The position numbers were made by a program, and so were the translations under genes. A DNA stretch of 64,000 nt, taken from assembly GCF_030056815.1 (NCBI RefSeq), contig NZ_JASHKR010000026.1:1-64000 (forward strand), given 5' to 3'. The stretch is from Rhodococcus sp. IEGM 1379. GTDB lineage: Bacteria > Actinomycetota > Actinomycetes > Mycobacteriales > Mycobacteriaceae. Below are positions 1 through 64,000 of the stretch, piece after piece; positions within the stretch are counted from its first letter, which is position 1; every line of letters begins with the position of its first letter. The notes beneath the pieces were generated by a model. That model was not told where the DNA came from, did no database searches, and saw only the letters and a program-made list of their open reading frames with translations.

Positions 1-3
1 TCG

Positions 4-161
4 TCCGCCGACCGAGTTAGCTGACGGGTTCGGGCTGGGAAGATCAGCCCTACCCGCGTGGTCTGCAGCGATCGAGCGTGCTGCACCCCAGGCGGGATTC
101 ACCCCAGTGGAAACTTGGGTTCCCGGTTCGGGCTCCTCGCAGAGATCCCGATTAGGCGGTT
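4..161 (-). ncRNA. c-di-AMP riboswitch (ydaO/yuaA type)
   Basis: Read on the minus strand, this leader holds the hallmark blocks of the ydaO aptamer in order: GGGAACCCA, then GGGGTGAATCCCG, a G-rich GGGTAGGG segment, and near the 3' end CCCGTCAGCTAACTCGG. A 5' CCGCC (155-159 on the plus strand) can pair with a 3' GGCGG (5-9) to close the P1 stem. In actinobacteria this riboswitch class commonly controls NlpC/P60 or Rpf-type cell-wall hydrolases. The controlled gene lies to the left of the window and is not visible. Boundaries are approximate. Confidence 0.85.
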
Positions 162-700
162 CCTGACGATGCCGGTCCGTCTTTGGTCCGGCAAGACTTC
201 GTTAGGTCTCAGGAAGGTTACGAAATGATCGCGGCGATGTCGACCGCACCGCGACTTTCATGCGCGATTCGTCCGATTCTGCGTCTTCTCGCGCTCGTTA
301 CGCCAATACGATCACAGCGAGATAACGATTAGTTTGGTTTACCGACCATCGACGACGCGTTTCTGTCGAACGCGATCCACGGTCCGAGCCCCCTGCTGGC
401 ACCCCGCCCCAGATCAGAAGTGCTTACGTACCAGTAGGACCTTTCCGGCGATTCAAGATCACGAACCGACATGGAGTCGCCTACTTCGACCCCGCAGAGC
501 GTGCCGAACCGGATCAGCACCTGCGATGTCCAATCCAAAATTCAGGAAAACTGTGACGCTCGTCTCTCTTGCGTCATTCAGCGCGAAATGACTGGTGTCT
601 CAACACGAGATACCCAGCCTCCGAACGTCCCGAAATCCACGCCGAAGGTCCTTCTCCTGCCCGACAAAACTTGTCGGACTCTCCCTCTACTGTCTGCTCT
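162..700. other. intergenic region with divergent promoters, no gene seen
   Basis: No convincing coding sequence is seen here. Short open frames on both strands lack family features and sensible starts. The region lies between the leftward riboswitch and the rightward nuclease gene, so it should hold promoters for both. I cannot fix -10 or -35 boxes with confidence. Confidence 0.5.
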
Positions 701-2479
701 GTGAGTCCTGCCTCCACCGAAGCTTTTCCCGCCGCCTCTGAACTCAGCCCACACAACGGGCGCCAGTTGTCGTTCGACGAACTGGACACACCTCTCAGTG
801 AGACCACGTTCGTCGTCGTCGACCTCGAAACAACAGGTGGCAGTGCGGATCAAGATTCGATCACCGAAATCGGCGCCGTCAAGATTCGTGGCGGCCAAGT
901 GCTCGGCGAGATGGCAACGCTGGTAGATCCCGGACGATCGATCCCGCCATACATCGTCGAGCTGACCGGAATCACCGACGCAATGCTGATCGATGCTCCC
1001 CGCATCGATCGAGTACTGCCCGCATTTCTCGAATTCGCCGAAGGTGCCGTCCTCGTGGCTCACAACGCCCCGTTCGACATCGGATTCCTCAAGGCCGCAG
1101 CGTCACGCACCAGCCGCCCCTGGCCGGCCTTCCGGGTCCTCTGCACGGTCAAACTCGCCCGGCGGGTCCTCACCCGCGACGAAGCACCCTCGGTGAAGCT
1201 CTCCGCGCTCGCGCATCTCTTCCACGTCAGCACCCAGCCGACGCACCGAGCCCTCGACGACGCCCGGGCAACCGTCGACGTCCTCCACGGATTGATCGAC
1301 CGCGTCGGCAACCAAGGCATCCACAGTTACAGCGAACTGATCGACTATCTGCCCAATATCTCGTCACATCAGCGGGCAAAACGATCCTTCGCGACCGACC
1401 TCCCCCGCAGTCCCGGTGTGTATCTCTTTCGCGGCCCGTCCGACGAAGCTCTGTACATCGGGACGGCGGTAGATCTGCGCCGTCGGGTCCGCACCTACTT
1501 CACCGGCTCCGAAACCCGCGGCCGCATGAAGGAGATGGTGGCCCTGGCCACCCGCGTCGACCACGTCGAGTGTTCCCACGCTCTCGAGGCCGGCGTACGC
1601 GAGCTACGACTCCTCGCTGCACATGCTCCCCCGTACAACCGGCGCTCGAAATTCCCCAAACGCGGTTGGTGGATCACCCTCACAGATGAGGCCTTTCCGA
1701 GGCTATCCGTCGCCCGCACCCCGACACCCCATTGCGTGGGGCCGTTCAGCTCGCGTGCCACCGCGCTCGACGTGGCCGAGACCGTCGCCGAGTTCACCGG
1801 CTTGCGCACCTGCACCAAACGGTTACCCCGAGGTGCTGTCCACGGCCCTGCCTGCCCCGCACGCGAGGTAGGTTCCTGTCCGGCAACTTCCCCAGCCGGA
1901 AGCACTGTCTCTACCGACATCACAGAAGAGCAGTACGCGTTCACCGCAACCGAGGTTCGCACATTTCTGCTGGGCCACCACGACCGTCCCTTGCAACGGA
2001 TGAAGGAACGAATCGAAGGATTGTCTGCCGACGCCCACTTCGAGACTGCGGCACGACTTCGAGATCGAACAGCCGCAGTTGCCGGCGCCTTGCACCGCAC
2101 CCAGCGACTCGCCGCAGTCGCTGCAATAGATCAGTTGGTTCTGGCCCACCCCGCTGCCGAGGGAGGCTGGGAACTGGCAGTGATACGAGCGGGCCGACTG
2201 GCCTCGGCGGGGCTCGCTCGACGAGGCACCCATCCCATGCCGGTAGTCGACGCCCTCGTCGCTGCAGCAGAAACAGTGCTTCCCGACGACGCTCCCCTCC
2301 GCGGCGCTTCCCCGGAAGAACTCGCATTGATCGTCCGTTGGCTCGGCTCCGAAGGCATCCGAATCGTCTCGGCCACTTCGGGATACGCGGAGCCTGCAAT
2401 GGGTGCCGGTCGCTGGGCTGACTGGTGCCAACTCGCCAAGGCCGGAGCCCAATCCGAGCCACGCCGAGACCCACCGTGA
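701..2479 (+). CDS. DEDD exonuclease / GIY-YIG endonuclease fusion protein
   Basis: A 592-residue protein joins a DnaQ-like 3'-5' exonuclease to a UvrC/Cho-like GIY-YIG nuclease domain. The exonuclease motifs are VVDLETTGG (Exo I), HNAPFDIGFL (Exo II) and HRALDDARATVDVL (Exo III). The GIY-YIG module follows at about residue 225, with SPGVYLF and ALYIGTAVDLRRRVRTYF. The C-terminal part is a helical region that includes a UvrB-like RMKERIEGLSADAHFETAA segment. A longer frame opens at 569, but GTG 701 places the start just before the conserved region and gives the usual length. The mycobacterial homologue (Rv2191) has the same fusion and the same neighbour trpD. It is likely a DNA repair or processing enzyme; its exact role is not established. 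Confidence 0.88.
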   Translation: MSPASTEAFPAASELSPHNGRQLSFDELDTPLSETTFVVVDLETTGGSADQDSITEIGAVKIRGGQVLGEMATLVDPGRSIPPYIVELTGITDAMLIDAPRIDRVLPAFLEFAEGAVLVAHNAPFDIGFLKAAASRTSRPWPAFRVLCTVKLARRVLTRDEAPSVKLSALAHLFHVSTQPTHRALDDARATVDVLHGLIDRVGNQGIHSYSELIDYLPNISSHQRAKRSFATDLPRSPGVYLFRGPSDEALYIGTAVDLRRRVRTYFTGSETRGRMKEMVALATRVDHVECSHALEAGVRELRLLAAHAPPYNRRSKFPKRGWWITLTDEAFPRLSVARTPTPHCVGPFSSRATALDVAETVAEFTGLRTCTKRLPRGAVHGPACPAREVGSCPATSPAGSTVSTDITEEQYAFTATEVRTFLLGHHDRPLQRMKERIEGLSADAHFETAARLRDRTAAVAGALHRTQRLAAVAAIDQLVLAHPAAEGGWELAVIRAGRLASAGLARRGTHPMPVVDALVAAAETVLPDDAPLRGASPEELALIVRWLGSEGIRIVSATSGYAEPAMGAGRWADWCQLAKAGAQSEPRRDPP

Positions 2480-2569
2480 TCCACCGGTCCGGCGACTGAT
2501 CGTCAGGACATAAGCTCGATCCAGCTTTACCGGAGTTCAAGATTCACCGGAGTTCACCAGAGGAGAGAC

Positions 2570-2845
2570 ATGATCAACGCCATCGTCATGATTCACGCCG
2601 AATCCGCACGGATCCCGGAGACAGCGCAGGCCGTCGCGGATATCCCCGGAGTCAGCGAGGTGTACTCATGTGCAGGTGATATCGACCTGATTGCGGTGGT
2701 CAAAGTGCGGGACCACGCTCAGATCGCAGACGTAGTCACGGGTGGCATCAACAAGGTTCACGGAGTGACGAAGACCGCCACCCACATTGCGTTCCAGTCC
2801 TTCTCCAGCGCTGACGTCGAGGCCGGTTTCTCCCTCGGCGAATGA
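2570..2845 (+). CDS. stand-alone Lrp/AsnC ligand-binding (RAM) domain protein
   Basis: This 91-residue protein has only the C-terminal RAM domain of the Lrp/AsnC regulators and no helix-turn-helix. Visible features are the opening beta strand INAIVMIHAE, the segment VAEIPGVSE-like (here ADIPGVSEVYSCAGDIDLIAVV) in its shorter core GDIDLIAVVKV, and a closing THIAFQSFS strand. RAM domains bind amino acids and assemble into decamers, so this one may act as an effector sensor or partner for a full Lrp protein. A GAGGAGAGACATG context gives a good ribosome site and fixes the start. It ends 20 bp from the convergent trpD. Confidence 0.88.
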   Translation: MINAIVMIHAESARIPETAQAVADIPGVSEVYSCAGDIDLIAVVKVRDHAQIADVVTGGINKVHGVTKTATHIAFQSFSSADVEAGFSLGE

Positions 2846-2865
2846 CAGCCAAGCCCGGCTGAACG

Positions 2866-3957
2866 TCAGGCGCCGTCGGTCAACGCCACCGTGAGCGACG
2901 CCCACCGGCGCAACAACTCCGCGGCCGCGCCGCTGTCGATTGCAGTGGCGGCCGATGTCATGCCGGCCGCAATCGCACCTTCCAGGTCGTCACCGACCCC
3001 GTTGAAGGCTGCGATGGCGGCGCCGGCATTGAGCAGCACTGCGTCTCTGACCGGTCCCGCCTGACCCGACAGCAGGGTTCTCGCTGCAGCCGCATTCACG
3101 TCCGCGTCACCGCCCCGCAATTGGTCCAACGGGACGCGCGCGATGCCGAGGTCGCGCGGGTCCAACGTCGCCGTTCTGACCTTGCCGTCACCGACGACGT
3201 AGACCGTCGACGTGGTCGACGTGGTCAACTCGTCCAATCCGTCGTCGCCGCGCACAACCAACGCCGAATTACCGCGTTGCGCAAGCACTCCCGCAACAAC
3301 TGAAATCAGCTTCGGAAACGCACACCCGATCAATCCCGCGCGTGGACGTGCCGGGTTGGTCAGCGGACCCAGCACATTGAATGCCGTCGGGATTCCGATT
3401 TCCTTGCGCGGAACCGCCGCAAACCGCAGTGCCGGGTGAAATACGGGCGCGAAGCAGAATCCGATGCCTACCTCGTCGACGCAACGCGCCACTTGCTCCG
3501 GTCCCAAGTTAATTCGCACGCCCAACGCCTCGAGCACATCGGCACCACCACTCTTGGACGACGCCGCACGGTTACCGTGCTTGACGACGCGAATCCCCGA
3601 TGCTGCCACCACAATTGAGGCCATTGTCGAGATGTTGACCGTGTTGGAGCGGTCGCCTCCCGTCCCCACGATGTCGACGACGTCGGAATCCACAGGCACG
3701 GCTTTGGAATGTTCCAGCATGGCGTCGGCGAGGCCCTGCAACTCGGCAGGCGTCTCGCCCTTCATCTTCAGACCCACACCGAACGCAGCGATCTGCGCGG
3801 AACTCGCGTTGTCGGACATGATCTCGCGCATCGCCCAACGAGAGTCGTCCAACGAAAGATCGTGCCCGTCGGTGAGTAACCCGAGAATCATCGGCCAGGA
3901 CCGCACCACGGCGCTCGAATCGGCGTTCACAGCGTTGGATGCGTCGGTGCCGGCCAT
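2866..3957 (-). CDS. trpD: anthranilate phosphoribosyltransferase
   Basis: TrpD (363 aa) transfers the phosphoribosyl group of PRPP to anthranilate, the second committed step of tryptophan synthesis. The PRPP-binding signature [14 protein letters not shown] lies near residue 100, followed by [22 protein letters not shown], of which the anthranilate-contacting [11 protein letters not shown] part is typical. [11 protein letters not shown] and DELTTST are also conserved. Length is normal. It stands alone, away from other trp genes, next to the ctaE region as in mycobacteria. Confidence 0.96.
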
Positions 3958-4074
3958 CTACTTCGGTCCCCTTGTGAGTCGTGCTGGATCGGACCATCGC
4001 AGCCTAGTCAGTGCTGTGCCGGGTCCTTGAAGTTGGCCCGGTCACAGAAACACGACACCTGCCCCGGAACTTGG

Positions 4075-4530
4075 TCACTTGACGGCGGCGGGCTGAAGCG
4101 CATCCCAACCCGCGACGAAGCCGCCGAGTCGCTGAGCCAATGCAGCCATCCTCGACCGCTCTTGGGAACAGTGAAGTGCATCGAGCATCTGAGTTCGCTC
4201 GAAGAGAACCCGCACCAGTCCGACTCCGTGGGGTTGAACGTCGAACTCCCTCGGAACGCCGCGCCGATAGCCGTCCCGGATGACGAACGCTTCGGCCTCC
4301 GCCACTGCAGCCTCCGGCAGATCCAGATGGTGCCGAAGTACGGCTTCCCGCTCCGACTGCCATCGCGGCTCCTCAGCGCTCGCCCGCGCCAAAACAGTCG
4401 AGCATGCTTCGACGTCGTCGAAACCCGCGGCGACGATCTCGAGATCGAGCCTTAACGGATCGAGTGGTGCCGAAACTTTTCTGCTGAAAATTCTCAGGAA
4501 CCAAGGTCTAGTCTGGTCTGTAGCTGCCAT
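4075..4530 (-). CDS. conserved hypothetical protein
   Basis: I do not recognise a family for this 151-residue soluble protein. It is rich in Ala, Glu and Arg, has no signal peptide or membrane segment, and contains an acidic helical stretch ([21 protein letters not shown]) in which the VIRDGYRRG part is the most distinctive. It sits between trpD and the ctaE promoter on the minus strand. The codon pattern (GC at third positions) and the lack of a comparably good overlapping frame support it being real. Confidence 0.6.
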
Positions 4531-4658
4531 TGCGCCAGCATATTCACAGACGCTCCACCAGCACCTACGCAGCCCGAATCCGCGATCTCGGTGCTAGCGA
4601 CGCGCCGATGGTGGACCCGAGTGGCCGTCTCTTACGACGAAGCGTCATACTTCTGTCT

Positions 4659-5273
4659 GTGACGAGCGCAGTAGGGACTTCAGGATCGGCAATCACCCAA
4701 CGCGTGCACTCGCTGAACCGGCCAAATATGGTCAGCGTTGGCACCATCGTGTGGTTGTCCAGTGAGCTCATGTTTTTCGCAGGGCTCTTCGCCATGTACT
4801 TCGTGGCACGTGCACAGGCGCCGGTAGGAAAATGGCCGCCGGAGCCGACCGAATTGAACCTGTATTTGGCTGTACCAGTGACGTTGGTGCTTATTGCATC
4901 TTCGTTCACGTGCCAAATGGGTGTCTTCGCGGCTGAGCGTGGCGATGTCTTCGGACTTCGCCGTTGGTACACCATCACCTTGATCATGGGGGCGTTCTTC
5001 GTCGCCGGTCAGGGTTACGAGTACTACCACCTCGTGCATTCCGGCACCACGATCTCGAGCAGCGTGTACGGCTCGGTGTTCTACATGACCACCGGCTTCC
5101 ACGGTATGCACGTCATCGGCGGTCTTATCGCCTTCGTTTTCTTGATCGCACGTACCCGGGTCAGCAAATTTACGCCGGCTCAGGCAACAGCAGCGATCGT
5201 TGTTTCGTATTACTGGCATTTCGTGGACATCGTGTGGATCGCGCTGTTCGCCACGATTTATTTCATCCGTTAA
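4659..5273 (+). CDS. ctaE: cytochrome c oxidase subunit III (aa3 type)
   Basis: CtaE (204 aa) is the third core subunit of the aa3 oxidase, a membrane protein without redox cofactors that stabilises proton uptake. The N-terminus matches the actinobacterial form ([20 protein letters not shown]), and [19 protein letters not shown] and [12 protein letters not shown] are typical. About five membrane helices are visible. A frame is open from 4530, but GTG 4659 gives the normal length and N-terminus. It is the first gene of the ctaE-qcrCAB block, 63 bp before qcrC. Confidence 0.96.
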
Positions 5274-5336
5274 TCAGCTGAACGCCACAGGCAGCCCCTG
5301 ACGTCCAGTCCGTCCCGACATACCAAAGGGATACAG

Positions 5337-6188
5337 ATGAGTTCATCCCCCCCTCCCACATCCGATACCACAGCGAATGCCGCGAAGACGCGTCGCCAGC
5401 GGAAAATCCGCCGGCGCGTCACCGGAGCGCTCGTACTGATGATGGGATTGATCAGCGCCGGCTTCCTTGCCTCCGCCCTGACACCCGCTCCGCAGGTTGC
5501 TACCGCCAGCGACGACACTGCCGCTCTCATTCGAGAGGGCAAGCAGTTGTACGACACGTCGTGCATCACTTGCCACGGCGCCAACCTTCAGGGTGTCGAG
5601 GACCGCGGTCCCAGCCTGATCGGCGTCGGCGAGGCAGCCGTGTACTTCCAGGTTTCGACCGGTCGTATGCCTGCGGCCCGCAACGAAGCCCAGGCTTCGC
5701 GTAAGGACCCCAAGTTCGACGCTGCGCAGACCGACGCTCTGGGTGCATTCATCCAGGCAAACGGTGGCGGCCCGACGCTCATTCGTGACGAGAACGGCGA
5801 AATCGCTCAGTCCTCGCTGCGTGGTGGCGACATCGGCCGAGGCAGCGAGCTCTTCCGGCTCAACTGCGCGTCCTGCCATAACTTCACCGGCCGCGGTGGC
5901 GCACTGTCCTCGGGCAAGTACGCACCGGTCCTGGATCCGGCGAACGAGCAGCAGATTTATGCCGCTATGGTCACCGGCCCCCAGAACATGCCGAAGTTCT
6001 CCGATCGTCAGCTGACGCTCGAAGAAAAGAAAGACATCATCGCGTACGTGAAGTCCTCCGGTGAGGCCAAGAACCCCGGCGGTTACGGTCTCGGCGGCGT
6101 CGGTCCGGCCTCTGAAGGTCTCTTCATGTGGGCTGCCGGAATCATCGCTGTCGTTGGTGCAGCATTGTGGATCGGAGCAAGGTCATGA
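5337..6188 (+). CDS. qcrC: cytochrome bc1 complex diheme cytochrome c subunit
   Basis: QcrC (283 aa) is the actinobacterial c-type cytochrome that replaces soluble cytochrome c and wires complex III directly to complex IV. Two heme c motifs are present, CITCHG and CASCHN, each in its own cytochrome c domain. A signal-anchor helix lies near residues 28-50 after a basic stretch, and a C-terminal membrane anchor follows ([19 protein letters not shown]). The stop overlaps the qcrA start (ATGA), so translation is probably coupled. Confidence 0.97.
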
Positions 6189-7327
6189 GCGACGCTGGCC
6201 AGCAGGGCGGCGATACGCCAAAGAAGTACACGGATGAGGAGCTCGACGCGATGTCTCGCGACGAGTTGGTCACCCTGGGTACCAATCTCGACGGCGTAGA
6301 CATCGCCTTCCGCCGTAACCGTTGGTCGGTCGAAGGCACCAAGGCTGAGAAGCGCGCCGAGCGGAATGTTGCGTTCTGGTTCGGCCTCGCCGGTGTTTCG
6401 GCTATCGCGTTCATCGGAATTTACCTGTTCTGGCCCTGGCAGTACGCCGGTGCCGGTGAGGCGGATTACGGCAAGTACAGCCTGTACACCCCGTTGATCG
6501 GCCTCACCATGGGTCTCGCGATCCTCGGTGTCGGTATCGGCGCGGTGCAGTTCACCAAGAAGTTCATCCCCGAAGAGGTGTCCATTCAGGACCGCCACGA
6601 CGGCGGATCCGCCGAGGTGGATCGACGCACTCTTGTCGCTCAGCTCGGCGAGTCCTTGGAATCGTCAACCATTCCCCGCCGCAAGGCAATCAAGCGCAGC
6701 TTGATGTTCGGCGGCGGCGCACTCGGTGTCATGATGGTCATGCCGCTCGGCGGACTCATCAAGAACCCGTGGGCCAAGGGCGACGACTCGCCACTGTGGG
6801 TGTCCGGATGGACCCCCAACTACAAGGGCGAGACCATCTACCTCCGTCGTGACACCGGCCGCCCCGAGGACATCGTTCTCGTGCGTCCGGAGGATCTCGA
6901 CGCCGGATCCATGGAAACGGTCTTCCCGTTCCGTGAATCCGATCGTGGTGACGACCATGCGCTGCTCGCAGCACTGCGCGGCATCCGCAACGCGGTCATG
7001 CTCATCCGTCTGCGCACGGAAGACGCCGCGAACGTCACCAAGCGCAAGGGCCAGGAAAGCTTCAACTATGGCGATTACTTCGCCTACTCGAAGATTTGCA
7101 CCCACCTGGGTTGCCCCACTTCGCTCTACGAACAGCAGAGCAACCGTATTCTGTGCCCCTGCCACCAGTCGCAGTTCGATGCACTGCAGTACGGCAAGCC
7201 GATCTTCGGTCCCGCTGCTCGCGCACTTCCGCAGTTGCCTATTACAGTGAACGAAGAGGGCTTCCTGGTCGCCGATGGTGACTTCATCGAAGCACTCGGC
7301 CCGGCATTTTGGGAGCGTCGACCGTGA
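6185..7327 (+). CDS. qcrA: cytochrome bc1 complex Rieske iron-sulfur subunit
   Basis: QcrA (380 aa) carries the Rieske 2Fe-2S cluster that takes electrons from quinol. The cluster ligands are seen as CTHLGCPT and CPCHQS. As in other actinobacteria it has a long N-terminal extension with three membrane helices (about residues 60-80, 100-122 and 170-190) instead of a single anchor. The start at ATG 6185 overlaps the qcrC stop, and its own stop overlaps the GTG of qcrB. Confidence 0.97.
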
Positions 7328-8991
7328 CCACAACCACCACACAACCATCCAAGATTGCGGCAGCCGCAGCTGGTCAAGCAGAGGCAGTGGATTCCCGCTA
7401 CCACCTCGCAGCAGGCATGCGCCGGCAGATCAACAAGGTCTTCCCGACGCACTGGTCCTTCATGCTCGGCGAGATTGCGCTCTACAGCTTCTTGATCCTG
7501 CTGATCTCCGGTGTGTTCCTGACGCTGTTCTTCGATCCGTCGATGGCACACGTCGTTTACCAGGGCGCATACCAGCCGCTTCGCGGTGTGACCATGTCAC
7601 GCGCTTACGAGACCACTCTGAACATCTCGTTCGAGGTTCGCGGCGGTCTCTTCGTTCGCCAGATTCACCACTGGGCAGCATTGATGTTCGCTGCCTCGAT
7701 CATCGTTCACCTCGCTCGCATCTTCTTCACCGGCGCATTCCGTCGTCCGCGTGAAGCGAACTGGGTCATCGGCTGCTTGCTGCTGGTCCTGGCGATGTTC
7801 GAAGGCTTCTTCGGCTACACCATCCCCGATGACCTTCTTTCCGGTACCGGCCTCCGCGCCGCATTCGGTGGCATCACGATGAGTATTCCGGTCGTGGGCA
7901 CTTGGATGCACTGGATGATCTTCGATGGCGATTTCCCCGGCGACCTCATCATCCCGCGCCTCTACGTTGCACACGTGCTGCTGTTCCCGGGCATCATCTT
8001 GGCTTTGATCGCCGGCCACCTCGCGTTGGTCTGGTACCAGAAGCACACGCAGTTCCCCGGCCCCGGACGCACCGAAGAGAACGTCGTCGGCGTTCGCATT
8101 CTCCCGGTCTTCGCAATGAAGGGTGGCGCTTTCTTCGCCATCACCTTCGGTATTCTCGCGCTGCTAGGTGGTCTGTTCCAGATCAACCCGGTGTGGAATA
8201 TCGGTCCGTACAACCCATCTCAGGTCTCGGCTGGTTCCCAGCCCGATATCTACATGATGTGGACGGACGGCCTCGCTCGACTGTGGCCTGCGTGGGAGAT
8301 CTACCTGTTCGACCGCTACACGATCCCCGCAGTGTTTGCCGTTGCCCTCATCATGGGTCTCGTCTTCGGCCTGCTGTTCGCGTACCCGTGGATCGAGAAG
8401 CGCCTTACCGGCGACGATGCGCACCACAACATCCTGCAGCGTCCCCGCGACGTACCGGTGCGTACCGCTATCGGCGCAATGGCCATCTCGTTCTACGTCG
8501 TACTGACAATCTCGTGCATCAACGACATCATCGCGTACCACCTGCACATCTCGTTGAACGCAATGACGTGGATCGGCCGTATCGGCATGGTCATCCTTCC
8601 GCCCATCGCGTACTTCGTGACGTACCGGTTCTGCATCGGCTTGCAGCGCAGTGACCGTGCAGTCCTCGAGCACGGCATCGAGACCGGCATCATCAAGCGG
8701 ATGCCCAACGGCCAGTACATCGAAATCCACCAGCCGCTCGGACCCGTCGACGATCACGGACACCCGATCCCCCTCGAGTACCAGGGTGCAGCTGTTCCGA
8801 AGAAGATGAACAAGCTCGGCCTGGCCGGCAAGCCCGGCTCCGGTAGCTTGACCAAGGCTGACCCGGTGGAAGAGAGCGAAGCTCTCGAAGCCGCAGACCA
8901 TGCAGCCGAGCACGAGCAGCTTCAGATTCTGCTCGACTACCAGAACCGCACGCACGGCAAGACAGACGGTTCCAGTGGAGAGCTCCACTAG
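7324..8991 (+). CDS. qcrB: cytochrome bc1 complex cytochrome b subunit
   Basis: QcrB (555 aa) is the membrane cytochrome b with both b hemes and the quinol sites. Recognisable segments are [20 protein letters not shown] (heme His pair), [15 protein letters not shown] and [11 protein letters not shown]. Eight helices plus an actinobacterial C-terminal extension, ending in an acidic and His-rich tail, explain the length. Start GTG 7324 overlaps the qcrA stop. This is the protein targeted by Q203-type inhibitors in mycobacteria. A strong terminator follows at 9008. Confidence 0.97.
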
Positions 8992-9007
8992 AACTTGAGC
9001 AACAAGT

Positions 9008-9050
9008 AATGAGGCCCCGCACCGATTTCGGTGCGGGGCCTCATTGCTTT
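9008..9050 (+). terminator. rho-independent terminator after qcrB
   Basis: A 17-bp perfect stem (9008-9024 with 9029-9045) has loop ATTT and is followed by GCTTT. It lies 16 bp after the qcrB stop and closes the ctaE-qcrCAB unit. Confidence 0.92.
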
Positions 9051-9165
9051 GTCCTCATCCATCACATCTGGATTGCCCAAATGTAGACACGTCTCCCCTG
9101 GTCCTGCGCTGGGTTCCACACACCTCGCAGGAATCCCTGACTGGACACCGGAGACTCGCAGGACG

Positions 9166-9455
9166 TCAGACCGCGTCGGCGCGGGGTTCCTCGGCTCGGG
9201 CACGTGAACTCGACTCGATGACCCGGTACGCGCTCGAGTCGAGGAACGAACTGTGGTACTTGGTGTACAAGATCGCGTCTGCGTCTGTCAGATATAGGCC
9301 GAGGTTGGTTGCCAGCGACTCCGCGGCTTTCTCAGCTGATCGCGCGTTCACCCAACGGTAGAGTGGCGGGCCGCCGAGAGCCCGAGGGCCAGCGCTCCGA
9401 CAAGAACGGCAGCGCAGGTCCACAGTCGCTGTGACCGTTTCGGGAACCGAGTCAC
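9166..9455 (-). pseudogene. small membrane protein gene with apparent frameshift
   Basis: On the minus strand two overlapping frames each look half-real. From GTG 9455 one frame gives MTRFPKRSQRLWT then the hydrophobic helix CAAVLVGALALGLSA, but stops at 9348. The next frame is open down to 9166 and carries a soluble part (LYRWVNARSAEKAAESL, GLYLTDADAILYTKYHSSF), while its own upstream part is Arg/Cys-rich and unlike protein. Joining them near 9360-9375 by one base gives a protein of about 95 residues with one membrane anchor. I do not recognise the family. A tandem repeat overlaps the start. It could also be a sequencing error or two short genes. Confidence 0.45.
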
Positions 9456-9493
9456 CGTTTCGGGAACCGAGTCACCGTTTTAGGAACCGAGTC
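9434..9493. repeat. 20-bp tandem repeat, three copies
   Basis: Three head-to-tail copies of ACCGTTTCGGGAACCGAGTC lie at 9434-9453, 9454-9473 and 9474-9493. The third has two changes. Read on the minus strand each unit starts with GTGACTCGGTTCC, so each contains a possible start codon, and the unit length is not a multiple of three. Confidence 0.95.
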
Positions 9494-9549
9494 ATTGCCC
9501 TTACCGACCTGAATTTCCATCGAGTAGTGGATCGGGCGAGTCGACCTCG

Positions 9550-9846
9550 TCAGACCTCGAACACCGTCGCATAGTGCTCTACGGTCGGGAATGGGCTGTA
9601 GAACTTGTGGAGGAGCTCGCGCCAACGTTCGTAGCCCTCAGACTGCCTGAACCCCTCGGTGTGCGCCTCGAGGCTCTCCCACTCCACGAGCAACAGGTAC
9701 TGCTCCGGCGACTCCAGGCAATGTGAGAGACGCAGTCGAATGAACCCTGGTACCGCCGCAATGATCCCCTTGGCCGTGCCGAAGGCGGCCTCGAACTCCC
9801 CGGATAGCTTCGGATCAACTTGCAGGAGTGCATGTTCAAGGATCAT
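9550..9846 (-). CDS. antibiotic biosynthesis monooxygenase (ABM) family protein
   Basis: This 98-residue protein has the dimeric alpha-beta ABM fold. It opens with MILEHALLQVDP, has a helix ending in AAVPGFIRLRLSHC, a central strand YLLLVEWESLEAH, and the C-terminal FRQSEGYERWRELLHKFY stretch typical of these small oxygenases or heme-degrading-like proteins. The frame is open to 9885, but the Met at 9846 starts the first beta strand. Substrate is unknown. It is separated from the ctaC-ctaF unit by a terminator. Confidence 0.85.
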   Translation of the reverse strand: MILEHALLQVDPKLSGEFEAAFGTAKGIIAAVPGFIRLRLSHCLESPEQYLLLVEWESLEAHTEGFRQSEGYERWRELLHKFYSPFPTVEHYATVFEV

Positions 9847-9895
9847 TCCTGAAGTGTGACATACGCCGAACTCACGCTCCCCCATTCGGCGACAA

Positions 9896-9935
9896 ACAAA
9901 AGAGGCGCCGAGCCCTTGCGGGTTCGGCGCCTCTG
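9896..9935 (-). terminator. terminator of the ctaC-ctaF unit
   Basis: Inverted repeat AGAGGCGCCGAGCCC / GGGTTCGGCGCCTCT has a TTGC loop and one G-T pair. On the minus strand it is followed by a T-rich tail (TTTTGTTTG), so it ends transcription from ctaF. Confidence 0.88.
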
Positions 9936-9951
9936 AAGAGTGCGGGTGAAG

Positions 9952-10368
9952 CTAGTGCTTTTCTGGTCCCACGTGGTACTCGAACACGAGGCCTGCACAC
10001 GCTGCGATGATGCAGATGACTCCAACAGCGATCATCCAGGGCTGGAAGAATGCCAACGAGACGGCTGCGATGGCGGCAGCAGCAGCCAGCAGGATCGGCC
10101 AGAAGCTACCGGGGCTGAAGAAGCCCAGCTCTCCCGAACCATCCGAGATTTCAGCGTCGTCGTAGTCTTCCGGACGCGTGTCCAGTCGACGAGCGACAAA
10201 GCGGAAATAGGTTCCCACGATGAGTGTCAGTCCTGCGGACAGGACGATAGCCGTGAGTCCGGCCCATTCGATTCCCGTACGCGAGAGCGCGGTGAACACT
10301 CCATAGATGATCGCGACGAGAATGAAGAAAACCGTCAGGATCTCGAAGAGCTTGGCTTCGATCTTCAT
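9952..10368 (-). CDS. ctaF: cytochrome c oxidase subunit IV (actinobacterial CtaF)
   Basis: CtaF (138 aa) is the small actinobacterial fourth subunit of the aa3 oxidase. Four membrane helices are visible: residues about 8-28, 33-55, 88-105 and 108-130, with a short acidic loop ([20 protein letters not shown]) between pairs, of which [10 protein letters not shown] is the conserved part. It lies 39 bp downstream of ctaC on the same strand and is surely co-transcribed. Confidence 0.95.
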
Positions 10369-10407
10369 ATCAGCACTTGTCCTTGTTCAGTGAAGAGGCT
10401 GGCCGGC

Positions 10408-11466
10408 TCAGTTGCCTGCAGTAGCGACGGTTGCCTGACGGTACTCGCGGTCGGTGTTGAACGGCGTGGTCGACGTTGCCACCGGCGACTGACCGATTGC
10501 CGACAATGCCTCAGCTGTGGTCAGACCGCCGTTGCCCTCGGCGTCACCCTTACGCAGTTCGATGTACTTGGCGAAGTCTGCCGGCGATACCGCACGGACC
10601 TCGAAGTTCATCATTGCGTGGAAGGTGCCACACATTTCGGCACAGCGCCCGACAAATGCGCCTTCCTTCTCGATCTCACTGATCTGGAAGATGTTGTCGG
10701 AGTGGTTCTGCTTCGGGTTCGGCATAACGTCACGCTTGAACAGGAACTCGGGAACCCAGAACGCGTGAATCACGTCGGAGGATGCAAGTTCGAACTGAAT
10801 ACGCTTGCCGGTCGGCAGAACCAGGATCGGGATTTCGGAACTGGATCCGACGGTCTCGATCTTGTCGTAATGCAGGTAACTCAGATCCTGCACGCTGTTG
10901 CCGTGGATGGGTCCGGGAACCTCTTCGCCGTGAGCGTTCACGGTCGAGCCCTCAGCCTTGGATGCTTCCTCGGCCTCGGCATCGATGCCGTTGTACTTGG
11001 CAGTTCCGTCGCCCAGCTCGATTGAGCGGTAGCCGAACTTCCAGTTCCACTGGAATGCCGTGACGTCGACAACGACGTCAGGGTTTTCCGTCCTCTCCAG
11101 AACCTTGTTCTGGACGATGACGGTGAAGTAGAAGAGAACCGCGATGATCACGAAGGGAACTGCCGTGTAACCGAGTTCGAGGGGCACGTTGTATGCCGTC
11201 TGACGCGGGAACTCAGGCGAGTCCTTCTTCTTACGGTGGAAGATGACGGCCCAGAAGACCAATCCCCACACCAGAACACCCATGACGAGGGCGGCAACTA
11301 CCGACCACGTCCACAGCTCTCGCATGCTCTTCGCCTCAGGAGTAATGCCCGAGGGCCACCCGAAACGGAGCACTTCATTGTCGATGGAGCAACCCGACAG
11401 CAGCAAGGCAGCAATGCCCAAAGTTACTGCCAGCCCCGCTCGCCGAAGGATCCGACCTTGCGCCAC
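10408..11466 (-). CDS. ctaC: cytochrome c oxidase subunit II
   Basis: CtaC (352 aa) holds the CuA centre that receives electrons from QcrC. The CuA ligands are in [15 protein letters not shown] lipoprotein signal (LLLSGCS) is followed by two membrane helices and the outer cupredoxin domain, which carries an actinobacterial insertion rich in acidic residues (AEEASKAEG). The frame is open to 11598. GTG 11466 is chosen because AGGAAGG lies eight bases upstream, while GTG 11472 would be too close to it. It forms a two-gene unit with ctaF, apart from ctaE. Confidence 0.96.
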
Positions 11467-11793
11467 GTTCACGCCTTCCTGATCGCCACAAAATTCAACT
11501 AGGGCACCTCGAAGGGAAGGCCCAATTACTACGCAGCGTAGACCAAAGGTGGGCGGTATCCATCCCCGGGTCCTCGGCCGTGTCGCGTCGGACGTCACAC
11601 AAATCTCTCAGGCGCAGCTCAGGAACTGGTCAGCCGCCGCAAGCGACCTACATCACTGCAATTCGATCGGTCACGATCGGCACAGCCTCGGATCTGCGGC
11701 ATACTTTCGGGAAGAGTTCGTTGACCTCTCCCTGACGCGTGTTGTCCGGGAGCCTTCTGCATTAAAAAATTCTGAATCGAGGAACCGGACACT
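11467..11793. promoter_or_regulatory. divergent ctaC / asnB promoter region
   Basis: A 327-bp gap between divergent genes has no coding sequence I can support. It contains a near-perfect small palindrome CTACGCAGCGTAG at 11529-11541, close to ctaC, and an A-rich stretch just before asnB. These may be operator and promoter parts. No regulator can be named. Confidence 0.4.
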
Positions 11794-13719
11794 GTGTGTG
11801 GACTGCTCGGGCTACTGACATCTGGCGGAACCAGCGACGACGCCGTCGCTCAGGTCGACCAGGCGATGCACTGCCTGCGTCACCGTGGACCCGACGAACA
11901 TGGGACATGGCATGACGACCACCTCGTCTTCGGTTTCAATCGCCTGTCGATCATCGACATCGAACACTCTCATCAGCCGTTGCGGTGGGGCCCGCCGGAG
12001 AACCCCGAGCGTTATGCGCTGACATTCAACGGCGAGATCTACAACTACCTGGAGATCCGGGCCGAGCTGGCGAAGGAACATGACGCGAAGTTCTTCACCG
12101 AGGGCGACTCCGAGGCCATCGTCGCGGCGTTCCACTACTGGGGCGAAGACGCGGTACGACGCCTACGCGGAATGTTCGCGTTCGCAGTCTGGGATACCGA
12201 CACCCGTGAGTTGTTCATTGCTCGTGACCCCTTCGGCATCAAGCCGTTGTTCATCGCGACAGGCGCCGGCGGCACTGCTTTCGGCAGCGAGAAGAAGAGC
12301 CTCCTCGAGCTGACGGACTTGATCGGAATCGGCACCGAACTGGATCCGCGTGCGATCGAGCACTACACGGTCCTGCAGTACGTTCCGGAACCGGAGACGC
12401 TCCACAAGGAGATCCGCCGTCTCGAATCCGGCTGTTTCGCGCGGGTCCGTCCCGGCGAGAAGCCGCAGATCACGCGGTACTTCACGCCCAAGTTCCCGGC
12501 CACGCCGTTCGCTCCGGGTACGGAGAAGGCGCGATACAAAGAGATTGCCGACGCCCTCGAAGACTCCGTCGCCAAGCACATGCGCGCCGACGTCACCGTC
12601 GGTTCGTTCCTGTCCGGCGGTATCGACTCCACGGCTATTGCCGCGCTGGCAATCCGCCACAATCCCAACCTCATCACCTTCACGACGGGTTTCGAGCGCG
12701 ACGGTTACTCCGAGGTCGACGTTGCAGCCGAGTCGGCCGAGGCCATCGGCGCCCGGCATGTGGTCAAGGTGGTCTCCCCCGCCGAGTTTGCCGCCGCCAT
12801 CCCCGAGATCGTCTGGTACCTCGACGATCCGGTCGCAGATCCGGCATTGATCCCGCTGTGGTTCATCGCGAAGGAAGCACGCAAGCACGTCAAGGTCGTG
12901 TTGTCCGGCGAGGGTGCCGACGAACTGTTCGGCGGTTACACGATCTATCGTGAACCGTTGTCCCTCAAGCCTTTCGAGTACCTGCCGCAGGGATTACGTC
13001 GAGCCGCCGGGAAGCTGTCCGAGCGCATCCCCGACGGCACTCGCGGCAAGAGCCTGCTCAACCGCGGATCCTTGACGCTGGAAGAGCGGTACTACGGCAA
13101 CGCTCGCAGCTTCAACGACGCCCAACTGCGTGCCGTTCTACGCGATTTCCGCCCCGAGTGGACACATCAGGACGTGACAGCACCGATCTACGCTCAGTCA
13201 CGCGATTGGGATCCGGTAGCGCGTATGCAGCACCTGGACCTGTTCACGTGGCTGCGCGGAGACATCCTCGTCAAGGCTGACAAGGTCACGATGGCCAACT
13301 CACTGGAACTTCGAGTGCCCTTCCTGGACAAGGAAGTCTTCGACGTTGCGTCCCGCGTGCCCCTGGATCAGAAGATCACGAAAGACACGACCAAGTACGC
13401 GCTACGTCAGGCGCTCGAAGGCATTGTCCCGCATCATGTTCTGCATCGGGCCAAGCTCGGTTTCCCGGTTCCGCTTCGCCACTGGCTGCGCGGAACGGAA
13501 CTCTTCGACTGGGCGCACCTGCAGATCGAAGAATCGGGCACCGACCACATCTTCGACAAGGCCGCTGTCGCGAAGATGCTCAATGACCACCGCGCCGGCG
13601 TCTCCGATCACAGTCGCCGGTTGTGGACGGTGCTGACCTTCATGGTCTGGCACGGAATTTTCGTGGAGAAGCGCATTGTTCCGCAGATCCAGGAACCGGT
13701 GTATCCGGTCAACATCTAG
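11794..13719 (+). CDS. asnB: asparagine synthase, glutamine-hydrolysing
   Basis: AsnB (641 aa) makes asparagine from aspartate, ATP and glutamine. Start GTG 11794 puts Cys at position 2 (MCGLLG), the catalytic nucleophile of the N-terminal Ntn glutaminase domain. LRHRGPDEHG and FNGEIYNYLEIR are conserved in that domain. The synthetase domain has the PP-loop SGGIDSTAIAAL and SGEGADELFGGY. Length is normal for the actinobacterial form (Rv2201). A GAGGAAC ribosome site precedes the start. Confidence 0.96.
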   Translation: MCGLLGLLTSGGTSDDAVAQVDQAMHCLRHRGPDEHGTWHDDHLVFGFNRLSIIDIEHSHQPLRWGPPENPERYALTFNGEIYNYLEIRAELAKEHDAKFFTEGDSEAIVAAFHYWGEDAVRRLRGMFAFAVWDTDTRELFIARDPFGIKPLFIATGAGGTAFGSEKKSLLELTDLIGIGTELDPRAIEHYTVLQYVPEPETLHKEIRRLESGCFARVRPGEKPQITRYFTPKFPATPFAPGTEKARYKEIADALEDSVAKHMRADVTVGSFLSGGIDSTAIAALAIRHNPNLITFTTGFERDGYSEVDVAAESAEAIGARHVVKVVSPAEFAAAIPEIVWYLDDPVADPALIPLWFIAKEARKHVKVVLSGEGADELFGGYTIYREPLSLKPFEYLPQGLRRAAGKLSERIPDGTRGKSLLNRGSLTLEERYYGNARSFNDAQLRAVLRDFRPEWTHQDVTAPIYAQSRDWDPVARMQHLDLFTWLRGDILVKADKVTMANSLELRVPFLDKEVFDVASRVPLDQKITKDTTKYALRQALEGIVPHHVLHRAKLGFPVPLRHWLRGTELFDWAHLQIEESGTDHIFDKAAVAKMLNDHRAGVSDHSRRLWTVLTFMVWHGIFVEKRIVPQIQEPVYPVNI

Positions 13720-13733
13720 AGACCTGATGTAAT

Positions 13734-13771
13734 GAACAAGCCCGGCTCACCTGTGTGAGCCGGGCTTGTTC
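13734..13771. terminator. bidirectional terminator between asnB and adoK
   Basis: A perfect 17-bp stem (13734-13750 with 13755-13771) with loop CTGT lies between two convergent genes and can serve both. Confidence 0.88.
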
Positions 13772-13788
13772 GTACCGATGAGTGCTGA

Positions 13789-14802
<1,014 letters not shown>

Positions 14803-14870
14803 TCACGGTACCGCGCTCGGTACGCGTTTCGGCACATACGGATTCCGTACGTACGGTTCGCCGCAGACGA

Positions 14871-14903
14871 CTGACGCGGAACCGATTATCGGTTCCGCGT
14901 CAG
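14871..14903 (-). terminator. hairpin after erpA
   Basis: A 15-bp perfect stem (14871-14885 with 14889-14903) and loop TTA lies 33 bp past the erpA stop on the minus strand. No clear T-run follows, so it is a likely but not classical terminator. Confidence 0.65.
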
Positions 14904-14935
14904 TGATGTACGTCTTAAGTTGTGATCGACTTAAC

Positions 14936-15286
14936 TCAGTTGAACGAGTCGCCGCAGGCGCACGAGCCTGTTGCGTTGGGGTTGTCGATCGAGAAGCCCT
15001 GCTGCTCGATGGTGTCGAGGAAGTCGATGGATGCACCTTCGACGTACGGTGCGCTCATCCGGTCGACAACCAGGTTGACGCCGTCGAAGTTGACGGTGAG
15101 GTCACCGTCAAGAGTGCGGTCGTCGAAGAACAGCTGATACTTCAGTCCGGCACAGCCGCCCGGCTGCACTGCGATACGCAGCGCGAGGTCGTCGCGACCT
15201 TCCTGATCGAAGAGTGCCTTCGCCTTGGCGGATGCGGTCTCGGTCATCTTGACGCCGTGGGTGGCGGTCTCGTTCTGCACAGTCAT
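14936..15286 (-). CDS. erpA: iron-sulfur cluster insertion protein (HesB/IscA type)
   Basis: This 116-residue A-type carrier delivers Fe-S clusters to apo-proteins. The three conserved cysteines are present: one in GGCAGL and two in the C-terminal SCACGDSF. The N-terminus MTVQNETATHGV precedes the fold proper (MTETASAKAKALF). Length fits ErpA-like proteins. Candidate clients in this window include the lipoyl synthase and the Rieske protein; that link is inference. Confidence 0.93.
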   Translation of the reverse strand: MTVQNETATHGVKMTETASAKAKALFDQEGRDDLALRIAVQPGGCAGLKYQLFFDDRTLDGDLTVNFDGVNLVVDRMSAPYVEGASIDFLDTIEQQGFSIDNPNATGSCACGDSFN

Positions 15287-15428
15287 GGGCTCTCCCTAAT
15301 ATTCGTACCAACCCGTGAACGCTTCAACGGTACGCCGCTGCCGTCTTATTCCCGCCAGTTCTTACCGTGTGCGATTCGCCTTCATCCTAGCTGTTCCCGC
15401 TCAGTCGGCAACGACACGTCGACCGTGC

Positions 15429-16490
15429 TCACGTGAGGCGCCAGATGTGCCAGTCGCGCGCAGTCCGTTCCGCCAGTCCACGCAGGTTCGCCCCGGCCTC
15501 TGTCATGGCTTCCTCGACTGATCCGGCGAACTCGGCCACCGATTCGGCGTGAACTATCCCGAACACCGTGTAGTCGGCGTCCGTCAGTTCCACTTGGCCG
15601 GCAAGCACCAGCGTGGGGACGCCGTACGACGCACCCGCAGCGGCCACGGAGGTGACCAGCTTTCCGTGCAACGATTGGTGGTCGAATTTGCCTTCACCAG
15701 TGATGACGAGATCGGCGGACTTCAGGAGTTCCGCTTGGCCCGTACGTTCCGCAACTACGTCGGCACCCGATCGTCGGACTGCGCCCAGGGCAAAGAGAGC
15801 AGCACCGATTCCACCCGCTGCACCCGCGCCCGGCAAAGTCGAGACTTTCATCCCGCCGGCTTTCTCCAACTCGGACGACCATTGCGCGTTCCGTTGTTCG
15901 AGTATCTCGACGGCACCGCTGTCAGCGCCCTTCTGTGGCCCGAAAACGGCCGCAGCACCATCCGGCCCGAGCAGTACGTGCTCCACGTCGGTGGCGGCCA
16001 CCAGATCGACGCCGCGAAGTGCGTCGCGCGCAGTTGCCAATCCACCCAATGCGTCGACGAGGCCACGACCACCGTCGGTGCAACAACTCCCACCGAGGCC
16101 GACGGCGATGGTGGTTGCGCCCGCTTCGAGTGCTGCGGCAATGAGTTCACCGACCCCGCGACTGTGCGCGAGAAGTGAACTCTCTCGCGTCGGCGATCCG
16201 TCGAGCAGATTCAGTCCACACGCCTGCGCGGATTCGATGTACGCGGCCTCAGTCTCGAGGAGCCACCGTGCGTCGACGCTACGTGTGAGCGGGCCGGAGA
16301 CTCGTGCGTTTCGGACCTCCCCACCGGTCGCGGAGAGCACATCGACAAACCCGGGTCCACCATCCGATTGCGGCGCCCCGATTACCTCGTCATCCGGTCG
16401 CGCTCGTCGCCAACCGTCGACAATGGCCTGCGTGGCCTGAACTGCAGTCAGGGTGTCACCGAAAGAGTCAGGAGCAACGATTACCCGCAT
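15429..16490 (-). CDS. glycerate kinase
   Basis: A 353-residue GK1-type glycerate kinase (GlxK/GarK family), which phosphorylates D-glycerate. It opens with MRVIVAPDSFGDTLTAVQA, has SDGGPGFVDVL near residue 43, GLGGSCCTDGGRGLVDALGG in the middle (the GGSCCTDGG core is diagnostic) and DLVITGEGKFDHQSLHGK near the end. Length is slightly shorter than the usual 370-380. It lies divergent from the DUF3043 gene, as in mycobacteria. Confidence 0.92.
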   Translation of the reverse strand: MRVIVAPDSFGDTLTAVQATQAIVDGWRRARPDDEVIGAPQSDGGPGFVDVLSATGGEVRNARVSGPLTRSVDARWLLETEAAYIESAQACGLNLLDGSPTRESSLLAHSRGVGELIAAALEAGATTIAVGLGGSCCTDGGRGLVDALGGLATARDALRGVDLVAATDVEHVLLGPDGAAAVFGPQKGADSGAVEILEQRNAQWSSELEKAGGMKVSTLPGAGAAGGIGAALFALGAVRRSGADVVAERTGQAELLKSADLVITGEGKFDHQSLHGKLVTSVAAAGASYGVPTLVLAGQVELTDADYTVFGIVHAESVAEFAGSVEEAMTEAGANLRGLAERTARDWHIWRLT

Positions 16491-16592
16491 ATCTGGAGTC
16501 TAGGAGCCCAGAATGAAAGTCGATGTTTCACGATCTGCGGAAATACCGAGGTCGGTTTCCCAGAGCAGGCACTTATCCAATAGCCTGGAGGT

Positions 16593-17249
16593 GTGAAATT
16601 GCTACGCCGCGGTGACTCAGACAACTCCGACAAACGTGACGTCGAGGTCACTGAGGCATCCTCCGCCTCCGAAGAGACATCCATCGAGCAGGTGGGCAAG
16701 GGTCGCCCCACACCTAAGCGTCGCGACGCCGAAGCCAAGAAGCGTGGACCTGTCGCGCCCGCGCCTCTGACGGCCAAGGAAGCCCGCGCACGCCGAAAAG
16801 CAACGCGCGGTTCCAAGGCTGATCGCAAAATCGAAGCTGCCGAGCGTCGTGCGTCCTCAGCGGATCGCCGCGCCCGCATGCTCGCCGGTGAGGACAAGTA
16901 CCTTCTCCCCCGCGACAAGGGACCCGTTCGCGCCTATGTCCGCGATTTCATCGATGCCCGCCGTAACCTGCTCGGCCTCTTCATGCCGATGGCGTTGATA
17001 CTGATCATGGTCACGTTCGCCCTTCCCGGGCTCAGTGCCGTCGTCACACTCGCGATGTTCGTCATGATGCTGTTCATGGTCGGTGAAGGTGTCTGGCTCG
17101 GACGCATGATCAACAATCGCGTCGCAGAGCGATTCCCCGACAGCACCGACGGCGGATTCAAGCTCGGTTGGTACGCGTTTGTCCGCGCAACTCAGATTCG
17201 CAAGCTTCGCGCCCCGAAGCCCCGTGTGGGACCCGGCGACGCAATCTGA
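16593..17249 (+). CDS. DUF3043 membrane protein
   Basis: A 218-residue protein with a highly charged N-terminal half (many Lys, Arg, Glu) and two membrane helices at about residues 125-145 and 148-170 (LLGLFMPMALILIMVTFAL; LAMFVMMLFMVGEGVWLG). The pattern matches the actinobacterial DUF3043 family (Rv2206), whose function is unknown. Start GTG 16593 follows a GGAG site. It directly precedes cobU by 2 bp, so the cobalamin genes are likely co-transcribed with it. Confidence 0.88.
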   Translation: MKLLRRGDSDNSDKRDVEVTEASSASEETSIEQVGKGRPTPKRRDAEAKKRGPVAPAPLTAKEARARRKATRGSKADRKIEAAERRASSADRRARMLAGEDKYLLPRDKGPVRAYVRDFIDARRNLLGLFMPMALILIMVTFALPGLSAVVTLAMFVMMLFMVGEGVWLGRMINNRVAERFPDSTDGGFKLGWYAFVRATQIRKLRAPKPRVGPGDAI

Positions 17250-17251
17250 GC

Positions 17252-17821
17252 GTGTCGAAACCTCACAGAACACTCGTCCTCGGCGGCGCGCGGTCAGGCA
17301 AATCCGCGCACGCCGAGGCTTTGTTTTCTCCCGGAGCGCCGGTTCGCTACGTCGCCACAGCTCGGCACGACAGCACAGACGTCGACTGGGAAAGCCGTAT
17401 CGATCAGCACCGAGTCCGTCGGCCGGCGCATTGGTCGACCGTCGAGACCGCTGCGTCCGGAGACCTCTCGATTCAACTCGAACGCGAGAATTCGACAGCA
17501 ACGCTGGTTGACGATCTCGGCACCTGGCTCACCGGCGAGTTCGATCGACACAACGCCTGGGAATCGCCGCGTGGCACCATCACCCCAGCTGTGGACGCAC
17601 TGATCGGTAGCGTCCGGAACTACTGCGGATCCCTGGTTCTGGTCAGCCCGGAAGTCGGCCTGGCCGTCATTCCGGAAACCCGCTCCGGACGGTTGTTCCG
17701 CGACGAGATCGGCACACTCAATGCGCGCCTCGCAGCAATCTGCGATCGCGTCGTACTGGTTGTCGCCGGCCTAGCGCTTGTCTTGAAAGATACTGCTGCA
17801 CAACCGGAAGGCACGAAGTGA
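17252..17821 (+). CDS. cobU: adenosylcobinamide kinase / guanylyltransferase
   Basis: CobU (189 aa) phosphorylates adenosylcobinamide and transfers GMP to it, in nucleotide-loop assembly of cobalamin. The P-loop [12 protein letters not shown] lies at the N-terminus and [12 protein letters not shown] mid-protein is typical. Frames are open upstream inside DUF3043, but GTG 17252 begins the conserved part. Its stop overlaps the cobT start (GTGA). Confidence 0.94.
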
Positions 17822-18978
17822 GCACCGAAGCCAACCCCGCCGAAAACACCGAGGCCGGCCCGGCAGAAAACACCGAGGCCAGCCCGGCCGGTAACACCGA
17901 CGCCGATGCGGCCGTGTTCGAACCGGTGACTCCCCCGGACCGCGACGTACTCGCGCAAGCCGACGCTCGCCAACTCGACCTCACCAAGCCGGCCGGTTCG
18001 CTCGGACGCTTGGAAACCTTGGCCGGTTGGGCGGCCGCATGCCAGGGCGCCTGTCCCCCACATGCTTTCGCTCGTCCGCGCGTCGTTGTCTTTGCCGGTG
18101 ACCACGGGATCGCCCGCAACGGTGTGTCCGCCTACCCGCCTGAGGTCACGGCACAGATGGTCGCCAACTTCCTCGGCGGCGGCGCGGCGGTCAACGTCCT
18201 CGCCGAGGTCGCGGGAGCCACCGTTCGCGTCGTCGACATCGCCGTGGAAGTCGATACCGACCCGGCCGTCTCCAACCACAAGGTGCGCCGCTCTTCCGGT
18301 TCCATCGACCGCGAAGACGCCATGACTCACGAGGAAACTCTGCAGGCAATCGCTGCCGGCCGCGCAATCGCCGATGAGGAAATCGACGGCGGCGCTGATC
18401 TTCTCATCGCCGGCGACATGGGCATCGGCAACACGACGCCGGCTACCGTCCTGATCGCAGCATTGACCGACAGCGAACCTGTCGCAGTCGTCGGACGAGG
18501 CACGGGCATCGATGATGCCGCTTGGATCCGAAAGACGGCGGCGATCCGTGACGCACTGCGCCGCGCCCGCCCCCATGTTCGCGATACCGTCGCACTGCTT
18601 CGCACTGTGTCCGGTGCAGACCTCGCGGCGATGGCGGGCTTCCTGGCTCAGGCTGCTTCTCGTCGCACTCCGGTCATCCTCGACGGTGTTGTTGTCACCG
18701 CGGCCGCAATGGTGGCCGACGAGTTGGCATTCGGCGCCCGCGAATGGTGGGTTGCCGGACATCGTTCCACCGAACCCGCGCATACGATCGCTCTGACCCG
18801 CATGGGAATGACGCCGATCGTCGAATTCGACATGCGTCTCGGCGAAGGCTCGGGCGCAGTCACTGCGCTTCCGATCCTCCAGGGCGCAGTGGCAATTCTC
18901 GCGAAGATGGCAACGTTCAGCGAAGCCGGCGTCAGCACCGAAGGCGCCGTACCTGCCGAGACAGACACGGCGGACTGA
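17818..18978 (+). CDS. cobT: nicotinate-nucleotide-dimethylbenzimidazole phosphoribosyltransferase
   Basis: CobT (386 aa) makes alpha-ribazole phosphate from dimethylbenzimidazole for the lower ligand of cobalamin. [29 protein letters not shown] and the catalytic Glu region [14 protein letters not shown] are present. The first 30 residues are an unusual low-complexity tail made of repeated AENTEA-like units, absent from most homologues, and translation might instead begin later. It is coupled to cobU by overlap. Confidence 0.95.
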
Positions 18979-18980
18979 CC

Positions 18981-19748
18981 GTGGCCGGCGCGCTTTCCGG
19001 TGTGCCGCTGGCATTTTCGTGGCTGACGGTACTTCCGGTACGTGGTCCGTCGGATATCGACCGCGCCGCCGGCCGACGCGCCATCGCAGCGGCACCGCTC
19101 ACGGGCATCGCGCTCGGCGTACTTGCCGTCGCCGTTCTGTGGGGCACTACGAGCGTCGGCCTGAACCCGTATCTAGCCGGCTTGCTGACGGTGGGCGCAC
19201 TGGCACTGGGAACCCGCGGCATGCACATCGACGGCCTCTGCGACACCGTCGATGGACTCGGCTGCTACGGTCCGCCTGAGCGCGCACGCGAGGTCATGCA
19301 CAGTGGCGGCGCCGGGCCCTTCGGAGTGGCGGCGTTGTTCATAGTGCTCGGCCTACAAGCACTTTCGTTCGGAACCCTTGCCTCCGCAGACTCCCCCACC
19401 CACTGGGCTGCGGTGGCCGTTGCCGTCGCGGCAGGACGTGTGGCCGTCGTCTTTGCTTGTCGCCGAGGGATTCCCGCGTCGAGTCCCACCGGATTCGGTG
19501 CGCTGGTTGCCGATTCACAGCCGCTGTGGGTTGGCATCGTCTGGTCGGCCCCGCTGATTGCGGCGTCGGTTTTCGCAGCGGATCGCTGGTGGCTCGGTCC
19601 CCTAGTCACGACACTGACACTGCTGATCAGTGTTGTCTGCATACGTCATTGCATTCGCCGATTCGGTGGACTCAACGGCGATGTACTCGGTTTTGCCCTG
19701 GAACTGAGCGTGACGATCAGTGCCGTCGGCCTAACCCTCGGAATCTGA
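18981..19748 (+). CDS. cobS: adenosylcobinamide-GDP ribazoletransferase (cobalamin synthase)
   Basis: CobS (255 aa) is the integral membrane enzyme that joins adenosylcobinamide-GDP to alpha-ribazole. The metal-binding motif is seen as DGLCDTVDGLGCYGPPERA, followed by GPFGVAALF. Six to seven hydrophobic helices are visible. Start GTG 18981 lies 2 bp after the cobT stop. The three cob genes cover late assembly or salvage only; corrin ring genes are not in the window. Confidence 0.94.
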   Translation: MAGALSGVPLAFSWLTVLPVRGPSDIDRAAGRRAIAAAPLTGIALGVLAVAVLWGTTSVGLNPYLAGLLTVGALALGTRGMHIDGLCDTVDGLGCYGPPERAREVMHSGGAGPFGVAALFIVLGLQALSFGTLASADSPTHWAAVAVAVAAGRVAVVFACRRGIPASSPTGFGALVADSQPLWVGIVWSAPLIAASVFAADRWWLGPLVTTLTLLISVVCIRHCIRRFGGLNGDVLGFALELSVTISAVGLTLGI

Positions 19749-19750
19749 AC

Positions 19751-19785
19751 GAAGAAGGCCCCACCAGACGGCGAGGCCTTCTTCG
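19751..19785. terminator. terminator between cobS and ilvE
   Basis: Inverted repeat GAAGAAGGCC (19751-19760) with GGCCTTCTTC (19775-19784) lies between convergent genes and can act in both directions. Confidence 0.78.
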
Positions 19786-19797
19786 GCTAGAAGAGTG

Positions 19798-20901
19798 TCA
19801 GTGAAGCTTGGTCATCCAGCCATGCGTATCGGCGAACGTGCCACGCTGAATACCTGTGAGCGTGTCGCGCAATGCCATGGTGACCTCACCGGGTTCGCCG
19901 TCGGCGATAGTGAATTCGCCTTCGGCAGACTTGACCCGGCCGACCGGCGTGATGACTGCCGCAGTGCCACAAGCGAACACCTCGGTGATCTCACCGCTCT
20001 TGCACTTGGTACGCCACTCGTCGGTGCTGATTTTGCGCTCTTCGACCGCGAAGCCGGAATCGGCAGCAAGTGTCAGCAGCGAGTTGCGGGTGATGCCAGG
20101 CAACAACGAACCCGACAGCGAAGGCGTGACGAGGCGGGCGTCTGGGCCGGAACCGAAGACGAAGAACAGGTTCATGCCACCCATCTCCTCGACATAGGTG
20201 CGTTCGATGGCGTCGAGCCACACCACCTGGTCGCAGCCTTCGTCGGCAGCCTGGGCCTGAGCAAGGAGCGAGGCGGCGTAGTTGCCGGCGAACTTCGCAG
20301 CGCCCGTTCCACCCGGTGCAGCGCGCACGTACTCGGTGGACAGCCACACACTGACCGGCTTGACGCCGCGTGGGAAATACGCGCCGGCGGGCGAAGCGAT
20401 CAGAAGGTAGCGGTACTCGTCGGCGGGACGAACCCCCAGCCCGGCCTCGGTGGAAAACATGAACGGACGCAGGTACAGAGCGTCTTCTCCGCCGGCAGCC
20501 GGAACCCAGTCGAGGTCGACGTCGACCAACTCGGTGATAGAGTCCACGAACATCTGCGTCGGCAACTCAGGCATCGCAAGTCGACGGGCCGAAGCTGCGA
20601 AGCGCTCGGCGTTGGCTTCTACGCGGAACGAGCTAATTTCGCCGCTCGGCTGGCGGTACGCCTTGAGTCCTTCGAAAATGGCCTGGCCGTAGTGCAAAAC
20701 CATCGCAGCGGGATCAAGGGTGATGTTTCCATATGGCAACACCTGAGCGTTGTGCCATCCCTTTCCGGCCACATAGTCGATCGAGACCATGTGATCGGTG
20801 AAGTGCCGCCCGAAGCCGGGCGCCGCCAAAATGTCGCGGCGCTCGGCGTCGGACTTCGGGGACGAGCTCTGGACACGAACGAAATCGGCGGCACCTGTCA
20901 T
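19798..20901 (-). CDS. ilvE: branched-chain amino acid aminotransferase
   Basis: IlvE (367 aa) transaminates leucine, isoleucine and valine with 2-oxoglutarate, using PLP. The PLP lysine is in [15 protein letters not shown], and [14 protein letters not shown] and [11 protein letters not shown] are family landmarks of the fold-type IV class. The frame is open to 20979; Met 20901 fits the N-terminus of homologues. It follows gcvT by 32 bp on the same strand. Confidence 0.96.
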
Positions 20902-20933
20902 GGCCGCAATCCTATCGAACGCACCCGATGCAG

Positions 20934-22034
20934 TTACTTGGTGCTGGTCTCGACGAACGGAGGCGACACGACAATGCAACGCAATGCGCGCCCGCGGACG
21001 TCGACCGCGACCTCAGCACCCGCAGCGATGCCGACGCCGGAATCGAGGAGCGCCAACGCAATTCCGACCTTCAGCGTCGGCGAGAACGTGCCCGATGTGG
21101 TCTCACCGATGGATTCGCCGTCACGCAGAACGCTCAGCCCCGCGCGGAGCACACCGCGGTCGAGAGCCTTCAGGCCCCACAATTTGCGAGCCGGACCGGC
21201 AGCCTTCTCGTCGGTCAACGATTCCTTGCCCCAGAAAGTGGGCTTCGTCCAGCCGATAGCCCAACCCGTCCTGGCTTCGAGCGGCGAGATTTCGAGCGAC
21301 AGCTCGTGTCCGTGCAGCGGGTAACCCATCTCGGTACGCAGCGTGTCGCGAGCACCCAGGCCGGCAGCCTGGCCGCCCTGCGCTTCGACTACCTCGAGCA
21401 ATGCACGGAAGAGCGGCTCACTGTCAGCCCAACGCGGCAGAAGTTCGTAGCCGACCTCACCGGTGTAGCCACTGCGGCACACGCGAACGGGTACGCCGTT
21501 CCACTCTGCGTCCTCGAATGCCATGTACTCGATCTCGGTGGGCAAGCCGAGCGCGGTGAGGACGTCGGCCGACTTGGGTCCCTGTACCGCCATGACGCCG
21601 TATTCGCGGTGCTGATCCTCGACAGTTATCCCCTCCGGCGCAACGGCAACCAACGCAGCGACGACGTCGGCTGTGTTTGCCGCGTTCGGCACGAGGAAGA
21701 TCTCCTCATCGCTGACGTAATAGACGATCAGGTCATCGATGACACCACCGGACTCGTTGCAGCACAACGTGTATTGAGCCTTGCCCGGACCGATCTTGCC
21801 CAAATCATTGGTCAGCGCCGAGTTCACGAACTCCGCTGCACCAACCCCACGCACGACGGCCTTGCCGAGGTGACTGACGTCGAAGAGTCCGACATTCTCA
21901 CGGACAGAAGTGTGTTCGGCAACGACGCCGGCATACGACACCGGCATCTGCCAACCGCCGAACGATGCGAATGTCGCACCCAGTTCGACATGAACGGCGT
22001 GGATCGGGCCCTGCAACAGTAGTTCGTCGGTCAT
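20934..22034 (-). CDS. gcvT: aminomethyltransferase, glycine cleavage T protein
   Basis: GcvT (366 aa) passes the aminomethyl carbon from the H protein to tetrahydrofolate. The folate-binding region [13 protein letters not shown], the [18 protein letters not shown] segment and [10 protein letters not shown] are typical. Met 22034 is chosen over the upstream frame because it opens the conserved [14 protein letters not shown]. It is the only gcv gene here; the other parts of the complex must be elsewhere. Confidence 0.95.
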
Positions 22035-22194
22035 GGTCCACAATCTATCGGACTTCGAGCTATCGGACTTCGAGGCCCGAAACATGCTCGCAACCGAGGT
22101 AGAGAACCGGCCGACAAACCCGACTGGGCCTAACATCAACTAAGGCATCCGCCCGTACCGGACGCATCGAACACTCACCCCTGCAGGAGATATC

Positions 22195-23712
22195 TTGAGC
22201 ACTCGCACAGCCCGATCACTGGGACCTGACCTAGTTCTCGCCGCAAAACTCGGCAAGCGCGCCGACGTATTGGTGGTCGGTCTCACATCGGGTCCCGACG
22301 GTCCCGAACTCGCACTCAGCGAAGGCATCGTTGACGAGGAAGTTCTCGCCGAGGTCCTCGACAGCCTCATCGCCGTCGGCGCCACCGGTAAGTCCGAGCA
22401 GCTCACCCGCATCCCCGCACCGAGCGACCTGCCCGTCGTCAGCGTCCTCGCCGTCGGCTTGGGTTCGGCAGACAAGCTCAGTAGTGAGCAGATCCGCAAG
22501 TCGGCCGGCGCCGCGGCGCGTTCACTGTCCGGCATCGACACCGCAGCTACAACGCTGTCGGTTCTCGATCTCGGCGCTGCAGTCGAAGGGTTTGCCCTCG
22601 GCGCATACACCTTCACCGAATTCAAATCCTCGAAGACAGCACCCGGACCCGACGCTCAGCCCCTCGCCCGCGTCGAACTTCTCGTGCCGGCTCCGCGCGC
22701 CAAGGAAACCAAAGCAACGCTGGCACGTTCGGCCGCCATCGCCGAAGCCGTCGCCACTGCACGGGAATTCGTCAACACTCCCCCCAGCCACCTGTACCCC
22801 GCCGAGTTCGCGGACCGCGCCAAGGCCCTCGGCATCGACGCCGGCCTGACGGTTCAGATTCTCGACGAGAAGGCACTGGCCAAGGGCGGCTACGGCGGAA
22901 TTCTCGGCGTCGGAAAGGGCTCGTCGCGTCAGCCCCGCCTGGTCCGGATGGAATACGCGTCGAAGAAGCGCGGCGCACGCAAGGTCGCCCTGGTCGGTAA
23001 GGGCATCACCTTCGACACCGGCGGAATTTCCATCAAGCCCGCGGCCGGCATGGAGAACATGACTTCCGACATGGGCGGCGCTGCAGCCGTCATCGCGACC
23101 GTCGTGCTCGCCGCCAAGCTCGGCCTGCCCGTCAACGTCGTGGCCTACATTCCGATGGCCGAGAACATGCCGTCCTCCACCGCTCAGCGCCCGGGCGACG
23201 TTCTCACCCAGTACGGCGGAATCACCATCGAGGTCATCAACACCGACGCCGAGGGTCGCCTGGTCCTCGCCGACGCCATGGTTCGCGCCGGTGAAGACAA
23301 CCCCGATTACATGATCGACACCGCAACCCTGACCGGCGCGCAGATGGTTGCCCTGGGCAACCGCACACCAGGCGTCATGGGCACCGACGAGTTCCGTGAT
23401 CGCGTCGCCACCATCTCGCAGAGCGTCGGCGAGAACGGGTGGGCTATGCCACTGCCCGAGGAACTGCGTGCCGATCTCGATTCCAAAGTCGCCGACATGG
23501 CCAACGTCACCCCGCACCGTTGGGGCGGCATGCTCGCGGCAGCGCACTACCTCAAGGAATTTGTTCCTGAGGGCGTGCAGTGGGCTCACATCGACGTCGC
23601 CGGCCCGGCGTACAACACCTCAGGCCCCTGGGGTTACACCGGCAAGGGCGGCACCGGCGTTCCGGTCCGCACCATGATCTCGGTGCTCGAGGACATTTCG
23701 GTCAACGGCTGA
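22195..23712 (+). CDS. pepA: leucyl aminopeptidase
   Basis: A 505-residue M17 family cytosolic aminopeptidase with two metal ions. The C-terminal catalytic part has [14 protein letters not shown], with the metal and catalytic residues, and the signature [14 protein letters not shown]. The N-terminal macro-like domain is more variable. Translation starts at TTG 22195, supported by GCAGGAGA six bases upstream. Divergent from gcvT, as in mycobacteria (Rv2213). Confidence 0.95.
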
Positions 23713-23717
23713 CCCCT

Positions 23718-23767
23718 GTGCTGTGCGCCCTTATCGACCCTCCGCGGGTGATAAAGGCGCACAGCAC
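23718..23767. repeat. long palindrome, copy 1 of a shared family
   Basis: An 18-bp stem with one mismatch (23718-23735 with 23750-23767) starts six bases after pepA. The arms GCTGTGCGCC and GGCGCACAGC closely match those of the hairpin at 29131. It probably ends pepA transcription, but it lacks a T-run and looks like a dispersed repeat. Confidence 0.75.
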
Positions 23768-23768
23768 A

Positions 23769-24119
23769 TCAACTTCCGTCCCTCAGTTCCTGCTCGCGAG
23801 CGCGCTTGCGCTGAATACGCATGCGCTCGTCGTAATCGCGCATACGCTGCGGATATCCCGTCTTGCGGACGTCGTAAACGGGGATTCTCAAATCCTCACC
23901 GAGTTTGCGGGCACCACGTTCGCCGCCCACGCGTCGACGCGTCCATTCGCCGTACTTGTCGACAAGAACAACGGTCACCTCGGTCACGGTAGTTTCCGGT
24001 TCCACGAAGGCTTCGACGCCTTCATGCGAGTGTGCCCAGTTGGCCAGATGTTCTGCGTCACCCCTCGCAGCCACTTGCCCCGCACTCGGCTGACGTTTGA
24101 ATCGATCGAACAATCCCAC
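23769..24119 (-). CDS. conserved hypothetical protein
   Basis: A 116-residue basic protein without signal or membrane segments. It starts VGLFDRFKR, has a middle strand region TVTEVTVVLVDKYGEW, and ends in a helix rich in Arg, Met and Glu (MRDYDERMRIQRKRARE). GTG 24119 is chosen because GAGGAGG lies just upstream; the frame continues to 24251. Similar proteins sit next to pepA in relatives and are sometimes labelled oxidoreductase without visible reason. I cannot assign a function. Confidence 0.75.
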   Translation of the reverse strand: MGLFDRFKRQPSAGQVAARGDAEHLANWAHSHEGVEAFVEPETTVTEVTVVLVDKYGEWTRRRVGGERGARKLGEDLRIPVYDVRKTGYPQRMRDYDERMRIQRKRAREQELRDGS

Positions 24120-24481
24120 GCGCGGGTCCTCCTCGGTACCGAGACCGCGGAGTGACCCCGGCCATATGTCAAGTTTGCCAGGACAGAGCAACCATTCCGA
24201 CAAACGACATACCGTTTGGTCCCATTCGAGCGTTACATTCAGCCGTTGCACGCATACCTACTCGCCGGTAGCGACACACCGAAAACGAACGGCATCCCCC
24301 TCAGCGGACGCGCCCGGCGTATCAATGGAAAGATGAACGACGGTGACGCCGCGCCTGCGCGTCGACATCGGCAAAATAGCGACAAGTAGCCGCATGGTGC
24401 GCGCAACTCGAGCACAATGCATTACGACCACAAGTCGACAAATTAAACAACCCGAACACAACTGTCGAGGAGTCAAAAGAC
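24120..24481. promoter_or_regulatory. divergent promoter region upstream of the E2 gene
   Basis: A 362-bp gap between divergent genes. The only in-phase small frame I see is an 18-codon one at 24333, too short to support. An AT-richer stretch (ATTAAACAACC) lies 25-40 bases before the E2 start. The E2 start has GTCGAGGAG upstream. Confidence 0.4.
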
Positions 24482-26230
24482 ATGGCCTTCTCCGTCCAGA
24501 TGCCAGCCCTAGGTGAGAGCGTCACCGAGGGAACTGTCACACGGTGGCTCAAGCAGGAAGGAGACACAGTCGCAGTTGACGAACCCTTGCTCGAAGTCTC
24601 CACGGACAAGGTCGACACCGAGATTCCGTCTCCCGTCGCCGGTGTCCTGACCAAGATCGTCGCGCAGGAAGACGACACCGTGGACATCGGTGGCGAACTC
24701 GCCGTAATCGGTGAAGCGGGCGATGCTCCCGCAGCTTCGGCACCCGCTGCAGAAGAAGCTCCGGCCGCGGCAGCACCGGTGGAAACGGCAGCGCCCGTAG
24801 AAGCAGCTCCCGCACCGGCAGCACCCGCAGCACCCAGCGGCTCCGCCGAAGGTACCTCGGTGACGATGCCCGCCCTCGGCGAATCCGTCACCGAAGGAAC
24901 CGTCACACGTTGGCTCAAGGCCGTCGGCGACGAAGTTGCTGTCGACGAACCGCTGCTCGAGGTCTCGACCGACAAGGTCGACACCGAGATCCCGTCGCCT
25001 GTCGCCGGTGTTCTCCTCGAGATCAGCGCTGCCGAAGACGACACCGTCGAGATCGGTGGCCAGTTGGCTGTCATCGGATCCGGCGCTCCCGCAGCAGCAG
25101 CTCCCACACCCGCTCCGGCCGCTCCGGCCGCTCCGGCCGCTCCGGCCGCTCCGGCTCCCGCGGCACCCGTAGCAGCTCCGGCGCCTGCAGCCGCTCCGAA
25201 GCCCGCACCGGCAGCGCCGGCAGCACCGGCTCCCAAGCCTGCTGCTCCCGCCGCCGCACCGGCAGCGCCCGCAGCTACCGGTGACAACAGCCCGTACGTC
25301 ACTCCGCTTGTCCGCAAGCTCGCCAAGGACAATGGTGTCGATCTGGCTACCGTGACCGGTACCGGCGTCGGTGGACGCATCCGCAAGCAGGATGTTCTCG
25401 CTGCAGCAGAGGCCAAGAAGGCTCCGGTTGCTGCAGCAGCTCCCGCAGCAGCAGCGTCTGCACCCGCGGCTGCCGCATCGGCCGGTGTCCGTCCCGAATT
25501 GGCTCACCTGCGTGGAACCACGCAGAAGGCCAACCGGATCCGCCAGATCACGGCCACCAAGACCCGTGAATCTCTGCAGACCACGGCGCAGCTCACGCAG
25601 ACCTTCGAGGTGGATGTCACCAAGATCGTCGCTTTGCGTGCCCGCGCCAAGGCAGGCTTCATCGAGCGTGAAGGCGTCAACCTGACGTTCCTCCCGTTCT
25701 TTGCCAAGGCAGTTGTCGAGGCACTGAAGTCACACCCCAACATCAACGCCAGCTACGACGAGGCCGCGAAGCAGATCACGTACTACGACGCCGAGCACCT
25801 GGGCATCGCAGTCGACACCGATCAGGGCTTGCTGTCCCCGGTCATCCACAATGCGGGTGACCTCGGTCTTGCCGGTATCGCGCGCGCAATCGCGGACATC
25901 GCCAAGCGCGCACGTTCAGGTGGGCTGAAGCCTGACGAGTTGTCGGGTGGAACGTTCACGATCACCAACATCGGCAGCCAGGGCGCACTCTTCGACACTC
26001 CGATCCTCGTACCGCCGCAGGCGGCTATGCTCGGAACCGGAGCGATCGTCAAGCGACCGATGGTCGTCACCGACGAGAACGGCAACGAGTCGATCGGCGT
26101 GCGGTCCATGATCTACTTGCCGCTCACCTACGATCATCGTTTGGTTGACGGCGCGGACGCCGGTCGCTTCCTCACCACGGTGAAGCAGCGGCTGGAAGAG
26201 GCTTCGTTCGAAGCCGATCTGGGCCTGTAA
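24482..26230 (+). CDS. 2-oxo acid dehydrogenase E2 component, two lipoyl domains
   Basis: This 582-residue acyltransferase is the core of the pyruvate and/or 2-oxoglutarate dehydrogenase complex (DlaT/SucB type). Two N-terminal lipoyl domains each carry the lipoylation motif [12 protein letters not shown]. They are joined by flexible Ala/Pro linkers, the second one very long and repetitive. A peripheral subunit-binding domain follows ([15 protein letters not shown]). The catalytic domain ends with the active-site [13 protein letters not shown]. The order E2, epimerase, lipB, lipA matches mycobacteria, where this is Rv2215. Whether it serves pyruvate, 2-oxoglutarate or both cannot be told from sequence. 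Confidence 0.94.
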
Positions 26231-26242
26231 CCACGAGTTTCC

Positions 26243-26289
26243 CAGCAGGGGCGCCATCTCCACCAGGAGGCGGCGCCCCTGCTGTTTTC
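26243..26289 (+). terminator. rho-independent terminator after E2 gene
   Basis: A 13-bp perfect stem CAGCAGGGGCGCC / GGCGCCCCTGCTG (26243-26255 with 26272-26284) is followed by TTTTCT. It separates the E2 gene from the epimerase gene. Confidence 0.9.
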
Positions 26290-26348
26290 TCGAGTTGTTG
26301 TCCGAAGTTATTGTCGTGAGACAACCTCATCGAAGGAGGCACTACGGT

Positions 26349-27236
26349 ATGCGAGTAGTCATCGCCGGTTCGTCCGGTCTGATCGGAACGGCATTGGTGT
26401 CGTCTTTGCGCTCCGACAATCACGACGTCGTGCGTCTGGTGCGTCGGCCGACTACAGGCCCCGACGAGTCCCGCTGGGATCCGAATCGAGACCGCCTGGA
26501 TACGTCCGTGCTACGTGGCGCTGATGCCGTCGTAAATCTGTGTGGAGTCGGGATCGGCGACAAGCGGTGGTCCGGTTCGTACAAGCAGGAAATCCGTGAC
26601 AGTCGCATCAGCACGACGGACTTCCTGGCTGAGGCCGTCGCGAGTGCGCGCATTCCGGTGCTCGCCAACGCGAGCGCGGTCGGTTATTACGGCGACACCG
26701 GCGACCGCATTGTCGACGAGGAATCCCCCGCGGGTACCGATTTTCTGGCTACGACGTGCCGCGATTGGGAACTTGCCACGGAACCTGCCCTCAAGAGCGG
26801 AACGCGAGTGGTCAATCTACGCTCGGGCGTCGTGATGTCGCCGCACGGCGGGATGCTCAGCCGCCTGCGCCGAATCTACTCACTGGGCCTCGGCGGCAGG
26901 CTGGGTAACGGTCGTCAGTACATGCCGTGGATCTCCCTCGAAGACGAATGCGACGCAATCAAGTTCGCCCTCACTCATCCGACCCTCTCGGGTCCGGTCA
27001 ATCTGACCGGGCCGGCACCGGTGACGAATGCACAGTTCAACGGCGCGATGTCGCGGATCATGCACCGTCCAGCGCCGTGGATCGTGCCAGGATTCGCGCT
27101 CGAGGCATTGATCGGCGAATTCGCGAAAAATGGCATTCTCGGCGGCCAGCGAGCAATACCGTCGGCGCTCGAAAATGCGGGATTCACCTTCCACCACAAC
27201 ACAATCGATGAAGCGCTAGCGGCCGCGATCCATTGA
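26349..27236 (+). CDS. TIGR01777 family epimerase (NAD-dependent, DUF1731)
   Basis: A 295-residue extended short-chain dehydrogenase. The Rossmann motif appears as [14 protein letters not shown], the active-site region as [13 protein letters not shown], and the C-terminal DUF1731 part ends with [18 protein letters not shown]. This is the SulA/YfcH-like group without a settled substrate. Met 26349 follows GAAGGAGG at a somewhat long spacing. It lies between E2 and lipB, as in mycobacteria (Rv2216). Confidence 0.9.
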
Positions 27237-27265
27237 GATAACGTTCGGGCGTAATCTCTAGTGCC

Positions 27266-28027
27266 ATGAGCAGCGCTGCCGTCTCCGCCCGATTGTCGCA
27301 ACTCCCGATCACCGTCGAACGTCTCGGATTGATCGACTACACGGTCGCGTGGGACCGCCAACGTGAGCTGGCCACAGCACGTGCCGGCAACATCGGCCAG
27401 GACACCCTGCTGCTGCTCGAACACCCGCCGGTGTACACGGCCGGGCGGCGCACCGAACCCGAAGACCGCCCCGTCGACGGCACCCCGGTCATCGACGTCG
27501 ACCGCGGCGGAAAAATCACGTGGCACGGCCCCGGCCAGCTGGTCGGCTACCCAATCGTGAAACTGGCTGAACCCATCGACGTCGTGCGCTACGTCCGCCG
27601 CCTCGAGGAAGCCTTGATCGTGGTCTGCACTGACCTGGGACTGACCTGTGGACGAATCGACGGCCGCTCGGGCGTCTGGCTGCCAGCAGAGTTGTCGGGC
27701 GGGCAGTGGAAGCCGGAACGCAAGGTCTCCGCAATCGGTGTCCGCGTCCAACAGGGCGTCGCTCTGCACGGATTCGCCTTGAACTGCAATTCGGTCCTGA
27801 CCGGCTTCGACAACATCATTCCGTGCGGTATCCGAGACGCCGGCGTGACGACACTGTCCCAGGAACTCGGGCGTGACGTTACCGTCGACGAGGTCACTCC
27901 GGCCGTCACCGAGGCGGTCATCGCCGCACTGGACGGCAGCCTGCCCGTCAGCCAGCGGGACATCGAGCGCGTCACGTTCGACACTGCCCCGGTTACCCCG
28001 ACTTTTACTACCGTTCAGTACAGCTGA
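27266..28027 (+). CDS. lipB: octanoyl-[ACP]:protein N-octanoyltransferase
   Basis: LipB (253 aa) moves octanoate from acyl carrier protein to lipoyl domains. The family signature is [19 protein letters not shown]. The acyl-enzyme Cys lies in [17 protein letters not shown] and the partner Lys in [10 protein letters not shown]. It precedes lipA by 51 bp, and its substrate, the E2 protein, is encoded just upstream. Confidence 0.97.
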
Positions 28028-28078
28028 GGGCCTTCCCCGGAACGGCCGACAAGAGCACGCGGGCGTACCATCAGTCCC

Positions 28079-29119
28079 GTGACTATCGCCCCGGGTAATC
28101 CCCCCGTCGCTTCGCTCGCCCCTGACGGACGTAAGCTGCTCCGCCTCGAGATCCGAAACGCGGAAACGCCCATCGAACGCAAACCGAACTGGATCAAGAC
28201 CCGAGCAAAAATGGGCCCCGAGTACTCGGAGCTCAAGGGCCTGGTCAAGCGTGAAGGTTTGCACACCGTCTGTGAGGAGGCGGGCTGCCCCAACATCTAC
28301 GAATGCTGGGAAGACCGCGAAGCCACCTTCTTGATCGGTGGCGAACAGTGCACCCGCCGCTGCGACTTCTGCCAGATCGACACCGGCAAGCCCGATGCCC
28401 TCGATCGTGACGAACCTCGTCGCGTCGCGGAAAGCGTTCAGGCGATGGGACTTCGGTACTCCACCATCACCGGTGTCGCGCGCGACGATCTACCCGACGG
28501 CGGTGCCTGGCTCTACGCCGAGACGGTCCGCAAGATCCACGAACTCAACCCCGGCACCGGCGTCGAGAACCTGATCCCGGACTTCAACGGAAAGCCTGAA
28601 CTTCTCGACGAGGTCTTCGCCTCCCGGCCCGAGGTTCTCGCCCACAATGTCGAGACGGTCCCCCGCATCTTCAAGCGCATCCGTCCGGCATTCCGGTACC
28701 AGCGCAGCCTCGATGTCATCACCGCTGCCCGCGAATACGGCTTGGTTACCAAGTCCAACCTGATCCTCGGTATGGGTGAGACTCCCGAAGAGGTCACCGA
28801 GGCGATGACTGATCTGCACGCCGCCGGTTGCGACATCCTCACCATCACCCAGTACCTGCGTCCGTCGCCGCGGCACCATCCCGTCGAGCGTTGGGTCAAG
28901 CCGGAAGAATTTGTCGAGCACTCCAAGGCCGCTGAGGAAATGGGCTTCGCCGGCGTCATGGCCGGTCCGTTGGTCCGTTCGTCGTACCGGGCTGGTCGTC
29001 TGTACGCGCAGGCCATGGCTCATCACGGGCGCGAATTGCCCGAGGCCCAGCGTCACCTCACCGAGGGCGGCGAGGCTTCGCAGGAAGCCAGCTCACTGAT
29101 GGCACGCCTGAATCGCTGA
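28079..29119 (+). CDS. lipA: lipoyl synthase
   Basis: LipA (346 aa) is a radical SAM enzyme that inserts two sulfurs into octanoyl groups. The auxiliary cluster cysteines are in [13 protein letters not shown], the radical SAM cluster in [10 protein letters not shown], and the auxiliary-cluster serine in the C-terminal RSSYRAG. Translation starts at GTG 28079. The enzyme consumes its auxiliary cluster, so it depends on Fe-S repair (see erpA). Confidence 0.97.
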
Positions 29120-29130
29120 TCGCCATTTTG

Positions 29131-29174
29131 CTGTGCACCTTTACTAACCGCGGGCGGTTAGTAAAGGTGCACAG
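29131..29174. repeat. long palindrome, copy 2 of a shared family
   Basis: A 20-bp perfect stem (29131-29150 with 29155-29174), loop CGGG, lies 12 bases after lipA. Its outer arms CTGTGCACCTTTA / TAAAGGTGCACAG resemble those at 23718. It may end lipA transcription. Confidence 0.85.
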
Positions 29175-29195
29175 TGATGGACGTATCCTGGTTAC

Positions 29196-29966
29196 ATGGC
29201 GAACGGCAGCAAATCCGGCAGCAGTAAATCAGGCAAGGGCAAACCCACCAAAGAAGCAAAGGCTGCAGCGAAGGCTGCTCGCAGGCAGGCTTCCAAGGAA
29301 CGCAGGACCCAGCTCTGGCAGGCATTCCAGATGCAGCGCAAGGACGACAAGCTCCTTCTGCCGCTGATGATCGGTGCCCTCGTGGGCGCTGGTCTGGTGT
29401 TCTTCCTGGTCGGCCTCATCTGGGGTCTTCAGTGGTTCTTGCTGCCGATCGGCATCGTGCTCGGAATTCTCGGCGCTTTCATCATCTTCGGTCGACGCGT
29501 CCAGAAGTCCGTGTACAAGAAGGCCGAAGGTCAGGCCGGTGCTGCTGCGTGGGCTCTGGACAACATGCAGGGCGCGTGGCGCGTGACCAACGCTGTCGCC
29601 GGAACCACCCAGTTGGATGCTGTTCACCGCGTCGTCGGACGTCCGGGCGTCATTCTGGTCGCCGAAGGTTCCCCCCAGCGCGTCAAGGCTCTCCTCGCGC
29701 AGGAAAAGAAGAAAACGGCGCGCCTCATCGGCGACACCCCGATCTACGACATCATCGTCGGCAACGACGAAGGTCAGGTTCCGCTGTCCCAGCTGCAGCG
29801 CTACATGACCAAGCTTCCGCGCAACATCGACACCAAGCGCATGGACAACATCGAAGGCCGCCTCGCAGCTTTGAGCGCCCGCGGCGGCGGTGCAGCGATG
29901 CCGAAGGGGCCGATGCCCGGCGGCGCGAAGATGAAGGGCATGCAGCGCACGATCCGTCGACGCTGA
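29196..29966 (+). CDS. DUF4191 membrane protein
   Basis: A 256-residue protein with a Lys/Ser/Gly-rich start, two membrane helices (about residues 55-75 and 80-102), and a C-terminal soluble domain that includes GRPGVILVAEGSPQRVKALL and a Gly/Ala-rich basic tail. It matches the actinobacterial DUF4191 family (Rv2219) in pattern and position. Function is unknown. The C-terminal PGVILV-containing part faces the cytoplasm if the N-terminus does. Confidence 0.88.
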   Translation: MANGSKSGSSKSGKGKPTKEAKAAAKAARRQASKERRTQLWQAFQMQRKDDKLLLPLMIGALVGAGLVFFLVGLIWGLQWFLLPIGIVLGILGAFIIFGRRVQKSVYKKAEGQAGAAAWALDNMQGAWRVTNAVAGTTQLDAVHRVVGRPGVILVAEGSPQRVKALLAQEKKKTARLIGDTPIYDIIVGNDEGQVPLSQLQRYMTKLPRNIDTKRMDNIEGRLAALSARGGGAAMPKGPMPGGAKMKGMQRTIRRR

Positions 29967-29980
29967 CATTGCAAACAAGA

Positions 29981-30013
29981 AGACCCGGGTCCGCATCGGA
30001 CCCGGGTCTTTTT
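29981..30013. terminator. terminator between DUF4191 and RDD genes
   Basis: Stem AGACCCGGGTCCG / CGGACCCGGGTCT (29981-29993 with 29997-30009), loop CAT, followed by TTTTG on the plus strand. It lies between convergent genes. Confidence 0.93.
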
Positions 30014-30027
30014 GATAGTTGTGGAGG

Positions 30028-30501
30028 TCAGCGAGAGCGGACCAGCAAAGTACCCGTCGCACGATCCTGCATTCCGCGTCCGTCGATGTCCGTGATGGTC
30101 GCCGGAATCACGAAGACGAGCAGAGCCTGGCGAGCGAGGGCGCGCACAAGTCCGACTCGGATGGGACCTTCGATTCGCGCCACCTGAAGGCCCATGACGA
30201 ACTGGCCGGGCGTGAAGTTGAAAAGGCCGACGGTGACGACGCCTACCGCGAACCACACCATCAGCGTGATGGTGGACGTCTTGCCGTCGAAGAAGTCGCC
30301 GGTAATCAGGGTGGCAACGCCGACGGCCATCAGCCAATCGATCATGAGTGCAGCCAAGCGTCGCCCCGAGCCGACCAGCGATCCCGGCCCCTCTTGCGGA
30401 AAGCCGAGCAACTCGCCGCGGTAGACCTGCTCGCGACCGTCAGAGTTCTTCGGCAAAGCTGCTTCGGGCCCAGAGAGCCAAGATCCGGTGATACGTGCCA
30501 T
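30028..30501 (-). CDS. RDD family membrane protein
   Basis: A 157-residue protein with the RDD pattern: GSGRRLAALMIDWLM (Arg and Asp of the first helix), then a second helix and a third with TPGQFVMGLQVARI. Three membrane segments are visible. RDD proteins may be transporters or assembly factors, and no substrate can be named here. It is divergent from glnA, as in mycobacteria. Confidence 0.88.
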   Translation of the reverse strand: MARITGSWLSGPEAALPKNSDGREQVYRGELLGFPQEGPGSLVGSGRRLAALMIDWLMAVGVATLITGDFFDGKTSTITLMVWFAVGVVTVGLFNFTPGQFVMGLQVARIEGPIRVGLVRALARQALLVFVIPATITDIDGRGMQDRATGTLLVRSR

Positions 30502-30602
30502 GCTGTCCAGGATAGGCGTCGTAGCACCGTAGTCCAGATTGCCGGGTTTTTGCTGTGTAGCTGGTCACACCACTTTCGGAAAACCCCAGGACATTACGAC
30601 GC

Positions 30603-30618
30603 GTAACACTGGCGAAAC
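30603..30618 (+). promoter_or_regulatory. candidate GlnR box upstream of glnA
   Basis: The sequence GTAAC-N6-GAAAC lies 98 bases before the glnA start and matches one half of the actinobacterial GlnR operator. A TTGACG element follows at 30625, but a -10 box at good spacing is not clear. The second half-site is not convincing. Confidence 0.4.
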
Positions 30619-30715
30619 AAAGGGTTGACGAGCGGGCAACACCAGCTCCCTACCGTCTAGCTCGACGGATTCACACTTTCATACACTTGGTTGAAGCGAC
30701 TTAAGGAGCACGAGC

Positions 30716-32152
30716 GTGGCATTTACCACGGCCGAAGAGGTCATCAAGTACATCGCGGACGAGAACATCGAGTACGTCGACATTCGCTTCAGCGATTTGC
30801 CGGGCGTGCAGCAGCACTTCTCCATCCCTGCGTTTGCTTTCAACCAGGACGTATTCGAGGACGGCCTTGCGTTCGACGGTTCCTCCGTCCGCGGCTTCCA
30901 GTCGATCCACGAGTCCGACATGATGTTGCTTCCCGACATCAGCACAGCCCAGATCGACCCCTTCCGGAAGGCGAAGACCCTCAACATCAACTTCTTCGTC
31001 CACGATCCGTTCACCCGTGAGTCCTACAGCCGCGACCCGCGAAACGTTGCCCGCAAGGCCGAGGAGTACTTGCTCAGCACCGGTATCGCGGACACCGCAT
31101 TCTTCGGAGCCGAGGCCGAGTTCTACATCTTCGACTCGGTTCGTTACGACTCCGGCATGAACTCCGCTTTCTACGAGCTGGATTCTGTCTCCGGCTCCTG
31201 GAACACCGGCGCCGAGACCAATCCCGACGGCTCCCCCAACCTCGGCTACAAGGTTCGCTCCAAGGGCGGGTACTTCCCCGTCGCTCCGTACGACCACTAC
31301 GTGGACCTGCGCGACGAAATCTCCACCAACCTGACCAACGCGGGCTTCGAGCTCGAGCGCGGCCACCACGAGGTCGGCACCGGCGGTCAGCAGGAGATCA
31401 ACTACAAGTTCAACACCCTGCTCGCAGCCGCCGACGACCTGCAGCTGTTCAAGTACATCGTCAAGAACACCTGCTGGCAGCATGGCAAGTCCGCCACCTT
31501 CATGCCGAAGCCACTCTTCGGTGACAACGGCTCGGGTATGCACGTCCACCAGTCCCTGTGGAAGGACGGCAAACCCCTCTTCCACGACGAGTCCGGCTAC
31601 GCAGGCCTCTCGGATATGGCTCGCCACTACATCGGCGGCATCCTGCACCACGCTCCGTCTCTGTTGGCCTTCACCAACCCGACGATCAACTCCTACCACC
31701 GTTTGGTGCCGGGCTACGAAGCTCCCATCAACCTCGTGTACAGCCAGCGCAACCGTTCGGCAGCTGTCCGTATCCCGATCACGGGCAACAACCCGAAGGC
31801 CAAGCGTCTCGAGTTCCGCGCACCCGATGCGTCCGGTAACCCGTACCTGAACTTCGCGGCGCAGATGATGGCCGGCCTGGACGGCATCAAGAACAAGATC
31901 GAGCCGATGGCTCCGGTCGACAAGGACCTCTACGAGCTTCCCCCGGAGGAGGCGCGCAACATCCCGCAGGCTCCGACCAACCTCGAGACCGTCATCAACA
32001 ACCTCGAGCGCGATCACGAGTACCTGACCGAGGGTGGGGTCTTCACCTCCGACCTGATCGAGACCTGGATCTCCATCAAGCGTGAGCAGGAAATCGCTCC
32101 CGTGAACCTGCGTCCGCACCCGTACGAGTTCGAGCTCTACTACGACGTGTGA
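30716..32152 (+). CDS. glnA: glutamine synthetase type I
   Basis: GlnA (478 aa) makes glutamine from glutamate and ammonia, as a dodecamer. Landmarks are DGSSVRGFQ near the N-terminus, [10 protein letters not shown] (metal-binding Glu), [10 protein letters not shown] and the ATP-site NRSAAVRIP. The tyrosine in [11 protein letters not shown] is the adenylylation target of GlnE, whose gene is at the end of this window. Start GTG 30716 follows AAGGAGCACGAGC. This is the GlnA1 form of actinobacteria. Confidence 0.97.
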
Positions 32153-32187
32153 TCCGCATCCTGACGTAAGTCAGACATCGCTGTTTC

Positions 32188-32229
32188 CAAGTCCACCCGT
32201 TCCGCATCTGCGGGGCGGGTGGACTTGTC
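32188..32229 (+). terminator. terminator after glnA
   Basis: Stem CAAGTCCACCCG / CGGGTGGACTTG (32188-32199 with 32216-32227) with an inner CCGC/GCGG stem is followed by TCTGT. Confidence 0.8.
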
Positions 32230-32323
32230 TGTGCATCGCCACATGTGCTGGCTGAGACGGGTTCTTGGTACCGTCGTCGGTATGAATCCGCCGAAAGGCG
32301 CATGACGCGCCACCGCCCGCGCA

Positions 32324-32446
32324 GTCGTGCTGATCGACACCGCACGCGTCGTCGTGCTGATCGACACCGCACGCGTAGTCGTGCTGATCGACACCGCACG
32401 CGTAGTCGTGCTGATCGACATCGCACGCGTAGTCGTGCTGATCGAG
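32324..32446. repeat. 27-bp minisatellite, four full units and a partial
   Basis: Units of GTCGTGCTGATCGACACCGC plus ACGCGTA repeat head to tail at 32324, 32351, 32378 and 32405, with a 15-base partial at 32432. Only two single-base changes separate the full units. Since 27 is a multiple of three, all frames stay open; one plus-strand frame reads VVLIDTARV repeatedly. No spacers are present, so it is not a CRISPR array. Confidence 0.95.
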
Positions 32447-32477
32447 GACGGCGAGATCACGCTGCACGTCGGGAGAG

Positions 32478-32612
32478 GTGATCGAATTTCCGCTTCTCTT
32501 CGTCGAAAGACCCGCATCCGAAGCCGACACGGTGACGATCCGCGCGCTCCTGGAAGCAAGTTCTCGCGATCCGAATCTTCAGTACACCGGCCACAATTCG
32601 CCTCGCCGGTGA
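32478..32612 (+). CDS. possible 44-residue ORF or gene fragment
   Basis: From GTG 32478 a short frame reads VIEFPLLFVERPASEADT and ends in GHNSPRR. Its codon use looks protein-like, more so than the other frames here. The minisatellite frame upstream ends in VLIEDGEITLHVGRGD, out of phase with it by one shift, so both may be pieces of one broken gene. I do not recognise it. Confidence 0.25.
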   Translation: MIEFPLLFVERPASEADTVTIRALLEASSRDPNLQYTGHNSPRR

Positions 32613-33378
32613 GAATGGAACGGAGTACTGCGCGGTGACGGTGGGACAGCGTCATGGCGAGGCTTTCGGCCACTCAGCGGAAACGTCGAACTGGTAGGCC
32701 GGTTTTACGGAGTGTTGGGCGAGGTATCTTCGTATGTGCGTGGACGGGTCATCTGCGTGCAGCTGGTCACCGAACGCTACCGGCGGCGACGTCGCAGTGG
32801 TGGTACTTCCCGACCTGACCTACGGGGCGGTGGAGCAACTCGGAGGTGACGTCCGCCGTGGAAGTCAGGTCGGCGACATCGTGTGGATCATCGGTCACCC
32901 CCGGACGGGACGTCTCGAACGGGATGGTGGCCGCTACCCGGCCCTGTCGATTACGACCGCACTCGCCAGTTCTGGCTTTTGACCTTGCTGGATGCGAGCA
33001 CTCTCGAACCGGTGAAGAGCACACCGATTTTTGCCACCAACCCCGCTGTCACGGTCGATCGCAACGGAACCGTCTGGGTGAGAGGTGCCGGTGTGCAGTC
33101 GATTCCGGCGCAGTCGATGCAGTGTCCGGAGAACTTGGACGTAGCTGCTCTACTCGATGAACCGTGCCGGCAGTAGCCGCGCACCGATAGGCCTGCATTC
33201 ACATGCGCTACACATACGGGAAACCGTTTCAGACCAGCCGGTATTTCCTGTCCGACCAACCTGGTAGTACTTACGACATGAAACGGACAGCCGCCCCACG
33301 TCGGCGGATCCGTGACACGCCTACCCGTGATCGGTCGACACAAGAATTCACGGGCAATCACTCAAAGTAAGGAAAACC
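32613..33378 (+). pseudogene. degenerate region with a gene remnant at 32883-33176
   Basis: No intact gene is seen over this stretch. A plus-strand frame from about 32883 to 33176 reads FWLLTLLDASTLEPVKS and then VTVDRNGTVWVRGAGVQSI, like the end of a larger beta-rich protein. A different frame just upstream (32734-32982) reads VVVLPDLTYGAVEQLGGDV. The pieces suggest a frameshifted, decayed gene, but no family is evident. Confidence 0.35.
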
Positions 33379-34137
33379 ATGACAACACCGGCCGGATGGC
33401 ACCCAGACCCCGAAGGCTCCGGACAACTGCGGTGGTGGGACGGACAACAGTGGACAGCGGCACTTCAGCCACCCCCGACGAGTCCGACACCATACGAACA
33501 CGTGTCGACACCATACGAACACGTGTCGGACCCGCAGGCCGACCCGGAGTCCGGTAAACCCACACGCAAAAAGTGGCCGTGGATCGCCGGTGGCGTGGTG
33601 GTGCTCTTCGTCATTCTAGGTGTGGCTACTTCTATCAATAAGTCGTCCGATGTTGCATCGAGCAGCCAGTCGACCACAACACAGCCCACTGCGATAGAAA
33701 AGACTCCGGTCACAACGAAGGCGACAACTTCGACTCAGGCCCCGCCGCCCTCGAAGGCACCGGTGGCACCTATCGAAACAGTGACGCAAGCACCCACTAC
33801 GACGACCAATCCTAAGACCACCGCACCGGCAAGGCCGGAGCCCGGAATGACGGGTGGGCAAAAGAACGCTGTACGCGCCGCGAAAGACTACCTCGCCTAC
33901 ACCGCCTTCTCCCGACAGGGCCTGATTGAGCAGCTGGAGTACGAGGACTACTCGACTGCGGACGCAACTTTCGCTGTGGACTACGTTGCGCCTGATTGGA
34001 ATGAGCAGGCTGCAAAGGCTGCCGCGGACTACCTCGACTACTCCGCCTTCTCCCGACAGGGCCTGATTGAGCAGCTGGAGTACGAGGGCTACACCACCGC
34101 ACAGGCACAGTACGGAGTCGAACAGACCGGCATCTAG
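33379..34137 (+). CDS. membrane protein with DUF2510 and two Ltp repeats
   Basis: A 252-residue protein. Residues 1-30 are a DUF2510 segment (AGWHPDPEGSGQLRWWDGQQ). A membrane helix lies at about 73-95 (WIAGGVVVLFVILGVATSI). A Thr/Pro-rich linker follows, then two near-identical C-terminal Ltp repeats sharing FSRQGLIEQLEYE. Ltp domains occur in a superinfection-exclusion lipoprotein of a streptococcal phage and in many actinobacterial surface proteins. Here the anchor is a helix, not a lipobox. A 21-bp tandem duplication at 33487-33528 doubles TPYEHVS. Function is unknown. Confidence 0.87.
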   Translation: MTTPAGWHPDPEGSGQLRWWDGQQWTAALQPPPTSPTPYEHVSTPYEHVSDPQADPESGKPTRKKWPWIAGGVVVLFVILGVATSINKSSDVASSSQSTTTQPTAIEKTPVTTKATTSTQAPPPSKAPVAPIETVTQAPTTTTNPKTTAPARPEPGMTGGQKNAVRAAKDYLAYTAFSRQGLIEQLEYEDYSTADATFAVDYVAPDWNEQAAKAAADYLDYSAFSRQGLIEQLEYEGYTTAQAQYGVEQTGI

Positions 34138-34272
34138 CGTCCCGCGCCTGGTTTCGGACCCATTCGAAATGGCTATTCCCAGAGCGTTGGCCACCAATGT
34201 CGGTGTGGCACGTTCACTCTCGTTACTGCATTCGCAAGTGTTCAAGGTATAGCCAGCCACGGAAGGTCGGAC

Positions 34273-35769
34273 ATGACCACTGAGAATGCGCCGGACACCG
34301 ATTCTGCAGATGAAGAGTGCGTGGACTGTGGCTACGAACCAGAACTGAAGCGAACTCTTGGTTCCTTCCAGGTGTTCGCAGTTTCTTTTGCATTCATCTC
34401 CGTGGCGGTCGGCATCTTCGCCACCTATGACAATGTGCTGACCAGTGCCGGCCCGGTGGGTATCTGGCTATGGATATTGGCGGCGATCGGTCAGGCACTG
34501 GTGGCACTGGTGGTCGCTCAGTTCGCAGCCCGCATCGCGCTCAGCGGGTCCTCGTACCAATGGGCGTCGCGGCTGGCGAGCCCGAAGATCGGCTGGCTGT
34601 TCGGCTGGCTGACCTTCTGGTATCTGGCGATCGCGGTAGTCGCGTTGGATAACGCGCTGGCCAGCCAGGCGTTCATGCCGCTGGTAGGGATGCGGGAAAA
34701 TGAGAGCACCGCTCGGCTGATCACGGTGGTCATTCTCGTTGTTCAGGCCGTGCTGGTGATCGCCTCGACGCGACTGCTCGGCCTGATCACCTCCAGCGCA
34801 GTGGGGATCGAGTTGGCCATCGTGGTGGTGCTGGTCGTTGTATTGGCCGTTGTCATGGTGTTCACGGGCAGCGGCGATCTCGGCAACCTCACTTCGCGTG
34901 GGATCACCGTCGATTCCCCGAACTATTTTGCCATCGGCGGCGGGTTGATGGCCGGCATGATCATGGGGCTCACAACGCTGGTCGGCTTCGACTCAGCGGC
35001 GAATCTGGCTGAGGAAGCCAAGGATCCGTTTCGCAGCGTCCCCCGGGCGATCGTGGCCTCGGTCGTCGCGGCGGGAGTCTTAGGGCTGATTTTCCTGATC
35101 GCGCTTACTATCGCGATCAAGGATGTCCCGGCGGTGAGCAACAGCGGCTCGCCGGTGGCCGCGATCATCCGAAGTCAGCTCGGGCCGGTTGTAGAACGAA
35201 TCCTGTTGGCGGGCCTGGCATTCGCAATGTTCGGCGCCGGGATGGTGGTGATTGCAGCGTGCTCGCGGCAAGTCTTCGCAATGGCGCGTGACGAGCGGTT
35301 TCCTGCGCACCGGTTGATGCGACGAGTCAATCCCAAGACGCAGACCCCGGTTCCGGCGACGATCCTGATCCTCGCCGTCGGGGTTGTCCTGATGGTCGCA
35401 CTACCCGGTTCAGCGCTGCTGCAGCTGATCATCGGGTCGACGATCTTGCCGGCACTGATCTACGGGGCGATAGTGATCCTCTATTTGGCGGTGCGGAAAC
35501 GACTGGAGCGCAAAGAAGGTGGCTTCAGCGTGGGCCGCTTCGAACTGCCGGTCGCCGTCGCTGCATTGATGTGGGTGGTGTTCGTAGTGTTTGTTCTCGT
35601 GACACCCGGGGATGCGGCCGTTCCTGTCTTGATCGTCGTCGGCCTGATCGTCGCCGGCGGAATCTATTTCGCGTACATGATGATCTTCAATCGCAAGGTG
35701 CTCGATACTGAACCCGGTGATGTCGATGAATTCGCGGCTGCACCCGCGATTCCCGAGACGACGGAATGA
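34273..35769 (+). CDS. APC superfamily amino acid/amine permease
   Basis: A 498-residue transporter with about twelve membrane helices and the APC-family first helix region SFAFISVAVGIFATY. GFDSAANLAEEAKDPFRSVPRAI is typical of the amine and GABA-type permeases of this superfamily (its FDSAANLAEEAKDP core is the best match). A cysteine pair (EECVDCGYEPELKR) opens the cytoplasmic N-terminus. Its stop overlaps the next gene by four bases, so it probably imports the compound that the two downstream flavoproteins oxidise. Substrate is not evident. Confidence 0.88.
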   Translation: MTTENAPDTDSADEECVDCGYEPELKRTLGSFQVFAVSFAFISVAVGIFATYDNVLTSAGPVGIWLWILAAIGQALVALVVAQFAARIALSGSSYQWASRLASPKIGWLFGWLTFWYLAIAVVALDNALASQAFMPLVGMRENESTARLITVVILVVQAVLVIASTRLLGLITSSAVGIELAIVVVLVVVLAVVMVFTGSGDLGNLTSRGITVDSPNYFAIGGGLMAGMIMGLTTLVGFDSAANLAEEAKDPFRSVPRAIVASVVAAGVLGLIFLIALTIAIKDVPAVSNSGSPVAAIIRSQLGPVVERILLAGLAFAMFGAGMVVIAACSRQVFAMARDERFPAHRLMRRVNPKTQTPVPATILILAVGVVLMVALPGSALLQLIIGSTILPALIYGAIVILYLAVRKRLERKEGGFSVGRFELPVAVAALMWVVFVVFVLVTPGDAAVPVLIVVGLIVAGGIYFAYMMIFNRKVLDTEPGDVDEFAAAPAIPETTE

Positions 35770-37148
35770 GTACCACCACAGACCGACCAGCCGAGTTGAC
35801 CGGCCGTATCGTCCGTCCGGACAACTCCGACTACCCCGATGCACGCGCCTGCTGGAATCTGCTTTTCAACCACGCACCGAGGGTGATCGTGTTCGCGCGG
35901 GAAACCCAGGACGTTGTCAACGCGGTGGGCTGGGCGCGGCAGAATCAGATCCAGATTCGGGTACGCAGCGGTGGTCATTGCCTCGAGGGTTGGTCGTCTG
36001 TCGATGACGGGATCGTGATCGACGTCAGCGAAATGAAGTCGGCAACCATCGACACGGCATCGAACACCGCGACCGTCGGCGCGGGACTCAACCAGACGGA
36101 AGCCGTAGCCCTGCTCGGCAACGTTGGCTTCGCCGCGCCGACCGGCACCGAAGGAACCGTCAGTTTGGGCGGCGCGACCCTGGGCGGCGGCTTCGGACTC
36201 CTCACCCGCAACTTCGGCATGGCGTGCGACAATTTGGTTGCGGCCGAGGTCGTCGTCACGTCAAACGTCGACGGGGCCAAGACAATCGTCGTCGACGAGG
36301 AGACCCACTCGGACCTGCTGTGGGCGCTTCGCGGCGCTGGCAACGGCAACTTCGGAATCGTCACCTCGTTGACCTATACGATTCACCCCCTGGCGCGGAC
36401 CGTCTACGTCACGGCGAGGTGGCCAGGTCTAGGCAATCTCCCGTGGGTCTTCGACGCTTGGCAGCACTGCGCGCCCTTCGCCGACAACCGCCTGACAAGC
36501 CAACTCGAGATACACCACGACGAGATCCTGCTGGTCGGTGTCCTCGCATCCGGGTCGGAAGCCGAGGCGATCCGGATGCTGAAGCCGATCCTGTCAATCG
36601 GAAATCCCGACGTCTCGACGACGAACGCGAGTTGGGCTGACACCTATGCCGGATTCCAGATACCGACCCCCGAGGAACCTGCGAACTGGAAGTTCTTCTC
36701 GCAGTTCGTCTCCCACCAATTCCCCATTGAAGCGATCAACCTGATCTGTGGGTTCATGTCGACGGCCCCTTCGCCGGACTGTAACTACTTCACCAATGCT
36801 CTCGGCGGAGCGGTCATCGACAGTGAACCTTCCGGCGGCTCAGCTTTTGCCCATCGCAACGCACTGTTCTACGCCGAGCCAGGTGCAGGCTGGGGCACCC
36901 GAGGTGGGACACCCGCACCGGAAGATCCGCTCACTGCGAAGTGCCAGGCCTGGATAGCCGAATTCAGCCAAGCGCTGGCGCCCTACATCAATGGCGCCTA
37001 CACCAACGTGCCCAATGCCGACATGACTGACTGGCAGACCGCCTACTGGGGGTCCAACGTCGACCGACTGCGCACAATCAAGGCGAAGTACGACCACGAC
37101 AACGTATTTCACTTCGAGCAGAGCATTCCACCGGCCCCGTCCCGGTGA
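35766..37148 (+). CDS. FAD-linked oxidase, berberine-bridge type
   Basis: A 460-residue flavoprotein of the PCMH class. The N-terminal FAD domain has VRSGGHCLEGWSS, with the His that usually binds FAD covalently, and GGGFGLLTRNFGMACDNL, where the Cys may form the second bond. The C-terminal BBE segment ends in DNVFHFEQSIPP. No Tat or Sec signal is visible, so it is probably cytoplasmic. Such enzymes oxidise sugars, alkaloids or aromatic alcohols. It overlaps the permease stop (ATGA). Confidence 0.9.
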   Translation: MSTTTDRPAELTGRIVRPDNSDYPDARACWNLLFNHAPRVIVFARETQDVVNAVGWARQNQIQIRVRSGGHCLEGWSSVDDGIVIDVSEMKSATIDTASNTATVGAGLNQTEAVALLGNVGFAAPTGTEGTVSLGGATLGGGFGLLTRNFGMACDNLVAAEVVVTSNVDGAKTIVVDEETHSDLLWALRGAGNGNFGIVTSLTYTIHPLARTVYVTARWPGLGNLPWVFDAWQHCAPFADNRLTSQLEIHHDEILLVGVLASGSEAEAIRMLKPILSIGNPDVSTTNASWADTYAGFQIPTPEEPANWKFFSQFVSHQFPIEAINLICGFMSTAPSPDCNYFTNALGGAVIDSEPSGGSAFAHRNALFYAEPGAGWGTRGGTPAPEDPLTAKCQAWIAEFSQALAPYINGAYTNVPNADMTDWQTAYWGSNVDRLRTIKAKYDHDNVFHFEQSIPPAPSR

Positions 37149-37250
37149 CTGGAAGGAATCTCGGAACTGACCCGCGCGCGCAGTTTGGTTCGTACTGTTA
37201 CCGAGTCGAACAAATTCACCTGATACGCGCGGGGTCGAACGGGAGTGGCA

Positions 37251-38744
37251 ATGGAGATGGATGTGATCGTCGTTGGCGGCGGTACAAGCGGCGCGGTATT
37301 GGCCGCACGACTCTCTGAAGACCCGGGTCGACGCGTACTGCTGCTCGAGCAGGGCCAGGACGACGCAGCGTACGACGACACCGTCCTACAACCGTCTGCA
37401 GCGGGAAACGTCTGGGCCGGAACCCCTTTCACTCAAGGGTTTCCCATGCGAGCGAAGGGCGAAGCTACAGTCCCCATGGTGCGCGGGCGCGTCTTGGGCG
37501 GGACTTCAGCCGTGAACTATCTGGCAACGATGCGCGGCCAGCCTGCCGACTACGACGCGTGGGCCGCCAGTGGACTCGACGGTTGGAGCTGGACGGACAT
37601 CCTCGCGACATTCCGCGCGATGGAGAACGACCTGGACTGCGGTGCATCGGAGCTTCACGGCTCGGACGGTCCGCTCGTCGTACGACGCTCCACACCCGAG
37701 CAACAGACCGAATCCCAGCGGGCCTTCCTCGCCGGACTGCGCGAAATCGACGTGCCCTGGGTTGACGACGTCAATGACCCTGAGCAGCTCCCGGGCGTCG
37801 GAATCTTCCCGTTGACGGTGTCCGCGGACGGCGCCGAGCGGCTGACCGTGAGTCGGGCGTACCTGACCGAAGAGGTTCGGTCGCGACCGAACCTCACCGT
37901 CGAGACAGGTGTCACGGTGAACCGGGTGGTCGTCGAGAACGGACGGGCGACGCATGTCATCACCGCCGACGGCCGGAAACTCTCCGCCGGCGAGATCATC
38001 GTCAGCTGTGGAGCCACTGGTTCACCGGCGCTCCTGCAGCGGTCCGGAATCGGCCCGAAGGACCTGCTGGACAGCCTCGACATCCCGGTCGTCGCCGACA
38101 TCCCCGGGGTGGGGGCGAACCTGCAGGACCACCTCGGTGTCCCCTTGGTTTATCACCATCCGGGCGGCAGTCCGCTGCGCGGTGGCCCGGTCCAACCGGT
38201 GTGGGTTGGCCGAACCCCTCAGTCGGACATCATCGACTTCCACGTCCTGAACCTGCCGATCGGCGAACCGACGGCCGACGGCGCGCATTTCTCGATCGTC
38301 CCGTTCCTCTTCGACGTCGGCGGGCGCGGACAGGTTCGAATCTCCTCGACCGAACCCAATGACGAACCCGATGTGTCGATGCCGGAGCTGACTGCGCGAG
38401 ACGTCGAACGCCTCGACTGGGTGCTGGGGCGCATCGCCGCTTTCGAATCAACAGGCCCGTTCGCCCAACTCGGCGCCACCAGAATCCAACCGACAACGGA
38501 CCTGACCTCCGAAGGTGCCGCTGCCGGATTGATCAACAGCGGCCAGATCAGCTACGCGCACCTGGGCGGCACCTGTGCGATGGGCGCAGACGGTGACCCG
38601 AACGCCGTCCTGGACGAGCGCTGCCGGGTACGCGGGGTCGAGGGCCTGCGGGTCGTGGACGCCTCCGCGATGCCGGTGTTGCCGGCGGGAAACACCTATC
38701 TCGGCTGCGTGATGATGGCAGAACGCGCCGCGCAACTGATCTGA
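37251..38744 (+). CDS. GMC family oxidoreductase (choline dehydrogenase-like)
   Basis: A 497-residue FAD enzyme. The dinucleotide motif is VIVVGGGTSGAVLAARL, the GMC signature GRVLGGTSAVNYLATMRG, and the catalytic His lies in YAHLGGTCAMG with Asn in GNTYLGC near the end. Start choice between GTG 37245, ATG 37251 and ATG 37257 is uncertain; GGGAG lies best for 37251. It follows the other oxidase by 102 bp on the same strand and likely acts on the same pathway, on an alcohol group. Confidence 0.9.
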   Translation: MEMDVIVVGGGTSGAVLAARLSEDPGRRVLLLEQGQDDAAYDDTVLQPSAAGNVWAGTPFTQGFPMRAKGEATVPMVRGRVLGGTSAVNYLATMRGQPADYDAWAASGLDGWSWTDILATFRAMENDLDCGASELHGSDGPLVVRRSTPEQQTESQRAFLAGLREIDVPWVDDVNDPEQLPGVGIFPLTVSADGAERLTVSRAYLTEEVRSRPNLTVETGVTVNRVVVENGRATHVITADGRKLSAGEIIVSCGATGSPALLQRSGIGPKDLLDSLDIPVVADIPGVGANLQDHLGVPLVYHHPGGSPLRGGPVQPVWVGRTPQSDIIDFHVLNLPIGEPTADGAHFSIVPFLFDVGGRGQVRISSTEPNDEPDVSMPELTARDVERLDWVLGRIAAFESTGPFAQLGATRIQPTTDLTSEGAAAGLINSGQISYAHLGGTCAMGADGDPNAVLDERCRVRGVEGLRVVDASAMPVLPAGNTYLGCVMMAERAAQLI

Positions 38745-38756
38745 GGCGGGTGGCTG

Positions 38757-39980
38757 TTACTGGCAGCCACTCACCTTCAGTAACTCCGCCGGCAGATCGT
38801 TCTGCATGACGACGTGTTCGCCGTCCCAGACGAAAGTCGCAGACGCCAGACCGGAAGGGTGTGCATTCGAGTCCATTCCGCGCGGCCACCTGTACTGAAC
38901 CGTGGCGCTGTCACTGGTGGAATCGACCACCGACGTGAATCCGAACGCACAGGACGTCGCGGTTCCGAGGTACTTACCGCGGTGGAAGAACATCACGTGT
39001 TCCGGCGAACTGCCTGTGCCACCTTTGGCTTCCGCCATGGCATAGCTCAGATCAGCGCAGGGGTCAAAGTTGTTGTCCCCCAAGAATGTCCACTCGATCC
39101 CCGGAATCCTGGAATCCGCTGGAACCTGGCTGATCGCATCCGCAATTGCTGCACTCTGGGGCGTTGTGCCGCATTTGACGGTCGCCACGGTTGCCGGATC
39201 GATGGCATTGTCCCCACACAGCCAGGGCCATCCTGCCATGTGTCCGAGGTTCTGCGGTTCCGCATTGAAGGTCTCCTCTTGACCGAACATGGAACCGTCA
39301 CCGAACTGACCACCGTTAGCACCGTCGTAGTTGTACGACGTCACCGTCATCGACGGGTGCGCAGTGGATCCCCCGTACGGCGCCGTGAATTCCCAGACCT
39401 CGATGGGCCGAGATGTGTCACCGGTGCATCGCACCGCCGTTTCGTTGCCTTCACCTCGATACAGCGTCCATTCGACCGGGCTTCCACCGAGAAGCAATAC
39501 CGGTGGGGACATCACCGCGAGGTGCGAGTCCTCCCAGGACCAGACCTTGTACGACGCGGAAACCCCGGGATCGACGGTTGCGATAACAACTTCGGCCCCT
39601 GGCCTTCCGTCGATGTCCCAGGCTCCGACAAACCCGCCAGCCCGCTGAACAACCGGGTCCGTCAACGTCTTCGACGCGGTGCCGGCCACCTGAGTGTCGA
39701 CGCCGCTGGCGGTCCGAACCACAATCTGGTCACCGACTCGGCCGATCGCGTCATCGATGCCATCTCCGTCGACGTCGGCGACAGCCAACTCGATGCAGTC
39801 CGACTTGCCCGCGCAGACGTCCGGCGTCGTGTCTGTCGGTGTCGAGATTGGTGTGCTCTCCCCCGCTTTCGCAGACCCTTCTACAGATTCCGACCCACAA
39901 GCCGTCAGAAGCAACGCAGCCGATGCGAATACAGAAATCGCCAATGTGGCTCTCACAGCGCCCCCTGATTCCGTACGCAC
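38757..39980 (-). CDS. putative lipoprotein with FG-GAP-like segment
   Basis: A 407-residue exported protein. The signal peptide ends in the lipobox LLLTACGS, so it should be lipid-anchored. After a Thr/Ser/Pro-rich linker, LAVADVDGDGIDDAIGRVGD has the Ca-binding look of FG-GAP or dockerin-like repeats, and a second GAWDIDGRPGAEVVIA segment follows. The C-terminal half has paired cysteines. No family is recognised. It lies 46 bp before katG in reverse order (downstream of it). Confidence 0.75.
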   Translation of the reverse strand: MRTESGGAVRATLAISVFASAALLLTACGSESVEGSAKAGESTPISTPTDTTPDVCAGKSDCIELAVADVDGDGIDDAIGRVGDQIVVRTASGVDTQVAGTASKTLTDPVVQRAGGFVGAWDIDGRPGAEVVIATVDPGVSASYKVWSWEDSHLAVMSPPVLLLGGSPVEWTLYRGEGNETAVRCTGDTSRPIEVWEFTAPYGGSTAHPSMTVTSYNYDGANGGQFGDGSMFGQEETFNAEPQNLGHMAGWPWLCGDNAIDPATVATVKCGTTPQSAAIADAISQVPADSRIPGIEWTFLGDNNFDPCADLSYAMAEAKGGTGSSPEHVMFFHRGKYLGTATSCAFGFTSVVDSTSDSATVQYRWPRGMDSNAHPSGLASATFVWDGEHVVMQNDLPAELLKVSGCQ

Positions 39981-40025
39981 TCCGTGATCGGAATGAGTAC
40001 AACTTCCAGGCAGTATTGCAGACGC

Positions 40026-42344
<2,319 letters not shown>

Positions 42345-42420
42345 TCACTTTTCCGGACTGATCCAAGACCCTTGCAAAAGTAGCTCTTACCTGCTCTGCC
42401 GAAGGTACCGACAGCCCGCT

Positions 42421-43452
42421 CTATTCTGGCGGGTCGACCGGATTGTTCCGCGAGACGATGAGCGGATCGATCGGAGTCCAGGGAAATTGCGGCAATTGCT
42501 GTTCCCGAACGCCGAACGCTGCCGCCAGCACTCCCCGCGAAAACGCGGAAGCTGTTGCCCGGTAGCCGATATCGCCGGGAGTCGGCTGGTCGAAGAAGAT
42601 CAGAAAGTTGATGTCGTCGTCACCGAGAACCTCGATGTGGTGCGGATACGCCCGGGGAACGAAGTACACCTGGCCCGGTTCGAGGAGGTAGGTATCGAGG
42701 GAGCCGTCGGGATCGAGAACAGTCATCCGCCCGCGGCCTCGGTGCACGTATCCCATCTCGGCGGTGACCGGATGCCAATGTGGCTCACGCATCCCGCTCT
42801 CACGGATGGTCAGCGAATACATCGAAAGATCCTCGAGCGCTGCCCAATACTGCTTGCGAGCGAGTTTCGCGTGGCCGAACGGATATGCGAGAGGTGCGAT
42901 CTGACCTTCGAGGTCGAACAGGTGAGCATTGGGCAACCCTGCCGTTTCGGGGATGTGCGCGTCGCCCGCTCTCGGGACTATCTGACTCGCATCGCTGCGG
43001 CCGAAAACGTCGAATGCCGACGCGGCAAGATCGTAGGTATTGCCAAGTACCACGTTTGTCATTGCGCTGAAGCTGTTCTGAAGTGAAAAGTGCGTCGGAC
43101 GCTCGGTTCGCAAGGCCGCGATGATCTCCGCGTCACCGTCCCCGACGTTTTCGATGTGATAGATGGCGCCCGACTCGACGTGATACATCTGGCCCGTTCT
43201 CACCACGAAGGCCGCGAACTCGTCTCCGGTCCCCAGCATCGAGACGAGCACTGTCCCAGCGGTGACATAGGCAATCTGGTTGGCGTCGACGTTCCATTGA
43301 GGTTCCCGGATCGCGCCGGGGCCGAGACTGATTCGTTTGATCGACAAGCCTGACAGAATCGGCAGTGATCCTTTGTCGACCTGCGAGATCGAGCCGTACT
43401 CGTTCTCGAAAATCCTCGAACCCTGGAGGAGAGAAGCTACGTGTGCGGACAT
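42421..43452 (-). CDS. bicupin protein (oxalate decarboxylase-like)
   Basis: A 343-residue protein with two cupin domains. The C-terminal cupin has a full metal site: EPHWHPVTAEMGYVHRGRG, with His, His and Glu, and a later His in RAYPHHIEVLG. The N-terminal cupin reads PQWNVDANQIAYVTAGTV, where the usual histidines are replaced, so it is probably not a metal site. Oxalate decarboxylases and germin-like proteins share this layout. Activity cannot be assigned. Confidence 0.85.
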   Translation of the reverse strand: MSAHVASLLQGSRIFENEYGSISQVDKGSLPILSGLSIKRISLGPGAIREPQWNVDANQIAYVTAGTVLVSMLGTGDEFAAFVVRTGQMYHVESGAIYHIENVGDGDAEIIAALRTERPTHFSLQNSFSAMTNVVLGNTYDLAASAFDVFGRSDASQIVPRAGDAHIPETAGLPNAHLFDLEGQIAPLAYPFGHAKLARKQYWAALEDLSMYSLTIRESGMREPHWHPVTAEMGYVHRGRGRMTVLDPDGSLDTYLLEPGQVYFVPRAYPHHIEVLGDDDINFLIFFDQPTPGDIGYRATASAFSRGVLAAAFGVREQQLPQFPWTPIDPLIVSRNNPVDPPE

Positions 43453-43629
43453 GGCGCTGCTCGTTTCTCGTGTCGTTGAAGGAGATCCGGAAGCTCTGTA
43501 CTCGCCGGCTTCCCGCCTCTGACGCTATGGATGCCCACATCGGCATGAGTAGAGACGAGCATCGGCAGATATTCCCGCAAATGCCGGGACCTACACCGGA
43601 CGCAATTCCAGGAAGGTGTCGTCGACTCC

Positions 43630-44088
43630 TCAGTCGACCCGATAGGCGTCGGTGCACGCAGGGTCAACCAGATTGCGCATGATTCGGTACGCATGGTCCG
43701 GATCGGTGGTAGGCGGAATCATCTTCAAGGCGAGTCGGCAACCGAAGATGTCTTCGAAGAGCATCAAATCCGACGGCTGGCCAGGGTACGGCCCCCGCAC
43801 TTCGAGTCCGTCGCCCTCATCGATACGCCGTTGCTCGCTGCTGATCATGTTCCAATCGAACGCAACTCGCGCAATCGGCCCAAGCCGCAACGAGAGCGCG
43901 GATATCAAATCGTGTAACTCCGACGTGACATTGGAAGTCCACGGAAACCATGCACCGTCAACCTGTGATTGCACGGCGCCCTGACCGCGAAGAAGGAATC
44001 GTGGTGTTCTGGTGGGAGATGGGAAGGGCTGTCCCACGGGACGTGGCGGCGTCTCCATCGCGAAGTCGAGTGTGATTGCGTGCGCCAT
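43630..44088 (-). CDS. hypothetical protein
   Basis: A 152-residue soluble protein that I do not recognise. It has a Pro-rich start (PPRPVGQPFPSPTRTP), a central DWNMISSEQRRIDEGDGLEV segment in which RRIDEGDGLEVRGPYPGQ is the most distinctive part, and an acidic C-terminus. There is no signal or membrane segment. It is followed by 177 bp without a gene before the bicupin start, so it may be a single-gene unit. Confidence 0.6.
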   Translation of the reverse strand: MAHAITLDFAMETPPRPVGQPFPSPTRTPRFLLRGQGAVQSQVDGAWFPWTSNVTSELHDLISALSLRLGPIARVAFDWNMISSEQRRIDEGDGLEVRGPYPGQPSDLMLFEDIFGCRLALKMIPPTTDPDHAYRIMRNLVDPACTDAYRVD

Positions 44089-44202
44089 GACAGACTTTCC
44101 TCAGTGAAGTGTTCGTGGGACCGTCAGGCACATACGCCGGATCGTGAGACCCATACGTCCACGCTACGCCGTTGCGGGCCGCCCGGATGCGATCCCTGCG
44201 GC

Positions 44203-44658
44203 TCACGATTCGACCGTGACGACCACTCCGGTATCGCCGTACGGAAATGACCCTTTGCCGATGTGCCCCAGAGTGTTGAAGAATCTCGAGATCGGGACCA
44301 TCACGCCATATTTCGCTTTGACCTTGCTCTGAATCTCGTCGAATTCCGGGCCCGCGGCAACCAATTGCGCGGTACCGGCGACGGTCGGTGCGCCGGGAAC
44401 GACTTTTCCGCGGTTATGGCACGGGACAATCGCCACTCGAGGATCGTTCCGTAACCGCTTGGCCTTGCCGGAACTCGAGGACGTCCAGAATCAGATGCGT
44501 CCGTCGGACAACGGCACGACCCAAGTGGGTGTCGCGACGCCGTCGCCGCTCTTCCGGAATGTGCTGACCGAGATGGTTTTCTCTTCGCCGAGTGACATGG
44601 ACTGAGCGTATTCCTCGAGTGAACGTGAACCTAGGGTTCTGATTACCGGTACTGCCAC
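44203..44658 (-). pseudogene. F420-dependent PPOX-class oxidoreductase, nonsense codon
   Basis: Starting at GTG 44658 the minus strand reads VAVPVIRTLGSRSLEEYAQS and continues through VATPTWVVPLSDGRI to a TGA at 44491-44493. The same frame then goes on with FWTSSSSGKAKRLRNDPRV, IVPCHNRGKV and ends at 44203. Together these are the parts of a split-barrel PPOX family protein (Rv2074-like) of about 150 residues. Homologues usually have Gly at the stop position (GGA to TGA is one change). The gene is thus inactive unless read through, or it is a sequencing error. The C-terminal 77 codons alone could restart at GTG 44436 but would lack half the barrel. Confidence 0.8.
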
Positions 44659-44715
44659 GGAACAAGCCTGCTTGACCTCGGTTTACCGACCCTCCATGAG
44701 GGACAGTCAGTAATT

Positions 44716-45999
44716 GTGAATGCGGAACTGATCGTTCTACTCGTCGTCGTCGTCACCGCACTGGGATTCGACTTCACCAACGGTTTTCATGACACCGGCA
44801 ATGCCATGGCCACATCGATTGCGACAGGCGCACTGCGCCCCAAGATTGCGGTAGCACTGTCCGCTTCTTTGAATCTGGTCGGAGCATTCCTCTCGGTCGA
44901 GGTTGCCGCCACTGTGGCCAAGGGCGTGGTAAATCTTGGAAACGTGGGCGGTCAAGCACTTCTCACCATCGTCTTTGCCGGCCTGATCGGCGGAATCATC
45001 TGGAATCTGGCAACGTGGTTGCTGGGCATCCCGTCAAGCTCCTCACATGCGTTGTTCGGTGGCCTGATCGGCGCCGCAATCGCATCTCTGGGCATGAGCG
45101 GCGTCGCTTGGAGCGGAGTCCTCAGCAAGGTCGTCATCCCCGCGCTACTCGCCCCCGTCGTCGCCGGTTTTGTTGCGACGGCCGGAACCTGGTTGATCTA
45201 TCGCATCACTTCGAATATTCACGAAGAAACCAAAGAAAAAGGCTTCCGCCTCGGCCAAATCGGCTCGGCGTCACTGGTTTCCCTCGCACACGGCACCAAC
45301 GACGCCCAGAAGACAATGGGCGTCATCTTCTTGGCTCTCGTCGCCCACGGCACCATCTCAGCGGATGCCGACATGCCGTTCTGGGTCAAGTTGGCCTGCG
45401 CTCTGGCCATCGCGGCCGGTACTTATCTGGGCGGTTGGCGCGTCATCCGCACACTTGGCAAGGGGCTCGTCGAAATTGCCGCACCGCAAGGAATGGCAGC
45501 CGAAGCATCCTCAGCCGCAATCATTCTCACCTCCAGCCACCTCGGACTCCCTCTCTCCACCACCCATGTGGCGACTGGTTCCATCCTGGGCACCGGCCTC
45601 GGACGTAAGGGCGCCGAAGTTCGTTGGGGCGTCGCCAGGCGCATGGCGCTCGCGTGGATGATCACCCTGCCGTCGGCAGCACTCGTCGGCGCCTTGTGCT
45701 GGGGTCTGGCGAACATCGTCGGCGGACTACCCGGTGTGCTGGTCGTCTTCGCTGTGCTGATCGCCCTGTCTATCTGGATGTACCTGCGCTCGCGCAGGGA
45801 TCCCGTCGATTCCGGCAACGTCAACGCAGATTGGGACGGTGGACTGGTTCCCACCGAGGTTCCCGGGCCTGACGCTCACATCACCGTAGATAAGCGTGAA
45901 AGAGGAATCGACGTGAATGTCTTGAAGAACAGCGCCGACGGTACGACTGCCGCGACCCGCAGCCACATTCCCACGATGAAAGGAACCACACAACAGTGA
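44716..45999 (+). CDS. pitA: low-affinity inorganic phosphate transporter
   Basis: A 427-residue PiT family transporter with about ten membrane helices. The two family signatures are present: FDFTNGFHDTGNAMATSIAT at the N-terminus and VSLAHGTNDAQKTMGV in the middle. A cytoplasmic tail of about 60 residues follows the last helix. Start GTG 44716. The stop overlaps the next gene's start, coupling it to the DUF3349 protein, as in mycobacteria. Confidence 0.95.
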   Translation: MNAELIVLLVVVVTALGFDFTNGFHDTGNAMATSIATGALRPKIAVALSASLNLVGAFLSVEVAATVAKGVVNLGNVGGQALLTIVFAGLIGGIIWNLATWLLGIPSSSSHALFGGLIGAAIASLGMSGVAWSGVLSKVVIPALLAPVVAGFVATAGTWLIYRITSNIHEETKEKGFRLGQIGSASLVSLAHGTNDAQKTMGVIFLALVAHGTISADADMPFWVKLACALAIAAGTYLGGWRVIRTLGKGLVEIAAPQGMAAEASSAAIILTSSHLGLPLSTTHVATGSILGTGLGRKGAEVRWGVARRMALAWMITLPSAALVGALCWGLANIVGGLPGVLVVFAVLIALSIWMYLRSRRDPVDSGNVNADWDGGLVPTEVPGPDAHITVDKRERGIDVNVLKNSADGTTAATRSHIPTMKGTTQQ

Positions 46000-46337
46000 T
46001 GGCACCATCTTCGTCGTTGGCCCAGTCGATCCTCGAATGGCTGCAAGCCGGCTACCCCGAGGGAATCCCACCAAAAGACCGAATCCCGCTGGTCGCGCTA
46101 CTTCGCAGAAAACTTACTGACGCACAGGTACGTGAAATCGCGATCGGTGCAGCACTGGCTGAACTGAGTGACGAGACCAGCGATCAGATCATCTCGGTGG
46201 AAGAAGTCAGTGCTCAGATCGCCGATGTGACAAGCGCGAGCGCCTCCGACAGTGACATCGCACGTGTGGCAGCTGTGCTGACTGAGGCTGGATGGCCGCT
46301 CACCGATTTCGACTCCCCCCGAGGTTCTGCTTCCTGA
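45996..46337 (+). CDS. DUF3349 domain protein
   Basis: A 113-residue helical protein. It reads FLAWL-like at its start (SILEWLQAGYPEGIPPKDRIP), of which YPEGIPPKDRIPLVALLRR is the DUF3349 hallmark, followed by LTDAQVREIA. Function is unknown; the conserved pairing with pitA suggests a link to phosphate uptake (inference). Start GTG 45996 overlaps the pitA stop; ATG 45999 is the alternative. Confidence 0.88.
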   Translation: MMAPSSSLAQSILEWLQAGYPEGIPPKDRIPLVALLRRKLTDAQVREIAIGAALAELSDETSDQIISVEEVSAQIADVTSASASDSDIARVAAVLTEAGWPLTDFDSPRGSAS

Positions 46338-46479
46338 CACTTCGCCCAACACCTCACTGCCTCAGTCACGAAGCAGTAACGGATCGGTCGACGAGGTTAC
46401 CTACCACTTAGTGTTTTGAAGAATTCCGCGCCTCGGGGGGCACGGTCAGGAATTCTGCAATCGATCACCAAGGGGCGGA

Positions 46480-47481
46480 GTGACGAATATGCGATTTGTC
46501 CGACACGGAACTAAATCTGCCAGACGACGCTGGTTGGGAACAGCGGCGGCCGCCCTGGCGTTCCCACTGGCGATCGGTCTTGTCGGGCCGTCTGTCGCCA
46601 CCGCAACACCAGCACGAACTGCTCAGTCAGGCGGATACGAAGAGGCCTTCGTCGACTCCACGATGGGTCCGATCAAGGTACAGATTCAATGGGCGTCACG
46701 CGGCGGCAATGCCGCACTGTACCTGCTCGACGGCCTACGCGCCCGAAACGATCGCAACGCCTGGAGTTTCGAAACCAACGCCTTCGATCTGTTCCGCGAT
46801 GACAACATCACCCTGGTGATGCCGGTCGGTGGCCAATCAAGTTTCTACTCCGATTGGTACTCCACCAGTAGCCTCAACCGACAACCAACCACGTACAAAT
46901 GGGAAACCTTCTTGACCGAAGAATTGCCCGCGTATCTCGAAACCCGCGGAGTCTCCCGGACCAACAACGGTGTCCTCGGCCTGTCGATGGGCGGCAGCGC
47001 AGCGTTGACGTTGGCTGCCTATCACCGAGACCAGTTCAAGTTCGCGGGATCGTATTCCGGCTACCTCAACATCTCCGCTCCGGGAATGCGTGAAGCAATC
47101 CGTGTCGCGATGATCAGCGCCGGGTCATTCAACGTGGACGCCATGTGGGGACCGCCATGGAGTCCGGCTTGGTTGCGCAACGATCCCTTCGTTTTTGCAC
47201 CTGAACTGCGAGGGCTTTCGCTGTACGTCTCCGCGGCAAGTGGCTTGCCGGGAGAATTCGACAGACCGCGATCGCCCGTCGACTTCGTGAACACGGGCAG
47301 CGCCATCGGTCTCGAAGCACTAGCCCTGATGAATACGCGCGCATTCCAGTTTCGATTGGACTCCCTCGGAATCCCGGCAACCTACAGCTTCCCGTCAAAT
47401 GGAACGCATTCGTGGCCGTACTGGGGATCGGAACTCGGGAAATCACGGGGACAAATCCTCGACGCGTTGAACGCCCGGTAA
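46480..47481 (+). CDS. secreted mycolyltransferase / antigen 85-type esterase
   Basis: A 333-residue alpha/beta hydrolase with a twin-Arg-like basic start and signal peptide ending near ATATPARTA. The nucleophile is in GLSMGGSAALTLA, SSFYSDWY is the typical Fbp stretch, and the catalytic His is in NGTHSWPYW. The family transfers mycolic acids to trehalose and arabinogalactan outside the cell. It supports a mycolate-containing host. Start GTG 46480 or ATG 46489. No LGFP or other C-terminal extension is present. Confidence 0.93.
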   Translation: MTNMRFVRHGTKSARRRWLGTAAAALAFPLAIGLVGPSVATATPARTAQSGGYEEAFVDSTMGPIKVQIQWASRGGNAALYLLDGLRARNDRNAWSFETNAFDLFRDDNITLVMPVGGQSSFYSDWYSTSSLNRQPTTYKWETFLTEELPAYLETRGVSRTNNGVLGLSMGGSAALTLAAYHRDQFKFAGSYSGYLNISAPGMREAIRVAMISAGSFNVDAMWGPPWSPAWLRNDPFVFAPELRGLSLYVSAASGLPGEFDRPRSPVDFVNTGSAIGLEALALMNTRAFQFRLDSLGIPATYSFPSNGTHSWPYWGSELGKSRGQILDALNAR

Positions 47482-47507
47482 ACCGCTTCCACATCTGCAG
47501 AATCCCA

Positions 47508-47546
47508 TGCCGACGGCCGTGACAGATACTGTCGCGGCCGTCGGCA
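47508..47546 (+). terminator. hairpin after mycolyltransferase gene
   Basis: An 18-bp stem with one T-G pair (47508-47525 with 47529-47546) and a three-base loop begins 26 bp after the stop. There is no T-run, but the stem is long enough to be a terminator. Confidence 0.65.
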
Positions 47547-47660
47547 AAAGCATGTGTAGTTCAACAATATTCACCTTCGGACAAGTGAATCTCCGCCCAA
47601 ACTTTCCCTTGACTCGAATGTATGTTCGAATACAATTCAGGGTAAGGATGGGGGGATCCG

Positions 47661-49034
47661 ATGAGTATCGATACCGTAGTTGCCGATGTCGTGGCTGGTT
47701 CTGCTGTGAATGTGCGTGGCATGCTGTGGCGGTTACGTCCGTGCGATGTGCGGGACGTCGCGATCACCGCATCAGCGGAAATCCTTCGACTGGAAGCGAT
47801 CCGCGTTGCCGCGGTCGACGAGTTGGCACTTCGTCCGGACGAGCAGGTGCTGTGTTACCGCGGTGTCGGTCGCTGGCTGGCGGCGAATACGATGCTGCAG
47901 AACGCGGCCGGAAACAAGATCGCCGCCCTCGGCGTCGCCTTACGAGCCTTCCCCGATATCGCGGCGCAGTTCGATGCCGGTGACCTCACCGTCGATCATG
48001 CCGCGCTGATCACCGCGTTCTGCGAATCCCCACCGAAAGGGATGCCGGAGCACGCTCTGCCGCACTGCACCACAACCCTGCTCGCGGCAGCTTCCGGCGT
48101 GGAAGCGACCACCACGAAACTGCGGTACGCCATCGCGGTGCTCGAGCGGATCTTCGAATCCGAGGACGTCCCGGCGGGGGAAGACGACGATCGCAACGAA
48201 CTACGTATTTCTCCGACGTTGAACGGTCGGGTGGTGATCAAAGGTGAGTTCGATGCGTTGACCGGCGAAATGCTTCTCTCCGCGTTGTCGGGGTTGTCGA
48301 TGCCGACGCCCGCGGCGGACGGGACACCGGATGCGCGGTCGGCTGCGAAGCGGACGGCGGATGCGTTGACGGAGTTGATTCGCCGGTATCTCGATAATGC
48401 GGCGACGGGGGTCGATGGTGGTCAGCGTCCGCATGTGAATGTGCATGTGTCTGTGAAAGATCTTGCGGAGCATCGAGAGTGCGCGAGCACGCGGACTGCT
48501 TCGTCGAGTTCGGCTTCTCCCGACGAAGAGACTGATGTCGAGGATGTACCGGTGTGGGGTTTCGACGACTTCGACGATCTTGATGTCGGGCACATGCCGT
48601 GGATGGGTCCGTTGAGTATCACCCGCACCCGGATGTTGGCGTGTGACTGCATGCTCTCGACGGTGCTCCTCGACGAGAATGGTGCCCCGCTCGATGTCAG
48701 TCCGCTGAAACGGGTGGTGTCGGCGGCGCAGCGGACGGCGTTGATCGCCCGAGACGAGGGGTGTGCGTTTCCGTCGTGTGATGCGGTGCCGGCGTGGTGC
48801 GATGCGCACCACATCAAGGGGTGGTCGAAGGGTGGGCTGACGGTGATGGACAACCTCACCTTGCTGTGCCGAGCGCATCACACTCTGATTCACCGTCAGG
48901 CCGGGTTCGCGGGGCGGTGGGAAATCAAGATGGGGTCGGATCGTAAGCCGTGGTTCATTCCTCCGGCGGGGGTTGATCCGGAGCGGTGGCCGCGGCGATC
49001 AACCCTGCCGCCCGGTCCGGTGCTGCGCACCTGA
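47661..49034 (+). CDS. DUF222 / HNH endonuclease (13E12 repeat-like) protein
   Basis: A 457-residue protein with an N-terminal DUF222 helical region and a C-terminal HNH nuclease: CDAVPAWCDAHHIKGWSKGG followed by NLTLLCRAHHTLIH. The Cys pairs and His residues fit a zinc-supported HNH site. This multi-copy family is frequent in actinobacteria and is called the 13E12 repeat family in mycobacteria. It may be mobile or selfish, but no intron or inteins are seen. An acidic linker (DEETDVEDVP) lies before the nuclease. Confidence 0.92.
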   Translation: MSIDTVVADVVAGSAVNVRGMLWRLRPCDVRDVAITASAEILRLEAIRVAAVDELALRPDEQVLCYRGVGRWLAANTMLQNAAGNKIAALGVALRAFPDIAAQFDAGDLTVDHAALITAFCESPPKGMPEHALPHCTTTLLAAASGVEATTTKLRYAIAVLERIFESEDVPAGEDDDRNELRISPTLNGRVVIKGEFDALTGEMLLSALSGLSMPTPAADGTPDARSAAKRTADALTELIRRYLDNAATGVDGGQRPHVNVHVSVKDLAEHRECASTRTASSSSASPDEETDVEDVPVWGFDDFDDLDVGHMPWMGPLSITRTRMLACDCMLSTVLLDENGAPLDVSPLKRVVSAAQRTALIARDEGCAFPSCDAVPAWCDAHHIKGWSKGGLTVMDNLTLLCRAHHTLIHRQAGFAGRWEIKMGSDRKPWFIPPAGVDPERWPRRSTLPPGPVLRT

Positions 49035-49115
49035 AAAGTGTTGCACCACAATTGCAGACGTATCAGGCTTCGCATCAAAATCTCGCCGATGCGAAGCCCA
49101 CACGCATGTGCCTAT

Positions 49116-49160
49116 GCACTGCCAGTTACTGCACTACCAGTTACTGCACTACCAGTTACG
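49116..49160. repeat. 15-bp tandem repeat, three copies
   Basis: Units of GCACTACCAGTTACT lie at 49116, 49131 and 49146; the first and last have one change each. They sit between the HNH gene and the VOC gene and are not in a supported coding region. Confidence 0.9.
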
Positions 49161-49176
49161 CGATCGTCCTACACAA

Positions 49177-49569
49177 TCAGAGCGCAGCAAAAAGGTCGAC
49201 AGTATTGCCGTCCGGATCGAGAAGTACCGCGTAACGCTGCCCCCACACAGCGTCGAATGGTTCCCTGTGGCCAGGAAACTCAGCCGTAATACGCGCGTAG
49301 GCCTCGTCGACGGCGTCGGGAGTACCGAAGTCGAACGCCAAAGCCACTGGATGACGGCCATCGGTGACAACGAAGTCCGGATCGAAACTGGCGATTGTGG
49401 AGGGTGCATCCCACGCCAGGCGTAAGCCGTTGTCGAAGGTGAATTCGACATGCGGCGCGTCGGACGGAGTCTCGGGAATGTCGAGTCCCAAACTCCGATA
49501 GAACGCGAGTGAACGATCGAGGTCGTTGGTGACGATTCCGACGAGGTCTAGTCGCGGTGACACAGACAC
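49177..49569 (-). CDS. VOC family protein (glyoxalase-like)
   Basis: A 130-residue protein with the paired beta-alpha-beta-beta-beta modules of the vicinal oxygen chelate fold. It reads LVGIVTNDLDRSLAFYRSLG at the start of module one and VLLDPDGNTVDLFA at the end of module two. VOC proteins include glyoxalases, dioxygenases and resistance proteins; the substrate is unknown. GTG 49569 has GCAGGAGA upstream. It is divergent from the AraC regulator, which may control it. Confidence 0.88.
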   Translation of the reverse strand: MSVSPRLDLVGIVTNDLDRSLAFYRSLGLDIPETPSDAPHVEFTFDNGLRLAWDAPSTIASFDPDFVVTDGRHPVALAFDFGTPDAVDEAYARITAEFPGHREPFDAVWGQRYAVLLDPDGNTVDLFAAL

Positions 49570-49626
49570 GGTAATTTCTCCTGCTTCGGTTCGAGAAGTA
49601 TTCGGCAGGTGTGTGACGATAAATCT

Positions 49627-50406
49627 ATGACTGCCACGGGCACCTTCAACTCCGACGGTAGTCGTGCGGCCATGACGAGTCTTGAACAAACCGGCCATGG
49701 CTATGCCGAGCGACCCATCGAAGGCGGCACAGAATTGTTCAACTGCCTGTGGAAGAGCATGAGCTCACACAAATCCACCAATGCCCCCAAGCGAATCATC
49801 CCCGACCTGTGCGCCGACTTTATTGTCGACAACACCGGCAAGTCGTGGCTGGTCGGGCCGGCGACGACAGCAGATCTTGTGACGGTCACACCAGGTACAA
49901 CGTTGTGGGGAATTCGGATCAATCCTCCGTCGCTGCGATCCATCCTCGGGACCGAGGCCGACGGCGTAAAGGACTCCAAAATCAGCTTTGCCGACGTGCT
50001 CTCTTCCAAGCAGTCCCGCTTGCTGGCGGAGGCCCTTCGAACCGAAAGAGTCGATGCTCGCATGCTCGAAGGCTTATTGCCGAGCGCACACCGAGATACG
50101 CACGCGATAACCGGCTACACGGCTCTTACTTCTGCGCCCAACACGTCGATCCGCGAGATCACTGCCGATCTCGGAATCTCCGAACGGCATTTTCGACGCA
50201 CAATTACGGCTTCGGTTGGACTGTCCCCCAAAATGATTCAGAAGGTTCAGCGTCTGCAGAATGTGCTGACACTGGCCCGCCGCGAAAACACGTCGCTATC
50301 TGCCCTCGCAGCGCGCACCGGGTACGCCGACCAGGCCCATCTCTCCCGCGATGTCCAGGCACTGGCCGGCATTACCCCGACGCTGCTACTTCGCGATCAC
50401 GGCTAG
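49627..50406 (+). CDS. AraC family transcriptional regulator
   Basis: A 259-residue regulator. The C-terminal AraC domain has two helix-turn-helix units: IREITADLGISERHFRRTI and LSALAARTGYADQAHLSRDV, followed by GITPTLLLRD. The N-terminal part contains LCADFIVDNTGKSWLVGP, resembling the DUF6597-type sensor of this subgroup. Divergent from the VOC gene (57 bp between), a common arrangement for regulator and target. ATG 49627 is the likely start; GTG 49609 is possible. Confidence 0.9.
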   Translation: MTATGTFNSDGSRAAMTSLEQTGHGYAERPIEGGTELFNCLWKSMSSHKSTNAPKRIIPDLCADFIVDNTGKSWLVGPATTADLVTVTPGTTLWGIRINPPSLRSILGTEADGVKDSKISFADVLSSKQSRLLAEALRTERVDARMLEGLLPSAHRDTHAITGYTALTSAPNTSIREITADLGISERHFRRTITASVGLSPKMIQKVQRLQNVLTLARRENTSLSALAARTGYADQAHLSRDVQALAGITPTLLLRDHG

Positions 50407-50412
50407 CCGAGC

Positions 50413-51522
50413 TCAGTCCAGCGCGTCGAACCGTGGAATCAGGTACTCGGACACCCATTTTGCCTCTTCGATGAGTGGCCAACCCGCGAGAATCAGTGCT
50501 GTGAGACCGGTGCGTGCACGAAGAGTGCGCACCGAATCGGTGATCGAGTCCGGATCGCCGACGTAGTAGACCGCTGACGAACCGGTTCCGAAGATGTCGA
50601 GAGGTGACCACGCCGTGATTCCGGCGTAGAGACCGTCACCGACGTACAGATCTTCGGGTTCCGGCAGCTTCCCGGCTGCGATGGAGTCGACCCAACCCTG
50701 ACGCTGCGCGTCGCGAGCTGTGAACGTCTTCAGATCATGCTCCCCGTGAGTGCGTCGACGCACCGCATTGTCGAGAACATGTGTGATCTGGTCGATTCCG
50801 GTCTTCTCGAACAGCGACCGGAACCGCTCGAGCGCTTGCGCCTTCGTGGGCCGAACGATGACACCGGTGAGCGCACCGAAGTCCGTGAATTCTCGTCCCG
50901 CGTTTTCGGCAGCACCTCGCGCTGCAGTGAACTTGTCCTCGATGAAGGACGTCTCGCGGAGCATCGCAAGATATGTATCCAGCACCTTGCCTGAATTGGC
51001 CAGTCCGGCGGGCGAATCACCGGTTCCCCACAGCGGAACCTGGTGACCGGCCGGGGCATCGATCCGCAGCGGTGTGTTCGGGAAATTCGATTCGGTGCCC
51101 TCGGCGTAAATGCGGCGGAAGTCAGCCCAGTACTGCTCCCCCAATTCGTATCGCCGATCGTGCTCGACGTTCATGTCGTACTTCGTGAGGATGTTCTCGC
51201 GTCCGTTGACTGAGTTGATCATCAAGCGTCCGCCACTGAAAGCGTCGAAAGTGAGCGCCTTTTCAGCAAGCAAACGTGCCGGCGTCATGTTCGCGTAGAC
51301 AGCGACCAGGAACTTCATTCGAGTTGTATGCGCAGCGGCCCAGGTCGCCGAGATGAAGGGGTCGTTCGGCCACGTGGCAACCAGGGCACCTTCGAATCCG
51401 CCGTCGTCGATCGTTTTCGCCAACTCGATTTGCCTCGCACCGTCCACCGGGTAGAGGCCATCCGGAGTCCACGGGTAGTCGCCGTCGGCTTGCGTGAGGT
51501 ACCAAAAAGTCTTGACACTCAT
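50413..51522 (-). CDS. LLM class flavin-dependent monooxygenase (SsuD-like)
   Basis: A 369-residue TIM-barrel flavoprotein of the alkanesulfonate/dimethylsulfide monooxygenase group. It opens MSVKTFWYLTQADGDYPW, and GGRLMINSVNGRE, the EGTESNFPNTPLRI region and VPLWGTGDSPAG fit the group. FMNH2 would come from a separate reductase, which is not seen nearby. The start overlaps the thiM stop (ATGA). In a unit with thiM and a sulfurtransferase, an organosulfur or thiazole substrate is plausible (inference). Confidence 0.9.
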   Translation of the reverse strand: MSVKTFWYLTQADGDYPWTPDGLYPVDGARQIELAKTIDDGGFEGALVATWPNDPFISATWAAAHTTRMKFLVAVYANMTPARLLAEKALTFDAFSGGRLMINSVNGRENILTKYDMNVEHDRRYELGEQYWADFRRIYAEGTESNFPNTPLRIDAPAGHQVPLWGTGDSPAGLANSGKVLDTYLAMLRETSFIEDKFTAARGAAENAGREFTDFGALTGVIVRPTKAQALERFRSLFEKTGIDQITHVLDNAVRRRTHGEHDLKTFTARDAQRQGWVDSIAAGKLPEPEDLYVGDGLYAGITAWSPLDIFGTGSSAVYYVGDPDSITDSVRTLRARTGLTALILAGWPLIEEAKWVSEYLIPRFDALD

Positions 51523-52367
51523 CAGTTTTGCGCTCCAGTCGGCAATTCGAAAGATTCGACGCGTGCAAGCGTCCGGATGGTATCGGCGTCGACGGTATAG
51601 AGAGCGTCGAGGTAGGCGACGGCAAACGAACCCGGACCGGTCGAGTTCTTCTCGGCGATTTCGGATGCGACCGCGACGTGGGCGTGCGCAGCAACGAGGC
51701 CTTCGAGTGCCGTTGGTGTCACTGCCAGATAAGCGGCGACGAGCCCACCCAATGAGCAACCCGTGCTCGTCACGCGAGGAAGAAGCGCGCTACCACCTGA
51801 CACACGCACGCCACTCACTACACCTTCGCTGTCGCGACCCACGATGTAATCGACAGGCCCCGAAGCGGATACGGCGTCGGAATGGTTCAACAGGGAAATT
51901 GCCGCAGGAACAGCATCGATGGAATCCGATGCGCTGTCGACTCCACGCGTATCACCGCCGAGACCTGCGAGCGCGATGATCTCCGACGCATTGCCTCGAA
52001 TTGCGGTTGGGCGGAATCGAAGCAGGTCCACGGCAATGTCACTGCGCCAAGGTAATCCGCCGACTCCGACCGGGTCGAGAACCCAGGGAGTGTCGGCCTT
52101 CTGCGCAGCCTCCGCAGCTACTCGGAATGCAGCGGCAGTCGCGTCGTCGGGGGTTCCGAGATTCACCAGCACTCCCCCAGCGATGGCTGCAAAACCTGCG
52201 GCTTCGTGCACGTTGTCGATATGCGCGTTGCTCGCGCCGGCGGCAAGCAGGACGTTGGTAAGGAAATTGGCCGAGACGATGTTGGTGAGCGATTGGACAA
52301 GCGGCACCTGCTCACGCAATGCGTCGAGAGAAGTGGCAACGGAATCAGCAGTAATAATGTGGGACAT
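51522..52367 (-). CDS. thiM: hydroxyethylthiazole kinase
   Basis: ThiM (281 aa) phosphorylates the thiazole moiety of thiamine for salvage. The substrate-site region VQSLTNIVSANFLTNVLLAA, WVLDPVGVGGLPWRS and the GNASEIIALAG motif are typical; the C-terminal VTSTGCSLGGLVAAY carries the catalytic Cys. Met 52367 is the start. I see no TPP riboswitch upstream. Linked to a monooxygenase and a sulfurtransferase, not to thiE or thiD. Confidence 0.93.
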   Translation of the reverse strand: MSHIITADSVATSLDALREQVPLVQSLTNIVSANFLTNVLLAAGASNAHIDNVHEAAGFAAIAGGVLVNLGTPDDATAAAFRVAAEAAQKADTPWVLDPVGVGGLPWRSDIAVDLLRFRPTAIRGNASEIIALAGLGGDTRGVDSASDSIDAVPAAISLLNHSDAVSASGPVDYIVGRDSEGVVSGVRVSGGSALLPRVTSTGCSLGGLVAAYLAVTPTALEGLVAAHAHVAVASEIAEKNSTGPGSFAVAYLDALYTVDADTIRTLARVESFELPTGAQN

Positions 52368-52408
52368 GAGTTTTCCTTCAGGCAATAAGTCTGTACAGGG
52401 CCGGTCAA

Positions 52409-53335
52409 TCACGACCCGTGACATCGATCGCCTTCGCCGGGTGCATTTCCGGTAACCATCGGCAATGCCGGATCGGCAGTCCATTCCTCGAGGGAACCGT
52501 CGTAGATCTTGACGTCGCCGTACCCACTCATCACCAGACCGAGCGCGGTAAGGCACGCGGAAACACCTCCACCGCAGTAGATTACGACGGGTTTTGGGTG
52601 CCCACGCAGGACCGATCCGGCACGTGTGGAGACCTCCGTAATCGGGAGCATCAGCCCCTCGTCGTCAAGTAGGCTTTTCGCCGAGAGGTTCAAACTCGCC
52701 GGAATATGACCACGGCGTGAGTATCTCGTCTTTTCAGTGCCCGCATACTGCTCGGGCGACAGGGCGCATACGAGTGTTCCCGGCCGGGATCCGGTTGACA
52801 CAGCCGCTACCAGATTTTGATCAACCCACAGGCCGAGGTCCGAAGCAGCCCAACGTGATTCGGCAAATCCAGACGCAGCTTCCGGACCGGTACCAACCGG
52901 CAAGCCGATCCGGGTCCACTCGGCGAGACCTCCGTCAAGAACTCGCGCATAGATGCCCGCGTTGCGGAGCACCCACCAGAATCGTGAGGCCCACGTCATC
53001 GATCCCTGGTCGTAGATCACTATCGACGCACCAGGTTCGACTCCGAGTGCCGCGAGGTCGTCCGACAACTGATCAGCGCAAGGTCGCGTGAAGTGCAACG
53101 ATGCGGCGCGATCGGAGAACGTCGTCATCAGGTCGACGTGACGGGAACCCGGGATATGACCCTCGACCCAACCCGCGTATCCCGATTCCGGTCGATAGTC
53201 GCCGTCGAACCGCGCCGGCGGAAAATGCACGCTCACGTCGAGCACAACCACGTCATCCGCGGTCACAAGCGCTTCGAGCGCCACCGCGTCGATCAACGGC
53301 GTGTCGATCAACGGCGTGTCCAATTCCCTCGTCAC
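52409..53335 (-). CDS. thiosulfate/3-mercaptopyruvate sulfurtransferase (rhodanese)
   Basis: A 308-residue tandem rhodanese. The first domain has GHIPGSRHVDL and the second holds the active-site Cys in VVIYCGGGVSACLTALGL, with RRGHIPASLNL before it. The N-terminus repeats IDTPLIDTPLID because of a 15-bp tandem duplication (GATCAACGGCGTGTC twice on the plus strand). GTG 53335 has AAGGAAGG upstream. It is the first gene of the unit with thiM and the monooxygenase. Confidence 0.93.
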   Translation of the reverse strand: MTRELDTPLIDTPLIDAVALEALVTADDVVVLDVSVHFPPARFDGDYRPESGYAGWVEGHIPGSRHVDLMTTFSDRAASLHFTRPCADQLSDDLAALGVEPGASIVIYDQGSMTWASRFWWVLRNAGIYARVLDGGLAEWTRIGLPVGTGPEAASGFAESRWAASDLGLWVDQNLVAAVSTGSRPGTLVCALSPEQYAGTEKTRYSRRGHIPASLNLSAKSLLDDEGLMLPITEVSTRAGSVLRGHPKPVVIYCGGGVSACLTALGLVMSGYGDVKIYDGSLEEWTADPALPMVTGNAPGEGDRCHGS

Positions 53336-53374
53336 GAAGCACCTTCCTTTCGAAATCGACACCGACGAACCTAA

Positions 53375-53404
53375 GTGAGTACTAGCGTATACGCAAGTAC
53401 TCAC
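53375..53404. promoter_or_regulatory. nested palindromic operator
   Basis: GTGAGTACT (53375-53383) is mirrored by AGTACTCAC (53396-53404), and the perfect palindrome GCGTATACGC (53385-53394) lies between. It sits midway between the sulfurtransferase and GntR genes. It is most likely the binding site of the adjacent GntR protein, controlling both directions. Confidence 0.7.
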
Positions 53405-53459
53405 GCGCCGTCAGTGGCATAATCGAACACGCTTCACTCACAAGAAGGAACGGGGACGC

Positions 53460-54146
53460 ATGAGCGCCGAGGAAACTGCAAGCACCACACACCTGCTGGT
53501 GCCGGAGACAGCGCTGGGCCGCTCGGACCAAACCTCGCGGCAGTACCTCCGACTGCGTGCAGACATCTTGGACGGCAAATTCACGCAGGGCACCCCTCTA
53601 CACGAAACACAGCTGTGCGAATCGTATGGAGCCTCGCGTACACCCATTCGCGAAGCACTGAATTGGCTTGCACACGACGGACTTCTCGAGCGGGCCGCGC
53701 GTGGATTCCGCGTCCGCTCCGGAACGCCCGAAGACGTCATCGAAATCTACGCGGCGCGAGTCGCCTTGGAATCAGAAGCCGCCGGCGCAGCTGCACTGCG
53801 GCACAGCGACCTGGATCTCGCACGGCTGGAACAGCTCCATACCTTCTGTTGCACGGCAATTGAAGGAACGGAAGTCAGATCAGGGAACTTCAAGTTCCAC
53901 GAGGCCCTCTGGCAGGCCGCCCACAATTCCACGATCATGTCGCTGCTCATCCGCCTGACCACACAACTTCGGATCTACGACAGCGGACCACCTTCGAACT
54001 ACGGCGAACCTGACCTGCTCAACGCCGAGCATCAACAAATCCTAGATGCCATTCGCGCCCGCAACGAACGGACCGCGCGCGAATGCATGCGCACGCACCT
54101 CGAACGCAGCCGCGACCAGAGGATCAAGATGTTCGCAAGCCACTAA
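53460..54146 (+). CDS. GntR family regulator (FCD domain)
   Basis: A 228-residue regulator. The winged helix has YLRLRADILDGKF and LCESYGASRTPIREALNWLA. The C-terminal FCD ligand domain shows EIYAARVALESEAAGAAAL and FHEALWQAAHN, with the Asp/His residues that often bind a metal. FadR-subfamily FCD regulators sense small carboxylic acids. Divergent from the sulfurtransferase unit across a clear palindrome. Start ATG 53460, with AAGAAGGAACGGGG upstream. Confidence 0.93.
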   Translation: MSAEETASTTHLLVPETALGRSDQTSRQYLRLRADILDGKFTQGTPLHETQLCESYGASRTPIREALNWLAHDGLLERAARGFRVRSGTPEDVIEIYAARVALESEAAGAAALRHSDLDLARLEQLHTFCCTAIEGTEVRSGNFKFHEALWQAAHNSTIMSLLIRLTTQLRIYDSGPPSNYGEPDLLNAEHQQILDAIRARNERTARECMRTHLERSRDQRIKMFASH

Positions 54147-54164
54147 CTGCACCAGAACTCCAAC

Positions 54165-54200
54165 ACAACCGCACGCCCAGGAAGGACGTGCGGTTGTTCT
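54165..54200 (+). terminator. terminator after GntR gene
   Basis: Stem ACAACCGCACG / CGTGCGGTTGT (54165-54175 with 54187-54197) is followed by TCT. Confidence 0.8.
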
Positions 54201-54239
54201 ATGTCACCCGCATCACAAAGCAGGGTATCCAACCCTAAC

Positions 54240-54258
54240 TAAACCTATGCTAGCCTAA
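54240..54258. promoter_or_regulatory. candidate DtxR/IdeR iron box
   Basis: The reverse complement reads TTAGGCTAGCATAGGTTTA, which matches 14 of 19 positions of the IdeR consensus TWAGGTWAGSCTWACCTWA. It lies 66 bases upstream of the ABC binding protein start. This predicts repression by iron. Confidence 0.65.
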
Positions 54259-54323
54259 GAAAATTGAGAAATTCATTTCACTTTTCGGTAACCGTCACCG
54301 TGACAAGACTTTTCGGAGAACTC

Positions 54324-55487
54324 ATGCGTCCGCTGCAGAACCCGTCCACTGTGGGAGGCGCCATGACGCGCCGCCAACTGATTCGATCGATGGGGGTAGC
54401 CGCCGCCGCACTCGGAGCTTTCGGGATCACGGCTTGCTCTAGTCGCACGCCCGTTGACGAAGCCTCGACAACCGAGAGCGCATCGGGTCCGTTCACCGTC
54501 GTGGACCAGTATCAGAACACTATTACGTTCGACACCCCCGTCGGGCGTATCGCCTCGGCGATCATTCCTGTCCCCTCCATGATCGCCGGTTCCGACCAGT
54601 CGATCTCACGCAATGTCGGCGTCAACTCCAGTGCTATTTCCCTCGCCAAAAACGGCATGCTTGCCACGATGTTCCCGGAATTCCTCAACACCCCAGTAGT
54701 TTCCGGCCCCGACTTCGTTCCGAACGTCGAACAAATCCTCTCCCTCAACCCGGATGTCGTGATCCAGTGGGGCGACAAGGGTGACGACATCGTTGCGCCA
54801 CTCCGCAACGCCGGATTGAAGGTCATTCTCCTCAAGTACGGAACTCAGGAGGATCTCGAAGCATGGATCAACATCTTCGGCGATCTGCTCGACAAGAAGC
54901 CGGAAGCGCGGGAAATACTCAACCGCATGGCTGCCGATCGAAAGACTGTCGAGTCCATCGCCGTCGCAAATGCCGCCAAGGCCCCACGCGCGATGTACTT
55001 CTACAGCACACCCGAGACTAAAGTCTCCGCTGACAACACCTACATGGACTTCTGGATCACTCTCGCCGGCGGTAAGAACGTCGCCCGCGGTGCCGGAAAG
55101 GGCACCAGCGTCGCGGTCACCAAAGAGCAGATTCTGACCTGGGATCCCGAGGTCCTGGTTCTCGGAAACTTCGACGCTGCCACCCCGCAGGACATCTACG
55201 ACAACCCCAACTGGGCATCACTGAGTGCGGTGAAGAACAAGCGCGTCTACAAAGCACCGATCGGCGGGTTCTCCTGGGATCCCCCCTGCAACGAATCCAA
55301 CCTGATGTGGCTGTGGGTGGCCGAAATCTTTTACCCCGAAGCACAACTCGACCTCGATCTGCGCAACCGTATTCGCGAAACGTACCAGTCACTGTATGCC
55401 TACGATGTCACGGACGCCGAGATCGACCGCATCCTGCATCTCGAGTCCAACAAGGTAAGCACAGGCTATGACTCGTTCAGCGCTTGA
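54324..55487 (+). CDS. iron-complex type ABC transporter substrate-binding protein
   Basis: A 387-residue lipoprotein. The signal has a twin-Arg feature (TRRQLIRSMG) and lipobox GITACS. The mature part is a class III (Peripla_BP_2) binding protein: FTVVDQYQNTITFDTPVGR, ILSLNPDVVIQWG and GGFSWDPPCNESNLMWLW. Start could be ATG 54324 or ATG 54363, each with a ribosome site. It overlaps the permease gene by 20 bp. Substrate could be a siderophore, corrinoid or other metal complex; the iron box favours iron. Confidence 0.92.
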   Translation: MRPLQNPSTVGGAMTRRQLIRSMGVAAAALGAFGITACSSRTPVDEASTTESASGPFTVVDQYQNTITFDTPVGRIASAIIPVPSMIAGSDQSISRNVGVNSSAISLAKNGMLATMFPEFLNTPVVSGPDFVPNVEQILSLNPDVVIQWGDKGDDIVAPLRNAGLKVILLKYGTQEDLEAWINIFGDLLDKKPEAREILNRMAADRKTVESIAVANAAKAPRAMYFYSTPETKVSADNTYMDFWITLAGGKNVARGAGKGTSVAVTKEQILTWDPEVLVLGNFDAATPQDIYDNPNWASLSAVKNKRVYKAPIGGFSWDPPCNESNLMWLWVAEIFYPEAQLDLDLRNRIRETYQSLYAYDVTDAEIDRILHLESNKVSTGYDSFSA

Positions 55488-56556
55488 GAGTGCAACCCTT
55501 GGTGGTGAAGCAACTGCCGCAGACGCCGGGAAACCCTCCCGGTACAAGGTTTTCACTGTTCCACTGATCCTGACCTTCGGCATCCTCGTGATCGGCTTGG
55601 CAGCCCTGGCCATCGGCCGATACACCATTCCGGTCAACGAAGTCGCCCGCATCCTCATCGATCGAGTGATTCCATTGGAACAGACCTGGACCGAGGTCGA
55701 GTCGCAAGTTGTTCTCGGCGTTCGCCTCCCACGACTGCTTCTAGGCATGCTGGTCGGCGGCGGACTGGCACTGGGCGGTTCGGCGTTGCAAGCAGTGTTC
55801 CGGAATCCGTTGGTAAGCCCACAGGTCCTCGGAGTCTCCTCCGGAGCGTCGTTCGGTGGCGTCCTCGTCCTCATGCTCGGCCTCGGATCGGCATTCCTCG
55901 TCGGCGGAGCGTTTATATTCGGTATCGCTGCGCTGGTGATGGTCACCGCCATCGGCAAAACCCGCACGGGCAGTTCCATTCTCATGATCGTGCTCGGCGG
56001 CGTGGTTACCAGTGCGTTCTTCTCCGCGCTCGTCTCGCTGATCACCTACCTCGCCGATCCGTACAGCACACTGCCGTCAATTGTCTTCTGGCTCATGGGT
56101 TCCCTGGCAACCGCCGATATGGGCAAAGTTGCGATCGCCGCAGTTCCGATCCTGCTCGGCAGCGCCGTGATTCTCGGACTCCGCTGGCGTGTGAACATTC
56201 TCTCGCTCGGCGACGACGATGCCGCATCGCTGGGCATCAAGCCTCACCGTCTACGCATGGTGCTTCTGGTCATGGTCGCATTCATGACGGCCGGCGCCGT
56301 TGCCGTATCCGGTGTCATCGGTTGGGTCGGTTTGGTCGTTCCACACCTAGCCAGGCTGTGGGTTGGTCCCGATCATCGGATCTCGATGCCGACGACGTTT
56401 GTTCTCGGCGCGGCGTACCTGACTGTAATCGACACTCTTTCGCGCACGATCAGCCCCGGCGAGATTCCCCTGGGAATCCTCACGGCAATCATCGGCGCTC
56501 CGGTATTCGTCGTTCTCCTTCGCAAGTCGAGCAGACAGGCGTTCATCAATGCTTGA
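55468..56556 (+). CDS. FecCD family ABC transporter permease
   Basis: A 362-residue permease with about ten membrane helices. VRLPRLLLGMLVGGGLALGG, NPLVSPQVLGVSSGASFGG and SGVIGWVGLVVPHLARLWVG are the classical FecCD/BtuC signatures. It overlaps the binding protein gene and the ATPase gene (8 bp), so the three are made together. A single permease suggests a homodimer. Confidence 0.95.
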   Translation: MTRSALESATLGGEATAADAGKPSRYKVFTVPLILTFGILVIGLAALAIGRYTIPVNEVARILIDRVIPLEQTWTEVESQVVLGVRLPRLLLGMLVGGGLALGGSALQAVFRNPLVSPQVLGVSSGASFGGVLVLMLGLGSAFLVGGAFIFGIAALVMVTAIGKTRTGSSILMIVLGGVVTSAFFSALVSLITYLADPYSTLPSIVFWLMGSLATADMGKVAIAAVPILLGSAVILGLRWRVNILSLGDDDAASLGIKPHRLRMVLLVMVAFMTAGAVAVSGVIGWVGLVVPHLARLWVGPDHRISMPTTFVLGAAYLTVIDTLSRTISPGEIPLGILTAIIGAPVFVVLLRKSSRQAFINA

Positions 56557-57340
56557 GCTAGTGGATCTCGGCTTTCGGTATCCCGGGCGGGACTGGGTAT
56601 TCCGACACACCAACCTCGCCATCGCGTCGGGCTCGATCACCTCGATTCTCGGCCCCAACGGCAAGGGCAAAACCACCCTGTTGCGGTGCATCGCGGGTCT
56701 CACCACCCCCGAAGAAGGTCGGGTCATCAGAGATCCGAACATCGGCTACGTCCCGCAGGCAACAACGTCGAATTTTGCGTACTCGGTGTTCGACATGGTG
56801 CTGATGGGCCGGGCAAAGAAAGTCTCGACATTCGGAACCCCCGGCAAAGCCGATGTCGCACGAACTCGGAGTGTTCTCGAACGAGTGGGTATCGACCATC
56901 TTGCGTCGTCGAATTTCACCGAACTATCCGGCGGACAAAGACAATTGGTCCTCGTCGCCCGCGCACTGAACACAGACTGCACGTTCATGATTCTCGACGA
57001 ACCAGTCTCCGCACTCGACCTGCGAAACCAAGCGCACGTCCTCCAACTTCTGCGCGAACTCGCTGCAGAAGGCATGGGAATCCTGCTGACCACGCATCAC
57101 CCCGATCACGCGCTGCACCTCGGCGGAGACGCAGTCGTCATGTACAGCCCCGAGGAGATTGTGGTCGGCGGCGTGGAAACCCTCGTGACGAGCGAAACCC
57201 TCTCCCGCCTCTACGGTATCGACGTCGCAACCGAAACCGTCCTCGATCGCGGTAGTCCGCGCACCGTGGTCTACACCCGCTATGACAATTTCGCGGTGGC
57301 CGACAACGACCTCCGTCTCAAAGAAAGCTCGCTCTTATGA
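56549..57340 (+). CDS. iron-complex ABC transporter ATP-binding protein
   Basis: A 263-residue ATPase. Walker A is GPNGKGKTTLL (Lys for the more usual Ser at one position), Q-loop region is YVPQATT, signature LSGGQRQLVLVARAL, Walker B FMILDEPVSALDL, and H-loop LLTTHHPDHAL. It closes the transporter and overlaps the next gene by four bases (ATGA), tying GATL1 to the transporter. Confidence 0.95.
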   Translation: MLELVDLGFRYPGRDWVFRHTNLAIASGSITSILGPNGKGKTTLLRCIAGLTTPEEGRVIRDPNIGYVPQATTSNFAYSVFDMVLMGRAKKVSTFGTPGKADVARTRSVLERVGIDHLASSNFTELSGGQRQLVLVARALNTDCTFMILDEPVSALDLRNQAHVLQLLRELAAEGMGILLTTHHPDHALHLGGDAVVMYSPEEIVVGGVETLVTSETLSRLYGIDVATETVLDRGSPRTVVYTRYDNFAVADNDLRLKESSLL

Positions 57341-57978
57341 CCGCCGAAAGTGGTACAGCCACAAAAACAATCGCCCGAGTTCTGCACTTGGTAATGGGTT
57401 CCAACACCGGCATGTCCGGTAACACCTCCAATACCGCACTCGTGCGTAATGTCGATCTCTACGAACTCGATACGATCGATCTGAGCGCCGTTTCGGGACT
57501 CATCATCAACGGAAACTGCGATCAGATCTACCTGGAGCGCAACCGAGACGTTCTCACCGACTTCGTCACTGCCGGTGGTCGTATCGCCGTGATGGGCCAT
57601 CCCCTCACAGACTTCCTTCCCAACCTTGGACAATGGCGCAAACTCCAGTACTCAGGCCCCAAGGATCTTGCCATCTCAGCCGGCAGCCCCCACCCCGTGT
57701 GGGCAGGCGTCGATCCCGCTGATCTCAGTTTCCGCAAGGAAGTGTCGGGATTCTACGGGCGCGGCTACAGCCAGAAGTTGCCGGACAACGCCATCGTTAC
57801 CAATTACATTGGTCGTCATGGCCTTCCGGTCGACTACGTCTACCCGCTGGGTGCCGGCGAGATACTGGTTCACGGCGGAATCGATCTCGCGGTGTTCCAG
57901 GCTGATCCCAACACGTCCTCGCGTGTCTTTCCGCAACTCCTGAACTGGCTCGGCCAGCTCGACCGAACGGATATCTGA
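57337..57978 (+). CDS. GATL1: unrecognised protein, amidotransferase/ThuA-like look
   Basis: A 213-residue cytoplasmic protein. The core alternates strands and helices: VSGLIINGNCDQIYLERN, FVTAGGRIAVMGHPLTDFLP, VWAGVDPADLSFRKEVSGFY, GLPVDYVYPLGAGEILVHGG, ending in FPQLLNWLGQL. The GGRIAVMGH turn and the later GEILVHGG strand resemble class I glutamine amidotransferase-like or ThuA folds, but I see no clear Cys-His-Glu triad. It overlaps the ATPase and GATL2 genes. A shortened paralogue lies at 58723. The name GATL1 is only a label for this report. Function is unknown; the iron-box transporter context suggests handling of a metal complex. Confidence 0.82.
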   Translation: MTAESGTATKTIARVLHLVMGSNTGMSGNTSNTALVRNVDLYELDTIDLSAVSGLIINGNCDQIYLERNRDVLTDFVTAGGRIAVMGHPLTDFLPNLGQWRKLQYSGPKDLAISAGSPHPVWAGVDPADLSFRKEVSGFYGRGYSQKLPDNAIVTNYIGRHGLPVDYVYPLGAGEILVHGGIDLAVFQADPNTSSRVFPQLLNWLGQLDRTDI

Positions 57979-58652
57979 TGTCTACCCTCGAAGCCTTCAA
58001 CCGCACGGATCGCGCTCCCCTCTCCACGCGCAACCTTGCGATCGTGCACGGTGGATCGCACTTCCACTTGCAGACCGTCAAAGATCCGGCCGTCGTCGCA
58101 CACCAGCCGGACTTCCACTATCTCGTTGACCTGCAGCCCGGTGACCTCGACGGCGTCACGACGCTTATTCTCGCGGATCGTCTACATCCGGAACTGCTCC
58201 GCAAGCATGCTGCCGAATTCCTCGCTGTCGCCGAACGCGGCGGAACCCTGGTGGTTCTGGGTGAGAATGCCGCACACACATGGCTTCCCGGTGTGACCTG
58301 GAGCCCGCGCCCGACCAACTTCTGGTGGTGGCGAACCGGCGAAGATCCGATGATTCGCACGCGCAGTCACGATCACGAATCGTGGAACTACCTGACCACG
58401 AAGTCTGTAATCTGGCACCACCACGGCCTGCTCCATACCGATGCAGACGTTGTCCCACTTCTGGTCTCGGAGGAACCCGACTCAGATGGAAACTCTCATG
58501 ACGCCGGAATGATGCTCTTCGAGGACACCACGTCGACCGCGGGTCGCATCATCGCCACCACCTTGGATCCGACGTACCATCACGGCAACAACTTCATGCC
58601 GGGTTCGACCCGTTTCCTCTACGCTCTCCTACGTTGGGTCGACCACACATAG
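57978..58652 (+). CDS. GATL2: unrecognised His-rich partner protein
   Basis: A 224-residue protein with a similar strand-helix plan: NLAIVHGGSHFHLQTV, VTTLILADRLHPELL, AERGGTLVVLGENAAHTWLP, TNFWWWRTGEDPM, VIWHHHGLLH, and RIIATTLDPTYHHGNNFMP near the end. Histidines are unusually frequent (HFH, HDHE, HHH, HH), so metal or heme contact is possible. There is no signal peptide. It starts within the GATL1 stop (TGATG), the last gene of the five-gene unit. A C-terminal paralogue fragment lies at 59706. Confidence 0.82.
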   Translation: MSTLEAFNRTDRAPLSTRNLAIVHGGSHFHLQTVKDPAVVAHQPDFHYLVDLQPGDLDGVTTLILADRLHPELLRKHAAEFLAVAERGGTLVVLGENAAHTWLPGVTWSPRPTNFWWWRTGEDPMIRTRSHDHESWNYLTTKSVIWHHHGLLHTDADVVPLLVSEEPDSDGNSHDAGMMLFEDTTSTAGRIIATTLDPTYHHGNNFMPGSTRFLYALLRWVDHT

Positions 58653-58667
58653 TCGCCCGGTCGTACA

Positions 58668-58709
58668 AAATACGGTGCCCGTATCGCTTTCGATACGGGC
58701 ACCGTATTT
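58668..58709. terminator. bidirectional terminator after GATL2
   Basis: A perfect 16-bp stem (58671-58686 with 58691-58706), loop CTTT, is flanked by AAA and TTT. It separates the plus-strand transport unit from the convergent minus-strand genes. Confidence 0.95.
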
Positions 58710-58722
58710 CGTTCTCGACGTG

Positions 58723-59157
58723 TCAGCGCTGGGCAAGCCAGTCGAATAGCTGTGGCGACATACGTGAGGCCGAATTGTCATCACTGTGCCAACCGGTTAG
58801 ATCGTTGCCCGAATGCACCAGAACATAGCCCTCTCCGAGAGGGTGGACGTAGTCGAGCGGCACTCGCGAACGACCGATGTGAGTGGTGACCACGTGACCC
58901 ATCACCGCGATACGCCCACCCGCCCGAACAAATGCGGTGAGTTCTTCCCCCGTGCGCTCGAGGAAGATCTGATCACAATCGGAAGTGACAACAAGCCCGG
59001 CAACCGACGACAGATCAAGATCGTCGAACTCGTACAGGTTGAGATAGGACACACGGGAGTCGATCGGATGTGCAGAACCCTTGCGCATCAACAGATTCAC
59101 GATGTCAGACGCGACCGCGATGTTAGATGTCAGACGCGACCGCGCTGGGCACAACAT
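58723..59157 (-). pseudogene. GATL1 paralogue with internal deletion
   Basis: This minus-strand frame aligns with GATL1 over both ends: LYEFDDLDLSSVAGLVV, CDQIFLERTGEELTAFV and AGGRIAVMGH, then THIGRSRVPLDYVHPLGEG and RMSPQLFDWLAQ. About 60 residues between VMGH and the IGR segment of GATL1 are missing, with the frame kept. The N-terminus is also altered: the frame runs into a 19-bp repeat at the FmdE-like gene end, and the true start is unclear. It may be a nonfunctional remnant or a trimmed variant. Confidence 0.75.
59101..59144. repeat. 19-bp direct repeat at gene junction
   Basis: GATGTCAGACGCGACCGCG occurs at 59101-59119 and again at 59126-59144. It duplicates the 3' end of the FmdE-like gene (AVASDI) into the start of the deleted GATL1 paralogue. 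Confidence 0.95.
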
Positions 59158-59653
59158 CGTAGATCTGATCTGCGGGGGCCGCCATGACCCGTTCAGTCAT
59201 TTCGAGCTTGAGGACCTTCAAGCGCCCTAAGTCCGCGGCCGATTTCTCGGCCTTACCCACGAGCGCAATGAACTCGTCTACTACAAACCCAGCGTCACGG
59301 ATAATCAGAGTGATGCTCTTGCCACGATAATCGATCTGAAAGACGTAAATTGCCAATGTGGTTCCGCGTTCAGGACGAGCCAGCGCCGGGTCGACGGTGT
59401 AGCGCCCCTCGGTGACACTGCGGGTGACCAACTCGAAAGTATCGCGCACCCCCGGACCACCGTGAGATGTGGTGACTACAAGCTCACGACGTTCGACGGG
59501 TCCGTCGGTCCCCAGGACCTCGAGCGCGCGCTCGATCACCTTGTACGCGTGGGCAACTCCGCCGGGGGCCTGTGGTCCGTGGTAACGGAGGCTGTCTTCG
59601 AAGGTGAAGTCGAGGGTTGTTCCCTGATCGATCACGGTGAGTGTGTTGGTCAT
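59123..59653 (-). CDS. FmdE-like protein
   Basis: A 176-residue protein. LRYHGPQAPGGVAHAYKVIE resembles the FmdE motif usually read as HGHxCPG, and TSHGGPGVRDTFELVTRS resembles the CGVDAIQ segment; TLAIYVFQIDYRGKSITLII then matches the barrel strand. The cysteines normally present in both motifs are replaced (by Ala and Gly/Pro). FmdE-type genes are often near metal-complex ABC transporters, as I recall. Its neighbours on the same strand are a GATL2 remnant upstream and a deleted GATL1 downstream. It may instead belong to an unnamed actinobacterial family. Confidence 0.6.
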   Translation of the reverse strand: MTNTLTVIDQGTTLDFTFEDSLRYHGPQAPGGVAHAYKVIERALEVLGTDGPVERRELVVTTSHGGPGVRDTFELVTRSVTEGRYTVDPALARPERGTTLAIYVFQIDYRGKSITLIIRDAGFVVDEFIALVGKAEKSAADLGRLKVLKLEMTERVMAAPADQIYDVVPSAVASDI

Positions 59654-59705
59654 GATGAGATCCTTATCGAATTACGTGGTGAACTGTTTTTCGTAAACTA
59701 TGAAA

Positions 59706-59849
59706 TCAATGGCATAGGCCATTGAGGAATCGTTCGGTTGCCGGCATGAAATATGCTCCGAAGTGCGACATCGGGTCCAATGTTGCCACTACCACTGTGC
59801 CCTGTGTGCTCACCTTGTCGACGTAGGCCAGTACGTCACCGTTCGGCAA
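59706..59849 (-). pseudogene. C-terminal remnant of a GATL2 paralogue
   Basis: A 47-codon minus-strand frame from TTG 59849 reads GTVVVATLDPMSHFGAYFMP and then ATERFLNGLCH. This aligns with the end of GATL2 (RIIATTLDPTYHHGNNFMP, STRFLYALLRW), with about 14 identities over 40 residues. The rest of the gene is missing. It lies directly after the second iron-box-like site. Confidence 0.7.
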
Positions 59850-59871
59850 ACTGAATATTACCTTAGCTAAG

Positions 59872-59890
59872 TAAGGCTAGCTTAACTAGA
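59872..59890. promoter_or_regulatory. second candidate iron box
   Basis: TAAGGCTAGCTTAACTAGA matches about 14 of 19 IdeR consensus positions; TTAGCTAAGTAAGG just before extends the AT-rich palindromic look. It lies upstream of the minus-strand GATL2 remnant and FmdE-like gene. Confidence 0.5.
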
Positions 59891-59943
59891 ACCAATTCTG
59901 CACCTACATCCCCCAGCGCCCGAGTTCTGCCACTGACACGAAA

Positions 59944-59978
59944 CCGGCCCTCCGACACAGACGTCGGAGGGCCGGAAT
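59944..59978 (-). terminator. terminator after alcohol dehydrogenase
   Basis: Stem CCGGCCCTCCGAC / GTCGGAGGGCCGG (59944-59956 with 59963-59975); on the minus strand it is followed by TTTCGTG. Confidence 0.85.
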
Positions 59979-60006
59979 CAAATCCGTCATGCTGGACTGA
60001 AGGCGA

Positions 60007-61134
60007 TCAGTAATCGTCCTCCGTGTAGACGATCATTCCGCGCAGGTTCTTCCCTGCCAGCATGTCCGCGTACCCCTCGTTGATGTCCTCCAACTTGTAG
60101 GTCTTGGTCACCAACTCGTCGAGCTTGAGTGCGCCGCTGCGGTAATGGTCGAGGAGCTTCGGAATCTGCGAACGCGGTCCCACTCCGCCAAAGATGGCTC
60201 CCTGCAAGCGCTTCTGCAGAAGTGTCAGCTCGAACAGACTCAGCGTCACCTGAGAATCTGCGTAGTGGCCCATGCCGACGACGACGACCTGCCCACCCTT
60301 ACCGGTAGCACTGAGCGCGGGCTGGATCATGTCGCCGTGGATCTCACCGACCGTAATGACCGTGACATCAGCCATCTTCCCCCAGGTGATTTCGCCGATC
60401 ACGGGGAGAGCCTCCTCGATGGAAGCAAAGGTGTGCGTGGCACCGAATTCCTTGGCCTTCTGTCGCTTGAACTCGACCGGATCGATGGCGACGACAAAGC
60501 GCGCCCCGGCCGACGCGGCACCCTGTACCGAGTTGATGCCGACGCCACCGATGCCGATAACGACCACCGTGTCACCGACTTTGGCGCCGCCGATTGCCGT
60601 CGCCGAGCCCCAACCCGTCGCAACGCCGCAGCCGAGCAGAGCGGCCTTGTCGAGAGGTATGTCCTTTTCGATCTTGATCACCGATGCCTCGTTGACCGTG
60701 ACGTACGGCGAGAAGGTACCCAACAGACACATCTGAACGACAGGTTCTCCGTCGAGCGTTACGCGATAAGTCTTGTCCGAGATCGCCTGTCCGGTCAGCA
60801 GACCCGCACCCTCGTCACAGATGTTCTGGAGCCCCTTGGCGCATGACGGACACCGTCCACAGGCCGGGATGAACGCGAGCACCACATGATCGCCTTCTTC
60901 GACGTTGGTGACGCCAGGGCCAACTTTGGTCACCACTCCGGCGCCCTCGTGCCCACCGAGCGCCGGATAGAAGGGCAGCGGAGTTGCACCCGTCCGCAAA
61001 TGCTCGTCCGAATGGCAGAGTCCCGACGCGGCGAGCCGAACCTGCACTTCGCCGGATACTGGATCGCCCAGTTCGACCTCTTCGATTTCCCACGCCTGAC
61101 CCGGCGCCTTTACTACCGCTGCCTTAACCTTCAC
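60007..61134 (-). CDS. NDMA-dependent alcohol dehydrogenase
   Basis: A 375-residue zinc-type medium-chain dehydrogenase of the actinobacterial group that keeps its nicotinamide cofactor bound and uses NDMA as artificial acceptor. Catalytic zinc ligands are in GLCHSDEH and GHEGAGVV, structural zinc cysteines in CGRCPSCAKGLQNIC, and the NAD motif is GIGGVGINSVQGA. The frame continues to 61413, but GTG 61134 has GAGGAG five bases upstream. It oxidises short alcohols or aldehydes; the natural electron acceptor is probably a mycofactocin-type system (family knowledge). Confidence 0.92.
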   Translation of the reverse strand: MKVKAAVVKAPGQAWEIEEVELGDPVSGEVQVRLAASGLCHSDEHLRTGATPLPFYPALGGHEGAGVVTKVGPGVTNVEEGDHVVLAFIPACGRCPSCAKGLQNICDEGAGLLTGQAISDKTYRVTLDGEPVVQMCLLGTFSPYVTVNEASVIKIEKDIPLDKAALLGCGVATGWGSATAIGGAKVGDTVVVIGIGGVGINSVQGAASAGARFVVAIDPVEFKRQKAKEFGATHTFASIEEALPVIGEITWGKMADVTVITVGEIHGDMIQPALSATGKGGQVVVVGMGHYADSQVTLSLFELTLLQKRLQGAIFGGVGPRSQIPKLLDHYRSGALKLDELVTKTYKLEDINEGYADMLAGKNLRGMIVYTEDDY

Positions 61135-61312
61135 CTGCACTCCTCGAAAATCTTCGTGATGCACGGACGACGACGGACCGAACCGGAAATTTGTGTCTCC
61201 GATCACACTCCACCCATGAGTGTGCCTGAACCGGCGCGAAAATACTGCTGCTCCGTGCGCCTTTTTGGTAGTCGGCGCTACCAGAACGGCGCACCGGGGC
61301 GGAGCCCCTAGA

Positions 61313-62173
61313 ATGGGTGCAGTGGCCAAAGGAACTCGTAAGACCAAGAATCGCAGCACCGCTCCTGAACAGGGCGATACCGGTCCAGTTCCCGGCACCT
61401 TCCCGATCGACACCGGGACCTGCGAACTTGTTCGCGATCAATACTCCGACACCGGCTGGATTGTGCACATCAACGGCGTCCCCAGCTCGCACATCGATCT
61501 GGCTGATCCGAAGATTCTGGATTTCGAGTACATGAGGTGGATTGCGCACCTCGTCGATTCCGAACGCTCTCGAACGGAACGACTGCGGGTGCTGCACCTC
61601 GGCGGCGGGGCGTGTTCGATGGCTCGGTACTTCGCAGCCACCTATCCCGATGCCCGGCAGGTCGTGGTCGAGATCGACGGTGCGCTGGCGGAATTAGTCC
61701 GGAACTGGTTCGATCTTCCACGGGCACCACTGCTCCGCATCCGCGTGGGTGAAGCACGCGCCGTCACCGAAACCCTCACCGAATCAACGCGCGACATCAT
61801 CATCCGCGATGTCTTCGCCGGCAGCAAAACTCCGGTTCCGCTGACCACGGCGCAGTTCAACGCCCACGTACGACGCGTCCTCGCGCCCGGCGGCATCTAC
61901 CTCGTCAACTGCGGCGACACCCCGGATCTGCAGGGAGCACGTGCCGAAGCTGCAACTATCGGTGCACAATTCGAGCACATGGCGATCATCGCCGATCCCG
62001 CGATGCTCAAGGGCCGACGCTACGGCAACATGATCATCGCGGGCAGCGACGTTCACATCGCCAATTCTCCGGCACTTGCACGCGAACTACTCGGCGGCGG
62101 TGTTCCAGCACACGTGTGGGGCGACGCGGAGGTCCGGAAGTTCGCGGCATCCGGCGCAGTCCTTCAGGACTGA
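61313..62173 (+). CDS. spermidine synthase-like methyltransferase-fold protein
   Basis: A 286-residue Rossmann-fold protein. VLHLGGGACSMARYFAATYP is the nucleotide-binding loop and VVVEIDGALAELV the acidic ligand after strand two. The IIIRDVFAGSKTPVPLTT segment holds the Asp of the spermidine synthase active site, followed by LAPGGIYLVNCGD. Actinobacterial members often lack proven polyamine activity. Start ATG 61313 or GTG 61322. It ends 19 bp from the convergent glnE. Confidence 0.87.
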   Translation: MGAVAKGTRKTKNRSTAPEQGDTGPVPGTFPIDTGTCELVRDQYSDTGWIVHINGVPSSHIDLADPKILDFEYMRWIAHLVDSERSRTERLRVLHLGGGACSMARYFAATYPDARQVVVEIDGALAELVRNWFDLPRAPLLRIRVGEARAVTETLTESTRDIIIRDVFAGSKTPVPLTTAQFNAHVRRVLAPGGIYLVNCGDTPDLQGARAEAATIGAQFEHMAIIADPAMLKGRRYGNMIIAGSDVHIANSPALARELLGGGVPAHVWGDAEVRKFAASGAVLQD

Positions 62174-62192
62174 ATTGCCGGCGCGCTCACCC

Positions 62193-64000
62193 CTACTCGC
62201 CGCCGAATACCCTCTCTACCACTGCTTTTGCGCGGCGCGTAATGCGAAGGTAGTTGTCGAGGAACTCCCCCGCATCATCTCCGTATCCGGCGACCTGAGC
62301 CACGGCAGCCAGGACCCGTCCGGGTCCGGGCAACTGATCCGTCGGCTTACCTCGAACCAGCACAAGGCAATTCCGCGCTTTGGTCGCAGTGATCCAGGCG
62401 TCGCGTAGCAATTCCACGTCTTCTTCGCTGAGCAACTCGGCTGCGCCGATGGCGTCCAGAGTTTCCAACGTCGAGGTGTTATGCAGGGACTGAATTTTGT
62501 CGGCGTGGCGCAGTTGAATCAGCTGCACTGTCCACTCGATGTCGGCCAGTCCGCCGCGCCCCAGTTTGGTATGCGTTGCGGGATCAGCTCCGCGAGGGAG
62601 CCTTTCGGAGTCGATACGAGCCTTGATCCGCCGAATCTCACGAACCGCCGCGTCGTCGACGCCACCGGCGGGGTAGCGAGTCTTGTCGATCATGTGGAGG
62701 AACTGGAGTCCCAGCACCGGATCGCCGGCAACGGGATGAGCGCGCAGCAATGCCTGGATTTCCCACGCCTGCGCCCACTTCGAGTAATAAGCGTCGTACG
62801 ACTCGAGGGTGCGGACCATCGGACCGTTTCGGCCTTCGGGACGTAACCCGGTGTCTACCTCGAGCGGCGGATCGGTACTGGGCGCTCCCAGAAGCTTGCG
62901 CACCTTGTCCGCAATGCTGTTGGCCCACTTGACGGCAACTGTCTCGTCGACACCTTCGAGGGGCTCGCACACGAACAGAACGTCGGCGTCGGACCCGTAT
63001 CCGAGTTCACCGCCGCCGAGTCGGCCCATGCCGATGACGGAGAAAGCTGCCGGTGCCGGTGTGCCCAATTCCACAACACTGGCCTTGATGACGGCCGAGA
63101 GGGACGCGTTGAGTACCGCAGCCCACACTGAGGAGAGCGCCTTGCACACCTCCGGAACATCGAGCATGCCCAGGATGTCAGCCGAGGCGATCCGAGCCAA
63201 TTCATGCCGACGCAACGAACGCGCCGCAGCAACAGCGCGATTCGGATCACTGTGCCGACCCGAGGCAGTGAGAATTCCGCGGGAGACGTCTTCGGGCTTC
63301 GGTTCGATGAGGCGTGGGCCGCTGGGCGAATCCGCGTACAGGCGAATCACATCGGGTGCCTTGATCAGCAGATCAGGAAGGTAAGCCGAGGAACCCAGCA
63401 CCCGCATCAGCCGTTCGGCAACGGCAGCCTCGTCGCGGAGCAACCGGAGGAACCAGGTCTGATCGACCAAGGCGTCGGACAACCGTCGATACGCAAGGAG
63501 TCCGGCATCGGGATCCGGTGTGTCAGCGAGATATTCGAGCAGTGTCGGCAGCAGCAGTGCCTGAATCCGGCCCTTGCGGGACGCACCCCTGGTTAATGCG
63601 GTGAGGTGACCCAGCGCATTTTCGGGGGCGGTGTACCCCAACGCCGCCAACTGACGGACGGCAGCGTCCGGTCCGAGAACCATGGCTTCCTTGTCCATCC
63701 GAGCCACCGATTCGAGTAGTGGGCGGTAGAACAATTTGGCGTGGAGCCTGCGGATCCGATGCGAGTTCCGCTTGATCTCGGCACGCAACACACCGAGCGC
63801 ATCCAGACGTCCGTCGGGACGCATGTGTGCGGCGCGGGCCAACCAGCGCAATGCCTCGTCGTCATCCGGTGGCGGCAACGTGTGCGTGCGCTTGAGTTTC
63901 TGCAACTGCAGACGATGCTCGAGAAGTCGCAAGAATTCGTACGACGCCGTGAGGTTCGCAGCGTCGTCGCGGCCCACGTACCCACCTGATGCGAGAGCCG
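62193..64000 (-). CDS. glnE: glutamine synthetase adenylyltransferase, C-terminal part (gene continues beyond window)
   Basis: GlnE adds and removes AMP on glutamine synthetase. The window holds about 600 residues of the C-terminal portion; the frame is open at position 64000, so the N-terminal half lies outside. The C-terminal nucleotidyltransferase centre is [23 protein letters not shown], whose core [15 protein letters not shown] is diagnostic, followed by [14 protein letters not shown] and the helical [19 protein letters not shown] region. Its target GlnA, with the matching tyrosine, is encoded at 30716. Confidence 0.96.

Follow-up and report, generated by a model that had tools for sequence, protein, structure and literature searches.

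What do two proteins without a family name do at the end of an iron-type ABC importer operon in Rhodococcus sp. IEGM 1379, and on which compound could they act? The window (the whole stretch of DNA analyzed, 64,000 nucleotides) contains one operon, at positions 54324 to 58652, in which all five genes lie on the plus strand and encode a substrate-binding protein (SBP), a FecCD permease, an ATPase, and the paired proteins, designated GATL1 (G1) and GATL2 (G2) (Table 1). Successive genes overlap by 20, 8, 4, and 1 nt, in agreement with the gapless arrangement described in a first-pass annotation of this DNA. Pfam matches to Peripla_BP_2, FecCD, and ABC_tran identified the importer as Fec/BtuCD type. 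The closest solved chain to the SBP was 4ovk (E = 1.2e-53), and matches also included protein HI_1472 and the nickel/iron-binding periplasmic protein 4ino. Corrinoid uptake was considered and dropped, as no positive sign of it was met and the SBP and permease scored far under the BtuF and BtuC cutoffs. Both proteins were also far under the cutoff of every other NCBIfam model shown. The gene set of the first-pass annotation was correct but incomplete: an FmdE-like partner gene on the opposite strand had been overlooked, as had the degraded remains of a second module copy, which the window contains besides the intact pair. The full-length counterpart of the gapped GATL1-like gene in this second copy lies at 8746 to 9348 of locus L024.

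Table 1. Features of the window around the importer operon
Feature	Coordinates	Strand	Matches and remarks
LLM flavin monooxygenase, alkanesulfonate-monooxygenase-like	50413..51519	-	TIGR03565 1.8e-35, under cutoff
Hydroxyethylthiazole kinase-like (ThiM)	51522..52442	-	NF006830, 237 bits, above cutoff of 180
Rhodanese-type sulfurtransferase in divergent gene group	52409..53404	-	NF008557 4.5e-31, under cutoff
GntR/FCD regulator immediately upstream of importer operon	53460..54146	+	PF07729 1.4e-26; PF00392 5e-15
IdeR/DtxR-like element (putative)	54220..54258	+	Two degenerate near-matches 20 nt apart, at 54220 (13/19) and 54240 (14/19)
Fec-type SBP, Tat/lipobox-like N-terminus	54324..55487	+	Peripla_BP_2 8.5e-22 (Pfam); alternative starts 54264 or 54363
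FecCD permease	55468..56556	+	PF01032 4e-85
ABC ATPase	56549..57340	+	PF00005 (ABC_tran) 6e-26
GATL1, GATase1-like paralogue with GF[FY]xRG motif	57337..57978	+	Homologous to GATL2 (hhalign)
GATL2, GATase1-like, with WHxHG and D(P/R)xxHxG motifs	57978..58652	+	
Second GATL1-like gene, internal stretch lost	58723..59157	-	tblastn in two pieces, 47.6% and 52.7% identity
FmdE-fold protein, third member of module	59123..59653	-	
GATL2 C-terminal remnant	59709..59855	-	Profile match E 8.2e-15, covering positions 149-201 of 209

Neither GATL1 nor GATL2 matched a family at cutoff in Pfam or NCBIfam; GATL1 of the window matched no Pfam family, and GATL2 gave only sub-cutoff matches (best, 0.012). Weak matches to DUF4350 were obtained for 5 of 20 G2 members (best, 0.019) and 1 of 21 G1 members (0.0064), and the ThuA family matched none of these members (Pfam, E up to 1). 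Profile searches of the PDB with alignments A1, A2, and A3 reached best E values of 0.69, 0.57, and 2.4. The two proteins are homologous to each other (profile-profile comparison, hhalign E = 3.2e-16) and are thus paralogues. The predicted model of GATL2, the member of the pair covered by fold prediction, matched class I amidotransferase-like structures; alignment A4 of the fused protein, misaligned by MAFFT, was excluded from folding. The initial impression of unrecognized proteins with an amidotransferase/ThuA-like look was therefore upheld, and no characterized family claimed them. Among the literature matches listed, as far as their opening text goes, none dealt with GATL1/2 or with an FmdE-like protein accompanying importers of this kind.

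GATL2 shares its fold with the class I glutamine amidotransferase-like superfamily, including ThuA-like proteins, at 8 to 17% identity to those structures, whereas the pair differs from that superfamily in having no family match at cutoff, no conserved cysteine, the motifs WHxHG and D(P/R)xxHxG, and two unequal paralogues. No column of alignment A2 contained Cys in more than 4 of its 20 G2 rows, and 19 of 66 G2 domains contained no Cys at all. In GATL1, one column held Cys in 14 of 21 rows, in an xCDQ stretch rather than in the GHxxT stretch that we infer to be the nucleophile turn. Ordinary glutamine amidotransferases are ruled out by the absence of a conserved Cys, and chance ORFs by conservation and paralogy. 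The abundance of histidine in GATL2 remarked on at first pass was confirmed (18 His in 224 residues), with H147 and H149 invariant and H70 and H201 nearly invariant among 20 relatives. GATL2 keeps both of its His-containing motifs, and GF[FY]xRG was found in 58 of 63 GATL1 domains; PTN(F/Y)WWW was invariant in the first 20 sequences but kept in just 40 of 66. Metal handling by the pair is possible, and the conserved Trp, His, and Asn residues may instead bind an aromatic ligand. A ligand sensor governing importer expression could likewise use these residues as its pocket and would dispense with the amidotransferase cysteine; however, no Pfam DNA-binding or signaling domain was found among the 20 G2 and 21 G1 members, GntR or LysR regulators already lie beside several clusters, and we regard a sensor as very improbable.

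The pair occurs in Actinomycetota, Pseudomonadota, Bacillota, Chloroflexota, and haloarchaea. G1 adjoins G2 in 59 of 60 surveyed loci, which are not independent of one another (L123 and L135 are one species); the remaining locus, L102, encodes two G2-like domains in one frame. Both domains lie within a single open frame in 14 of the 60 loci, in several lineages. As a raw count, the flanking DNA that was retrieved contained importer genes at 58 of 60 loci (exceptions, L101 and L113) and in 15 of 15 further regions, with L138 and L151 being possible repeats of L030 and L033. Counts from genome searches are lower bounds, the frame-broken L042 and L038 were used as pieces, and G1/G2 labels are uncertain within a divergent rhizobial/Aliivibrio clade. 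Both the tight coupling of the pair, seen as overlapping frames in the window, and its conservation beside transporters are supported.

A third protein recurs with the pair. FmdE-like genes were found at 29 of 59 loci that had not been chosen by this gene (L118, found via an FmdE profile, was left out) and in 12 of 15 further regions. The predicted model of the window's member shares the core fold of the FmdE family (PF02663) but gave no PF02663 match at E 10; 5 of 16 FmdE-like members gave a hit to that family (best E = 7.1e-4). YHG is invariant among these proteins, and no Cys is found among their invariant columns. We take the YHGP of the FmdE-like protein to occupy the place of the Cys/His motif in FmdE.

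Importers of four unrelated ABC classes (Fec, Opp/Nik, Ssu/Tau, and Fbp, assigned by hand from phmmer matches) lie beside the pair. Within the Opp/Nik class, two SBPs were nearest to the NikA model, far under its cutoff, and a third was nearest to Opp4A, with NikA second. The importer ATPase was not in view at L044 and L102, and at L114 the Fec genes lie approximately 5 kb from the pair. R. phenolicus has a GATL2 with 79% identity to the window's protein, and it is accompanied by an Opp/Nik importer. A G2 tree of the quick kind, with long branches for L102 (twice), L100, L119, L121, L047, and L125, required nine changes among five labels (Fec, Opp, Ssu, Fbp, and none), or seven without three unlabeled loci. 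Nested within the Fec-type Rhodococcus set of this tree, the Opp-type L030 clustered with L024 and L025 (SH-aLRT, 97). Because of the four classes and the exchange in R. phenolicus, the presence of the pair is probably tied to what is imported and not to the kind of transporter. The same four classes, together with the exchange in L030, rule out GATL1/2 being subunits dedicated to a single type of transporter. The link originally drawn to an iron-box ABC operon holds insofar as the pair stands beside Fec-type importers but is not specific to them; the window operon has the same SBP, permease, and ATPase families as Fec/BtuCD-type metal-chelate importers and differs by adding two coupled proteins that are common to unrelated importer families. 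A role as accessory subunits, bound to the ABC ATPase and regulating or gating transport, would suit the overlap of the GATL1 frame with the ATPase gene and the frequent position of the pair right behind that gene. Such a role is nevertheless improbable, since the ATPases found with the pair belong to four unrelated families and the pair forms a separate, convergent unit at L030, L137, and L139 to L141, which makes a dedicated ATPase subunit unlikely.

The importer of the window is probably iron controlled. An IdeR-like box had been proposed ahead of the operon, and an element is present there, similar to those in related promoters, but in the window it reaches only 14 of 19 positions of TWAGGTWAGSCTWACCTWA, which we take to be the IdeR-box consensus. 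A score of 14 occurred with a frequency of 0.013 as the best match in 270 nt of shuffled upstream DNA. Weak alone, the putative IdeR site becomes more credible in view of related Corynebacteriales promoters, 11 of 11 of which have a best site scoring 14 to 17 of 19, and of an alignment of 10 relatives with the window, in which the element forms a conserved block. At L034, the best site of the promoter is placed differently, at -11. A consensus scan of the whole genome returned four sites versus no control sites; one precedes a Peripla_BP_2 gene, and the window's own box was not among these four best sites.

Neighboring genes offered hints of metal, sulfur, and phosphorus chemistry. TonB receptors were found in 5 of 60 loci (L120, L121, L123, L127, and L135), HemP at L123 and L135, and HupE/UreJ_2 within the L119 operon. 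The divergent genes encode an SsuD-like LLM monooxygenase, ThiM, and rhodanese both in the window and at 7 of 7 Fec-type Rhodococcus/Prescottella loci (L024 to L029 and L035), and LLM and ThiM genes also occur at the Opp-type L030. An LLM gene overlaps G2 at L044, another is present at L101, and L123 carries ssuD and an FMN reductase gene. At L124/L136, L131, and L129, C-P lyase genes (phnG-J) adjoin genes of the FmdE-like and Fec kinds. NifH and Oxidored_nitro genes adjoin the pair at L047, with similar genes in L114; this nitrogenase-like gene class is known for isethionate use (PMC11423573). The LLM, C-P lyase, and nitrogenase-like neighbors suggest, in part, a chemistry of organosulfur or organophosphorus compounds. 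They would fit, together with rhodanese and the Ssu/Tau importers and without any metal, a module that scavenges an organosulfur or organophosphorus nutrient, in which GATL1/2 and the FmdE-like protein would be pathway enzymes acting before C-S or C-P cleavage. We consider this quite possible but on balance doubtful, as it leaves the iron-box-like promoters, the TonB/HemP loci, and HupE/UreJ unexplained. LLM and ThiM genes, moreover, were not found at the Gordonia loci L031 to L034 and occurred in just one of the five Opp-type regions L137 to L141 (the L030 species again; some regions are shortened), and the actinobacterial literature on organic sulfur sources, as far as its available text goes, names no such operon. 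Sulfur-only and metal-only readings each leave neighbors unexplained.

We therefore favor, tentatively and at a little less than an even chance, a cytosolic GATL1/GATL2 heterodimer that, with the FmdE-fold protein, processes the cargo of the neighboring importer, a metal chelate or a metal-binding organosulfur or organophosphorus compound. GATL1 and GATL2, in which no signal peptide was noticed by eye, would be halves of one protein, fused in some lineages, with an amidotransferase-like fold lacking the amidotransferase cysteine. A metal-type cargo appears likeliest for the window because its importer is Fec type and probably iron controlled. The GATL2 motifs WHxHG and D(P/R)xxHxG, facing GFYxRG of GATL1, may bind the complex before its release or rearrangement, and the organic part could be broken down by enzymes that differ between lineages (LLM monooxygenase, C-P lyase, or nitrogenase-like reductase). 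The TonB/HemP, HupE/UreJ, LLM monooxygenase, C-P lyase, and nitrogenase-like neighbors each fit part of this processing model. A further step, which we consider rather unlikely, is that a His/Trp/Asn site across the heterodimer replaces the Cys site and that this two-subunit enzyme, which bacterial and archaeal importers of no fewer than four unrelated families would have in common, acts with its FmdE-fold partner to dismantle a novel class of imported compounds, metal complexes of organophosphorus or organosulfur ligands.

In the isethionate locus of Rhodobacter capsulatus (isrBHDK/ssuCAB), nitrogenase-like genes are likewise combined with an ABC importer and with a gene of the LLM type that bears the annotation ntaA; three conserved hypothetical proteins are listed behind ssuCAB (PMC11423573). 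That a nameless pair is associated with four unrelated importer families in organisms as far apart as Rhodococcus and haloarchaea probably points to a single substrate, or a single class of substrates, imported in various ways. Naming that substrate would annotate importers now called only iron, nickel/peptide, or sulfonate importers and would give a role to FmdE-fold proteins outside methanogens, and the reaction may extend the repertoire of the amidotransferase fold. Because different importers surround the same pair, the question of the substrate is testable, in that deletion mutants of a Fec-type and an Opp-type species should share a phenotype.

The first-pass annotation had described five genes overlapping at every junction, and this arrangement was borne out: the genes for the substrate-binding protein (SBP), permease, ATPase, GATL1, and GATL2 overlap throughout on the forward strand. 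GATL1 and GATL2 had also been called unrecognized, and neither reached a Pfam or NCBIfam cut-off. Relatives of GATL2 (n = 20) and GATL1 (n = 21), scanned singly, gave only weak family matches, DUF4350 among them (best E values, 0.012 and 0.0064, respectively). The window also contains a decayed second copy of the module; at the counterpart position, Rhodococcus sp. ARC_M6 (locus L024) carries full-length genes together with Opp-type importer genes and a GATL1-GATL2 fusion.

Coordinates of module features and neighbors in the window
Feature	Position	Strand	Assignment or content
LLM monooxygenase (SsuD-like), ThiM, rhodanese	50413-53404	-	one divergent group
SBP	54324-55487	+	clear transporter family
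FecCD permease	55468-56556	+	clear transporter family
ABC ATPase	56549-57340	+	clear transporter family
GATL1	57337-57978	+	below every Pfam/NCBIfam cut-off
GATL2	57978-58652	+	below every Pfam/NCBIfam cut-off
Decayed second module copy	58723-59855	-	inner-deleted GATL1-like gene, intact FmdE-like gene, GATL2 C-terminal remnant
Iron-box match	59867-59885		15/19

The occurrence of GATL2 was sporadic. It was found in at least 22 of 151 genomes of the window's family, 3 of 396 of the phylum, and, in groups around single genomes, 3 of 301 (Dehalococcoidia), 20 of 246 (Paenibacillus), 5 of 289 (alphaproteobacterial), and 3 of 246 (Lachnospiraceae); these counts include the center genomes and are lower bounds because part of the candidates was unscored. 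Twenty-four GATL2 loci came from the species collection, and 30 plasmid records carried the gene, including those of haloarchaea and Aliivibrio. Across the 60 surveyed loci (L024 to L047, L099 to L116, L118, and L119 to L135), GATL1 adjoined GATL2 in 59, and L102 held two GATL2-like domains within one frame.

Importer genes flanked the pair at 58 of the 60 loci (exceptions, L101 and L113) and fell into four classes: Fec, Opp/Nik, Ssu/Tau, and Fbp type. The Opp/Nik SBPs were nearest to the NikA or Opp4A models, with scores far below those cut-offs; Ssu/Tau importers were recognized by similarity (L043), family scan (L109), or annotation (L120); and the Fbp-type importers of haloarchaea comprised SBP_bac_8/6 and BPD_transp_1, with a weak phnS2 match. 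All 15 further regions from the window's family, two of which repeat earlier loci, had Fec or Opp importers. On the GATL2 tree, five importer labels were joined by 9 changes (minimum possible, 4; shuffled mean, 25.6), and thus the labels are clustered yet exchanged. The clearest exchange is in R. phenolicus (L030), whose GATL2 is 79% identical to that of the window and groups with those of L024 and L025 (SH-aLRT, 97), and where SBP5-OppBCDF-FmdE is convergent to GATL1-GATL2, a layout that four other genomes of the family share (L137 and L139 to L141). What the pair tracks thus seems to be the substrate and not a single transporter. Two Paenibacillus-order loci (L104, 12590-15099; L105, 8366-10842) have an ATPase, an FtsX-like permease, and an unnamed protein beside the pair, which is present three times at L104. 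Fused GATL domains of rhizobia, Shinella, and Aliivibrio form a divergent clade (L122, 3879-5228; L125; L128, 3009-4412; L130; L132), with the conserved GATL2 motif WHxHG missing in four of these five loci.

Promoters were scored against the iron-box consensus TWAGGTWAGSCTWACCTWA. The IdeR-like element placed before the operon by the first-pass annotation matches 14 of 19 positions at 54240 (13 of 19 at 54220) and forms a conserved block in the alignment of the window promoter with ten relatives; in shuffled upstream DNA, the best score in 270 nt reached 14 with a frequency of 0.013. Best scores were 14 to 17 in 11 of 11 Corynebacteriales promoters (L024 to L029 and L031 to L035), with the best site at a different place in L034, and 15, 15, 14, 13, and 10 in five further actinobacteria (L037, L041, L036, L040, and L039, respectively). 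Genome-wide, four sites had no more than two mismatches (reversed control, 0); the window's own box was not among them. Three precede genes for Peripla_BP_2, DUF2470, and MFS proteins, and three ORFs scanned at the fourth had no Pfam match. Taken together, these sequence patterns make iron control of the operon family likely and leave that of the window copy putative. Within the window, the highest-scoring iron-box match (15 of 19) sits 232 nt upstream of the FmdE-like gene; only 9 to 11 of 19 positions matched in ten other upstream stretches, of which nine belong to FmdE-like genes and one to a fused GATL gene.

The iron-box-like promoters are among several neighborhood features that hint at a metal-complex substrate. 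TonB receptors were present at L120, L121, L123, L127, and L135; that of L123 reached a siderophore receptor cut-off and that of L120 a heme cut-off, and those of L121 and L127 were nearest to heme-receptor models, below cut-off. PepSY proteins occurred at L123, L127, and L135, and HemP at L123 and L135, which represent one species. A HupE/UreJ_2 gene separates importer and pair at L119, and HI_1472 and a nickel/iron-binding protein are among the relatives of the window's SBP.

Other neighbors hint at organosulfur or organophosphorus compounds, and scavenging of these alone is possible, though less likely than not. The SsuD-like LLM, ThiM, and rhodanese genes were kept in all seven Fec-type Rhodococcus/Prescottella loci, and LLM and ThiM also at Opp-type L030; none of the three was found at the Gordonia loci (L031 to L034). 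An LLM gene overlaps GATL2 at L044, and L123 has ssuD and FMN reductase. In Labrenzia (L124/L136) and Martelella (L131), an FmdE-like gene and Fec importer are followed by phnG to phnJ, along with two more ATPases; phnG to phnJ are also present in A. vitis (L129), and phnM was not annotated in the stretches covered at these loci. With a match of 1.3e-33, PhnG of L124 was above its Pfam cut-off, and the gene product named PhnJ in the L131 record had no NCBIfam match at 1e-10. At all these loci, the C-P lyase core genes are plasmid-borne and lie behind a Fec-type importer and FmdE-like gene. Two genomes from the Lachnospiraceae search have Fec-type genes near the pair and three nitrogenase-like genes (L047, 1579-4828, NifH and two Oxidored_nitro; L114, 10009-13179, similar to those of L047). 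According to one study, Rhodobacter capsulatus can use isethionate by means of an Ssu importer and a nitrogenase-like enzyme (PMC11423573). A pure sulfur role is mildly disfavored, since actinobacterial papers on organic sulfur sources, in the portions available, mention no such iron-type operon.

Our tentative preference, held at somewhat below even confidence, is that GATL1 and GATL2 would pair as a cytosolic heterodimer acting with the FmdE-fold protein. Conserved His, Trp, and Asn residues of the heterodimer would hold the imported compound, and the complex may release metal from this compound or prepare the ligand so that lineage-specific enzymes can degrade it. That GATL1/2 instead regulate the transporter is improbable, and that they act in sensing slightly more so. 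The importers and folds of the module are already known; the literature matches listed, as excerpted, contained no description of the GATL pair, of its association with an FmdE-fold protein, or of its sharing by four importer families.
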